47,783 bases of DNA from Syntrophaceae bacterium (lineage in GTDB: Bacteria > Desulfobacterota > Syntrophia > Syntrophales > Smithellaceae), in contig PLGI01000084.1 of assembly GCA_003139775.1 (NCBI GenBank), positions 372 to 48,154 on the forward strand, read 5' to 3'. Of the stretch, positions 1-47,783 are shown piece after piece; within the stretch, counting starts at the first letter, position 1; every line of letters starts with the position of its first letter. Made by a program: the position numbers and the translations under genes. The notes under the pieces were generated by a model. That model made no database searches, was not told the origin of the DNA, and worked only from the letters and a program-made list of their open reading frames with translations.

Positions 1-61
1 AAATGAATAGTGCTATTATGATAATCAACACATCAGCAAAAGCGAACTTCGGAAATTAATC

Positions 62-72
62 GTTGGGCAACA
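62..72. repeat. Left arm of an 11-bp inverted repeat flanking the AcfC-like gene
   Basis: TCGTTGGGCAA here is the exact reverse complement of TTGCCCAACGA at 955-965, so the pair brackets the gene at 103-912. The inner heptamers, GTTGGGC and GCCCAAC, also fit the integron core-site consensus (GTTRRRY / RYYYAAC). No second GTTRRRY is visible within about 150 bases after the downstream arm, so a complete attC site is not supported. Confidence 0.4.
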
Positions 73-102
73 TCATACTGATACATTGGGAGAGGAAATG
101 CC

Positions 103-912
103 ATGAAACAGAAAGGAATCACACTTGTCTTGAGCATAATCGTTTTAACATGTTTAGCGATTCTGTCGCTACAGTCCGCAAGGGCACAGGAAACAGCCCC
201 GACTGATAAAACAGGTATCGTATTGCGAACCTATGGTCCTGGTGGCCCTGCTCCGGCAATGCGCGAAGCCGCGAAGGTATTCGGAGAAAGGAAAGGGATT
301 AAGGTTGAAATCACCGCTGGTCCCACACCGACCTGGAAAGATCAAGCGATGAAAGATGCCGATTTAATCTTTAGTGGCTCCGAGTATATGATGACCGACT
401 TTGCGCAGAAAGACCTTCCTGGGCTGATCGACAAATCAACGATCCGCACGCTGTATCTGCGTCCATCGGCAATTCTCGTCCGCCCCGGCAATCCCAAGGG
501 TATCAAAGGCATCAGAGATATTGCCAAGCCGGGTGTTCGGATTCTTGTAGTTCAGGGTGCCGGGCAGGTTGGCATGTGGGAGGATGTCTCTGGACGAACG
601 GGGAATGTCAAACTCGTAGATGGGGTGCGTCGTAACATCGGCTTCTTCGCAGCAAACAGTGCTGAGGCCAAAAAAATCTGGGCTAGTGATCTTACCTATG
701 ATGTTTGGCTCATTTGGACCATTTGGCAAAAAGAGAGTCCCGCCTCTGCCGACCTAATTAACATCGAACCAGAGAACACAATTTATCGCTCGTGCGGCAT
801 CGCAATTACAAATCGTTCAGAGAGAAAGGTATTGGGAAAGGAGTTTTCAGATTTCCTTCAGTCTACTGCCGGACAAGCAATCTTCGTAAAATGGGGCTGG
901 ATGGCGCCATAG
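103..912 (+). CDS. AcfC-like periplasmic substrate-binding protein
   Basis: 269 residues. A lysine-containing N-terminus and a hydrophobic stretch to about residue 25 end in SARA-Q, a typical Sec signal peptide. The mature part begins with a strand followed by YGPGGPAPAMREAAKVFGE and AGPTPTW. That arrangement is characteristic of AcfC, the accessory colonisation factor related to ModA-type (type 2) periplasmic binding proteins. The ligand cannot be told from sequence; a small oxyanion is possible by analogy with ModA. No permease or ATPase gene lies next to it, so it stands alone here. A GGGAGAGGAA ribosome site precedes the ATG. The gene is bracketed by an 11-bp inverted repeat, which hints at acquisition as a unit. 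Confidence 0.7.
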   Translation: MKQKGITLVLSIIVLTCLAILSLQSARAQETAPTDKTGIVLRTYGPGGPAPAMREAAKVFGERKGIKVEITAGPTPTWKDQAMKDADLIFSGSEYMMTDFAQKDLPGLIDKSTIRTLYLRPSAILVRPGNPKGIKGIRDIAKPGVRILVVQGAGQVGMWEDVSGRTGNVKLVDGVRRNIGFFAANSAEAKKIWASDLTYDVWLIWTIWQKESPASADLINIEPENTIYRSCGIAITNRSERKVLGKEFSDFLQSTAGQAIFVKWGWMAP

Positions 913-954
913 ACTGAGCGGTTCCGCCGCCCCCAGTCTATAATAGATACTAAA

Positions 955-965
955 TTGCCCAACGA
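955..965. repeat. Right arm of the inverted repeat flanking the AcfC-like gene
   Basis: TTGCCCAACGA is the exact complement of the copy at 62-72. It lies 42 bases after the stop codon. The following bases contain a short imperfect hairpin (GCGGTCAAA / TTTGACGC, about 990-1012) but no closing core site. Confidence 0.4.
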
Positions 966-1057
966 CAAACACTCGCGTAACACTTTGCGGTCAAAATTTC
1001 TTTGACGCACGATATTTTTCTTTACGTGGTCCTATCTTAAAAATGGAAATATTTATT

Positions 1058-1086
1058 TTGACAAATATAAAAATATATATTATATA
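1058..1086 (+). promoter_or_regulatory. Sigma70-type promoter for the ArsR-type regulator
   Basis: TTGACA at 1058-1063 is a perfect -35 element. It is followed after exactly 17 bases by TATATA at 1081-1086. The predicted start near 1093 leaves a leader of about 100 bases before the ATG at 1193. Confidence 0.6.
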
Positions 1087-1102
1087 GTATATAAATATAC
1101 TA
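1085..1102. promoter_or_regulatory. Palindromic operator, probably for ArsR autoregulation
   Basis: TAGTATAT-AA-ATATACTA is a perfect 18-bp palindrome that overlaps the -10 element and predicted start site. ArsR/SmtB repressors commonly bind AT-rich palindromes over their own promoters, so autorepression is the simplest reading. The surrounding AT richness makes a chance palindrome more likely than usual. Confidence 0.45.
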
Positions 1103-1192
1103 ACTCATATACACAAGCGCCGATAGTAATGAAAAAGCATATAAAAAGATATTTAAAGAACATCTAAGAAATCGATAATTTGAGGAGGATAA

Positions 1193-1525
1193 ATGGAAAT
1201 TCTTAAGCTTCAAGCTGACATCTGTAAAATATTCGCCAATTATAAACGCCTGGGAATTATTAATTTGCTGAAGGATTCAGAAATGTCTAACAGCGAATTA
1301 ATGAAAAAGACCGGACTGAGCAAGGTTAGTATGTCTCAGCACATAAATGTTTTAAAGTCGAAGAGTGTAATTTTAGTACGGCGTGAAGGCGTCCAGTTAT
1401 ATTACCGGATAGCCAATCCAAAAATTATTCAAGCATGCGGCCTAATGAGGGAGGTATTGGTGGAACAACTTCTGGAAAAAGGAAAGACTGCTTCGAGGCT
1501 GGTTAAGGCCTCAAATAAAAAATAA
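1193..1525 (+). CDS. ArsR-family winged-helix transcriptional regulator
   Basis: 110 residues. The helix-turn-helix spans about residues 31-60 (NSELMKKTGLSKVSMSQHIN), followed by a wing (ILVRREGVQLYYRIA), the standard ArsR layout. Two cysteines are present (about residues 11 and 84), but the classic CxC metal site is absent, so the inducer is unknown. The start is well supported by GAGGAGGA seven bases upstream. Its neighbour downstream is the FadL-type porin on the same strand about 235 bases away, so it may also control that gene. Its own promoter carries a palindrome over the start site, consistent with autorepression. Confidence 0.8.
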   Translation: MEILKLQADICKIFANYKRLGIINLLKDSEMSNSELMKKTGLSKVSMSQHINVLKSKSVILVRREGVQLYYRIANPKIIQACGLMREVLVEQLLEKGKTASRLVKASNKK

Positions 1526-1761
1526 TAAGTTCAATGGAAAGGATGTCGGCCAAACAACCAATTAATTATTGTAATTCCTGATCAGTTTATTCCGGCCGCT
1601 TAATCGAATCAAGAAACTATTTTTGGCTACTGTCCATTTATAAAGCAATAAATATTTAGCTAAAAAAAGTTGGAGAAAGGAGGATCAACGTTATTTATTA
1701 AAGTGATTTGGCAAAGGGAGGAAGAAGATATTTACAATAACCGGAAATATAAGGAGAAGTT

Positions 1762-2949
1762 ATGAAAAAAAATATTGTATTTTCTTTTGTGGGAATTGTT
1801 GCAACGATGCTTATCGCTGCCAATGCTAACGCAACTAACGGCATGCGTATGATCGGCTTTGGTCCCGTGCAGGATTCCATGGGCGGAGTAAGTGTGGGCC
1901 TTACGCTGGATGCCGCATCAATACTGACCAATCCGGCCGGCATGAGCGATTTGCCTGGGCGGATAGATTTTGGCGCCTCATATTTCAAGCCTTCTGTTGA
2001 CTATAAGGCAACCGGGGGGGCGAATGGAGCCACAATTGATTCGGATAGGGAAGGGTCGCCTGTTCCTGCCTTCGGCTTGATCATACCCCTTGGTGATAAA
2101 TTTAAATTTGGAGTAGGTGCATACGGTGTGGCCGGTATGGGTATTGATTATCCTGCAAATCTTTATGGTAGCACCACCTATACATCGTATTCACAGATGC
2201 GCTTTGCGCCGGCTCTTTCCTATAAAATTAACGATATAGTGTCCGTCGGGGTTGCAGTCAACATTATGTACGCGACGATGGAATTCAATGTTGCCAGCGC
2301 TGCGGACCAGCTGCCACATATGGGCGCATCGTCTTTTGGTTACGGGGCCACGATCGGTGTATTGGTGAAACCGGTAGATTTTCTTCAGATTGGATTGGCC
2401 TACGAGACAAAAAGCTATTTTCAGGATTTTGCTTTTAACACAACTGCCGGTGTAGATAAATTAGAATTTGATCAGCCCCAGGTGGCGACAATAGGTTTAG
2501 GTATAAAACCCATCAAAGATTTATCCATTGGTTTTGATGTCGAATGGATAAACTGGTCAGATACTAATGGGCAAAACCTGCCCAAATACACGGCCAACGC
2601 CAGTGGAGCCATGCCCTGGAATATGGATTGGAGCGACCAGTTCGTCTACAAACTAGGCGTTCAGTACACAGTTAATCAGATGGTGGTATTACGAGCCGGT
2701 TACAACTATGGCAAAATGCCACTCGATAGCAACCGAGCATTCGAAAATATAGCTTTCCCCGCTGTTTCCGAGCAACATTTTACCGCAGGCGTTGGAATTA
2801 ATTTAACCAAGCAATTCACGCTTAATATCGGTGGCATGTATTCACCAATGGTAAATATTAGCGGGTCTAATCCGGCACAGCATATAAGCTCATATGACAC
2901 AGAGATGTCACAGTACTCCATTGATATGGGTATTGCCTACACTTTCTAA
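1762..2949 (+). CDS. FadL/OmpP1/TodX-family outer-membrane transporter
   Basis: 395 residues. A signal peptide of about 24 residues ends at ANA, and the mature protein starts with TNGMRMIGFGP, close to the NG-rich N-terminus of FadL proteins that forms the inner plug. The rest alternates short amphipathic strands with turns and ends in the aromatic YTF, typical of outer-membrane beta barrels. The family imports long-chain fatty acids or hydrophobic aromatics such as toluene. With a FAD/Fe-S oxidoreductase next and acyl-CoA ligase and lipase genes elsewhere in the window, uptake of a fatty or aromatic acid is a reasonable inference. The ribosome site AAGGAGAAG lies just before the ATG. Confidence 0.85.
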   Translation: MKKNIVFSFVGIVATMLIAANANATNGMRMIGFGPVQDSMGGVSVGLTLDAASILTNPAGMSDLPGRIDFGASYFKPSVDYKATGGANGATIDSDREGSPVPAFGLIIPLGDKFKFGVGAYGVAGMGIDYPANLYGSTTYTSYSQMRFAPALSYKINDIVSVGVAVNIMYATMEFNVASAADQLPHMGASSFGYGATIGVLVKPVDFLQIGLAYETKSYFQDFAFNTTAGVDKLEFDQPQVATIGLGIKPIKDLSIGFDVEWINWSDTNGQNLPKYTANASGAMPWNMDWSDQFVYKLGVQYTVNQMVVLRAGYNYGKMPLDSNRAFENIAFPAVSEQHFTAGVGINLTKQFTLNIGGMYSPMVNISGSNPAQHISSYDTEMSQYSIDMGIAYTF

Positions 2950-2962
2950 ATTTATTTAATTG

Positions 2963-2987
2963 GCACGGCAGATAATCTCTGTCGTGC
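2963..2987. terminator. Hairpin after the FadL gene, possible terminator
   Basis: GCACGGCAGA, a five-base loop TAATC, and TCTGTCGTGC form a 10-bp stem with one G-U pair. It begins 14 bases after the stop codon. A strong T-run is lacking, so rho-independent termination is only possible. Confidence 0.4.
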
Positions 2988-3073
2988 TAATTAACTTGAA
3001 ATCTTGTTTGTGAAGGTCGACATATAAAGAGTTTTTATGATCCGGCAAATTTGCTGGAAACAGGAGGTTATTC

Positions 3074-6000
3074 ATGAACCAGCAGACGAAAGAATATCTG
3101 GAAGGGCAATTCGGCAATCGCGTTAATTTTGATGAAATGGAGCGCGTATTATACAGTCATGATATAGCGGCAATACCTTCTCTCATTGCTCCGCTCATTG
3201 GCAAAACCGTTCCCGACGCGATTGTTCAGCCCCAAAGCGAAGAAGAACTGGTCCATCTCATTAACTGGGCCAGACAAAATAGTATCGCTCTTACGCCGCG
3301 GGCGAAAGCTTCTTCCGGATATGGCGGAGTACTGCCCATTAAGAAAGGGATCGTCGTTGATTTCTTCCGTCTGAACAAAATTATATCCATAGATAAGCAA
3401 GCGCAAACAGTTACCTGTCAGGCCGGTGTTGTCTGGGAAAAAGTTGATGCCGCGCTGAATAAAGAGGGGTTTACGGTAAATCTATATCCGTCCAGTTACC
3501 CCGGCTCTACTGTCGGCGGATGGCTGGCGCAGGGTGGTGCGGGCTTCGGCTCCTATCAATACGGCTGGTTTCGGGAAAATGTGGTTTCTGCCCGCGTAGC
3601 GCTGCCCGATGGTTCGGTGCGCGTCTTTACCGGCGCCGATCTGGATTTAATTGCCGATGCCGAAGGAACAACCGGTTTTATAATAGATTTAACGATGAAA
3701 GTTCAGCCTAAAGATGAACTCGAAATTATTGCCATCGGATGCCCGGAAGCACCCGCCCTCCAACAGATTGTGGAGGATATAGTAAAAGCAGAACTGCCTT
3801 TGTGGTCTCTGGTGTTCATCAATCCCCGGATGGCGGAAATGAAAAATCGGTCGCCGTTGATGGAACACAACGGTCATCCAACCGAAGAAAGAGTGCTTCT
3901 GCCTGCTTCCTATGTCGCAACGGTAGCTTTTCACAAAAAAGACGCGGCGCAAGTTATGGTTAGGCTGAAAGAAATATTGCGAAGTTGTCAGGGTGAAATA
4001 TTAAGTGAGCGCATAGCCGAACATGAATGGAAAAACCGTTTTAAAATAATGGTGGTCAAACGCCTTGGTCCCAGTCTGGTTCCCGCTGAAGTTGTCATTC
4101 CTCTTTCGCGATTGGGCCACTTCATGGCAGAAGTAGAAAATAAAATCAATCAGCCTGTCGTTAAAGAAGGCACAGTCATTCGCGAGGGTAAGGACGGAAT
4201 GCCTGAAGTTGTCATTCTGGGATTTATTCCAGCGGATCAGCGCAAATTCAGCTACAATTTTGTTTTCAGCCTTTCATTATCCATTATGAAAATTGCGGAA
4301 GCCAATGGTGGCCGCGCCTATTCCACCGGTTTATATTTCAAGGCTAAAGCCCAAAAAGTTTTGGGTAAAGAACGATTAGCCAGACTGAAAGCTTTTAAAA
4401 AGCAGGTTGACGAAAAGAATATTTTCAATCCCGGAAAGGTCATGGGCTACAATCTTATGGACAGCGCCGTGAGCATCGGCAATGCTTTTGAGCCGCTGAT
4501 TCGGCCTTTCGGCAATTACGTTATCACGCATATTGGAGAGAGAAAAAGTTATCCCTTAACCGACATTCCTGCGGATGTTGTCTGGTACGCATACAGTTGT
4601 TCTCAATGCGGTTACTGTGTGGAGGAGTGCGATCAATTCTATGGCCGCGGCTGGGAAAGCCAGAGTCCGCGCGGCAAATGGTATTGGCTACGGGAATATC
4701 TGGAAGGACGGGCCAAGTGGACTCAGGCGCAGATTGATACTTTTTTGGTTTGCACAACCTGTGAACTCTGCAATTTGCGTTGTTCCGCCGCTCTGCCCAT
4801 AGAGCCTTCCTGGATGAAGCTGCGCGGCAAGCTAATTAATAAGGAAAAGAGGATGACCTTTCCGCCGTTTGAAATGATGGCCGAAGCGCTGCGGAATGAA
4901 GGCAACATCTGGGCTGGTTACCGCAAAAACAGGACAGACTGGTTTCCGGAAGATCTTAAGGCCAAACATGGTCCCGGCCTCAAAGCTCCGGCAATGTATT
5001 TTGCCGGATGCACGGTAAGTTATGTGGAGCACGATATCGGCATGGCGACAGTAAGATTGCTCGACCGCGCCGGTGTAGATTTTACTTACGCCGGCAAACC
5101 GGAAAATTGCTGCGGCACCCCGATGCTGGTCGCCGGCAAATGGGATCTATTTGAAGATATCATGCGCAAAAACATAGAAGTTGTAAAACACACTGGTGCG
5201 GATACTGTTATTGCCTCCTGTCCGGCCTGCGATATGATGTGGCGTGTTGTTTATCCCGAATGGGCGAAGAAATTGGGCATTGATTACAACATCAAAGCCA
5301 AACACTACTCTGAAATTATAGCTGAGAAAATTAAATCAGGTGAATTTGTGTTTCCTGCAAATAATATGAAGCCGGTAAAAGTAACCTGGCATGACTCCTG
5401 TCATATCGGCAGGGCATCCGGTGTTTACGAACCGCCCCGTGATTTGATCAAGGCGATTCCTAATGTGGAATTTGTGGAAATGGAACATAACCGTGAGAAA
5501 GCCCATTGCTGCGGCAGTGTTCTGACTCTCATTAAAGATCCGCCGATAGCCGCTGAAATCGGTAAAACAAGACTCGATGAAGCGGTTGAAGTCGGCGCCG
5601 AGAAGCTGTTGGCGCTGTGTCCCTGCTGTCAGGTGCAATTACGTATTGCCGCGAAAAAGAAAAATATACCGGTGGAAGTCGTGGATTTGGCGCACCTGGC
5701 CGGAAACGCCTTGGGATATGATTTCCCTGATCCCAATCCTGATGTGCACAGCCAGTGGGGTGTTTTTGATGCCTTCATATCATTGATGTCACCGCAGGGT
5801 TTTGCCAATCTGATGGGAACAATGTGGCCGCAGTTAATCGATGCCATGCCCTTCGGTATGGGGCCGATGATGCGGGTCATGGGCAAGATTCCCGGCGCGC
5901 TCAATCTAATGAAACCAATGTTTCCCGTTCTATTTCCTATACTGTTGCCGATGATGATGCCGAAGGTAATGCCGGTAATGCTCGACAGAGTTGCCGCACA

Positions 6001-6151
6001 GATTGCCATGCCCGACTATATGCGTGAGCAGATGCCGGAGCTTATGCCCAAAGTTATGGATAGTCTTATGCCGCACATGATTGGTGATCTTGTGCCGCTG
6101 GTGACTCAGCCGATGATTGATTACCTGACGGGCAAGAATGTTGCTGATTAG
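3074..6151 (+). CDS. Fused FAD-linked oxidase / Fe-S / CCG-domain oxidoreductase
   Basis: 1025 residues. An N-terminal FAD_binding_4 (GlcD-type) domain fills about 1-460 (PGSTVGGWLAQGGAGFGS near 140). Two CxxCxxCxxxC ferredoxin motifs follow near 510 (CSQCGYCVEEC) and 560 (CTTCELCNLRC). Two CCG domains lie at about 645-720 and 775-860, each with a Cys-Cys-Gly and a CPAC/CPCC motif, as in GlpC, HdrB and LldE. The family oxidises 2-hydroxy acids such as D-lactate or glycolate, or passes acyl-CoA electrons to quinone or other carriers; the substrate here is unknown. The last roughly 110 residues are an unusual Met/Pro-rich tail with repeats like MPKVM and LMPHM. The start follows CAGGAGG. Confidence 0.85.
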   Translation: MNQQTKEYLEGQFGNRVNFDEMERVLYSHDIAAIPSLIAPLIGKTVPDAIVQPQSEEELVHLINWARQNSIALTPRAKASSGYGGVLPIKKGIVVDFFRLNKIISIDKQAQTVTCQAGVVWEKVDAALNKEGFTVNLYPSSYPGSTVGGWLAQGGAGFGSYQYGWFRENVVSARVALPDGSVRVFTGADLDLIADAEGTTGFIIDLTMKVQPKDELEIIAIGCPEAPALQQIVEDIVKAELPLWSLVFINPRMAEMKNRSPLMEHNGHPTEERVLLPASYVATVAFHKKDAAQVMVRLKEILRSCQGEILSERIAEHEWKNRFKIMVVKRLGPSLVPAEVVIPLSRLGHFMAEVENKINQPVVKEGTVIREGKDGMPEVVILGFIPADQRKFSYNFVFSLSLSIMKIAEANGGRAYSTGLYFKAKAQKVLGKERLARLKAFKKQVDEKNIFNPGKVMGYNLMDSAVSIGNAFEPLIRPFGNYVITHIGERKSYPLTDIPADVVWYAYSCSQCGYCVEECDQFYGRGWESQSPRGKWYWLREYLEGRAKWTQAQIDTFLVCTTCELCNLRCSAALPIEPSWMKLRGKLINKEKRMTFPPFEMMAEALRNEGNIWAGYRKNRTDWFPEDLKAKHGPGLKAPAMYFAGCTVSYVEHDIGMATVRLLDRAGVDFTYAGKPENCCGTPMLVAGKWDLFEDIMRKNIEVVKHTGADTVIASCPACDMMWRVVYPEWAKKLGIDYNIKAKHYSEIIAEKIKSGEFVFPANNMKPVKVTWHDSCHIGRASGVYEPPRDLIKAIPNVEFVEMEHNREKAHCCGSVLTLIKDPPIAAEIGKTRLDEAVEVGAEKLLALCPCCQVQLRIAAKKKNIPVEVVDLAHLAGNALGYDFPDPNPDVHSQWGVFDAFISLMSPQGFANLMGTMWPQLIDAMPFGMGPMMRVMGKIPGALNLMKPMFPVLFPILLPMMMPKVMPVMLDRVAAQIAMPDYMREQMPELMPKVMDSLMPHMIGDLVPLVTQPMIDYLTGKNVAD

Positions 6152-6186
6152 CGAAGTGATGGTTTCTAAATTAAAGATGATAGCGA

Positions 6187-6268
6187 GGCGGCAAGGAGAA
6201 GGTGATGAATACGTATTGTACATGTTATCATAAATTGAGAAAGCCGACGACGTTGCCAACAAAGATAG
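6187..6268. repeat. Interspersed repeat copy A (CAAGGAG...GCCAACAAAG type)
   Basis: This gap between two converging genes carries GGCAAGGAGAAGGTGATGA and then TTGAGAAAGCCGACGACG and GCCAACAAAGATAG. The same ordered blocks occur at 24622-24700 before the glucan synthase end, with a weaker relative near 20490-20565. It is not coding in any obvious frame. Confidence 0.45.
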
Positions 6269-6303
6269 CGCTTTGATTTAGAAATTGGATTAAACTAATT
6301 TTA

Positions 6304-6954
6304 TTATTTACGGCCAATTATCAGAAACAATGTAAACAAACGGGTAGGCCCATAGCCAACCGCTTTTTCAACCTGAGCAGTTGCCCGATGTCGAACATCA
6401 CGAAATCCTGCGCCTATAAACATTCTGTGCAATTCTTCCCGGTCAAAGCCAAAGTGGAATACACCTTCATTATCGCTGTGAAATTGGCCATCATCCAAAT
6501 CCAGATCGGCAATAGCCAGTTGGCCGGATGGAAGTAAAATCGAATAAAATTGTTCTAACAAAGGAGCTATGTTTTTAATGTGATGCAATGTCATACTACT
6601 GACAATAAGATTATAGGAACCAGTCAGAACATCACCATTGTCCAGATCAATGAATTCAGCTTTTACATTGTTTAGGTTTTGTTCTTTTATCTTTGTTTTA
6701 AAAACATCCAGCATTCCTTGGGAAATATCCACACCGGTTATGGAACGGACAAGAGGCTGTAAAGAAAATGTCAACAATCCTGTGCCGCAACCGAAATCCA
6801 TAATGTCAATATCAGGTGTTAAGGTTATCTCTTGAATCATGCTATGAGCTATATCCTGAGCTACTTTTACACGCCTAGGAACCTGATCCCAGCTAGCGGC
6901 TTCCTGATCGAAATTGTGCTTTTTAGTATTTATTTCATCTCCTCCTAGCTTCAC
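6304..6954 (-). CDS. Class I SAM-dependent methyltransferase
   Basis: 216 residues with a Rossmann methyltransferase fold. Motif I DFGCGTG lies at about 53-59, the acidic residue after strand 2 is in GVDIS, and SSMTLHHIKN precedes strand 5. This is the Methyltransf_11/UbiE-like layout; the substrate is not evident. The GTG start overlaps the TGA of the upstream DUF2892 gene by four bases (GTGA), which indicates translational coupling and supports this start. It is last in the operon trxA - micro-protein - DUF2892 - methyltransferase, so a role in thiol, selenium or metalloid chemistry is possible but not shown. Confidence 0.8.
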   Translation of the reverse strand: MKLGGDEINTKKHNFDQEAASWDQVPRRVKVAQDIAHSMIQEITLTPDIDIMDFGCGTGLLTFSLQPLVRSITGVDISQGMLDVFKTKIKEQNLNNVKAEFIDLDNGDVLTGSYNLIVSSMTLHHIKNIAPLLEQFYSILLPSGQLAIADLDLDDGQFHSDNEGVFHFGFDREELHRMFIGAGFRDVRHRATAQVEKAVGYGPTRLFTLFLIIGRK

Positions 6955-7157
6955 TTTGATTTGCCAATCGTTGAAATTTTAAAAGGCATATATAAAGGGC
7001 AAAAACCGATCATGCTTGTTATTATAAACACAATTGCCAGAATACCCAGAATGATCGCTGCAAAACCTGTAATGCTGCCGGTTATATATAGGATAATAAC
7101 GACAATGGCCAGCACTATTCTAATAATCCGATCTATCGTTCCCATGTTCTTTTTCAT
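6951..7157 (-). CDS. DUF2892 small inner-membrane protein
   Basis: 68 residues. The opening (KNMGTIDRIIRIVLAI) and the closing GFCPLYMPF are hallmarks of DUF2892, the YgaP-type membrane module with two helices around a short turn. It has one cysteine, in GFCPLY. In other proteins the module is fused to or adjoins rhodanese or thioredoxin-like proteins, and here thioredoxin is two genes upstream. AAAGGAGAAG precedes the ATG. Its stop overlaps the next start. Confidence 0.85.
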   Translation of the reverse strand: MKKNMGTIDRIIRIVLAIVVIILYITGSITGFAAIILGILAIVFIITSMIGFCPLYMPFKISTIGKSK

Positions 7158-7191
7158 ATGCTTCTCCTTTCTTTAACTTGATAAAATAATG

Positions 7192-7350
7192 TTATCTGCT
7201 TTTCTGATCGCCTTCTACCTTAGGTTTTTCTTTCTTATCCACCGGACAAGCCTGCCTTGCTCAAGTGGAGACTCCCATGCGCGGCAATAGCCACGTCTGT
7301 AAAAAAATCCACACAGCCAGGATCAAAAGTAAAATCAATATATCGTTCAT
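7192..7350 (-). CDS. Candidate selenoprotein: membrane micro-protein with in-frame UGA
   Basis: ATG at 7350-7348, in-frame TGA at 7263-7261 (codon 30), TAA at 7194-7192. Residues 1-25 form one hydrophobic helix (DILILLLILAVWIFLQ) ending in LLPRMGVST. If UGA is read as selenocysteine, the chain continues U-ARQAC-PVD and a lysine/glutamate-rich tail, giving 52 residues with a U-x4-C redox pair just outside the membrane helix. A SECIS-like hairpin lies at 7234-7250. The gene starts 59 bases after trxA and ends 34 before the DUF2892 gene, so it is within that operon. If UGA is a true stop, a 29-residue membrane peptide remains. The ribosome site is weak (AAGAAAGAAG). No selA, selB, selC or selD gene is in this window. 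Confidence 0.6.
7234..7250 (-). promoter_or_regulatory. Candidate bacterial SECIS element
   Basis: On the minus strand CUUGUCC-GGU-GGAUAAG forms a 7-bp stem (one G-U pair) with a three-base GGU loop. Seventeen bases separate the UGA (7263-7261) from the loop. The published bacterial SECIS model expects a small apical loop with a G near its start, about 16-37 bases after the UGA, so both criteria are met. The sequence also encodes AC-PVDK, so it must serve coding and structure together. Confidence 0.55.
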
Positions 7351-7373
7351 TTTTTGTCTTCTTTCTTTTGTTT

Positions 7374-7406
7374 GAGGGAAGGCGGCAAAACCGCCTCCTC
7401 TTTTTT
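7374..7406. other. GC-rich hairpin between trxA and the micro-protein
   Basis: GAGG, GGCGG, loop CAAAA, CCGCC, CCTC and then TTTTTT on the plus strand. The T-run follows the stem only on the plus strand, where no gene is being transcribed. On the coding (minus) strand it is a stem without a U-tract. It may stop antisense transcripts, or act as a processing or stability element between trxA and the downstream genes. Confidence 0.45.
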
Positions 7407-7409
7407 CGC

Positions 7410-7745
7410 TTAGTTCAAGTTTTTATCAATCAACGCTGCAAGTTGATTTTTAGATAACAATCCGATCTGAGTATCCTGCACTTTGCCGTTTTTAATCATA
7501 ATCAATGTCGGTATGCTTTGTACGCCATATTGGGATGCCGTTGCCGGATTATCATCGACATTAACTTTGACCACGTTTATCCGATCATTGTATTGAGCCG
7601 CGAGTTCCTCAAGAATTGGGCCGATTGCCCTGCAGGGGCCGCACCAGGACGCCCAGAAATCCACCAGGGTCGGTTTTTCTTCTTTTAAGACCAATGTACT
7701 GAAATTACTATCATCCGCATGTTTCACAAATTCTGAATTACTCAT
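7410..7745 (-). CDS. trxA: Thioredoxin
   Basis: 111 residues, a normal thioredoxin length. The active site WCGPC lies at 34-38 with the usual preceding VDFWASW, and the cis-proline loop is SIPTL near 79. There is no signal peptide, so it is cytoplasmic. It reduces disulfides using thioredoxin reductase, which is not in this window. AAGGAG precedes the ATG. It is the first gene of a four-gene minus-strand operon, and its promoter region carries an FNR-type box. It is divergent from the Crp/Fnr regulator at 7880, which is the probable controller. Confidence 0.95.
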   Translation of the reverse strand: MSNSEFVKHADDSNFSTLVLKEEKPTLVDFWASWCGPCRAIGPILEELAAQYNDRINVVKVNVDDNPATASQYGVQSIPTLIMIKNGKVQDTQIGLLSKNQLAALIDKNLN

Positions 7746-7820
7746 TTTGTTTCTCCTTATCGATAATTTATTTTGTTTCTCTTTTACGTCTATGGTAAAA
7801 ACTAATTGATTTTGGTTTCA

Positions 7821-7862
7821 TTAATACACCCTGATATTTAATATTTCATTGATCTAAATCAA
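7821..7862 (-). promoter_or_regulatory. Predicted Crp/Fnr-activated promoter of the trxA operon
   Basis: The perfect FNR-type box TTGAT-CTAA-ATCAA (7849-7862) has its centre at 7855.5. Placing the start at 7814 puts the box at -41.5, and the hexamer at -12 to -7 (7826-7821) then reads TATTAA, four of six matches to TATAAT. That is the geometry of a class II FNR-dependent promoter. The start site itself is inferred. Confidence 0.55.
7849..7862. promoter_or_regulatory. Perfect FNR-type box TTGAT-N4-ATCAA
   Basis: TTGATCTAAATCAA matches the FNR consensus at all ten specified bases. It ends one base before the GGAGGAG ribosome site of the Crp/Fnr gene (7864-7870), so binding there could also repress that gene. 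The regulator's recognition helix has E191, S194 and R195, the E-x-x-S-R pattern used by FNR to read TTGAT. Confidence 0.7.
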
Positions 7863-7879
7863 CGGAGGAGAATCTTTTT

Positions 7880-8566
7880 TTGCATATGGATGTCACCAAC
7901 CAGATAAAGGATATTGGCCTATTTCAGGGCGTTTCTTCAGAAAAAATACGCTTGCTTGCAGCACAGGCAATATACAAAAAATTTAAACCCGGCGAAATGG
8001 TTATCGGCGAGACAGATCCTATACGGTCTTTTTATGTGGTCATTTCCGGGCAGTTGAAGCTCTATAGGAGTTCAGCGGAAGGCAAGGAACAGACACTCCA
8101 ACTGCTCGGTCCGGGAGATCCTTTCGGCCTGTGCACGGCATTCGCAACTGATTCCTTTCCGGCTTCCGCCATGGCCATTGAAGATGCTGCCGTCCTTTTA
8201 ATTCCCGGCACAATCATGGAGTCAATAGCAAGGCAGGAACCAGCACTCTTGTTCAACATCATTCAGATATTATCACAACGCCTCAAGGATTCTATGACAC
8301 TCATTGAATCACTTGCTTTAAAGGAAATTCCCGGGCGATTGGCATCTTTCCTACGTCATTCATTACCCAGGGATTCCTCAGACAAAAAGACTGCTGTGAA
8401 ATTGACGATTTCACAACGGGAACTTGCCAAGATTTTGGGTGCCACACCGGAAGCCCTTTCCCGTGCCCTAAGAAAAATGGCCAAGGAAGGTATTCTCTCC
8501 ACATCAGGCCGTATAATAACCATTCTGGATCACAAAGCGCTGGAACAACTGGCAGAAGGGGAATAA
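7880..8566 (+). CDS. Crp/Fnr-family transcriptional regulator
   Basis: 228 residues from a TTG start. A cyclic-nucleotide-binding-type beta roll spans about 15-125 (GEMVIGE, FYVVISGQLKLYR, LGPGDPFG), followed by a long dimer helix and an Fnr-type HTH (TISQRELAKILGATPEALSRALRKM, about 175-200). It has one cysteine, so the 4Fe-4S oxygen sensor of FNR is absent. The ligand is unknown; nitric oxide, haem or redox sensing as in DNR-type relatives are options. The TTG at 7880 sits nine bases after GGAGGAG. An in-frame ATG at 7886 is the alternative. It is divergent from the trxA operon and shares a perfect FNR-type box with it. Confidence 0.85.
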   Translation: MHMDVTNQIKDIGLFQGVSSEKIRLLAAQAIYKKFKPGEMVIGETDPIRSFYVVISGQLKLYRSSAEGKEQTLQLLGPGDPFGLCTAFATDSFPASAMAIEDAAVLLIPGTIMESIARQEPALLFNIIQILSQRLKDSMTLIESLALKEIPGRLASFLRHSLPRDSSDKKTAVKLTISQRELAKILGATPEALSRALRKMAKEGILSTSGRIITILDHKALEQLAEGE

Positions 8567-8994
8567 CTAATAAAATATCTTGTTTTAAAAATATGTTTAC
8601 CCATTTCCCCTGAGAAATATTCTAAACTTTGAAAGAAGCGAAAACGTTAATTGAAAAATGGCGCATGGAATACAATACGTTCAGGCCACACAGTTCTTTG
8701 AATTACCGTCCTCCAGCGCCAGAGGCGTACCTGAATTGAGAAATAAAAAATGCCTGAATCCTAACTTAACATGTGGTACAAGGATTTGGGGCAGTTCACT
8801 TGGAAGAGGAAATAATCGGGAACGGTACTAATTAATTGACACTTAGAAACTAGGGACAAAATTTTACGAATGGCAATTGAAGGTCGATGCAAGGTTTACA
8901 GTTACCGGTTATCGGTTTTCAACAGAAAAAAATAGATAGGGAATCTGACTAATGTTGTATATGATAAAGGTCTAATCTCATCAGGAGGTTTGTT
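8567..8994. other. Intergenic region, no convincing gene
   Basis: About 430 bases between the Crp/Fnr gene and a small membrane protein. It holds a TTGACA at 8836-8841 but no good -10 at 16-18 bases. The minus-strand frame that crosses 8902-9315 is low in recognisable motifs and lies opposite the real gene at 8995. I see no hairpin terminator, tRNA or conserved RNA here. Confidence 0.4.
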
Positions 8995-9195
8995 ATGAAG
9001 TGGACAGGTATTTATCTTATTGGTTATGTTATCTTGGTTGGCGGTCTTGTCGCCGCGCTTTGGAAAATGGGTATTCTGGCCAGAATCGGTGTGGCATGGA
9101 CATTGATCGGGGTAGTGATCGCAATCGGCATTGGCATTATGCTCGCAGTCTCCAGTAGCGGCCGCAAAGATAATATCGAAATCAACCGGAAGTGA
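8995..9195 (+). CDS. Small two-helix membrane protein of unknown function
   Basis: 66 residues. Helix one spans about 5-25 (YLIGYVILVGGLVAALW) and helix two about 33-52 (AWTLIGVVIAIGIGIMLAV), with a basic and polar C-terminal tail. The strong CAGGAGG seven bases before the ATG shows that it is translated. I do not recognise the family. It stands alone between the Crp/Fnr gene and a PqiA-like protein. Confidence 0.65.
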   Translation: MKWTGIYLIGYVILVGGLVAALWKMGILARIGVAWTLIGVVIAIGIGIMLAVSSSGRKDNIEINRK

Positions 9196-9213
9196 GCGAT
9201 GCCCGGAAAATAG

Positions 9214-9348
9214 GGCGTTACCCTTAAAAAGGTTCGCAGAGGGGAAGCGGTTGCTGATGGCGAAAATCAAACCATGCGCGAGTCGTTCGACAAAGTCCAG
9301 CTGGTCAACCTGCATCTGGAACGGCTGTTTCCGGTAAAAAATGAATGA
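9214..9348 (+). pseudogene. Possible gene remnant
   Basis: An open frame just after the 66-residue membrane protein encodes, from an ATG at 9274, MRESFDKVQLVNLHLERLF and then PVKNE before a TGA. The composition looks protein-like, but upstream of 9214 the frame is closed by a stop and there is no ribosome site. It could be the 3' end of a decayed gene or a 24-residue peptide. Confidence 0.2.
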
Positions 9349-9381
9349 TGGGAATTTCCTTTTTCCATCCAGGCCACCACA

Positions 9382-10671
9382 ATGAAGGCCATTACCATGA
9401 AACTGCTCAAATTATTCTTATCCTTAATAATCATCAGCGCATCGGTTATTTTATGTCATCAAATTATTTCAAATTCAATTTCCAACCAAAAGAACAAAAA
9501 TGATTATGCTGAACTCAATCACGTTAAATATGGTCTTCTCAGTGTTGATGAATGGAAACGGCAAATTACCGTAATTTTTGCTGAGGAGATCAATAAACTG
9601 TATTTGTCAAGGACGAATGAGCGGGATCTCCGAAAACATATCGAAGTTTTGTTGAATACACTTATTGATCAAGTCGACAAGAAAATCAGGGAAGGGAACT
9701 CAGGCTCAGCGAAGGGTCAGATCAAACAATCCTTTATAAATATTTTTATTAATCTGGAGGATATTAAAAAAGGCATTCCTGAATATGCGGGTGCCATCAT
9801 TCATGAGATGACGAAATCGAAAACAGAGGGTCAGATAAAGACCATGCTGAATAAACGGCTTGAACAATATGTTAGCCAAACCTTTGATACACCGGATACA
9901 TCTCAAATAAGCCGCATTCTTCTTAGGACTGATTCTAAGGATATAGAAAGTGCTAGGATCAACCTCAATAAGGCAATTTCGATTAAGCAGGACCTGATCT
10001 GGAAAGAGTCTATCGGGTTGATAATTCTGTCGGTTATCCTTTTTAGTTTGTCTGGTTTTAGCAATCAACCTTTGGCCCCCTCCCGGTATATACTCCTCGT
10101 CCTGTCTCTTATCATACTGCTGATAGCCGGCGTAACAACACCCACGATCGATCTGGAAGCAAAAATATCACAGATAAGTTTTATGTTGATGGGGCATCCC
10201 ATCCATTTTGAGAATCAGGTATTGTATTTCCAAAGCAAAAGCATTCTGGATGTATTCTGGATTATGATTATTCATCACGATATTCAAATGAAATTTGTCG
10301 GGGTCTTGCTGATTACCTTCAGTATTTTTTTCCCCCTGTTAAAAATAGTCTCGTCACTGGGATATTATTACAATTATCACCGTGCAAGGGAGAACCCGGT
10401 GATCAAGTTTTTTGTCTTAAAATCCGGGAAATGGTCCATGGCTGATGTCATGGTAGTTGCCATGTTTATGACATATATTGGATTTAATGGGATTATTACC
10501 AACCAGCTCGGCCAATTAAGTTCATCAGCGCCGGAACTGGAGATATTAACTACGAATGGCACCTCCCTTCAGCCAGGGTATTACCTGTTCTTGACATATA
10601 CCCTGTTGGCGTTATTTTTGTCAGGATTCCTAACCAGAAAACCTCACATCCCTCAGAAAAGCATGGAATGA
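9382..10671 (+). CDS. PqiA-like integral membrane protein with large periplasmic domain
   Basis: 429 residues. An N-terminal helix (about 6-28) is followed by about 180 polar residues with predicted helical, lysine/glutamate-rich character, probably outside the membrane. About four helices follow in the second half. The stretch KSGKWSMADVMVVAMFMTYIG near 345-365 resembles PqiA (paraquat-inducible protein A), whose family partners MCE-domain lipid transport proteins. The zinc-ribbon cysteines of canonical PqiA are missing and no MCE gene adjoins. No strong ribosome site precedes 9382, and an ATG at 9397 is an alternative start. The assignment rests on the C-terminal half only. Confidence 0.55.
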   Translation: MKAITMKLLKLFLSLIIISASVILCHQIISNSISNQKNKNDYAELNHVKYGLLSVDEWKRQITVIFAEEINKLYLSRTNERDLRKHIEVLLNTLIDQVDKKIREGNSGSAKGQIKQSFINIFINLEDIKKGIPEYAGAIIHEMTKSKTEGQIKTMLNKRLEQYVSQTFDTPDTSQISRILLRTDSKDIESARINLNKAISIKQDLIWKESIGLIILSVILFSLSGFSNQPLAPSRYILLVLSLIILLIAGVTTPTIDLEAKISQISFMLMGHPIHFENQVLYFQSKSILDVFWIMIIHHDIQMKFVGVLLITFSIFFPLLKIVSSLGYYYNYHRARENPVIKFFVLKSGKWSMADVMVVAMFMTYIGFNGIITNQLGQLSSSAPELEILTTNGTSLQPGYYLFLTYTLLALFLSGFLTRKPHIPQKSME

Positions 10672-11004
10672 CCGGTCAACTTTTCCGCGGACCTGACGCC
10701 TACGGCTAAAGGCGCAGATGAGATGAAGTGAAATATATGTGGACGGAGTCAAGCCTTTGCTGGACTCATTAGCAGCTTCAGATACTAAAATTAAAATGGT
10801 AATCATCACTTCAATTCTGAATCCCTCATAAAAAGAATAATACTCTCTTGCGTCAAGTTACTAATCACGAAATATTTCACTTGACAAAAACCTCATTTAG
10901 CGTTTCCTGTTTGCAAGAGTTTGACTGAGGACTTTCAACCTCGCACAGTTCATCACTCGTTACCTCTCCAATCTCACGAATTATTTCAACACCGGGACAA
11001 CCCG
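10672..11004. other. Intergenic region with a possible kinase promoter
   Basis: A TTGACA at 10881-10886 lies about 120 bases before the ATG of the histidine kinase, but its -10 region is poor. A small imperfect hairpin (CGCCTACGGCTAAAGGCG, about 10697-10714) follows the PqiA-like gene. Nothing else convincing is seen. A TTG at 10921 would extend the kinase by 28 residues. Confidence 0.35.
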
Positions 11005-12894
11005 ATGAATGATCGATCCAAGACAAAGCAGGAATTGATTCAGGAATTGGCTTCTCTGAGACAGGGGATTGCGGAAAGGGAGCACTCTGAATCAGGGCGA
11101 AAGCAGGAGGATGAGGCGCTACGGGAGAGCGAACAGCGGCTTGCCTCAATATACAACACTGTTGGGGATGTCATTTTCTGTCTGTCTGTCGAACCCGCAG
11201 GGCAATTTCGCTTCGTTTCTGTCAACTCGGCTTTTTTGAAAGTCACCGGATTGAGCCAGGAAATGGTGGTCGGTAGGAACGTGAACGAGATCATTCCCGA
11301 GCCGTCCCTAGCGATGGTTCTAGGAAAATACCGACAGACGATAGCGGAAAAGACCATCGTGCGTTGGGAAGAAATATCTGATTACCCCACTGGGCGTTTG
11401 ACTGGCGTAGTCAGCATAGCGCCTGTCTTTGACGACAAAGGCACTTGTACCCATCTGGTTGGATCAGTTCACGACATCACCGAGCGCAAGCAGTTAGAGG
11501 AGGATCTGCGCCTGTCGGAAGAAAACTTCCGCCGTTCGCTGGAAAACTCGCCGCTGGGGGTGCGCATCGTGACCATAGAAGGTGAGACTATTTATGCTAA
11601 CCGGGAAATTCTGGATATCTATGGCTACGACAGCATTGAGGAGTTGAAAAGAACACCCCTAAAGAACCGCTATACCCCGGAGAGCTATGCCGAGTTCTTG
11701 ATCAGAAGGGATAAAAGGCGACAAAATATTGAAGCTCCGTCCGAATACGAAATAAGCATCGTAAGGAAAGACGGTGAAGTACGCCATCTCCAGGTCTTCC
11801 GCAAGAAAATATTATGGGATGGCGAAAAGCAGTTTCAGGTATTATACAACGACATCACCGAACGCAAGCTGGCAGAGGAAGTGATAAGGGAGAGTGAGTC
11901 CAAGTTCCGGACCCTTTTCGAGTCTGCCAGCGATGCTATTTTCTTGGTGGATCAGAACATCTTTATTGACTGCAACCTAAAGACCCTGGAAATGTTCGGT
12001 TGTACCAGGGAACAGATCATCGGGCAGCCTCCTTACCGGTTCTCTCCGGAAATTCAACCTGATGGAAGGAGATCCATGGAGAAAGCACAGGAGAAGATGG
12101 AGACGGCGCTCAGAGGTCAGAAGCAGTTCTTTGAATGGAAGCACAGTCGTTACGATGGGACTCTATTTGATGCAGAGGTCAGCCTGAATGCTTACAGCTC
12201 TGCCGGGAAATACTACCTTCAGGCTATTGTTCGCGATGTCACAGACCGCAAGCGGGCAGAGGAACAGCTTCATGCATCCCTTCAAGAAAAAGAGCTTCTA
12301 CTCAGTGAAGTCCATCACCGGGTAAAGAACAACATGCAGGTGATATCGGGTCTTCTCGATCTTCCGGCGGCGTTAAGTGGAAATCAGGAGCGGAGAAGAA
12401 TGTTCCATGAAAGCCAGAGCCGAATACACGCCATGTCACTGGTACATGAAAAACTATACGGGTCAAAGGATTTAGCAAGAATCGATCTGGCCGATTATGT
12501 GAGAACCATGTCACAGGATTTATTTCAAACGTACAAAAGCAATCTAGGAAAAATAGATCTGATCATCCAAACTGACGGCGATGTTTATGTGGATATTAAC
12601 AAGGCGATCCCCTGTGGCTTGATTTTGAATGAATTGATTTCTAATGCGCTTAAACACGCTTTTCCCGGAGATATACATGGGGAATTACAAATTATCATAA
12701 GCGGAATGAAAAACACAGAAATAGAAATTATTGTCCGTGATAATGGCGTTGGCCTGCCGGACAATGTTGATATCCACCAACCCTTGTTGGTAGGGTTGTA
12801 TCTGGTGAAAGGGCTGGTAAAGAATCAACTTGACGGTCAAATAGAGGTCCGGCGGGACTCCGGAACAGAAATACGGTTCAAATTTCCTTTATAA
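11005..12894 (+). CDS. Multi-PAS sensor histidine kinase (HisKA_2 type)
   Basis: 629 residues from the ATG at 11005. A short N-terminal coiled coil ([19 protein letters not shown]) is followed by three PAS/PAC units of about 120 residues, each closing with a D-I/V-T-[ED]-R-K signature. The HisKA_2 box is [17 protein letters not shown] (near 460), with the phospho-accepting histidine in HHRVKNN. The HATPase_c part has an N-box ([15 protein letters not shown]) and a G1 box (DNGVGLPD). There are no membrane helices, so it senses internally; the signal is unknown. A longer TTG start at 10921 adds 28 residues without family features. The response regulator begins 21 bases downstream. Confidence 0.85.
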
Positions 12895-12915
12895 TTTTAG
12901 GGAGGGGATGTAGTT

Positions 12916-13923
12916 ATGAAAAGTATGAACAGTGATAAGATCATGGTCGTGGAAGACGAATGGATTGTTGCCGATCAGCTTTGCAATAATCTGAAAGATC
13001 TTGGGTACATGGTTTGCTCAACGGCATCCACGGGAGACGAGGCCATCAGAAAAGTGGGAGAGGATAGACCAGACCTGATCCTGATGGATATTGTTTTAAA
13101 GAGTAAAATGGACGGCATTGAAGCTGCCGACCGGATTACTTCACAGTTTGATATCCCGGTCATTTATCTGACCGCTTACACAAATCAGGAATATATCGAA
13201 CGGGCAAAACAGACAAATCCTTTCGGTTATCTGGTCAAACCTTTCAAGCAGAAGGAACTGTATGCAAATATCGAGATGGCTCTCCACAAGCACAGGTTGG
13301 ATAAAGAAATCAAAGACTATCTGGGCCGCCTTGTAAAATGCTACAGGGGGACGATCGAAAGCATTTCGGGAGCAATTGAATTGCGCGGACCTTATGTTCC
13401 CGGTCATCACCGGCGGGTCGCTGAATATGTGAATGCCATTGCCGGGGAAATGAGACTTTCCGATTTCTCGATAGAGGGAGCTTGTTTGACAGCATACGTC
13501 TATGACATCGGCCTTGCGTGTATGCCCCTTAGCGTCATTCAGGATTCTGGACAGTTGACAGGACTTCGTCTGACCCTGTATCGCAATTACCCTCAGATGA
13601 GTTATGACATTTTAGAAAAAGTTGATTTCCCCTGGCCCGTCGCTGATATTGTCCTGCAGCATTGTGAATGTTACGATGGATCCGGATTCCCCCGGGGGTT
13701 CAAGGGGAATGATATTCTCATCGAAGCCAGGATCCTGGCCGTGGCACATGCCCTTGAAGACTTGACTTCTAATATGGTCTCCCGAAATGCCTTTCCTTTA
13801 AAGCAGGCCATTGATGAAATAAAAGTCCATCGTGAATCTAAGTATGATCCCGATGTCGTGGATGTATGTCTGAGTCTTTTCAATCCCACGACTTGGAATC
13901 CCCCGGCTCCAGCCGGGGGATGA
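12916..13923 (+). CDS. Response regulator with degenerate HD-GYP domain
   Basis: 335 residues. The receiver domain (about 7-122) is complete: acidic pair E13/D14, phospho-acceptor D58 in LILMDIV, T86 and K108. An HD-GYP domain follows (about 140-325) but its metal ligands are damaged. The HD motif is YD at 195-196, the next histidine is Y224, HHE becomes HCE at 248-250, and the GYP signature is GFP near 256-258. Hydrolysis of cyclic di-GMP is therefore unlikely, and a binding or protein-interaction role is more plausible. It is paired with the kinase upstream. A strong GGGAGGGG precedes the ATG. The last eight residues (NPPAPAGG region) are encoded by an interspersed repeat hairpin. Confidence 0.85.
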   Translation: MKSMNSDKIMVVEDEWIVADQLCNNLKDLGYMVCSTASTGDEAIRKVGEDRPDLILMDIVLKSKMDGIEAADRITSQFDIPVIYLTAYTNQEYIERAKQTNPFGYLVKPFKQKELYANIEMALHKHRLDKEIKDYLGRLVKCYRGTIESISGAIELRGPYVPGHHRRVAEYVNAIAGEMRLSDFSIEGACLTAYVYDIGLACMPLSVIQDSGQLTGLRLTLYRNYPQMSYDILEKVDFPWPVADIVLQHCECYDGSGFPRGFKGNDILIEARILAVAHALEDLTSNMVSRNAFPLKQAIDEIKVHRESKYDPDVVDVCLSLFNPTTWNPPAPAGG

Positions 13924-13954
13924 ATGCGGTGTAATTCGCGGGAGGTCGCGTTAT
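13893..13954 (+). repeat. Interspersed repeat R1, left part (interrupted copy)
   Basis: It contains a 9-bp hairpin CCCCCGGCT-CC-AGCCGGGGG (13900-13919), then GAATGCGGTGTAA and CGCGGGAGGTCGCGTTAT. The same blocks in the same order recur at 46788-46849. The 5' end lies inside the response-regulator gene and supplies its stop codon. Confidence 0.75.
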
Positions 13955-14144
13955 CCTCTGCTTTGCGGGATATCCCCATGTGCTTTGCACACGGGATAAT
14001 TCAACTTACAAATATTACTGCACTACGTTTGTAATATTTGAGTTTCATTAATTCGACCTGCAAGCTTCAGTCGCAGATGACCCCACGGTGACCTTTAGGT
14101 TATTCAGGTTATGCACTTTGTTTCTGAAGCTTGGGTCTCATTAT
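13955..14144. repeat. MITE-like palindromic element inserted into repeat R1
   Basis: These 190 bases separate the two halves of repeat R1, which are joined directly at 46846-46850. Both junctions carry TTAT (13951-13954 and 14141-14144), consistent with a 4-bp target duplication. Inside are blocks shared with other elements in the window (GGGATAATTC, ATTAATTCGACCTGCAAGC, AAGCTTGGGTCTCATTA). Two internal palindromes are visible, CAAATATTAC/GTAATATTTG and AAGCTTCAG/CTGAAGCTT. It has no coding capacity. Confidence 0.65.
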
Positions 14145-14192
14145 TATAGGGAGCCTCCGGCTCCTGCCGGAGGGGGCTCCACTGAGAAGGGC
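14145..14192 (+). repeat. Interspersed repeat R1, right part
   Basis: TATAGGGAGCCTCCGGCTCC, then TGCCGGAGGGGGCTCCACTGA, matches GTAAGGAACCTCCGACTCC and CCCGAGGGGGCTCCACTGA at 46850-46890. It forms a hairpin (GGAGCCTCCGGC / GCCGGAGGGGGCTCC, imperfect). Confidence 0.7.
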
Positions 14193-14386
14193 TATAACGG
14201 TGAACAAAACAAAAGTTGAGCCGATTTTTCAAAAGGACGTGTGCCGCTATACATCACTTATGTAAAAAATAATATATACTTATTGCAATATAAACGAAGA
14301 TCGCATATTACATTCTCGCTTAATAAATGGATTTGTGAAAAATCCTTACAGATCGAAAATATGTTTTTTCTTCAAAGGATATGGTT

Positions 14387-15037
14387 ATGAAAGTCAAGAC
14401 TCAGGAGCTTTTTAATTTTTATTCACATCTTGCCGGAATGATCGCTGCTGTCATCGGCACTGTATATCTAGTAATGGTTGCCAGTCGTTCGGCATCAGGT
14501 CTTACAACTGCACTTATTTATGGAATTTCTGTTGTTTTCCTTTTTTCGGCGAGCTCTCTGTACCATGCTTTCAAAAAGAAGGATAATGAGTTGTCCTTCT
14601 GGCGAAGAATGGATCGTCTGGCAATATTTTTCATGATTGCGGGAACATTTACTCCGGTATGTTATTTTTACCTGAATGGCGCTTACAAATGGTCAATGAT
14701 TATCTTTCAGTGGAGTCTTGTGGGCGTTGGTGTGATTTCTCAGATTTTTTTCCCGAGGGCTCCAAGAAAACTATACGCGGTAATCTATCTATTCATGGGC
14801 TGGTCAGGGCTTTTCATCGTCAAACAGGTACTTGCCAATATGTCTGTATCCCAGGTGGTCCTTCTATTTTCCGGTGCCGCCGCTTTTACGCTGGGGGGCA
14901 TTATTTATGCCATAAAAAAACCAAAAATACTTCCGGGTATTTTCAGTTTCCATGAACTCTTTCATATAATGGTCTTGATTGGCGGAGTTCTGCATTATGC
15001 CATGATTTACGGAGTATATTCCCATCTTGGCGCCTAA
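14387..15037 (+). CDS. HlyIII/PAQR-family seven-helix membrane protein
   Basis: 216 residues with seven hydrophobic helices. The family's zinc-site residues are present: SSLYHAF near 55, MDRLAIFFMIAGTFTP near 75-90, and the C-terminal HELFHIMVLIGGVLHY. Members are the bacterial hemolysin-III/YqfA proteins, related to eukaryotic progestin-adipoQ receptors and suspected membrane hydrolases or regulators of membrane lipid state. The ATG at 14387 was chosen over 14381 because AAAGGA (14374-14379) is correctly spaced to it. The next gene, a hydrolase, starts five bases after the stop. Confidence 0.85.
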   Translation: MKVKTQELFNFYSHLAGMIAAVIGTVYLVMVASRSASGLTTALIYGISVVFLFSASSLYHAFKKKDNELSFWRRMDRLAIFFMIAGTFTPVCYFYLNGAYKWSMIIFQWSLVGVGVISQIFFPRAPRKLYAVIYLFMGWSGLFIVKQVLANMSVSQVVLLFSGAAAFTLGGIIYAIKKPKILPGIFSFHELFHIMVLIGGVLHYAMIYGVYSHLGA

Positions 15038-15041
15038 GTTA

Positions 15042-15935
15042 ATGGATATAACCCTTCCGTTCACAAACACCGGCAAGGCGACGGAGATTCTTCTTGCAGC
15101 CGAGGCGGCGCTATTTTTGAAAGAGTATGAAGAGAACTATTCCGCAGGCGAGAGTAAACCTCCGGATATCGGGATGCCGTTTTTTTTACACTCACCTGGG
15201 TCTGATACTGGCGTACTCCTCATTCACGGGCTCATGGCCGCGCCGGAGGAGGTAAAAGAATGGGCGGTGTTTCTGCACGAAAAAGGCCTGAATGTATATG
15301 CTCCAAGGCTTTCCGGTCACGGCACATCCTCCAAAGATCTATCGGGTCGCAACTATAATGACTGGATGGATTCGGTTGATCGCGGTCATGCTATTTTGAA
15401 AACATACTGCAAAAAAATTCTGGTGGCTGGTTTTTCAACCGGAGCGGGTCTTGCTCTGCAATCGGTTATCATGAAACCCCATGATTTTGAGGCTGTGATT
15501 GCCATCAGCGCGCCGCTGAAATTTAAAAGCTTTTCATCCAGGTTTGCTGAACTGCTTAATGGCTTCAATCTTTTCTGCAATTATTTGGGTATGGATAATC
15601 TTGCCAGGGAGTTTATGAAAAACGATGCGGACAATCCCCAAATAAATTATCTTCGCTGTCCGGTCAGCGCCTTTGTTCAGGTTAAAAAGCTAATGAAAAA
15701 AGTCCGCAGATCGCTTCCTGATATTTTTATTCCGGCGCTTGTAATTCAGGCAAAAAATGATCCTAAAGTAGCGCCTCAAAGCGGTCCTGCAATATTTAAA
15801 CTCTTGGGCACGGATAAAAAACATTTTTCCTGGATTGATTATAATATGCATGGAATTGTTCGCGGCGAAATTGCCAAAGAAGTTTTTAAAGAAGTTGAAT
15901 CATTTCTTGCGACTTATCATCTGATTCATTCTTAG
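15042..15935 (+). CDS. Alpha/beta hydrolase (esterase/lipase type)
   Basis: 297 residues from the ATG at 15042; a TTG at 15027 would overlap the previous gene. The oxyanion loop LLIHGLMAAPEEV (about 60-72), the nucleophile elbow GFSTG (Ser near 132), the acid in VIQAKNDPKVAP (near 235-247) and the histidine in NMHGIV (near 270) give a complete triad in the right order. The closest familiar style is carboxylesterase or monoacylglycerol lipase. There is no signal peptide, so it is cytoplasmic. It is probably co-transcribed with the HlyIII gene. The substrate is likely an acyl ester. Confidence 0.8.
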   Translation: MDITLPFTNTGKATEILLAAEAALFLKEYEENYSAGESKPPDIGMPFFLHSPGSDTGVLLIHGLMAAPEEVKEWAVFLHEKGLNVYAPRLSGHGTSSKDLSGRNYNDWMDSVDRGHAILKTYCKKILVAGFSTGAGLALQSVIMKPHDFEAVIAISAPLKFKSFSSRFAELLNGFNLFCNYLGMDNLAREFMKNDADNPQINYLRCPVSAFVQVKKLMKKVRRSLPDIFIPALVIQAKNDPKVAPQSGPAIFKLLGTDKKHFSWIDYNMHGIVRGEIAKEVFKEVESFLATYHLIHS

Positions 15936-16052
15936 AAGTAGTATTATCTGAAGCAAAAAGCAATTAAACTGGAGATAATGCGAAAGTAATTCCATCTTTC
16001 CGTGAATCTACCCACTTGTCCATTGTCACTTTCAGGTAGTGTAAAATATTTT

Positions 16053-16110
16053 TTATTGCACGCTGTTTTATTGTTTATCCGGTCAAAGGATGACGCGACG
16101 GTAATTGACT
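16053..16110. repeat. Interspersed repeat R3, copy 1
   Basis: ATCCGGTCAAAGGATGACGCG with its left flank (TTATTGCACGCTGTTTT) resembles 24498-24557 (ATAATTGCGCGCCCTTT, then ATCCGGTCAAAGGATAACGCG). Twenty-three of the 25 bases starting at ATCCGG agree. It lies upstream of the ligase start, which argues against extending that gene to 16002. Confidence 0.5.
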
Positions 16111-16196
16111 TTCTTAAACCAATATCTCTAATTGACACGAGTAATAATTCTTCTTATAGTAACATCCAACAATCAATTTTTTATCCAGGGGGTTTT

Positions 16197-17654
16197 ATGG
16201 GACTGCCACGTGTGATCAGTCTTATTTTTTCCTTGCTCCATTCCAATCAGTCGACTCCTGAAAAAATTGCGCTAATTCAGGAGAAGCGTTTCCGCAGGCT
16301 TTTGCGGACGGCTGTTGCCAAATCGCCATTCTACCGCGATCTCTATAGAAACATTGATATAGAAACTTGTCGGCTTGCCGATCTTCCTGTCGTGGACAAA
16401 CCGACAATGATGGCGCACTTTGATGATTTTGTAACCGACCGATGCCTCAAGAAAGCACAAATCAGCCGTTGGCTGGAGGATAAGAATAATCTGGGGAAGA
16501 TGTATCTAGGAAAATTCGTTGCCTTTCATACTTCCGGCACAACAGGCGAAAATGCTTTGGTTGTTTATGACCGGCGCGCGCTTGATTTCGTGCACGCGGC
16601 AATGATATCACGTCATGCCCAACCCGAACAAATGACTGTGTTGGAAATTCTTGGCATTTTGTTAAAAGCGCTGTTTATCAAACGTTTAGGCCTTACCGCC
16701 GTGCTGATGACCGGTGGACCTTATCCGGGGTATACTATAGCGGCGTATTTACCGCCGTTTTGTCAATTGTTCGTGAAAGATGAAATTCATTCTTTGCTGG
16801 AACCTGTTCCGAAGATTGTTGAAAAGCTGAACGGATCTTATTGCAATGAATTGTATTCTTATCCGACAATGCTTGACATACTGGCGCGAGAACAACTGGC
16901 CGGCCGTCTGAAACTTAAAATAGAACAGCCGCTGGCAACGATAGTATCCGCAAGCGAACCTTTAACGGAAACAACCAAACATCTTGTGCAGAAAGCATGG
17001 GGAATGAAGATACAAGATACCTACGGTTCATCCGAGTGCTTTCTCATGGCGCGTTCATGCGGCAAATTTGAAAGGATGCACGTCATGACAGATCTGTGCT
17101 GTATAGAAATCGTGGACCGTCAGGGAAGGCCTGTGCCCGACGGAAAGACCGGCGACAAGATTCTGCTAACCAACCTGTTCAATCTGACTCAGCCATTCAT
17201 TCGTTATGAAGTCAGTGACGTAACCGGTTATTCCACAGAGCCTTGCAGTTGCGGTCAGCCTTTCCCGACACTTTTGCCGGTTGAGGGACGAACGGACGAT
17301 ATTTTCTATATTGACCGTCCCGGCGCCGGTTACGATGCAGTTCATCCTTACCTGTTCCTCGGTCCTATTGTGGAACTGACGCAGGTGCGCGAATATCAGC
17401 TTGTGCAAACCGGCCGAAACGAAGTGACTTTTTCTTACGTGCCCGTTGATTCCGGAGCCGAGGTTGAAAACAAAGTACGAAAGGTTCTCGAAGATGGTTT
17501 GCGCAAAGCGGGATTGATTAATCGAATAACTCTTAAAACTTTACGTGTAGAAAATATTCCGCGTGACAATCGTTCGGGGAAAATACGCCAGATTATAAGC
17601 CGCGTAGGCGTCCCTGCGGATTTGGATGATGATTTTCCGAGACATCAAAGCTGA
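16197..17654 (+). CDS. PaaK-like AMP-binding acyl-CoA ligase
   Basis: 485 residues. The AMP-binding P-loop FHTSGTTGE lies near 116-124, the adenine motif DTYGSSE near 280, and a C-terminal lid domain follows (GRTDDIFYI, later RDNRSGKIRQII). The N-terminal SPFYRDLY and overall length match the phenylacetate-CoA ligase (PaaK) family, whose members activate aryl or acyl carboxylates to CoA thioesters or act in capsule and lipid biosynthesis. The ATG at 16197 follows CCAGGGGG by about six bases. The open frame extends upstream to 16002 but through a repeat, so the short form is preferred. It lies in a lipid-related group between the hydrolase and patatin genes. Confidence 0.75.
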   Translation: MGLPRVISLIFSLLHSNQSTPEKIALIQEKRFRRLLRTAVAKSPFYRDLYRNIDIETCRLADLPVVDKPTMMAHFDDFVTDRCLKKAQISRWLEDKNNLGKMYLGKFVAFHTSGTTGENALVVYDRRALDFVHAAMISRHAQPEQMTVLEILGILLKALFIKRLGLTAVLMTGGPYPGYTIAAYLPPFCQLFVKDEIHSLLEPVPKIVEKLNGSYCNELYSYPTMLDILAREQLAGRLKLKIEQPLATIVSASEPLTETTKHLVQKAWGMKIQDTYGSSECFLMARSCGKFERMHVMTDLCCIEIVDRQGRPVPDGKTGDKILLTNLFNLTQPFIRYEVSDVTGYSTEPCSCGQPFPTLLPVEGRTDDIFYIDRPGAGYDAVHPYLFLGPIVELTQVREYQLVQTGRNEVTFSYVPVDSGAEVENKVRKVLEDGLRKAGLINRITLKTLRVENIPRDNRSGKIRQIISRVGVPADLDDDFPRHQS

Positions 17655-17804
17655 TGTGTACGTGGGATTTTTCTGTCATTAGAAGCAGAGAAAAAACAAG
17701 AAACCATTTATTTTCTTGCCGGTTCTGGCAATGAATATATGATTGACACGCGAAAGATACACTGTCAAAACAACTGTTATTTTTTATCAGGAAAAACTCA
17801 TATT

Positions 17805-18737
17805 ATGAAATGGACTGGGAAAAAGGTTGGCCTTGCTCTGGGCGGCGGCGGTGTTCGCGGCTTTTCTCATATCGGCGTCCTCAATGTTCTGGAACAGGAA
17901 GGTATTGATATTGACTTGATTGTGGGAACAAGCGCTGGCGCGCTGATCGGCGGCGCTTATGCCAGTGGTCAGTCGCCCCGGGAAATTCAGGCCAAAATTG
18001 ACGCTTATCTTCGCAGTCCTGAATTCGATGCCTCAATGCTCAAGTCCGTCGGTCTGACATTTTCGCCGGAGAACAAGAGTTTTTTCAAGCAGGCACGAAC
18101 CTTCATCATGAATCGTTTTTGGTTTGCTCAGGCGTTCTTTAAACCGTCTATTCTTCCTTCTAATGATTTTGAATCTCTTATTAATTATTTTCTGCCCGAA
18201 ATGGATATTCGTGAAACAAAAATTCCTTTCCACGCCGTGTCCACGGATCTGATTACCGGTAAAAAGATTATCTTTTCCGAAGGGCCGCTGCGTCAGGCGG
18301 TGCTGGCAAGCTGTTCCGTTCCGGGAGCGCTAGCTCCGGTCCGTCATGGAGATTGGCTTCTTGCTGACGGTGGCATTACAAGTCTCGTTCCCGTTCATGC
18401 CACGCGCGAGGCCGGAGCTGACGTCGTCATTGCCGTGATGGTGGATCGCGATTTGCGGGCGGATGTCAGTATTGAGACGGCGAAGGATGTTGTATATAGA
18501 GCGGGAGAAATTACGACAAACGCTCTGGAAGCCTCTGAACTGGAGAGCGCGGATGTGATTATCCGCCCGCAGGTTGGAAATCTCCACTGGATGGACTTCA
18601 GCCGGGCGGTCGATCTGATCAAAACCGGAGAGCAGGCCACACGCGAGTCTCTGGGAAAGATCAACGCTTCTCTTCCCCTTTACCGGCGGATCGCTCGCTT
18701 CGCCGGACGCTTTATCAAGAGGGGACTGAAGGGGTAG
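17805..18737 (+). CDS. Patatin-like phospholipase (RssA/YchK type)
   Basis: 310 residues from the ATG at 17805. The oxyanion glycines GGGGVRGF lie at 13-20, the nucleophile GTSAG has Ser43, and the dyad aspartate is in DGG near 187. This is the complete Ser-Asp machinery of patatin phospholipases, which release fatty acids from membrane lipids. There is no signal peptide. An upstream in-frame ATG at 17739 would add 22 residues ahead of the conserved start, without family support. A small membrane protein follows after 34 bases. Together with the hydrolase and ligase upstream it could form a deacylation and re-activation route for acyl chains. Confidence 0.85.
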   Translation: MKWTGKKVGLALGGGGVRGFSHIGVLNVLEQEGIDIDLIVGTSAGALIGGAYASGQSPREIQAKIDAYLRSPEFDASMLKSVGLTFSPENKSFFKQARTFIMNRFWFAQAFFKPSILPSNDFESLINYFLPEMDIRETKIPFHAVSTDLITGKKIIFSEGPLRQAVLASCSVPGALAPVRHGDWLLADGGITSLVPVHATREAGADVVIAVMVDRDLRADVSIETAKDVVYRAGEITTNALEASELESADVIIRPQVGNLHWMDFSRAVDLIKTGEQATRESLGKINASLPLYRRIARFAGRFIKRGLKG

Positions 18738-18771
18738 TGTATTTTGTAGACACCCAGGGAGGTAATTTCTA

Positions 18772-18936
18772 ATGTCTAGAAAAGCTATAATTATAATGGG
18801 GATGATTGGCGGTTCTTTTGCTGGTGGCTATGTAGCGACATTGTTTGGAGCCGAGGCAATTTCGTTCTCTTCCTTTTTGGGAAGCACTGCAGGTGGCATA
18901 CTTGGTATATGGATTGCATTTAAGGTTTCAGATTGA
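18772..18936 (+). CDS. 54-residue glycine-rich membrane protein
   Basis: The ATG at 18772 follows a strong GGGAGG (18767 region) by about eight bases, and the frame runs to TGA at 18934. The protein has two hydrophobic helices rich in glycine (MGMIGGSFAGGYVATLFG and FLGSTAGGILGIWIAFKV), suggesting tight helix packing or a glycine-zipper. Its function is unknown. It starts 34 bases after the patatin gene and is probably translated from the same message. Confidence 0.65.
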   Translation: MSRKAIIIMGMIGGSFAGGYVATLFGAEAISFSSFLGSTAGGILGIWIAFKVSD

Positions 18937-18997
18937 TATCGTGTTAATTGTCTGATTTTAAATAATAATCACTGGTATGTTATCCACGCCTTGCTTG

Positions 18998-19112
18998 AAA
19001 TATCGGGGTCTCATTAATCCCACTCCGCTTCGCTTCGGGGATAATTCGACTAACGCTAAAAACTTCATCCCGACAAGTCGGGATGAAGTTTTTAGCGAGT
19101 CTCATTAAAAAC
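18998..19112. repeat. Palindromic element of the GAGTCTCATTA/GGATAATTCG family
   Basis: It begins GGGTCTCATTAATCCC, continues GCTTCGGGGATAATTCGACTAA, and ends GCGAGTCTCATTA. Between lies a perfect palindrome at 19054-19097 with 21-bp arms and a two-base loop, extended by GACT/AGTC outside an AA bulge. The end blocks match the elements after rpsR and clpB in opposite orientation. Confidence 0.7.
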
Positions 19113-19187
19113 CCTTGATTTCCAGTTTAGTTTGATATAGAAGCCACATCAACTAATTTTTAAGACTCCTTGCCTGTGAACATCATG

Positions 19188-19200
19188 GGCTTTAGAGCCG
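19188..19200 (+). promoter_or_regulatory. Small leader hairpin before rpsF
   Basis: GGCT-TTAG-AGCC followed by G makes a four-pair stem directly before the ribosome site. Autoregulatory S6:S18 leader motifs carry a CCG in a hairpin near the rpsF start. The CCG here (19198-19200) makes that possible, but the structure is short and unproven. Confidence 0.25.
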
Positions 19201-19213
19201 AAAGGAGAAAATT

Positions 19214-19693
19214 TTGCAAAGATACGAAGTTATAGCTATAGTTTTAGCTAATTTGACTGATGAAGACATCACCGCATTAATCGAACGCAGTCAGACAATC
19301 ATTACCGACCGCAAAGGTGTCGTCGCCAAAATCGACAAATGGGGAAAAAGACATCTTGCCTATGAAATCAAAAAACAAAAAGACGGTTATTATTTTCTTA
19401 TCGATTTCGCCGGTGATGGTTCTATTGTCGCGGAAATTGAAAGAAATTATAAAATTGACGACCGCATTCTAAAATTCATAACGGTGAAAAAAGAGGGAGC
19501 GTCCACCCGCGAAGGCATTGAACAAGAAATTGTTGCAGCAGAGGCAAAGCGCACCCAAACGAGCGCAGAAGGTGGTACTGCTGAAGGAAGGGTTATCCAT
19601 CAGATAGAAAAATCCTCCGCAGAAGCGAAGCCTTCCATATCTTCACCCAAAAAAACTTATAACAAAGAAGAAATCTCAACGAAGGGGGAATAA
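19214..19693 (+). CDS. rpsF: 30S ribosomal protein S6
   Basis: 159 residues from a TTG start, set by AAAGGAGAAA seven bases upstream. The core of about 95 residues has the S6 pattern: YEVIAIVLANLTDED, WGKRHLAYEIKKQKDGYYFLIDF and RNYKIDDRILKFITVKK. The C-terminal 60 residues are a polar Glu/Ala/Ser/Lys tail longer than usual. It binds S18 and 16S rRNA in the central domain of the small subunit. It is first of the conserved set rpsF - rpsR - DUF2232 - rplI - dnaB, with rpsR starting three bases after the stop. Confidence 0.95.
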   Translation: MQRYEVIAIVLANLTDEDITALIERSQTIITDRKGVVAKIDKWGKRHLAYEIKKQKDGYYFLIDFAGDGSIVAEIERNYKIDDRILKFITVKKEGASTREGIEQEIVAAEAKRTQTSAEGGTAEGRVIHQIEKSSAEAKPSISSPKKTYNKEEISTKGE

Positions 19694-19696
19694 GCA

Positions 19697-19966
19697 ATGG
19701 CAATACCAAACGGAGATAGACCAAATCGATATCCCCAGAAAAAGTTTTTCCATAAAAAGAAATTCTGCCGTTTTTGCACGGATTCTAATATAAAGATTGA
19801 TTATAAAAATCCGGCCATTCTCAATAATTTTATAACCGAGAGAGGCAAGATTATGCCGCGTAGAATAACCGGTAATTGCGCCAGTCATCAAAGGGAATTG
19901 GCCGTAGCAATAAAACGCGCTCGAATGATTGCGATAATGCCTTTTGTCACCGCTGAAGGAAGATAA
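19697..19966 (+). CDS. rpsR: 30S ribosomal protein S18
   Basis: 89 residues. KKFCRFC, then [42 protein letters not shown], is the typical S18 sequence, and this one keeps a Cys pair at the N-terminus plus a third cysteine in GNCASHQ. It partners S6. GGGGGAATAAGC lies just before the ATG. The stop codon TAATGAG coincides with the start of a palindromic repeat that fills the next 300 bases. Confidence 0.95.
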
Positions 19967-20290
19967 TGAGCCAAGCTGAGAACGAGCGTAGCGAAGTATG
20001 AAGCGTAAGGCGAATTATCCCCTGAGCGAAGCGAAGAGGGATTGCGAGACTCGCTGATAGTGAGACCCAAGCTTCAGAAACAAAGTGAACTGAAGCTTGC
20101 TGGACGAATTATGCCAGGCGCGTAGCGCCGTGGTAAAACGAGCGTAGCGAAATTTGAAGCGTAAGTCGTAGTGAGACTCAAACTTTAAAAGTGAATAACC
20201 TAAAGGTCACTATAGGCGTATTAAAGTTTGTTAGTCGAACTATCGAATAACCAAAGGTTATTGGAAATTATCCCACAAAGCGGAAGGCAG
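19964..20290. repeat. Cluster of palindromic elements after rpsR
   Basis: Starting at the rpsR stop (TAATGAG), this stretch contains CGAATTATCCCCTGAGCGAAGCGA, GCGAGACTCGCTGATAGTGAGACCCAAGCTTCAG, CTGAAGCTTGCTGGACGAATTAT, TAGTGAGACTCAAACTTTAA, and TTAAAGTTTGTTAGTCGAACTATCG. At least two nested elements are present, each with paired arms (AAGCTTCAG/CTGAAGCTT; AAACTTTAA/TTAAAGTTT). It has no coding capacity. Confidence 0.65.
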
Positions 20291-20425
20291 AAGGCCCGTG
20301 ATCAATTGAATTTGTTCGCCTTTTCCCACGAATAAAAGAGGCCGGTTGACTTTTTTTAATTTCCGGAACAGTTGTTTTATATAATTTGCATTAAATTCAA
20401 ATCAATTCTGTGTAAATTCTCACTG

Positions 20426-20459
20426 AGGTAACGTCTATTTGTATGGCGTTACCTTTTTT
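20426..20459 (+). terminator. Rho-independent terminator or attenuator before DUF2232
   Basis: AGGTAACG, loop of about 13 bases, CGTTACCT, followed by a run of six T. It lies 460 bases after rpsR and about 110 before the DUF2232 gene. It either ends the rpsF-rpsR message late or acts as an attenuator in a leader for DUF2232-rplI-dnaB. A TTGACT (20346) and TATAAT (20380) lie upstream but 28 bases apart, too far for one promoter. Confidence 0.65.
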
Positions 20460-20570
20460 CAGAATACGCACTTAAGTCAGTTGGATAACGAAACGGCTGG
20501 TCATAGACAACGTAAGCGGATATTATAATGTGCTGAAGAGTCGATGACGTAATCAATCAAAGATAGTTAG

Positions 20571-21569
20571 ATGAAGTATTCAGTTTTGAGCAGGTTATCA
20601 TCCTTGAAAAAATTCAGCATACCCTTTCCGAATAACCATTTTTTAAAACTCTTATTAATTATTTCTTCTTTTGTTTTTGCCACAGCTTTTATTCCTGTGA
20701 TTGGTTCGATTTGTCTTGTTTTTCTGCCCATGATTTTATTTCTTAACGGCACGGTTAATGATAAAACTAAAACCGCCGCAGCTTTTTTAATCCCTTTTTC
20801 GCTGCTTCTCTTACTATCAACTTTACTACATCTAAATTTGCCTACTATCGCCATTTTTACTATGGGAGTGGCGGGTTTGTTTATTGCCCAGATTGCGGCT
20901 CAAAATGGATCAGTTGAAAAAATAATTATTTATCCTGCTCTTTTCATTATTGCTTCGATTTGTTTCTATTTTATTTACGGTGGTTTCGTGCTTTCGGTAA
21001 ATCCATGGCAGCTTGTGGTAAAATATATCGCTACAACAATTGAAGAAAATATAAAACTTTACAGCCAGTTACCTCTAAAAACGGAAGATATTAATTACAT
21101 TAAAGATAATGAAAAGAATATAATAGATGGTTTTACTCAAATATTTCCTTCACTGATCATTATAACGTCAACATTAATTGTTTGGGCAAATTTTCTTTTG
21201 GGGAAACAAATTCTCGGCAAAGCCGGTATTACCTGGCCAAATCTTACTGCATTAGCTCGTTGGAAGGCTCCCGAATTAATTATCTGGATTTTTATCATCT
21301 CCGGCGGTCTTTTCTTTGTACCTCATAAGGACATAAACTTTTTCAGCTTAAACATATTTCTGGTTGCGTGTTTTATATATTTGCTGCAAGGCCTTGCTAT
21401 CGTTAGCTTCTTCTTTCAGAACAGAAAAGTACCCCTCTTTTTCCGCTATCTTTTTTATTTTTTAATTGCAGTTCAACAATTTCTTATGATACCTATAATT
21501 GCCGTTGGATTATTTGATATCTGGATTGATTTCAGGAAATATTTTCAAAAAGACCAGACAACTACTTAA
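20571..21569 (+). CDS. DUF2232 membrane protein
   Basis: 332 residues with about eight hydrophobic helices, the last part containing FFVPHKDINFFSLNIFLVACFIYLLQGLAIVSFF. The position between rpsR and rplI and the C-terminal pattern (LQGLAIVSFFFQNRKVPLFFR) match DUF2232 proteins (YybS-like), whose function is unknown. The ribosome site before 20571 is weak. It is probably co-transcribed with rplI, which begins 38 bases later. Confidence 0.75.
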   Translation: MKYSVLSRLSSLKKFSIPFPNNHFLKLLLIISSFVFATAFIPVIGSICLVFLPMILFLNGTVNDKTKTAAAFLIPFSLLLLLSTLLHLNLPTIAIFTMGVAGLFIAQIAAQNGSVEKIIIYPALFIIASICFYFIYGGFVLSVNPWQLVVKYIATTIEENIKLYSQLPLKTEDINYIKDNEKNIIDGFTQIFPSLIIITSTLIVWANFLLGKQILGKAGITWPNLTALARWKAPELIIWIFIISGGLFFVPHKDINFFSLNIFLVACFIYLLQGLAIVSFFFQNRKVPLFFRYLFYFLIAVQQFLMIPIIAVGLFDIWIDFRKYFQKDQTTT

Positions 21570-21607
21570 TTTGTTCTAGCAATATTCTTTAAAAATGGAG
21601 GATTTTC

Positions 21608-22057
21608 ATGAAAGTAATTTTGAAGCAAAACGTGCCTTCTTTAGGCAAGACCGGAGATTTAATCAAGGTTAATGACGGTTATGGCCGCAATTATTTAATT
21701 CCGAAAGGCTTGGCCATCGACGCTAACGAAAAAAATATCAAAACATTTGAACATGAAAAAAAGAATATCTTGCAAAAGTCGGAAAAGGAGCACAAGACTG
21801 CTCAGGACCTGGCTGTTAAGTTGGCTAATTTAACTATTACCATGGTTCGTAAAGTCGGCGACCAGGGTAAAATCTTTGGTTCGGTAACAACCAAGGACAT
21901 AGAATCAGCGCTCAAAGAAAAAGGCTATGACATTAATCGAAAAATGATTGTCCATCATCATGATGAACATATAAAGTCGCTGGGCGAGTTTAAAGTAAAA
22001 ATCAAGTTGACAGCCGATATCGAAGCTGAAATCAAACTAATTGTTACTGGCGAATAA
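21608..22057 (+). CDS. rplI: 50S ribosomal protein L9
   Basis: 149 residues, the standard length. It begins MKVILKQNVPSLGKTGDLIKV and NDGYGRNYLIPKGLA, the L9 N-terminal domain. A long linker helix and the C-terminal RNA-binding domain (GKIFGSVTTKDIESALKEKG) follow. ATGGAGGATTTTC precedes the ATG. dnaB starts two bases after the stop. Confidence 0.97.
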   Translation: MKVILKQNVPSLGKTGDLIKVNDGYGRNYLIPKGLAIDANEKNIKTFEHEKKNILQKSEKEHKTAQDLAVKLANLTITMVRKVGDQGKIFGSVTTKDIESALKEKGYDINRKMIVHHHDEHIKSLGEFKVKIKLTADIEAEIKLIVTGE

Positions 22058-22059
22058 TA

Positions 22060-23424
22060 ATGAGAGACGTTGATCCATCTTTATACAAGCTTCCGCCGCA
22101 AAATATCGAGGCCGAACAATCCATCCTTGGAAGTATTTTGCAGGAAAACAGCGCTATCAATAGCGTGCTGGAAATTCTATCAACACCAGGTGATTTTTAC
22201 AATGAAGCTCACCGGAAGATTTTCAAGGTTATTGTTGAGCTTTCCGAAAAAAACGAGCCGGTTGATCTTATTACTTTAAGCAATGCCCTGAAAGATAAAA
22301 ACCTGTTGGATTCAGTGGGCGGCACAACATATCTCGCTTCTTTGGTGGATAACGTACCCTCGGCGGCCAACGTCGCTAATTACGCTAAGATTGTTAAGGA
22401 GAAAGCGATTCTCCGCGGATTAATCGGTTCCGCGACGGAGATTATAGATAGTTGCTATGAAACCGGCTCCGATGTTGATATGGTTCTGGACAAAGCCGAA
22501 CATAGTATTTTTGAAATTTCTGAAAATAAAGTGCGTCCCGCTTTTTTCCCGATTCGTGATATTGTCAAGGATAGTTTCCGGTCGATTGAAGATCTTTATT
22601 CCCGCAAAGAACTGATTACCGGCGTGCCGACCGGTTTTGAAAAAATTGATGATTTAACTTCCGGCTTGCAGAAATCCGAGTTGATCATTATCGCCGGACG
22701 TCCCAGCATGGGCAAGACGGCTTTCGCCTTAAACATCGCCCTGTTTGCCGCAATGGAAGCGCAGACACCCGCGGCTATTTTTTCTCTGGAAATGTCCAAA
22801 GAGCAACTTGCTTTTCGACTGCTGTCGTCCGAAGGAAAAGTTGATTCGCAGCGGTTGAGGAAAGGTTTTTTAGGCGAAACCGATTGGCCGAAATTGACGA
22901 CTGCCGCCGGCCGTCTTTCCGACGCTCCGCTCTTTATTGATGATACTCCCGCTATTACTGTCTTGGAAATGAAAGCTAAATCACGCCGGCTGAAAGCCGA
23001 TACCGGACTGGGGTTGATTGTTGTAGACTACATTCAACTGATGCGTTCCGGAAGTTATCGCGAGTCCCGCGAACAGGAAATATCGGAAATCAGCCGCTCC
23101 TTGAAGGCTCTGGCTAAAGAACTCAGAGTGCCCATTGTCGCTCTATCACAACTCAACCGCAAAGTGGAAGACCGCACCAACCGCCGTCCGCAAATGGCGG
23201 ATTTGAGAGAATCCGGCGCTATTGAACAGGATGCCGACGTCATTGCTTTTATTTATCGTGACGAAGTCTATAACAAATCGGAAGAAAACACGGAAAAAGG
23301 AATCGCGGAAATTATTATCGCTAAACAAAGAAACGGTCCCACCGGCACCGTTAAACTTGCCTTCGTAGACAAATATACGAGCTTCCAAAACCTCGCCCGA
23401 GCAGAAACTGTTACTGATAATTAG
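22060..23424 (+). CDS. dnaB: Replicative DNA helicase
   Basis: 454 residues. The N-terminal DnaB domain (PPQNIEAEQSILGSIL) spans about 10-115, then a linker, then the RecA-like ATPase with Walker A GRPSMGKTAFALN near 213, Walker B LGLIVVDYIQLM near 320 and the motif REQEISEISRSLKALAKEL. It is full length with no intein. It unwinds DNA at the fork with DnaG primase. It is last in the rpsF-rplI-dnaB order common in bacteria. Confidence 0.97.
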   Translation: MRDVDPSLYKLPPQNIEAEQSILGSILQENSAINSVLEILSTPGDFYNEAHRKIFKVIVELSEKNEPVDLITLSNALKDKNLLDSVGGTTYLASLVDNVPSAANVANYAKIVKEKAILRGLIGSATEIIDSCYETGSDVDMVLDKAEHSIFEISENKVRPAFFPIRDIVKDSFRSIEDLYSRKELITGVPTGFEKIDDLTSGLQKSELIIIAGRPSMGKTAFALNIALFAAMEAQTPAAIFSLEMSKEQLAFRLLSSEGKVDSQRLRKGFLGETDWPKLTTAAGRLSDAPLFIDDTPAITVLEMKAKSRRLKADTGLGLIVVDYIQLMRSGSYRESREQEISEISRSLKALAKELRVPIVALSQLNRKVEDRTNRRPQMADLRESGAIEQDADVIAFIYRDEVYNKSEENTEKGIAEIIIAKQRNGPTGTVKLAFVDKYTSFQNLARAETVTDN

Positions 23425-23603
23425 AACTAAATGCCGGGGAGTGCCGGATTAGGAATGGCGGGGATCACAGAACCTTTACTCTTGAAATATCAAGATTAAA
23501 AATTTGATCCCTATTGCAGCTCATTTTTTAAAATCGCAGATAGTTTTATTAAAAATAAAAAGCAATATATTATATCTAAACAAAAAATGCATAAAGGTGT
23601 AGA

Positions 23604-24365
23604 ATGTATACCTATCAACTATGGTGTGATATAGAGTCAGGACAAAAATTTATTCAACTTAAAGTTGAGAATCCACCGTTTACATGGGAAATCATTTTCC
23701 CCAACGGTTTGAAAGCAAAGTCGACACTTCTTTTATGTAATGGAAAAAATGCTTTGATTAATATCGTCTGTGATCGCGATTGTGATAGTGATGTTAAGAT
23801 TCTCGGTGAATTATTCCAGACTGTGGTTCGTCACGTCCAGGCGCTCTATGATGCAACCTTATTTAAATCTGGTATTAGTAGTGAGGTCTATGCGCGTGCC
23901 GGAGTTTTGTCTAATGGTCAAATGGCTAATATTTTTTTTAATGATGTACATAATGTTATCGACCAAGATGCGCTCGGTTTATCATTAGATCAGATTACTA
24001 GATGCTCAATCCAATCTGATGTAGTAAGGATGTGCCTCTCTGATTTGCGTAATGCATCCCTTAATCTTTATGATGCTGGAATGTTGTGTTATAGGGCCAT
24101 TGAGACAATGATGCAGGATTTCAAGGAATCAGAAGACGAAGAACCAAAAAATACTTGGCCCAAAGTCAGGTCCAGCCTTCGTTTCGATAAATCATTCGTT
24201 GAGCCTATTAATAAATATTCAATTCCTAACCGACATGGTAAGCTGATATTCTTAAGCGCTGAAGACGCCCGCGATATTATCAGACGATCCCTGTTGCTCG
24301 TTGGTCGATATTCCAGATCAAAAATTTTGGAGTTATCGATTGCGAAAGAACCATTGCTAAAATAA
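23604..24365 (+). CDS. Hypothetical protein, no family recognised
   Basis: 253 residues without a signal peptide or membrane helix. AAAGGTGTAG precedes the ATG. The N-terminal half alternates short strands (YQLWCDIESGQKFIQLKVENP); the C-terminal half looks helical (DVVRMCLSDLRNASLNLYDAGMLCYRAIETMMQDF). The arrangement loosely recalls small accessory proteins of defence or mobile islands, but no motif proves it. It sits alone between dnaB and a repeat-filled gap, which would suit a later insertion. Confidence 0.5.
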   Translation: MYTYQLWCDIESGQKFIQLKVENPPFTWEIIFPNGLKAKSTLLLCNGKNALINIVCDRDCDSDVKILGELFQTVVRHVQALYDATLFKSGISSEVYARAGVLSNGQMANIFFNDVHNVIDQDALGLSLDQITRCSIQSDVVRMCLSDLRNASLNLYDAGMLCYRAIETMMQDFKESEDEEPKNTWPKVRSSLRFDKSFVEPINKYSIPNRHGKLIFLSAEDARDIIRRSLLLVGRYSRSKILELSIAKEPLLK

Positions 24366-24700
24366 TTTTGGCAACCCTAAGTTATATGGATATACATTGA
24401 GCGGTGCGGTTTGCAGCGCAACACAGCAGACCATGTGCCCTTCAGGGTATGAGCGTTTTGTAAAGCCTCCGGCTTTTTCCGGCAAGGAAGGTGTCCATTT
24501 ATAATTGCGCGCCCTTTGGTTGCTCATCCGGTCAAAGGATAACGCGGCGGCAGTAAAACTCGAATTACAGTTACACAGCAAACTGTAGTTCATTAGTTGA
24601 ACTGTCCCGCTTCAATAGGGGCAAGGAGGAGGCGACGAGGCGTATTATACATACGTTGAGAAAGCTGATGACGCAGCCAACAAAGTTAGGCGAAGAAAGC
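24366..24700. repeat. Repeat-filled gap: repeat R3 copy 2 and repeat copy C
   Basis: No gene is seen in these bases. Repeat R3 (24498-24557: ATAATTGCGCGCC, then ATCCGGTCAAAGGATAACGCG) matches 16053-16110. Next come an imperfect ACAGTT/AACTGT palindrome and AGTTGAACTGTCCCGC. Last is GGCAAGGAGGAGGCGACGA...TTGAGAAAGCTGATGACG...GCCAACAAAG (24622-24690), which matches the stretch at 6187-6268. Confidence 0.5.
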
Positions 24701-24709
24701 GAAAAGGTA

Positions 24710-27700
24710 TTATATTCTCACTTCGACCTTGTGCTCCTTCCCATCATCAACAAGGGGAATCGTTTTTTCGCTTTGCTCGACACCATCAACGGTCACTTTC
24801 ATTTCTCCCTCGCCTGTTTGCGCGCGCAGGATGGCTATGTGGTAGATTGTTTTCCGGTACCGGTAATGTACATTGAAGCCATCCCAATCCGCGGGAAGAC
24901 ACGGCGTGAAACGCAGTTTGTTTCCTTCACGCTGCAGTCCCAGAAGCGATTCCACGATCAGCCGGTACATCCAGCCGGCCGAGCCGGTGTACCACGTCCA
25001 GCCGCCGCGGCCGGTATGCGGCGGGAACGCATAGACGTCGGCCGCGACAACGTAAGGTTCTACTTTGTAAGTCGCAATCGCTTCGGAAGATTTCGCGTGG
25101 TTCACCGGGTTAATCATAGTCATAATTTCCCAGGCACGGCGATTGTCCCCCAAAGCCGCAAAGGCCATCGCCGCCCAGATTGCTCCATGAGTGTATTGTC
25201 CTCCATTCTCTCTTACGCCGGGGACATATCCCTTTATGTAGCCGGGATTCAAATTGGACTTATCGAACGGCGGTTCCAGGAGCTGAACTATTCCAATGTC
25301 GCTGTGAACGAGGTATTTATTCAGTGCTTCCATGGCCAGACGCGAATGTTCGGCATCTCCGGCCCCGGACAAAACAGACCAGCTTTGGGCTATTGAATCA
25401 ATCCGACATTCGGGGTTTTTAGCCGAACCAAGAGGCGAGCCGTCATCAAAATAAGCGCGGCGGTACCACAAACCGTCCCATCCATGCTGTTCTATATTCA
25501 AGCGCACCTGTGACGCTTCTTTTTCACAATGTTCGCCAAAACTTGTGTCGCCGCGCCGGCGGGCAACTTCCGCAAATTGCATCAGGACTTTATAAAGGAA
25601 AAAACCCAACCAGACGCTTTCGCCTTTTCCCTTTATCCCCACCATGTTCATGCTGTCGTTCCAGTCTCCGGAGCCCATGAGCGGCAATCCGTGCTCACCA
25701 AATTGCAGTCCCTTATTGATTGCCCGTACACAGTGCTCATACAAACTGGCCGTTTCTGGAGACCGGCCGGGCAAATCGTAATATGAATCCTCCTCCATGT
25801 TTATCGGACGGCCTTTAATAAAGGGGATAGATTCATCCAATATCCCGGCATCACCGGTACTTGATATATAGTGACAGGTTGCAAGGGGCAGCCAGAGGTA
25901 ATCGTCGGAGCATTGCGTACGCACACCACGGCCCAGAGGGGGATGCCACCAATGCTGGACATCTCCTTCCTGAAATTGGCGGGAGGCGCAAAGAAGCAGA
26001 TGCTCGCGCGCAAAGCCCGGTTCGGTGTGAATGAGTGCCATTACATCCTGCAACTGATCGCGGAAGCCGAAGGCGCCCCCCGACTGGTAGTTTCCGGTTC
26101 GCGCCCAAAGCCGGCAGGCCAGCGTTTGATATAAAAGCCAGCCATTTGCCAGCACGTTGAGGGAGGGATCGGGTGTTTCCACTTGCACAGTTCCCAGCGT
26201 TTGATCCCAGTATTGTCGCACGGCATCAAGAGCGTCGCGGGCTGCGGTTTCTCCCCCAAAAATATGCACTAGTTTTCGGGCGTCATCAACATCGCGTCCC
26301 AGGCCGAGAGTGAAGACAATTTCTTTTTCTTCCCCATCGGCCAGATCAAATGGAACCTGAATTGCGGCGCAGGGATCCAATCCGGCGCCAACTTTGCCGG
26401 AGAGATGCAGCCGTTTCATGACCGCCGGATCGTGCAGCGTTCCATTACGTCCCACGAATTCCGTTCGATTGCCGCTTAAAGTTCGCGTCAGAGCGTCGGT
26501 GTTGAAGAAGGCAACCCGGTTGGGGAACTCCGTGTTGTAGGGGTTGCGCGCAAAGATAGCGCCGCTTTCGAGGTCAACATCGGTAATCACATACATGGCT
26601 GTTTTCGTTCTGAGGTCGCCCAGAACCCATTCCGCATATCCCGTAGCGGAGAGGCGGCGCGCTCTCCCCGTTTTATTTTTCACCTTCAACACGGTGAACT
26701 TAATCGCTGCGTCCAGAGCCACGTAAACCCATACCTCAGAGTGGATGCCGCGCTCTGTATGCTCGAAAACACTGTAGCCAAAACCGTGCCGGGTTATGTA
26801 AGGCGTCTCCCCGCGTCTGGGCAGCGGCATAGGGGACCATAAGTGGCCGCGCTCCTCATCGCGCAGGTAAAGGACTTCTCCACTACTGTCGCTCACCGGA
26901 TCATTATACCACGGTGTGAGACGGAACTCATGGGCATTCTCGGCCCAGGTATAGGCCATACCACTCTCGGAAATGACGGTGCCGAACAGAGGGTTGGCTA
27001 GCACATTCACCCATGGCGCCGGCGTCACCTGATTTTGGACAGTCGAAATTACGTATTCGCGCCCATCAGGGGTGAATCCGCCCAGCCCATTATAGAAAAT
27101 AAGGTTGCGGTCGGGCAATTCGGCGATCGGCGCGTCTATGGCGCGATGGGTACGGGTCGGCATCAGTCGCGGCACCGCTATTTTCAAACTACCGCGCCGG
27201 TTGACCTGGTTTGCCAGTGTTCCTTTTTTATCGGTGATGATAACGTGAGCAACCGTTTGAATCAGGATGCGGTCTTCTTCTGATATCTGGTCCGTGGATC
27301 TGACAAAAATACCGCCGAGCTGATTGTCTAAGATGTCGACGGTGCCTGAGGCAATTAGTCCCATAATCTGGTCGTGCAGAATTTGCCGGTAACCGGCATG
27401 ATCTTCATTCCAGATTACGAGGTCCACGGCTAATCCTTTTAATCGCCAGTATACATGCGCCTGTACGAGTTGGCGTACCAATTCAATATTGGCCTGGTCG
27501 GCAATTCTCAACAATACAATTGGTAAATCGCCGGATATAGCGTAGCCCCATAAACCGGATTGCCCCCGGTGATTTTCGGTGATGACGCTGGAATCAGCGC
27601 GCAGTGAGGCATTACCGTAGATGACGGAGCTGGCAATGTGGCAGTAAAACTGAGCGTTGGCCTCTGTAGCATTGATCTGACGCAGAAGTACCTGACTCTG

Positions 27701-30700
27701 CGTCCAGGCCAGATCGAAAACGCGATCCGCGATCCGCTGATCCTGATATTTTTCGACCAGAGTTAAAGCAGTATCCCTGGTTTCGCCGATTCCGAAAACC
27801 ATATCAATTGTAACCGATTGCTCCGGGTCAAGCGTTATTCGGGACCGGATGGCGACAATCGGATCAAGTACCGAACCTTGACTGCCCGAGAGTGTTCCAA
27901 AGAGATCGGCAGGAGAACCCATCGCTTGTGGATTACTGACGGTGTTTCCGCGGCCGATAAATTGCATCCGGTCAGTCTCGTAGGAAATCTGCTCGATCTT
28001 TGCCCCATATACGGCCATCAGGTGAAACATCCAGGGATTTTTCTCGCTTTCGGAACGCGGCCGGCGGGTGCAAAGAATCGCCCGGCGCTGTTCGATGATC
28101 TCGGCTTGAACAAATAGATTGCTGAATGCCGGATGAATCTTGTCTGTGGCAGGGGGGGCCAAAACCACTTCCGCATAACTCGTGACGTCAATGGTCCTTC
28201 GCGACCGCGAGCGGTTTTCTATGGTGGTACGGCGCAGTTCGATATCATCTTCCGGCGAAACAGCGATTTTTGTATGGACGTTAAAATCATTATCCTGGCG
28301 GCGAAATTCCACACGGCCATCCGAAAAAATGGCCTCGTAATGCAGAGGTTGTTTGAGCGTAGGCTGATAGGCCGTTGACCAGACATTCCCGCTCGTTACA
28401 TCGCGGAGATAACAGAAAGTGCCATAATTGTCACAGGTACTGTCTTCCCGGAAACGGGTGATGGCCATGTCTTTCCAACGGCTGTAACCGCCGCCGGCAT
28501 TTGTCACCATTAGGTGATATCTGCCGTTTGAAAGCAACTGTACTTCCGGAACCGATGTGTCGGGGGTGATAAAAACACGCACCGGCGTTTCCATACTAAC
28601 GGACTCCCTATGTGAATTAGCGAGCTCTGTGGGGGACGTATAAAAAGCGATGGCCTGGGGAACCCGCTCCTGGAGCAATAACATGGTTGCCTGGAACAAT
28701 GGTTCCGACTCAAATCGCTTTTGCATCGGCCGGTCCAGGAGCAAATAGACCAACGCAAGCAATGTCATACCCTGATGATGTGCCATGAAGGAACGAACCA
28801 CAGCGTTCGATTGCCCTCGCGACAGGCGCGACGGTGTATAGTCGATCGCTTCATAGAAACCGAATCTTCCTTCAAAACCTGCCACTGTAAGTTTTTCCAG
28901 ATTCCGGCACGCCTCCTCGGGCGCCACCATTAACGCCAGCGCTGAGGCATAGGGGGCAATGACCATATCCTCGGCTAATCCACGCTTGAGACCAAGGCCG
29001 GGAACACCAAAGGCGCGATACTGATAGTTGAGGTGGCCATCAATGGCGTTGTAGCCCGATTCCGAAATACCCCAGGGCACGGCGTGCTTCTTTCCATACT
29101 CTATCTGTCTGGCCACAGCCGCCTTATAAGTTTGGTCGAGAAGAGAGTTTTCATATGTAGGCATAACCAGAAGCGGCATGAGGTATTCGAACATGGAACC
29201 GCTCCATGATACTAGAACCGGCCCTCCGCCGGTGGTGGTAAGGAGCCGTCCCAAGGCGAACCAACTCTCCTGGGGTAATTTTCCCTGCGCGATTCCCACG
29301 AAAGTGCAAAATCTCGCTTCCGCTGCCAGCAAATCGTAGAAACTTGTATCCCGCCGCCAGCCACCGACGTTGTATCCGATAGCTAGCAAATTACATGCCT
29401 TATCAAACAGAAAGTCGTATTCTATATGGGTGAAATCGCTGCATTGCTTTGCCAGCCCTTCAATTTCCGCCATCAAGGCCCCGGCGCATCGACTGGCATC
29501 GGCAACGAGTCTGCGAAGTTCACCAATTTGCATACGCTCATCGGGCGTTATATTAGTTTTCATCTGCTCCTCGATGGCAGATAGCAATTCAGCTTCAAGA
29601 CCTGTTACTTTTCGCAAAGTCGGTATATCATTTAAATTTGGCAATTTGTTAATCATGTCCGACAATGCCGGGTAAAATATCCAAGGTGCGAGAAACCGCA
29701 GATCATCAAGGGCTGTCCGGCATTGATCGGTAAATTCCTTTGCCCACCATCTCAATGGGCTATCGGGATCACTATCGGAGATATTGACGTCTGTAACAAT
29801 CTGGGTTGCTGATGTTGCCAGTTGTTCGAGGGACAATCGTATCGCCATGAGAGTGGTTGGTTTGGAAGTAATCGCGGAAGCCAGATCCTTTTTAAGCCCA
29901 ACGAGAGAAACAGGGGGAGATTTTCCCGCCGTATCCGCGAAAACATCAAGGGTATCTTTAAGTCCCGCAAAAAGTTGCGAACTTACGATTTTCTGATCGG
30001 GAAGGGCGAGGATACCCGACCGTAATATCAACAGATGTCCTGTAAGGTTTCCGCTGTCCACCGACGAAATGTAGAGTGGCAGCAGCGGTTCCAGAGATTG
30101 CGTATCATACCAGTTATAAAAATGACCTTTATGGCGGTCCATAGCTTCCATCGTGCGAAGTGTATTTGCCGTGCGCTCGATGAATTGACGCATTGTGATG
30201 TAGCCGAAATCGCAGGCGGAGAGATTGGCCAGAAGAGCCAGACCCATGTTAGTCGGCGACGTGCGATGGGCGACCACGGCAACGGGCTGTTCCTGATAGT
30301 TGTCCGGCGGCAGCCAATTATCATCCGGACCAACAAAGGTTTCGAAAAAGCTCCATGTTTTCCGGGAAATTTTACGAAGAAAAATAATCTGGTTGGACGT
30401 AAGTTTTGCTTCATGATGAGCAAATGGCCGGCTGAACAAATAGGCGATCAGGGGAGAAATCAGCCAGATAAAGAGGAGCGGCCCGGCCACTGCCAGAGAG
30501 GCCGGACGGGAAAAAAAGATGGTGACTGCCGTGACAGCGGCAAATACCGGAGCGAACCACATAGCCCCAAAGTAGTTGACCATGTCATTGCGACGGTTGC
30601 GACGGGGGGTGTCCGATGGATTCCATTCAAGGAGCCGTTTGTGCGAAATCAATATCCGCCATAGAGTGCGCCCAATCGCATCAATACTGAAATAAGCCTC

Positions 30701-33448
30701 ATAGGGCAGGCAGATGAGCGTAAATGCTGCCTGCATAAGGTGATTGCCGGCTGTATGTATCGCAGAAGTTAAATGCTGCGTCAACATTACATCGCGCGGT
30801 TTTTGAAACAGATTTAGTGCAGACATGATTAAAGAAGGAAGCAAGATAATTCCGAGGATCGACAGTGTCCAGAACCAGGCCGTAGGCAGTACTGTCCAGC
30901 CCAGTACCATCAGAAGGGTCAATGCTGCGGATATGAGGCTCCTGCGCAGATTATCGAAAATCTTCCATTGAGACAGCATTGACAAGGGATTCTTCTGAGT
31001 GCGCCCGTCGGTGGCGGGAACACTCGATCTGATCCATCGCGCAATCTGCCAGTCTCCGCGTATCCAACGATGCCTGCGGCTCACATCCACGTTGTAGCAG
31101 GATGGATATTCCTCGTATAACTGCACGTCGCTTATCAATCCCGCCCGGGCGTAACATCCTTCGATAAGATCGTGACTGAGAATCTGATTTTCGGGAAGTT
31201 GCCCATTAAGGGCGGCCTCGAAGGCATCAACATCATATATGCCCTTGCCGATGAACGAACCTTCCCTGAATATATCCTGGTAAATATCGGAAACGGTTTG
31301 AGTATAAGGATCAATACCGGAATTACTCCCATACATAGCCGCATACAGCGACCGGCTCATATCGGGTAGGCTTATGGAAACCCTTGGCTGCAGTATGCCG
31401 TATCCCTTGCTGACACGCTTCTTTTCTTCATCATATTGCGCACGATTCAGTGGATGCGCCATGGTTCCTACAAATTGCCATGCCGCATCACGTGGCAGCT
31501 TTGTATCCGTGTCGAGAGTGATAACATACTTCACATTTCTTAATACCGTCGTATCACCGACGATGAGCGAAAAGAAATCTCCAGAAGGACCCTGCGTTCT
31601 TCCGCGCAGAAAGGCATTCAAATCCGCCAGTTTCCCCCTTTTTCGTTCGTAACCCATCCAAATCCGTTCCTGAGGATTCCAGCGGCGTGGGCGATGGAAT
31701 AAGAAGAACATATCGCCTTTTGAATCCTTGTACTTTTCATTTAACCCTTCAATCCCTTTCTTGGCCAGCTGCAGAAGTGGCTCATCATCCGGCAGCGTTT
31801 CTTCCTTAGCGTCCCGAAAGTCGGTCAGGAGGGCGAAACGCAGATTGTCGTCCCGATTGGCCAGAAATCGGATTTCCAATGCTTCTATTAAATTTGGGAT
31901 GTTTTGCGCGCTGAGAAGCATGGTCGGAACTGCAACCAGGGTGCGGTATTCAGGTGGTATTCCCTTGGAAAAATCCATTCGCGGCAAGGGATGGGGCGCC
32001 ACCAGCAGAGTCGCCAGCCAGTTTACCAGGGCTATAGCCAAGTGGCTCGTACATAGAAGCGCGAGGAATCCGAGGATGGCCAATGGCCAACCATGCAATC
32101 CATCGGTATGTGCCTTCGCCAGTAAACTCCCTGTAAATATGATGGTCAATCCTATGATAGCACCAATATACAGCAATAAAGGAATTCGGCGGCCTAACCG
32201 TATAATTTCCTCAACCGGTGATAAACGCACTTTCATCAGTTGTTCGAGTTCCGACAATCCCTTGTCGATCAGATAGAAACCAACATGCGCCGTGCAGTCA
32301 TAACGGCCATTTTTTGCACTGCATTTGCGGGCGAGGCTTATCGCCGTGCGCGCCACTTCACTTTCGGGCGAGCGACTTTTCTTGGCTATTTTCTCTACGA
32401 CATGGCGGTAACGGTCACGGGTGGAAAAATCCATTTTGACGTAAATGTCGGGGGCATCCTCACGCAGGATCTGATCGACCACACTCATCGTTTCGACAAA
32501 CTCGCGCCAGTCCATTGCACCCAGAAAACGAAGACTGCCGATACTGTTGCTCATAGAGACCTGATCTGCGGCTTGTTGCTGGGTCTCCAGATGCACTAAT
32601 GCTTTTATTGTCTGGCCGTACTCGGAGAGGCGCTGCTCAATCCAGGTAAGCGGCAAGGCCAGAGAAGGACTTTGCCCTTGCAAGCGACGGGTAATTTCTG
32701 CAATAAACGCACCCACCATCGGCGGGTCTGACCGCACCATGTCCGCGATTTCCAGAAACAGGCTTTTCGGGTCTTTCTCGGCGATTACTGTCATCCGATT
32801 AGCCCAATGATCGGCTATATTGCGGTTGGCTCTGTCGGTAGATATGCGGACGGCGATACGTCGAATATTTTCGATCAACGCCAGGCGCAACATAATAGGA
32901 ATTGCCCACAATTCACCAAGAGTAAGCACGGTTACTGTCTGGTAGGCGGCTACAAATAGACTAAGAGCCTTCGAATCCACCTGCCCATCGCCATGGGAGA
33001 TCATCTCCAGCGCAATGTCATATACCCGCGGAAGAGCAGCCGATGGGCCATTTGCCAGGTGAGGCAGTTCCCGGCTGTAAACTTTTGGCAAATGCCTTCT
33101 GGCTGTGCGAATTTGTTCTTCGATCAGATAGAAGTTATCCAGGAACCATTCTTCGGCCGGTGTAATATGATGGTTGTCCCCAACCGCCTTCGTCAACAGG
33201 TTTCTAACGCCAAACAGGACATTTTCATTATCGGCCATCCTTGCCAGCAGTTGATTCGAAGTGCGCCCCGGACTCAACTTGTGTGCGCCCGCGATGGTTT
33301 TGCCATGCTGCTGCATCTGCTTGGCACTGAATAATTCCGATCGCAGCAACAGTTCGTTACTGGCATGTATTTTCTGTGAGTCTTTACCCGGAAGGTGCGC
33401 CTTTAACTGACTTAAGTATCTAAGAATGATCTTGCTGTTCATTTCCAC
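24710..33448 (-). CDS. ndvB: Cyclic beta-1,2-glucan synthase (GT84-GH94)
   Basis: 2912 residues, the usual huge size of NdvB/ChvB. In order: an N-terminal region, two helices near 430-485, a GT84 domain with LDTDTKL near 644 and RRHRWIRGDWQ near 796, about five more helices to about 1005, a glycoamylase-like domain (about 1080-1560), beta-sandwich domains (about 1600-2350), and a C-terminal GH94 phosphorylase domain with GSGDWNDSMN near 2590. The family initiates, elongates and cyclises beta-1,2-glucan from UDP-glucose at the inner membrane. The product is a periplasmic osmoregulatory or surface glycan. GGAGTAGG precedes the ATG. No transporter like NdvA is adjacent. Long open frames on the opposite strand are shadows of its high coding bias. 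Confidence 0.92.
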   Translation of the reverse strand: MEMNSKIILRYLSQLKAHLPGKDSQKIHASNELLLRSELFSAKQMQQHGKTIAGAHKLSPGRTSNQLLARMADNENVLFGVRNLLTKAVGDNHHITPAEEWFLDNFYLIEEQIRTARRHLPKVYSRELPHLANGPSAALPRVYDIALEMISHGDGQVDSKALSLFVAAYQTVTVLTLGELWAIPIMLRLALIENIRRIAVRISTDRANRNIADHWANRMTVIAEKDPKSLFLEIADMVRSDPPMVGAFIAEITRRLQGQSPSLALPLTWIEQRLSEYGQTIKALVHLETQQQAADQVSMSNSIGSLRFLGAMDWREFVETMSVVDQILREDAPDIYVKMDFSTRDRYRHVVEKIAKKSRSPESEVARTAISLARKCSAKNGRYDCTAHVGFYLIDKGLSELEQLMKVRLSPVEEIIRLGRRIPLLLYIGAIIGLTIIFTGSLLAKAHTDGLHGWPLAILGFLALLCTSHLAIALVNWLATLLVAPHPLPRMDFSKGIPPEYRTLVAVPTMLLSAQNIPNLIEALEIRFLANRDDNLRFALLTDFRDAKEETLPDDEPLLQLAKKGIEGLNEKYKDSKGDMFFLFHRPRRWNPQERIWMGYERKRGKLADLNAFLRGRTQGPSGDFFSLIVGDTTVLRNVKYVITLDTDTKLPRDAAWQFVGTMAHPLNRAQYDEEKKRVSKGYGILQPRVSISLPDMSRSLYAAMYGSNSGIDPYTQTVSDIYQDIFREGSFIGKGIYDVDAFEAALNGQLPENQILSHDLIEGCYARAGLISDVQLYEEYPSCYNVDVSRRHRWIRGDWQIARWIRSSVPATDGRTQKNPLSMLSQWKIFDNLRRSLISAALTLLMVLGWTVLPTAWFWTLSILGIILLPSLIMSALNLFQKPRDVMLTQHLTSAIHTAGNHLMQAAFTLICLPYEAYFSIDAIGRTLWRILISHKRLLEWNPSDTPRRNRRNDMVNYFGAMWFAPVFAAVTAVTIFFSRPASLAVAGPLLFIWLISPLIAYLFSRPFAHHEAKLTSNQIIFLRKISRKTWSFFETFVGPDDNWLPPDNYQEQPVAVVAHRTSPTNMGLALLANLSACDFGYITMRQFIERTANTLRTMEAMDRHKGHFYNWYDTQSLEPLLPLYISSVDSGNLTGHLLILRSGILALPDQKIVSSQLFAGLKDTLDVFADTAGKSPPVSLVGLKKDLASAITSKPTTLMAIRLSLEQLATSATQIVTDVNISDSDPDSPLRWWAKEFTDQCRTALDDLRFLAPWIFYPALSDMINKLPNLNDIPTLRKVTGLEAELLSAIEEQMKTNITPDERMQIGELRRLVADASRCAGALMAEIEGLAKQCSDFTHIEYDFLFDKACNLLAIGYNVGGWRRDTSFYDLLAAEARFCTFVGIAQGKLPQESWFALGRLLTTTGGGPVLVSWSGSMFEYLMPLLVMPTYENSLLDQTYKAAVARQIEYGKKHAVPWGISESGYNAIDGHLNYQYRAFGVPGLGLKRGLAEDMVIAPYASALALMVAPEEACRNLEKLTVAGFEGRFGFYEAIDYTPSRLSRGQSNAVVRSFMAHHQGMTLLALVYLLLDRPMQKRFESEPLFQATMLLLQERVPQAIAFYTSPTELANSHRESVSMETPVRVFITPDTSVPEVQLLSNGRYHLMVTNAGGGYSRWKDMAITRFREDSTCDNYGTFCYLRDVTSGNVWSTAYQPTLKQPLHYEAIFSDGRVEFRRQDNDFNVHTKIAVSPEDDIELRRTTIENRSRSRRTIDVTSYAEVVLAPPATDKIHPAFSNLFVQAEIIEQRRAILCTRRPRSESEKNPWMFHLMAVYGAKIEQISYETDRMQFIGRGNTVSNPQAMGSPADLFGTLSGSQGSVLDPIVAIRSRITLDPEQSVTIDMVFGIGETRDTALTLVEKYQDQRIADRVFDLAWTQSQVLLRQINATEANAQFYCHIASSVIYGNASLRADSSVITENHRGQSGLWGYAISGDLPIVLLRIADQANIELVRQLVQAHVYWRLKGLAVDLVIWNEDHAGYRQILHDQIMGLIASGTVDILDNQLGGIFVRSTDQISEEDRILIQTVAHVIITDKKGTLANQVNRRGSLKIAVPRLMPTRTHRAIDAPIAELPDRNLIFYNGLGGFTPDGREYVISTVQNQVTPAPWVNVLANPLFGTVISESGMAYTWAENAHEFRLTPWYNDPVSDSSGEVLYLRDEERGHLWSPMPLPRRGETPYITRHGFGYSVFEHTERGIHSEVWVYVALDAAIKFTVLKVKNKTGRARRLSATGYAEWVLGDLRTKTAMYVITDVDLESGAIFARNPYNTEFPNRVAFFNTDALTRTLSGNRTEFVGRNGTLHDPAVMKRLHLSGKVGAGLDPCAAIQVPFDLADGEEKEIVFTLGLGRDVDDARKLVHIFGGETAARDALDAVRQYWDQTLGTVQVETPDPSLNVLANGWLLYQTLACRLWARTGNYQSGGAFGFRDQLQDVMALIHTEPGFAREHLLLCASRQFQEGDVQHWWHPPLGRGVRTQCSDDYLWLPLATCHYISSTGDAGILDESIPFIKGRPINMEEDSYYDLPGRSPETASLYEHCVRAINKGLQFGEHGLPLMGSGDWNDSMNMVGIKGKGESVWLGFFLYKVLMQFAEVARRRGDTSFGEHCEKEASQVRLNIEQHGWDGLWYRRAYFDDGSPLGSAKNPECRIDSIAQSWSVLSGAGDAEHSRLAMEALNKYLVHSDIGIVQLLEPPFDKSNLNPGYIKGYVPGVRENGGQYTHGAIWAAMAFAALGDNRRAWEIMTMINPVNHAKSSEAIATYKVEPYVVAADVYAFPPHTGRGGWTWYTGSAGWMYRLIVESLLGLQREGNKLRFTPCLPADWDGFNVHYRYRKTIYHIAILRAQTGEGEMKVTVDGVEQSEKTIPLVDDGKEHKVEVRI

Positions 33449-33879
33449 TTTTTCCTACTCCTTATGGCGGCCAACAAACTAATCGAAAAATATGCATGCC
33501 TCGCGGAAAACCAGTTTCTTCCACAATGAACGGCAGATGTTAATTGGACTCCCCTATGTTTCCAAAATAGAGTTAAAGGGATTGTTTTATTTGCAATTTT
33601 TATTTTGTACGTTACTATGTCCTATGGTCAAAAATAAAATCTAAATCCAAACTTTGTATTTGTACCAATTTTAGAAGAATAGGTCAATAGGCGAAACAAA
33701 GCTACGTATTTAAAAGATGTTATATTATTTCCATCAACGAGTTGGGCAAAGGATTGATCATCACTAATAGTTCATCAGGTAAAGGGAGAGATTAATCACA
33801 GGGGGTTCAAACCGGCCAAGTCTTCGTGCGTCCGTTTTTATTAGGGCGGTAAACTTTTTCACCATTCACCTGTAAAATG
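33449..33879. other. Intergenic region between ndvB and rpoH
   Basis: About 430 AT-rich bases that should hold the ndvB promoter on the minus strand. A possible minus-strand TTGCCC and TATAAC pair (around 33750-33720) has a 19-base spacer and is weak. I see no clear operator, RNA gene, terminator or reading frame. Confidence 0.35.
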
Positions 33880-34725
33880 TCAGTTATCCGGCTTAAAATA
33901 CGGTAACGCCAGTTGCATTTTTTTCAGCGCTTGTTTTTCAATCTGGCGTGCTCGTTCCCGCGAAATATTGTATTTGGTTCCTATTTCCTGAAGCGTCTTG
34001 GGGTTATCAGCCATTACGCGGTTAAGAATAATGTAACTTTCTCTTTCGCTGAGGTTAGCCAGCGCTCCGGCGATATCACGCCGAACTAAACTCTTCTCTT
34101 CATTCTTAATTAAAGCCAACTCTTGATTATCACCTTTGAAAGCAAGAAAATCGATATGCGAGCTATTGCTTTCGTCATTGATAATTTCATTCAGGGAGAC
34201 ATCCCGTGAGCCCATGCGCAAATCCATTTCGGCTACCTCGGAATCTTTAACCCCCAATGATGTAGCAATTTCACTAAACTCCGGATTCTTTTTTGAAAGC
34301 GTCTCCAGTTCTTTTTTAGTTTGATTTAATTTAAAAAATAGTTTTCTCTGCGCTTGCGTCGTACCGATTTTGACAATGCTCCAGGATTTAATCAGGTAAT
34401 TCTGAATGTAAGCTCGAATCCACCACACCGCATAAGAAATCAATCGATAGCCTTTGTAGGGATCGAATTTTTTCACGGCGTGAATAAGACCGACATTGCC
34501 TTCCTGAATTAAATCGGCAAGCTTGAAACCGTAGCTGCGGTATTCGTGGGCAATCTTGACTACAAAACGCAAATTCGAAACAATCAGCTTTTCAGCGGCT
34601 TCAACATTGTTATACTTTTTCAACTGCACGGCAAGCTTGAATTCTTCTTCCGCGGTTAAAAGCGAAAAACGATTAATTTCAGATATATATAAATCAAGAG
34701 TGCCGGTTACTGCGGGCAGTTTCAA
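33880..34725 (-). CDS. rpoH: Heat-shock sigma factor (sigma-32 type)
   Basis: 281 residues from a TTG start nine bases after GAGGAGG. Region 2 is intact (NLRFVVKIAHEYRSYGFKLADLIQEGNVGLIHAVKKFDP, YAVWWIRAYIQNYLI). The RpoH box is QRKLFFKLNQTKKEL (about 127-141). The region 4 HTH is LQEIGTKYNISRERARQIE. It directs RNA polymerase to heat-shock promoters. clpB and htpX, typical members of that regulon, are within 6 kb. A sigma70-type promoter is visible at 34761-34789. Confidence 0.9.
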   Translation of the reverse strand: MKLPAVTGTLDLYISEINRFSLLTAEEEFKLAVQLKKYNNVEAAEKLIVSNLRFVVKIAHEYRSYGFKLADLIQEGNVGLIHAVKKFDPYKGYRLISYAVWWIRAYIQNYLIKSWSIVKIGTTQAQRKLFFKLNQTKKELETLSKKNPEFSEIATSLGVKDSEVAEMDLRMGSRDVSLNEIINDESNSSHIDFLAFKGDNQELALIKNEEKSLVRRDIAGALANLSERESYIILNRVMADNPKTLQEIGTKYNISRERARQIEKQALKKMQLALPYFKPDN

Positions 34726-34760
34726 TGATTAGGCCTCCTCATGAATTGATCCATAATGGC

Positions 34761-34789
34761 TTTTTATCCAACTATAATTTCCCGGTCAA
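34761..34789 (-). promoter_or_regulatory. Promoter for rpoH
   Basis: On the minus strand TTGACC (34789-34784) and TAAAAA (34766-34761) are exactly 17 bases apart. The -10 has four of six consensus bases. It lies about 36 bases from the TTG start of rpoH. Confidence 0.45.
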
Positions 34790-34796
34790 GTAAAAT

Positions 34797-34885
34797 TAAT
34801 GAGACTCCAATTCCGAAAGCGAAGCGTATCGGAATTGGTTAGTCGAATTATCCCGCGAAGCGAAGCGAACGGGGATTAATGACAT
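34797..34885. repeat. Palindromic element of the TAATGAGACTC/CGAATTATCCC family
   Basis: TTAATGAGACTCC, then the stem CAATTCCGA / TCGGAATTG, then GTTAGTCGAATTATCCCGCGAAGCGAAGCGAACGGGGATTAATGAC. The same end blocks occur after rpsR and clpB. It sits immediately upstream of the rpoH promoter. Confidence 0.65.
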
Positions 34886-34944
34886 CTTTTACTTTTTCAG
34901 AAGCGAAGTGAACTGAAGTTTATAAGTAGAATTATATTTTTGCT

Positions 34945-34967
34945 GGTTCAATTTTGTAGATTGAACC
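34945..34967. repeat. RAYT-associated hairpin, downstream side
   Basis: GGTTCAAT, loop TTTGTAG, ATTGAACC. It is the same hairpin as the two copies at 35528-35554 and 35579-35603 but with slightly shorter arms, and lies 17 bases beyond the end of the transposase gene. Confidence 0.7.
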
Positions 34968-34983
34968 CGATATTTGACCGTTT

Positions 34984-35487
34984 TCAGTTTTCAACATTCG
35001 TTACGGCAATTTTTGTCGGCTCTTTACTTGCTGATGACCAGCGCCAATCCTCAGGATAAAGCACGTACTGTTTGCGCACAGGGTTGGATTCAATATATTC
35101 AATCTTCTGATGCAGGAAATCCTCACTTTCAATAATTTTGGGGAAATTAGTTTCTTTCCAGAAATGGTATGAGCCATCTTTTTCAAATAGTTTTAATATT
35201 CTTGGTTCTGTATCGCCGATATTTTTCTTCAACTCTTTGGCCAGAAAAGTTTTTATATCGCGGATGACGGCAATCATATCCGGCGCCGTACTGATGAAAT
35301 GGAGATGATTAAGCATAAAAACGAAAGCATATATTTTTAATCCTTTATTTTTTTGACAAAACGCAAAACTGTCTTCAAGAATTTCAAAGCGGTTGTGGCG
35401 ATCAAAAAGATAGTACCAGTTATGCACGGTGAAGGTGACAAAGTAAATCTTGTCTTTAAGCTGTTTTGCGATTAGGACTGACGGCAT
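34984..35487 (-). CDS. RAYT/IS200-like Y1 transposase (REP-associated)
   Basis: 167 residues. HUH motif FMLNHLHFI (His-Leu-His, near 57-65), a later region EDFLHQKIEYIESNPVRKQYVL, and DWRWSSA near 147 are the standard RAYT signatures. These enzymes cut and join single-stranded REP hairpins as a one-gene system without a passenger. The ATG follows GAGGATAAATT. Three hairpins with GGTTCAATC/GATTGAACC arms flank it, which are its probable substrates. The protein looks intact. Confidence 0.85.
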   Translation of the reverse strand: MPSVLIAKQLKDKIYFVTFTVHNWYYLFDRHNRFEILEDSFAFCQKNKGLKIYAFVFMLNHLHFISTAPDMIAVIRDIKTFLAKELKKNIGDTEPRILKLFEKDGSYHFWKETNFPKIIESEDFLHQKIEYIESNPVRKQYVLYPEDWRWSSASKEPTKIAVTNVEN

Positions 35488-35527
35488 AATTTATCCTCGT
35501 CGGTTCAAAAGCTATGTTGGTGCTAAG

Positions 35528-35554
35528 CTGGTTCAATCTTGTAGATTGAACCAG
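35528..35554. repeat. RAYT-associated hairpin 1, upstream side
   Basis: Eleven-base arms CTGGTTCAATC / GATTGAACCAG around a TTGTA loop. It lies 40 bases before the transposase start. The arms match the hairpin at 35579 and the one beyond the gene's other end. Confidence 0.8.
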
Positions 35555-35578
35555 TGGTTTATATCAGGATCAAATAAG

Positions 35579-35603
35579 TGGTTCAATCATTCTGATTGAA
35601 CCA
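35579..35603. repeat. RAYT-associated hairpin 2, upstream side
   Basis: Ten-base arms TGGTTCAATC / GATTGAACCA around the loop ATTCT. With the copy at 35528-35554 it makes a pair separated by 24 bases, the arrangement seen in bacterial interspersed mosaic elements. Confidence 0.8.
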
Positions 35604-35653
35604 GCAAGAAAGCGAAGCCCAGCAGGATTATTACTTTACCGGTACATCCCTCC

Positions 35654-35682
35654 TTGACAGAGAACATATTTATGCTTATTCT
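35654..35682 (+). promoter_or_regulatory. Sigma70-type promoter for the cyclase-clpB operon
   Basis: TTGACA (35654-35659) and TATTCT (35677-35682) with a 17-base spacer. The start would be near 35690, about 20 bases before the ATG at 35710. No sigma-32-type element was recognised, so heat control of clpB through this site is not evident. Confidence 0.6.
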
Positions 35683-35709
35683 AAACAAAATACAGTGCTA
35701 GGTGAATAA

Positions 35710-36582
35710 ATGAAATCAATAAATAAAACCATGATTGAACATGTTATCAAAATTGCAAATGAAATCAAAGCTGACGCATTGCTTGTCTGTGTTGATGTAA
35801 TCAACGATATAACTGCTCTACCGGAGGAAATAAAGAAAGCTATTGGCTTCATCATCATTGTCCGTGAGAATGAAAATATATCCGATGAGGTTAAGAAATA
35901 CGCCAAAATATTATACATTCCCAATGTAAATTTAACCCGTGTGGGAAAAATTAAAATTGCCATTGCCAAGGGAATAGTTTTAGGCCTCTTTAAAAGAGGT
36001 GATAAAGTTGTCTGTCTAAGCGGTGTGCCCAAATTTGGTTACGCCGACAGTATTTTTGTTATCGATGTCGGCAAAGAATTTGAAATCTTAACGTCTGATT
36101 TCATTAACGACGTTATTGAAAATGTCCGGCCGGAAGTTTTTAACGCCGCTTTAAATATTGCCTGTGAACTGGCCGCTCAAGGACGGGAAAACAGAAAAGT
36201 AGGAACGATTTTTGTGCTGGGAGATGATGAAAAAGTCATGCAGCTTTCCCAGCAAATGATTATCAACCCGTTTTTAGGATACTCGGAAGAACAACTTAAC
36301 CTTTTGAATCCTGAACTGGAAGAAACAATTAAAGAATTTTCCGCGATCGACGGCGCCTTTATTATCAAAGAAAATGGTGTGCTGGTGACTGCCGGAAGAC
36401 ATCTTAACGCTGCGCTGGACAGCCGTGATTTATCCGCGGGCTTAGGCAGTAGACACATTGCCGCCGCAGGTATTACCAGTGTAACTAAAGCAGTGGCTAT
36501 AGTAATTTCCGAATCTTCGGGAAACGTAACCGTTTTCAAAAACGGTAAACTTTTTGTCACCATTGAAAAACCGGTAGAATAG
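35710..36582 (+). CDS. DacZ-like diadenylate cyclase (cyclic di-AMP synthase)
   Basis: 290 residues. The C-terminal third is a DisA_N/DAC domain: DGAFIIKENGVLVTAGRHL near 213-231 and GLGSRHIAAAGITSVTKAVAIVISE near 240-265. These hold the DGA and RH-x catalytic motifs; the third position of the usual RHR is isoleucine here. The first 170 residues form an alpha/beta domain (KADALLVCVDVINDI, GDKVVCLSGVP) like the pyruvate-kinase-type domain in archaeal DacZ. There are no membrane helices, unlike CdaA. It condenses two ATP to cyclic di-AMP. clpB starts 12 bases after its stop, so they are probably co-transcribed. Confidence 0.75.
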   Translation: MKSINKTMIEHVIKIANEIKADALLVCVDVINDITALPEEIKKAIGFIIIVRENENISDEVKKYAKILYIPNVNLTRVGKIKIAIAKGIVLGLFKRGDKVVCLSGVPKFGYADSIFVIDVGKEFEILTSDFINDVIENVRPEVFNAALNIACELAAQGRENRKVGTIFVLGDDEKVMQLSQQMIINPFLGYSEEQLNLLNPELEETIKEFSAIDGAFIIKENGVLVTAGRHLNAALDSRDLSAGLGSRHIAAAGITSVTKAVAIVISESSGNVTVFKNGKLFVTIEKPVE

Positions 36583-36594
36583 TGAGAATGAACT

Positions 36595-39183
36595 ATGCGT
36601 TTTGATAAATTTACTTTGAAAGTCCAAGAAGCGATTCAGGAAGCACAGACACTGGCGAATTCATACGGTCATCAAGCAATTGAGCCGGAACATCTGCTTG
36701 TTTCTTTTTTACGGCAGGAAGAAGGTATTGTTGGAGCTGTTCTGGAAAAACTGGGCGCGAAGCCAAATCAGATTGAGAAGGCTTTGGTCAGTTTTCTGGA
36801 AAGACAGCCTCGTATCGAGGGTTCGGCCACAAGTCAAATATATATGTCTGCCCGTTTGAATAAAATATTCGATAAAGCCCTCACCGAAGCCGCCCGTCTC
36901 AAAGACGAATATGTGAGCGCGGAACATGTTTTGATTGCGGTAACCGAGGAAAAAACGGGTGAAGCCGCGAAAATTTTACGTCAGGCGGGAGTAACCAGGG
37001 ACAGCATCTTTAAGGTATTGGTGGAAATCAGGGGCAATCAAAGAGTTACCGACCCTAATCCGGAGGGGAAATATCAGGCATTAGAGCGCTATGCCCGGGA
37101 TTTCAACGAACTGGCTCGCAAGGGTTCTTTTGATCCGGTAATCGGCCGCGATGAAGAAATACGGCGCATCATGCAGGTGCTTTCGCGCCGCACAAAAAAT
37201 AATCCTGTCTTGATCGGAGAGCCGGGCGTCGGGAAAACGGCGATTGTTGAAGGATTAGCGCAACGCATTGTCAATGGCGATGTGCCGGAAAGCCTGAAAA
37301 ACAAACGCGTCATCGGTCTGGACATCGGCGCTTTAATTGCCGGAGCAAAATATCGCGGGGAATTTGAAGAAAGGCTCAAAGCTGTTCTAAAAGAAGTTAT
37401 CAGCTCCGCAGGTGAAATTATTTTGTTTATTGACGAAATACATACGGTTGTCGGCGCGGGAGCTGCCGAAGGTTCCGTTGACGCTTCCAATATGCTGAAA
37501 CCAGCACTGGCGAGGGGAGAGTTACGATGTGTTGGAGCTACAACCATTAATGAATACCGGAAATACATTGAAAAGGATGCCGCTCTGGAGCGGCGCTTCC
37601 AGCCTATTTTTGTCAAAGAGCCTTCCGTCGAAGATACCATTGCTATATTAAGAGGGTTAAAAGAAAGATATGAGGTGCATCACGGTGTCAGAATAAAAGA
37701 TTCCGCCATTATCGCGGCGGCCACTCTCTCCAACCGCTATATTTCCGACCGTTTTCTGCCTGATAAGGCTGTAGACTTGATTGATGAAGCAGCATCCCGT
37801 TTAAGAATAGAGTTGGACAGCATGCCTTCGGAAATAGACGTGATTGACCGGAAAATTATTCAGTTGGAAATAGAACGGCAGTCGCTCAAAAAAGAAACGG
37901 ACAAAACCGCCAAAGAACGGCGCGACAAAATTGAAAAGGAATTGGCCGAGTTGAAATCCAGCATGGATCAAATGAAAATACATTGGTCAAGTGAAAAAGA
38001 TGTAATCAAAAAGATTCAAAATACTAAAAGTCAAATTGAAGCTTTAAAAATAGAAGAGGTCAATGCCCAGCGTGAAGGGAATCTAGCGAAGGCCGCGGAG
38101 ATTCGCTATGGAAAGCTTGTGGCTTTAGACAAAAAACTACAAGAGGATCAGGCCAACCTTTTGGAAATCCAAAAAAACAAACAGATGCTCAAAGAAGAAG
38201 TGGATGCGGAAGATGTGGCCGAAGTTGTCTCCAACTGGACGGGTATACCACTATCTCGAATGATGGAAAGCGACGTACAAAAACTAATTCAGATGGAAGA
38301 TCGTCTCAAAAAGCGTGTTATCGGCCAGGAAGAAGGCATTGGGGCGGTTTCGGCAGCGCTGCGCCGCGCGCGCTCCGGCTTGCAAGACCCGAACCGTCCC
38401 ATAGGCTCGTTCATCTTTTTAGGTCCCACAGGAGTGGGAAAAACCGAACTGGCGCGCGCTTTGGCGGAATTCATGTTTGATAATGAACAGGCGATGGTGC
38501 GGATTGACATGTCGGAATACATGGAAAAACATGCCGTGGCCCGTTTAATCGGCGCTCCACCCGGTTATGTCGGGTATGATGAAGGCGGTCATTTAACTGA
38601 GGCTGTAAGACGCAAGCCTTATTGCGTCCTGCTTTTCGACGAAATCGAAAAAGCCCATCCCGATGTCTTCAATATTTTATTGCAGATACTTGATGACGGA
38701 CGGCTGACCGACGGACATGGCCGGACTGTCGATTTTAAAAACACAATAGTTATTATGACGTCCAACGTCGGCGGACAATGGGTACAGGATCCAAATTTGG
38801 ATGAGAAAGAAAAACAAAACCGGACAATGGAGGCCTTGCGCGCAATTTTTAAACCGGAATTTTTAAACCGTGTTGACGATATTATTATTTTCCGCGCCTT
38901 AACACCTGAAGATATCAACCATATTGTCGATATTCAATTAGCGCTTATTGACAAAAGACTCAAAGAACGCAAACTGAGCATCGAATTGACAGATGCGGCG
39001 AAAAAATATATAGCCGATCAGGGTTACAGCCCTGTTTATGGCGCGCGTCCGCTTAAGCGTTCACTGCAGAAACTTATTCTGGATCCGCTGGCTATGGAAA
39101 TTCTGGCCGGTAAATTTTCCGAGGGCGATATTGTCGTAGCGGGTTTGTCCAAAAAAGGCGAAATAACTTTAACCAAGAAATAA
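36595..39183 (+). CDS. clpB: ATP-dependent disaggregase ClpB
   Basis: 862 residues, full length. The N-terminal Clp_N repeats span about 1-145. NBD1 has Walker [15 protein letters not shown] near 207. The middle coiled coil covers about 410-530, which distinguishes ClpB from ClpA and ClpC. NBD2 has Walker [15 protein letters not shown] near 610 and [10 protein letters not shown] near 720. It lacks the ClpP-binding IGF/L loop, as expected. It rescues aggregates with DnaK. The stop TAATGAG coincides with the edge of a palindromic repeat. It lies downstream of the diadenylate cyclase gene. Confidence 0.97.
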
Positions 39184-39515
39184 TGAGACTCGCTGAAAAA
39201 GAGTCCCGACTTGTCGGGACGAATTTTGAAGCGTTAGTCGAATTATCCCAGGAGCGCAGCGACGTGGGATTTGAAACTCTTTGAAATGCAAGCCGAATTA
39301 TCCCAAGAGCGCAGCAATCGTGACTCTCGCTAAGAGCGAATAGAATGAAGCTCGAAGCGCAAGAGGAACTAATGAGACCCAAGTTTCAGAAATGGAATGT
39401 ACTGAAACTTGCAGGTCGAATTATCCCGCCTCAAGCGGAGGATATCGAAGATATCCGTGGCATCCCGCCAACGTAGTTGGCAGGGACGAGGGATTTGAGA
39501 CTCGCTGACAAAAGG
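39181..39515. repeat. Tandem cluster of palindromic elements after clpB
   Basis: It starts at the clpB stop (TAATGAGACTCGCTG). CGAATTATCCC occurs three times (about 39239, 39293, 39418), each tied to a block such as GAGCGCAGCG. The stretch also holds the AGTCCCGACTTGTCGGGAC hairpin, a TTTCAG/CTGAAA pair and the closing GGGATTTGAGACTCGCTGAC. This explains why there is no gene between clpB and htpX. Confidence 0.7.
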
Positions 39516-39533
39516 AAGTAATGGAGGATGGAA

Positions 39534-40382
39534 ATGGGAAACACGGTAAAAACCGCTCTTTTACTGGGAGCGTTAACAGGATTATTGATGTTGATCGGTG
39601 GTCTTATCGGTGGACGAGGAGGCGTTTATATCGCCTTTATCTTTGCTTTAATTTTAAATTTTGGCAGTTACTGGTTCTCCGATAAAATTGTTTTGAAAAT
39701 GTATAAGGCCCAGGAAGTTTCCGAAACTGCGGCGCCTGAACTTTACAGTATTGTTCGTAATCTTGCATTGAAAGCCACCTTGCCGATGCCGCGGGTTTAT
39801 ATTATTCCGGAAGAAACAGCCAATGCCTTTGCGACCGGCCGCAACACAGAACACGCGGTTGTTGCCGTTACTGAAGGAATAATGCGGATTTTGAATAAAG
39901 AAGAACTTGAAGGCGTAATCGCTCATGAACTATCCCACATAAAAAATGGGGATATGCTCATTGCTTCTATTGCCGCGACCATAGCCGGAGCTATAGGAAT
40001 GCTGGCTACCATGGCTCAGTGGGCTGCTATTTTCGGCGGAGGCCACAGTGATGACGATGATCACGGCGGAATAATCGGTTTGATAGCAATGGCCATTTTT
40101 GCACCGCTCGCCGCGACCATCATTCAAATGGCCATTTCCCGTTCCCGCGAATACATGGCCGATGCCAGCGGCGCAATAATTACCAAAAATCCTTACGGAT
40201 TAGCAACCGCTTTGGAGAAACTTACTAAAGCTTCGCAAATTATCCCGATGAATGCCAATCCATCCACGGCACATTTGTTTATTGTCAACCCTCTAACGGG
40301 GAAATCGCTGATGAACCTTTTCAGCACTCACCCTCCGTTAAAGGAAAGAATTGCCCGTTTAAGAAGCATGAAACCATATTAA
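39534..40382 (+). CDS. htpX: HtpX-type membrane zinc protease
   Basis: 282 residues. The zinc motif HELSH lies near 131-135 in [14 protein letters not shown], and the third ligand glutamate is in [13 protein letters not shown] near 200. Two N-terminal helices and two after the HExxH give the standard HtpX topology. It degrades misfolded membrane proteins. The ATG at 39534 was chosen over 39528 because GGAGG at 39523-39527 is properly spaced only to the later one. Confidence 0.93.
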
Positions 40383-40422
40383 AAATTAATTTTCCGCAGT
40401 GCGGTAAAGGGGAGGAGTTGTA

Positions 40423-40830
40423 ATGGAAGAAAAAAAGAAGGATTCGGGATTTGTAGTGAAAGATAAACGTCTTTTTGATGAATCAGGCAAAGAGCGTCAG
40501 CAGGAAGAAGCGCGATCTTCCACTGCCGAAGAAAAGCCTAAAGTTCAGGAAAGTTTACCAACTGAGCCGAAACAAGAATCCGATTATCCACAGGTTACCT
40601 TTACTAATTTTGTCTTGTCTTTGAGCACTTCCGCCCTTTTTCATTTCGGAGATTTTCCCGATCCCGAAGGGGGAAAAACAGAAAAAAACTTACCGGCGGC
40701 AAAACAAACCATTGATATCCTGGATATGCTCAATGATAAGACCAAAGGAAATCTCAACGAAAATGAAAATAATTTAATTCAAGGAGCTCTCTACGAATTG
40801 AAAATGCGCTACGTTAAAGAAAAGGCTTGA
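40423..40830 (+). CDS. DUF1844 protein
   Basis: 135 residues. A charged N-terminal half (KKKDSGFVVKDKRLFDESGKE) is followed by the family core FTNFVLSLSTSALFHFGDFPDP, AAKQTIDILDMLNDKTKGNL and ALYELKMRYV. The function is unknown. GGGGAGGAG precedes the ATG. ispE follows with one base between stop and start, so they are translated together. Confidence 0.88.
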   Translation: MEEKKKDSGFVVKDKRLFDESGKERQQEEARSSTAEEKPKVQESLPTEPKQESDYPQVTFTNFVLSLSTSALFHFGDFPDPEGGKTEKNLPAAKQTIDILDMLNDKTKGNLNENENNLIQGALYELKMRYVKEKA

Positions 40831-40831
40831 A

Positions 40832-41671
40832 ATGCTCTGGATGGCGCCCGCGAAAATAAATCTTTTCTTACGCGTCTTGCGGAAGCGTGACGATGGATAC
40901 CACGACATTGTTTCCCTCATGCAAAAAATTACGCTTTACGATGAATTGATATTTTCTCCCCGCCCGAAGGGAATTGTCCTCAATTGTCCCGGGAGCGATC
41001 TGCCGACATCCGAAGATAATTTGGTATTTCGCGCTGCACAATCAATTTTCGCTTATACCAACTATCCGTCCGGCATGGAAATTAAACTTATAAAAAAAAT
41101 CCCTTTGGCTGCCGGTCTTGGCGGGGGAAGTTCCGATGCTGCAACAACTTTAATAGCCTTAAACAAAATATGTTCTTTAAACTTAAAAAAAAATGAACTG
41201 ATGAAACTGGGGGCAAAGATAGGGGCGGATGTCCCCTTTTTTGTTTTTGGAAACAATGCTTTAGCTTCCGGTATTGGCGATCAGCTGAAAGCTCTGCAAA
41301 ATTTACCCAAAATCAATTTAGTCCTGATTAAACCTCCATTTGAGCTTTCGACAAAAATGGTTTATGAAAACCTCAATTTAAGATTGACAAAGGGAAAAAA
41401 TAATTATAGCATTCCGCGATTTTTAGAACTGAGTGACATAATTCGGGAATTGCATAATGACTTGGAGTCAGTTTCGTTGGAAATGCACCCGGAATTAAAT
41501 GATTTAAAGAAAATGTTGCTCAGGCACGGCGCGCTTGGTGCATTGATGTCAGGCAGCGGCCCAACAGTCTTTGGCATATTTAGGGACGGAAAAGAGGCAA
41601 AAAAAATTCAGGAAGTTATCAAGAAAGAAATTTCTGATCACTGCACAGTCTTTTTTGCCAAATCTTTGTAA
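40832..41671 (+). CDS. ispE: 4-diphosphocytidyl-2-C-methyl-D-erythritol kinase
   Basis: 279 residues of the GHMP kinase fold. The N-terminal APAKINLFLRVLRKRDDGYHD, the ATP loop PLAAGLGGGSSDAAT near 91-105, and the C-terminal GALMSGSGPTVFGIF are all present. It phosphorylates CDP-ME in the non-mevalonate isoprenoid pathway. It is close behind the DUF1844 gene and followed by tRNA-Gln. Confidence 0.95.
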   Translation: MLWMAPAKINLFLRVLRKRDDGYHDIVSLMQKITLYDELIFSPRPKGIVLNCPGSDLPTSEDNLVFRAAQSIFAYTNYPSGMEIKLIKKIPLAAGLGGGSSDAATTLIALNKICSLNLKKNELMKLGAKIGADVPFFVFGNNALASGIGDQLKALQNLPKINLVLIKPPFELSTKMVYENLNLRLTKGKNNYSIPRFLELSDIIRELHNDLESVSLEMHPELNDLKKMLLRHGALGALMSGSGPTVFGIFRDGKEAKKIQEVIKKEISDHCTVFFAKSL

Positions 41672-41725
41672 TTGCTGAATCTTCCGACTAAGATTGTAAA
41701 TAATGTGCTTCATTAAATTATGCAT

Positions 41726-41800
41726 TGGGGCGTCGTCAAGCGGTAAGACACAGGACTTTGATTCCTGCATTCGGAGGTTCGATCCCTCCCGCCCCAGCCA
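41726..41800 (+). tRNA. tRNA-Gln (anticodon TTG)
   Basis: 75 bases. The acceptor stem TGGGGCG/CGCCCCA, anticodon stem CAGGA/TCCTG with loop CTTTGAT (anticodon TTG), T-arm GGAGG-TTCGATC-CCTCC, and an encoded CCA end after discriminator G are all visible. It reads CAA/CAG codons. prs starts 26 bases downstream. Confidence 0.95.
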
Positions 41801-41826
41801 GAAAACTATATTGAGAAGGGTTTAAA

Positions 41827-42768
41827 ATGTTAGAGAGGATCAGGATATTTTCCGGCAATGCCAACATTGCGCTGGCTACAAAGATTTGCCAACACTTGGG
41901 CATATCTTTAGGTAAAGCCAATGTGACGACTTTTAGCGATGGTGAAACCCGTGTAGAAATAAATGAAAATGTTCGCGGCATGGATGTTTTTATTATCCAG
42001 TCCACTTGCCCGCCGGTAAATGTCACCTGTATGGAACTCCTGATCATGATTGATGCCCTGAAGCGTGCTTCTGCTGATCGTATTACCGCTGTGATACCTT
42101 ATTACGGGTATGGCCGGCAAGACAGGAAAGTCGCCCCGCGGGCTCCGATTACCGCAAAATTAATGGCCGATCTCATTACTACCGCCGGTGCTAACCGTGT
42201 CCTTTCCATGGATCTGCACGCCGGTCAAATTCAAGGATTCTTCAATATCCCTGTGGACAATCTTTTTGCCACACCGGTTTTATTTGATTATATGAAAAAA
42301 AATTTCGTAGATAATACTGTGGTTGTTTCACCGGATACCGGTGGTGTGGAACGCGCCAGAGCTTTCGGAAAAAGGCTGGGAGCGAGCCTCGCAATTATTG
42401 ATAAAAGAAGGGAAGGCCCCAACGAAGCCGAAGTGATGAATATTATCGGCAACGTGGAAGGGAAAAGAATTATCATTCTGGATGATATGATCGATACAGC
42501 TGGAACAGTTGTGCAGGCCGCCAGAGCCATGAAAGAAGCAGGTGCTTTAGAAGTTTCCATCTGCTGTACGCATCCGGTTTTATCAGGGCCCGCACTGGAT
42601 CGCATTGAAGGATCCGAGATTAAAGAAGTCATTGTCACTGATACAATTCCGCTCAGCGATCGGGCAAAGAATTGCAAAAAAATAAAAGTTTTATCGGTAT
42701 CCGGGATTTTAGGTGAAGCTGTGCGTCGAATTTATTACAACGATTCCGTAAGCTCATTATTTATATAG
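41827..42768 (+). CDS. prs: Ribose-phosphate pyrophosphokinase
   Basis: 313 residues, normal length. It begins with [20 protein letters not shown] and [14 protein letters not shown], and has the flexible loop [20 protein letters not shown] near 95-114 and the PRPP motif [11 protein letters not shown] near 216-226. It makes PRPP from ribose 5-phosphate and ATP for nucleotides, His and Trp. GAGAAGGG precedes the ATG. It forms the conserved run prs - rplY - pth. Confidence 0.97.
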
Positions 42769-42777
42769 GAGGAACAA

Positions 42778-43470
42778 ATGGAGGTAACAGATTTAGCGGT
42801 TCAAGTCCGTAAAGAGCAAAAGAAAGGACCGGCTCGCCGTTTGCGGCAGAAGGGATTTGTACCGGCTATTTTTTACGGCCGCTCTGCCGAAAATATTTTG
42901 TTGGCGGTAAAAAATGATGAACTGGTCAAGCTATATAAAGATAAAAAAAATCATGCCTTTATTAAATTGATTATTGATGACGGTGGTAACAAAAAAATAG
43001 AAAAACTATCGTTAATCAAAGAGTTGCAGGTTCAACCCTTGACCGGAAGATTTTACCATGCTGATTTTTATGAAGTAGATATAAAGCGTAAGCTCATCAT
43101 TGATGTGTCCTTACGCTTTATCGGTAAGGCTATTGGTGTGGAAAATGGTGGCGAGTTGCAGCATATAAAACGGGAAGTAAAAGTTTCTTGTCTGCCTTTG
43201 GATCTTCCGGATCATATTGATGTGGACGTAACTAATCTCAAAATAGGCGATTCTATAAAAATCAGAGATTTGAAGGTGGTCGAAGGAATAACAATGTTGG
43301 ATAGGCCTGATGCTTCGATCGCGTCGGTTGCGGTAATTAAAGTTGTCAAGGTTGAAGAACCGGTGAAAGAAGAGGGTGTTGTTGAAGAAGGCGCTGAAGC
43401 AGGGGCCGAAGGTGCAGCAACAGCAGCAGTCGCAGCCCCTGCTGAAAAGGAAAAGGAAAAGGGGAAATAA
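42778..43470 (+). CDS. rplY: 50S ribosomal protein L25 (Ctc form)
   Basis: 230 residues. The 5S-rRNA-binding L25 domain (about 1-95: KGPARRLRQKGFVPAIFYG) is followed by the beta-rich TL5/Ctc C-terminal domain and a low-complexity Glu/Ala tail after about 195. The long Ctc form is usual in this phylum. AGGAGG precedes the ATG nine bases after prs. Confidence 0.93.
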   Translation: MEVTDLAVQVRKEQKKGPARRLRQKGFVPAIFYGRSAENILLAVKNDELVKLYKDKKNHAFIKLIIDDGGNKKIEKLSLIKELQVQPLTGRFYHADFYEVDIKRKLIIDVSLRFIGKAIGVENGGELQHIKREVKVSCLPLDLPDHIDVDVTNLKIGDSIKIRDLKVVEGITMLDRPDASIASVAVIKVVKVEEPVKEEGVVEEGAEAGAEGAATAAVAAPAEKEKEKGK

Positions 43471-43568
43471 TTCGCTTATAAATAGCTATAACAATTGGGT
43501 GACAGCAAGTGCTTCCCTCGAGTTTAAAAAAAATATTTTTCTGGCGCAGTAAAGAGGGGAAGCAGGCC

Positions 43569-44144
43569 ATGTATCTGATTTTTGGCTTGGGAAATCCGGG
43601 TAGTCGCTATCAGTTTACCAGGCATAACATCGGATTTATGGTTCTGGAAAAACTGGCCGCCCAGTGGGAAGTGGAGTTAAAGCAAAAAAGTTTTGACGCT
43701 CTTTGGAATAAAGGTAAAATCGCCGGTACCAATGTGTTGCTGGCAATGCCTCAAACGTACATGAACTTAAGTGGTAATGCGGTAAGAAAACTGCTTACTT
43801 ATTTTAAAGCGGATGTAAATAATTTGATAGTAATTCACGATGATCTTGATTTACCTTTTGGCACCGTTCGCCTAAAGACAGGTGGGGGAAATGCCGGTCA
43901 TAAAGGTTTGAAGTCTATTGTTTCATGCCTCGGCTCTGCTGACTTCATGCGAGTAAGGCTGGGTATTGGCAAGCCTTCTGATAAATCTCGCATTGAAGGT
44001 TATGTTCTGGAAGGATTTGAAACGAAAGAAGACGCTGTGCTCCCTCAAATTATTCAATTGGCAGCCGACGCTGCCGCCGATATTGTTATATCAGGTATGC
44101 AAACAGCTATGGCTAAATACCATACAAAAAATATAAGTAATTAA
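43569..44144 (+). CDS. pth: Peptidyl-tRNA hydrolase
   Basis: 191 residues from the ATG at 43569. The start MYLIFGLGNPGSRYQFTRHN places the catalytic His at 19, followed by MPQTYMNLSG and VIHDDLDLPFG (Asp near 92), all standard Pth features. An open frame reaches back to 43509 but lacks family residues there. It frees tRNA from stalled peptidyl-tRNA. It is next to rplY, as is common. Confidence 0.95.
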   Translation: MYLIFGLGNPGSRYQFTRHNIGFMVLEKLAAQWEVELKQKSFDALWNKGKIAGTNVLLAMPQTYMNLSGNAVRKLLTYFKADVNNLIVIHDDLDLPFGTVRLKTGGGNAGHKGLKSIVSCLGSADFMRVRLGIGKPSDKSRIEGYVLEGFETKEDAVLPQIIQLAADAAADIVISGMQTAMAKYHTKNISN

Positions 44145-44161
44145 AAAAGGAGGATGGATTA

Positions 44162-46600
44162 ATGTTACAAAACAAACGAAGTATCTGGACATTTTTACTC
44201 AGCGGCGTCATGTCATTATTGATTGCCGGAACCGCTTTTGCCGGTGAAGCGGATATCAAGCTGCCAGATTTAACAACAATTTCTTTTCTGGGCGGCGCCT
44301 TGTCAGGCATTATGATTCTTAATGTCGGACTTGTTGTCTGTCTCATCGGTATGATTTTCGGCGTGCTTCAATATCTACAAACCAAGAATCTACCGGCTCA
44401 CAAAGCTATGTTGGATGTATCCCAGACAATCTGGGAAACCTGCAAAACCTATCTTTTCCAGCAGGGTAAATTCTTAGTTGCGCTGTGGATCCTGATCGCC
44501 ATTTGTATGATTTATTATTTTGGCGTTTTACAGGGAAAAGTCGTATCAGACATCATTATCATTCTGGTCTGTTCTATTGTAGGTATTCTGGGTTCTTATA
44601 CAGTTGCCTGGTTCGGCATCCGCATCAATACCGTGGCTAATTCCCGAGCCGCCTTTGCTTCACTGAGTGGCGATCCTTTAAACATTGTAAACATTTGTTT
44701 GAGATCCGGTATGAGCGTTGGACTTCTGCTGGTCAGCATCGAACTTTTCTTCATGATCATCATTCTGGCTTACATCCCAAAGGAATTGGCTGGTCCTTGT
44801 TTTATCGGTTTTGCTATCGGTGAATCTCTTGGCGCTTCCGCTCTGCGTATCTGCGGTGGTATCTTCACCAAGATTGCCGATATCGGTTCCGACCTGATGA
44901 AAATCGTTTTCCATCTGCCGGAAGACGACCCCAAAAACCCCGGTGTTATTGCCGACTGTACTGGTGACAATGCTGGTGACAGTGTTGGCCCCACTGCCGA
45001 CGGTTTTGAAACATATGGTGTTACCGGCGTTGCCTTAATCGCCTTTTTGGCTTTGGCACTGGCGGGAAATCCCGCAATGGGCGGAAAGTTGATTGTCTGG
45101 ATTTTTGCAATGAGAATCCTCATGATTCTGACCTCTCTTGTTTCGTATTTTGTCAATGATGTTATCAGCCGGGCAGCTTTTGCCGGAAAGAAAGAATTTA
45201 ACTTTGAACATCCGTTAACCAATCTGGTTTGGATCACATCTCTTGTTTCCATTGCCGTTACATTTGCTGCCAGTTACTTCTTACTGGGAGATATGACTGA
45301 TCAATATCAAAATCTCTGGTGGGCACTTTCGATTATCATCAGTTGCGGAACCATTGCCGGTGCTTTGATTCCCGAGCTGACAAAAGTATTTACCAGCACC
45401 TCTTCCCGTCATTGCGAAGAAGTTGTCAACGCTTCCCGTCAGGGCGGCGCTTCATTGAATATTCTGTCCGGTCTTGTTGCCGGTAACTTCTCCGCTTTCT
45501 GGGAAGGCATGACTATCATGATCCTGATGCTGATCGCTTACTTGGTTTCTAAAAATCCGGCAATCATGGCTCTGATGCCTCCGGAATTTGTCTTTGCCAC
45601 GCCGGTATTTGCTTTCGGTCTGGTAGCTTTCGGTTTCCTCGGCATGGGGCCGGTGACCATCGCTGTGGACAGCTTTGGTCCGGTATCGGATAACGCACAA
45701 TCCATTTATGAACTTTCCATGATCGAATCTCGCGCTGATGCAAAAGCTGTTGTAAAAAAAGAATACGGTATTGAGCCTAATTTTGAACTGGCCAAGCATT
45801 TCCTGGAATCTGCCGATGGTGCAGGCAATACCTTTAAAGCAACTGCCAAGCCCGTGTTGATCGGAACAGCCGTTGTCGGTGCAACCACAATGGTTTTTGG
45901 CATTATTATCTTGCTGGAACGCCTTTTCGGTAATGTCATTGCCAAACTTTCCCTTGTTCAGCCGGAAGTAATCCTGGGCTTGCTTATGGGCGGCGCGGTA
46001 ATTTACTGGTTTACAGGAGCTTCCATACAGGCAGTTACCACCGGTTCATATCAGGCCGTTGTGTTTATTAAGAAGAATATCAATCTGGATAAAAAAGAAG
46101 CGTCTATTGAAGATTCTAAAAAAGTTGTTCAGATTTGTACCCAGTATGCTCAAAAGGGTATGATCAACATCTTCATCGTGATCTTCTTCATGTGTCTGGC
46201 TCTGGCTTTCTTTAACCCTTACTTTTTTATCGGTTATCTGATCGGTATAGCTTTCTTCGGTCTGTATCAGGCGATCTTTATGGCCAATGCCGGCGGTTGC
46301 TGGGACAACGGCAAAAAGATTGTTGAAGTCGATTTGAAGATGAAAAACACTCCGCTGCATGAAGCAAGCGTTGTCGGCGACACCGTCGGTGACCCCTTCA
46401 AAGATACATCTTCCGTTTCTTTGAACCCGGTCATCAAATTTACGACCCTGTTTGGATTGCTGGCAACGGAAATTGCGGTCACCATGACCAATACCAACTT
46501 GAAGTATGGTCTGGCTACAGCCTTCTTTATCATTGCGTTGATTTTCGTTTATCGTTCATTCTATAGCATGAGAATCTCCGCTGATAAACTGGGCGAATAA
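44162..46600 (+). CDS. hppA: Membrane-bound ion-pumping pyrophosphatase, divergent type
   Basis: 812 residues with about 16 membrane helices. The substrate-binding acidic motifs are present but altered: PEDDPKNPGVIAD near 253-265, then GDNAGDSVGPTADGFETYG near 268-286 in place of the common GDNVGDxAGMxADLFESY. In GNTFKATAK near 554 a lysine stands at the position that marks potassium-independent enzymes. The first 25 residues resemble a signal peptide (GTAFAGEAD). The enzyme couples PPi hydrolysis to H+ or Na+ export and could save energy from the PPi made by acyl-CoA ligases. AAAAGGAGG precedes the ATG. A terminator follows. Confidence 0.85.
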   Translation: MLQNKRSIWTFLLSGVMSLLIAGTAFAGEADIKLPDLTTISFLGGALSGIMILNVGLVVCLIGMIFGVLQYLQTKNLPAHKAMLDVSQTIWETCKTYLFQQGKFLVALWILIAICMIYYFGVLQGKVVSDIIIILVCSIVGILGSYTVAWFGIRINTVANSRAAFASLSGDPLNIVNICLRSGMSVGLLLVSIELFFMIIILAYIPKELAGPCFIGFAIGESLGASALRICGGIFTKIADIGSDLMKIVFHLPEDDPKNPGVIADCTGDNAGDSVGPTADGFETYGVTGVALIAFLALALAGNPAMGGKLIVWIFAMRILMILTSLVSYFVNDVISRAAFAGKKEFNFEHPLTNLVWITSLVSIAVTFAASYFLLGDMTDQYQNLWWALSIIISCGTIAGALIPELTKVFTSTSSRHCEEVVNASRQGGASLNILSGLVAGNFSAFWEGMTIMILMLIAYLVSKNPAIMALMPPEFVFATPVFAFGLVAFGFLGMGPVTIAVDSFGPVSDNAQSIYELSMIESRADAKAVVKKEYGIEPNFELAKHFLESADGAGNTFKATAKPVLIGTAVVGATTMVFGIIILLERLFGNVIAKLSLVQPEVILGLLMGGAVIYWFTGASIQAVTTGSYQAVVFIKKNINLDKKEASIEDSKKVVQICTQYAQKGMINIFIVIFFMCLALAFFNPYFFIGYLIGIAFFGLYQAIFMANAGGCWDNGKKIVEVDLKMKNTPLHEASVVGDTVGDPFKDTSSVSLNPVIKFTTLFGLLATEIAVTMTNTNLKYGLATAFFIIALIFVYRSFYSMRISADKLGE

Positions 46601-46624
46601 TAAAGAAGTTTAACCCTAAATTTA

Positions 46625-46654
46625 AAAGGCGCTCCCGAAACGGAGCGCCTTTTT
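46625..46654 (+). terminator. Rho-independent terminator after hppA
   Basis: GGCGCTCC, loop CGAAAC, GGAGCGCC and five T form a strong 8-bp GC-rich stem with a U-tract, preceded by AAAA. It begins 25 bases after the hppA stop. Confidence 0.9.
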
Positions 46655-46784
46655 AATGAAACCCCCACCGTCAGGATTCCTATAATAATAAGACCCAAGC
46701 TTACGCACCTGACGATAGTAATTTCGGTTATGTAGTCAGTCGTGCCTGATGGAGATTATAAGATCATCCCCTAATCAATCCCGC
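46655..46784. other. Intergenic stretch with a fragment of the palindromic family
   Basis: TAATAAGACCCAAGCTTACG at about 46689-46708 resembles the TAATGAGACCCAAG end of the elements after clpB and rpsR, but no matching other end is seen. Nothing coding is evident. Confidence 0.3.
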
Positions 46785-46897
46785 GGTTTGGAATCTCCCG
46801 GCTTCAGCCGGGGGAGGAATGCGGTGTAACCCGCGGGAGGTCGCGTTATTGTAAGGAACCTCCGACTCCTTGCCCGAGGGGGCTCCACTGATGGAAG
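46785..46897 (+). repeat. Interspersed repeat R1, uninterrupted copy
   Basis: Hairpin TCCCGGCTTCAGCCGGGGGA, GAATGCGGTGTAA, CGCGGGAGGTCGCGTTAT, then directly GTAAGGAACCTCCGACTCC and CCCGAGGGGGCTCCACTGA. The two parts are separated by 190 bases in the copy at 13893-14192, so this copy shows the uninterrupted arrangement. Confidence 0.75.
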
Positions 46898-47106
46898 TGC
46901 CAAATTATTCTCAATGAGGAGATCATGGTCAATTGGACTATATCCGTGGAACGTATTTTGACTAAAATTAGTAAATGTTAAGAAGTGTTGGATGCACTAC
47001 ACTAGCAACTTCGTTCAACTACAAGTATCCAAATTATATGAATTCAGATACTTTCTTAATGGTTGGACGTAATCACGAGCTGTTTTCTTCAAATGGAGGT
47101 ACATAT

Positions 47107-47715
47107 ATGATCCTTATGCCTATTCCTGATATAGATTTTGATCCAAGTGAAACCAGTATTCCATGGAAAGTATTGAAAGATAATAAGGTTGATATAACTT
47201 TTGCAACTCCTTCGGAGCGACCTGGAAAAGCCGATTTCAGAATGTTAACCGGAGATGGACTTGGAATTTGGAAAAAGCTACTCATGGCAAACCATGATGC
47301 AATAAACTATTATTCCTTGATGAAAAAAGATAAAAAATTTAATAACCCTGTAAAATATGATGACATTAATCCTGCTGACTATTCAGGAATAATGCTTCTA
47401 GGCGGTCACGCTCCTGGTATGAAGACATATTTAGAGTCAAAAAAACTACAAGATATTATTGTTAAATTTTTTGAAGAAAAAAAACCTGTTGGTGCAATAT
47501 GCCATGGTGTTTTATTGGTTGCACGAAGCATTAATCAAAAAACCAAGAAATCTGTAATATATAATTATAAAACAACATCATTGCTAAAATCGCAGGAATT
47601 AATGGCATATTACCTTACATGCACTTGGCTGGGAAAATATTACAGAACATATCCAATAACGGTCGAGGCCGAGGTTAAATCATATTTAATCTTGTTTGGG
47701 GTTAATTCCCCTTAG
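47107..47715 (+). CDS. DJ-1/PfpI-family protein, apparently 3'-shortened
   Basis: 202 residues from the ATG at 47107, set by GGAGG (47095-47099). IPWKVLKDNKVDITFATPS, LLGGHAPGMKTYLES, and the nucleophile elbow GAICHGVLL (Cys near 135) fit the DJ-1/PfpI superfamily, which includes chaperone-like and glyoxalase or amidase-like members. The end TWLGKYYRTYPITVEAEV then VNSP and a stop appears to lack a C-terminal segment I would expect from relatives. The frame extends upstream to 46975 without a ribosome site. A hairpin (ACCCCG/CGGGGT, about 47754-47777) lies just beyond. Confidence 0.65.
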   Translation: MILMPIPDIDFDPSETSIPWKVLKDNKVDITFATPSERPGKADFRMLTGDGLGIWKKLLMANHDAINYYSLMKKDKKFNNPVKYDDINPADYSGIMLLGGHAPGMKTYLESKKLQDIIVKFFEEKKPVGAICHGVLLVARSINQKTKKSVIYNYKTTSLLKSQELMAYYLTCTWLGKYYRTYPITVEAEVKSYLILFGVNSP

Positions 47716-47753
47716 CTTGCTACGAAAGGCCTATTCCTTATAGAGGCTTTTGA

Positions 47754-47777
47754 TACCCCGTAGCTTGCTGCGGGGTA
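47754..47777. repeat. Hairpin at the window end
   Basis: TACCCCG-TAGCTTGCTG-CGGGGTA forms a 7-bp stem. The inner TAGCTTGCTRCG also occurs just after the DJ-1 stop (TAGCTTGCTACG, 47713-47724), so this is probably a short repeat pair. No T-run follows. Confidence 0.45.
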
Positions 47778-47783
47778 GTTCAT

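Follow-up and report, generated by a model that had tools for sequence, protein, structure and literature searches.

The stretch of DNA analysed here (47,783 nt; hereafter the window) carries on its minus strand a very short gene, at positions 7192-7350, which encodes 52 residues when a single in-frame UGA is translated as selenocysteine (Sec). The frame runs from ATG (7350-7348) through the UGA at codon 30 (7263-7261) and the codon for Cys35 (7248-7246) to TAA (7194-7192). It reads MNDILILLLILAVWIFLQTWLLPRMGVST-UGA-ARQACPVDKKEKPKVEGDQKSR-TAA and yields the protein MNDILILLLILAVWIFLQTWLLPRMGVST-U-ARQACPVDKK...; a plus-strand reading of the same interval was rejected because it is not open there. 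A thioredoxin gene (7410-7745, minus strand; TIGR01068 at 130.6 bits, PF00085), whose product has the motif WCGPC and no evident signal peptide, is located 59 nt upstream, and the gene of a YgaP-like_TM protein (6951-7157, minus strand; PF11127, DUF2892, at 79 bits) with a cysteine in the motif GFCPLY is located 34 nt downstream. The end of the latter is overlapped by the start of a gene for a SAM-dependent methyltransferase (6304-6954, minus strand; PF13489, PF13649), which is also found at loci L047, L048 and L163 and is likely a member of the same operon. A Crp/Fnr-type regulator (7880-8566, plus strand; PF00027, PF13545) is encoded divergently from the thioredoxin operon and occupies the same divergent position in related loci; it is possible that it controls the operon.

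Two further frames of the window were noted in passing. Positions 3074-6151 (plus strand) encode a FAD-binding/CCG-domain protein of 1025 residues that ends in a long Met/Pro-rich tail, and relatives of this protein have their genes close to that of the selenoprotein in L048, L114, L164 and L170. Positions 24710-33448 (minus strand) form one unusually long open frame of 2912 residues.

The 52-residue product consists of one membrane helix (about residues 2-24), Sec30, Cys35 and a charged tail. Its AlphaFold2 model shows a single helix spanning residues 2-24, with a mean pLDDT of 89-90 for residues 1-20, followed by a tail that is unordered and of low confidence; the model contains no catalytic fold, and no thioredoxin fold surrounds the Sec. 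The first four residues have a mean charge of -0.5 and the tail a net charge of +3.1, so that, by the positive-inside rule, the protein likely adopts an N-out/C-in topology with the Sec facing the cytosol, an orientation that is inferred from the charge pattern only.

Just after the UGA, and inside the coding sequence, the minus strand forms a SECIS-type hairpin of 7 bp (7234-7250), with the arms CTTGTCC (7250-7244) and GGATAAG (7240-7234), a GGT loop (7243-7241; GGU in the RNA) and one G.U among the seven pairs. The stem begins 10 nt and the loop 17 nt after the UGA, which is inside the range of 16-37 nt given for the apical loop of bacterial SECIS elements (PMC13188914). Of the 109 unique genes, 81 have a hairpin of at least 6 bp-equivalents that is located at SECIS distance and whose loop opens with a G, as opposed to 4.5 expected after synonymous-codon shuffling, which keeps the protein. 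In an alignment of 30 relatives, 91% of the cells were paired in the stem, compared with 35-48% when the partner was slid (two rows are out of register owing to a one-codon deletion, which lowers the pairing figure); four of the seven pairs had changes on both sides, and the covariation score was reached by no shuffle. An Rfam scan of the window returned no SECIS match, nor any other match except a tRNA.

The UGA is kept in nearly all homologs from two phyla, and no clear homolog has TAA or TAG in its place. The terminal codon varies among the 109 genes (TAA 47, TGA 35, TAG 27), whereas the Sec codon is UGA throughout; the reading of the terminal codon halts at a second UGA, and the 35 cases of TGA may thus include further Sec codons. 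The sequence downstream of the UGA is under selection in the proposed frame, with a pN/pS of 0.42 as opposed to 1.09 and 0.77 in the shifted frames (30 Syntrophales sequences, 14 codons downstream of the UGA). Forms with cysteine in place of Sec are very rare in the family, and no such homologs were found on plasmids. One clear case, L186, was found in the acidobacterial genome G717 (IPEWLKAILFVAGYFALMRWVLPAMGIGTCMSGACKVP; motif GIGTCMSGAC), where the best SelB-type match scores 113.8 bits and remains under the cut-off of 242.25.

The genome to which the window belongs (3.4 Mb, completeness 100) possesses SelB (361.6 bits, cut-off 242.25), SelA (620 bits), SelD (385 bits) and a tRNA-Sec (77.4 bits, anticodon TCA). 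Among 395 Desulfobacterota genomes, for which the counts were tallied by hand, the gene is more common in those with SelB over the cut-off (159/353) than in those without (8/42; Fisher p 0.0014). The eight genomes with the gene and no SelB over the cut-off are all draft assemblies, and assembly gaps are a likely, if unproved, explanation. Among the U-bearing acidobacterial genomes tested, 15 of 16 had SelB over the cut-off; in the exception (G528), the SelB matches were fragmentary only. As a separate observation, the SelD match of the window's own genome (L207, C54:485-1414) contains one in-frame UGA, and SelD is probably a selenoprotein itself in this organism. The same genome also has two tRNA-Sec candidates, both with anticodon TCA (L010 and L011 on contigs C37 and C174; 77.4 and 49.6 bits), where one would be usual.

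The gene, its recoding signature and the machinery are thus shown, and it is almost certain that the gene encodes a genuine selenoprotein and that the UGA at 7263-7261 is decoded as Sec, although there is no direct evidence of expression or of selenium. The initial annotation, which was made from sequence alone, had proposed a 52-residue frame at 7192-7350 with a TGA at codon 30, and this frame held; the strand had gone unstated and is minus. It had also described a 7-bp hairpin with a GGU loop, which likewise held, and had placed it 17 bases after the UGA, a distance that applies to the loop and not to the stem. The sequence-based tests among those it had named, namely a conserved UGA with a hairpin in homologs, cysteine in place of U in a homolog, and selA, selB, selC and selD in the genome, all came out in favour of its reading (the cysteine form in one genome), and a lack of conserved sequence downstream of the UGA, which would have refuted it, was not observed, as such sequence is present.

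The selenoprotein belongs to a family that is shown to extend over two phyla. Homologs were found in 70 of the 149 relatives searched, including a genome placed in the same genus, Smithella sp. SCADC (genome G001, locus L047), by which the window is assigned to a Smithella-like member of Syntrophales; every match had one in-frame TGA. A profile of 32 members recovered homologs in 167 of the 395 sampled Desulfobacterota genomes (42%), with a TGA inside all listed matches; the weak ones were inspected by eye, and nearly all had the TGA at the Sec codon. The family was also detected in 53 of 199 sampled genomes of Acidobacteriota (27%), the phylum of record L051, again nearly always with the TGA. 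The weak matches G650, L105 and L106 were excluded as homologs, and sampling was limited to the two phyla. Genome G529 was considered as a third phylum and rejected, as it belongs to the same phylum as the window (identical contig positions were recovered).

Over 71 diverse members, the core of the family comprises a hydrophobic helix with W14 followed by L-P-[KR]-x-G-[VI]-x-T-U, in which P23, G26 and U30 are invariant; a threonine directly precedes the Sec in 96 of 109 members. In 86 of the 109 members, the first cysteine follows the U at a distance of five residues, and in seven at a distance of six. No downstream cysteine was found in another seven, some of which are readings that break off at a second UGA; such a cysteine is wholly absent from L090, L091 and L102 (KTULVPMNRQEAV...). 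Four members of one Desulfobacterota family (L095, L097, L099 and L100; f97) contain two Sec codons (GLPSUGAPVD...RPIPTUDGPSCSIG), and in three of them (L097, L099 and L100) a 9-bp hairpin of the form TTCGATTGG-GGG-CCAATCGAA comes after the second UGA; these four appear to be double selenoproteins. Since the spacing of the cysteine varies, some members lack a downstream cysteine and one family has two Sec codons, U-x4-C is a common feature of the family and not a defining one.

Two other variants were observed. A paralog-like frame of 39 residues in L109 and L110 (genomes G293 and G202; also in G266), MEDVLIIILVIAFFVALFKWVVPRLKPPTSFSCPTUATKR..., has the motif C-x-x-U, with a CTGCGGGCCGCAG hairpin downstream of the UGA, and may represent a second small membrane selenoprotein. 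Genome G357 (C109) carries the family twice, as neighbouring divergent copies that differ in frame (L101 and L108); in one of them a stop follows the UGA at a short distance, and this copy may be decayed.

Both the thioredoxin gene and the YgaP-like gene are conserved neighbours of the selenoprotein gene in two phyla. Among 30 Syntrophales loci (counted by eye), thioredoxin is encoded upstream on the same strand in 22, in 20 of them within 150 nt, and the YgaP-like_TM protein is encoded downstream in 11. In the acidobacterial loci L174, L181, L182 and L183, the order is DUF2892, selenoprotein and thioredoxin, with gaps of 1-13 nt between the profile matches; the YgaP-like gene is also upstream in further acidobacterial loci and directly upstream of the cysteine homolog L186. 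A rhodanese-selenoprotein fusion, considered for acidobacterial loci with long upstream open frames, was rejected, as these upstream frames are merely a separate YgaP-like_TM gene read out of frame. Other acidobacterial loci (L195, L196 and L205) have as neighbours YgaP (rhodanese plus YgaP-like_TM), a metallo-beta-lactamase/rhodanese protein, which we take to be persulfide-dioxygenase-like from its domain content, and a TauE/SafE transporter, whose gene ends 7-9 nt before the selenoprotein start. Rhodaneses are encoded near the selenoprotein in L197 and L200, a disulfide reductase-rhodanese upstream of L186, and a thioredoxin-reductase-like protein upstream in L120.

The linkage to thioredoxin, YgaP-like or rhodanese genes is thus recurrent, and it is not universal, because no adjacent gene of these three kinds was found in most of the sampled Desulfobacterota outside Syntrophales; the neighbours in many Desulfobacterota are diverse and include RND transporters and respiratory Fe-S/cytochrome b genes. 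The neighbour counts rest on ORFs that we called ourselves and on profiles of our own making, and representatives were confirmed with Pfam. Because related loci do not count as independent observations, the raw numbers are weaker evidence of linkage than its recurrence in two phyla with a changed gene order. The initial annotation had inferred a membrane-tethered redox selenoprotein with a U-x4-C selenenylsulfide pair that is served by the adjacent thioredoxin. The pair is partly upheld, as the spacing fits 86 of the 109 members, and the thioredoxin link is supported because the pairing recurs in a second phylum with the gene order altered. The membrane redox reading is supported overall, with the actual redox role still an inference, and the YgaP-like protein is a further partner absent from that account.

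A functional link of the selenoprotein to thioredoxin and the YgaP-like protein is likely, and we consider the best explanation to be a membrane-bound selenol that works together with these two proteins, probably in the thioredoxin-linked reduction of sulfane sulfur or disulfides, with the redox cycle and the substrate being inferred. The cell's own SelA/SelB/SelC/SelD system, guided by the hairpin that closely follows the UGA, would insert the Sec, and the selenol would be held at the cytosolic face of the membrane, six to seven residues past the end of the helix (LP[KR]xG[VI]xT-U). Its putative partners are the YgaP-like membrane protein and the cytosolic thioredoxin, the neighbouring gene of which is probably co-transcribed. 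YgaP itself has a cytosolic rhodanese domain and carries a cysteine, C159, at the C-terminus of its second membrane helix (PMC4730233); the YgaP-like neighbours keep a cysteine near the protein end (GFCPLY, NWCPM). It is from the topology of the Sec, the position of C159 and the near-terminal cysteine of the neighbours that a selenol relay at the cytosolic face is inferred. The selenol may accept sulfane sulfur or oxidising equivalents, for example from the conserved cysteine of the YgaP-like protein, and the resulting Se-S intermediate would be resolved by the downstream cysteine, usually five residues on. Thioredoxin would then reduce the selenoprotein, with release of sulfide if the substrate is a persulfide. 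The substrate is unproven, and the case for sulfane sulfur or persulfide at present falls slightly short of even.

The main rival explanation, which remains possible, is that the same selenoprotein is a membrane-tethered peroxidase or disulfide reductase that acts on lipid hydroperoxides or protein disulfides and is recycled by thioredoxin. It is favoured by thioredoxin being the most consistent neighbour, by the thioredoxin-reductase-like gene in L120 and by the threonine that usually precedes the Sec; however, the YgaP-like_TM neighbour in both phyla and the recurrence of YgaP, rhodanese, persulfide-dioxygenase-like and TauE genes nearby in Acidobacteriota point to sulfur species. It is unlikely that the protein serves as an adaptor or small subunit in the membrane, where it would bind a metal or a larger complex, with its selenol as a ligand and not a redox catalyst. 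The very short protein without a catalytic fold and the varied neighbours in many Desulfobacterota, including the transporter and respiratory genes, would agree with such a role, but the usual cysteine five residues past the U and the linkage to thioredoxin suggest redox turnover. That the UGA is an ordinary stop and the hairpin a terminator or other regulatory structure is all but excluded: a 29-residue membrane peptide would hold the entire helix, and ordinary gene finding would call the gene so, if at all, but no clear homolog has TAA or TAG at this codon, the downstream frame is under selection, cysteine takes the place of U in a genome without SelB, and the G-loop hairpin is located at SECIS distance inside the coding sequence.

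The preferred selenol relay can be extended to a bolder reading, in which thioredoxin, the selenoprotein and the YgaP-like protein form an unrecognised membrane-bound relay that, at the cytosolic face, reduces sulfane sulfur (persulfide or polysulfide) in two phyla. Such a relay would have been overlooked because its central component has only about 50 residues, is interrupted by a UGA and hardly ever has cysteine in place of Sec; on the present evidence, we are more inclined to doubt this reading than to accept it. For anaerobes exposed to sulfide, the family provides a candidate selenium-dependent membrane step. What YgaP acts on in vivo has been described as unknown (PMC9774250), and the family offers the YgaP-like domain a partner and a testable role. 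With 42% of the sampled Desulfobacterota and 27% of the sampled Acidobacteriota, this would be a widespread bacterial selenoprotein family; standard annotation would truncate the member in the window at its internal UGA. Being very short, interrupted by a stop and nearly always in the Sec form, the family falls into a blind spot of current methods. The authors of deep-Sep have stated that their method may miss selenoproteins without cysteine homologs (PMC12013277), a description that the present family nearly fits.

No family of NCBIfam 20.0 or Pfam-A scored over its curated cut-off for the 52-residue protein, and the 71 family members gave only scattered weak matches (best E 0.0021). A 2026 catalogue lists 119 prokaryotic selenoprotein families and subfamilies (PMC13188914), none of which recognisably corresponds to this family in name, motif or model; the negative NCBIfam scan accounts for those of its entries that are based on NCBIfam. 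No description of a comparable small membrane selenoprotein was found in the open-access literature searched, although one may exist elsewhere.

In comparison with known systems, the family shares with the catalogued selenoproteins that depend on a bacterial SECIS (PMC13188914) the in-frame UGA, the G-loop hairpin at the usual distance, the sel genes, a redox-type motif and a cysteine homolog, but differs in its architecture of a single helix and a tail without a catalytic domain and in the great rarity of cysteine forms. TsoB (NF045694), a rhodanese/DsbD fusion-like selenoprotein with the motif UxxxxU, is similar in the U-x4 spacing and the sulfur/thioredoxin theme; it is, however, large and multidomain (model of 572 positions), and the family gave no match to NF045694. 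The membrane sulfurtransferase YgaP of E. coli and PF11127 (DUF2892) resemble the selenoprotein as small membrane proteins that carry a thiol-type residue close to the end of a helix, and are genetically linked to it here, but the selenoprotein, with its single helix, gave no match to the two-helix domain PF11127; the YgaP-like protein is a neighbour and not a homolog. The eukaryotic SELENOK and SELENOS are single-pass membrane proteins with the Sec in a flexible, charged cytosolic tail. The family resembles them in being single-pass with the Sec in a charged tail, a likeness of layout that implies no sequence relation, and differs from them in the bacterial SECIS inside the coding region and the thioredoxin-operon context. 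We consider it likely that the window presents the ordinary bacterial Sec mechanism in the service of an apparently uncatalogued and unusually small family of membrane proteins.
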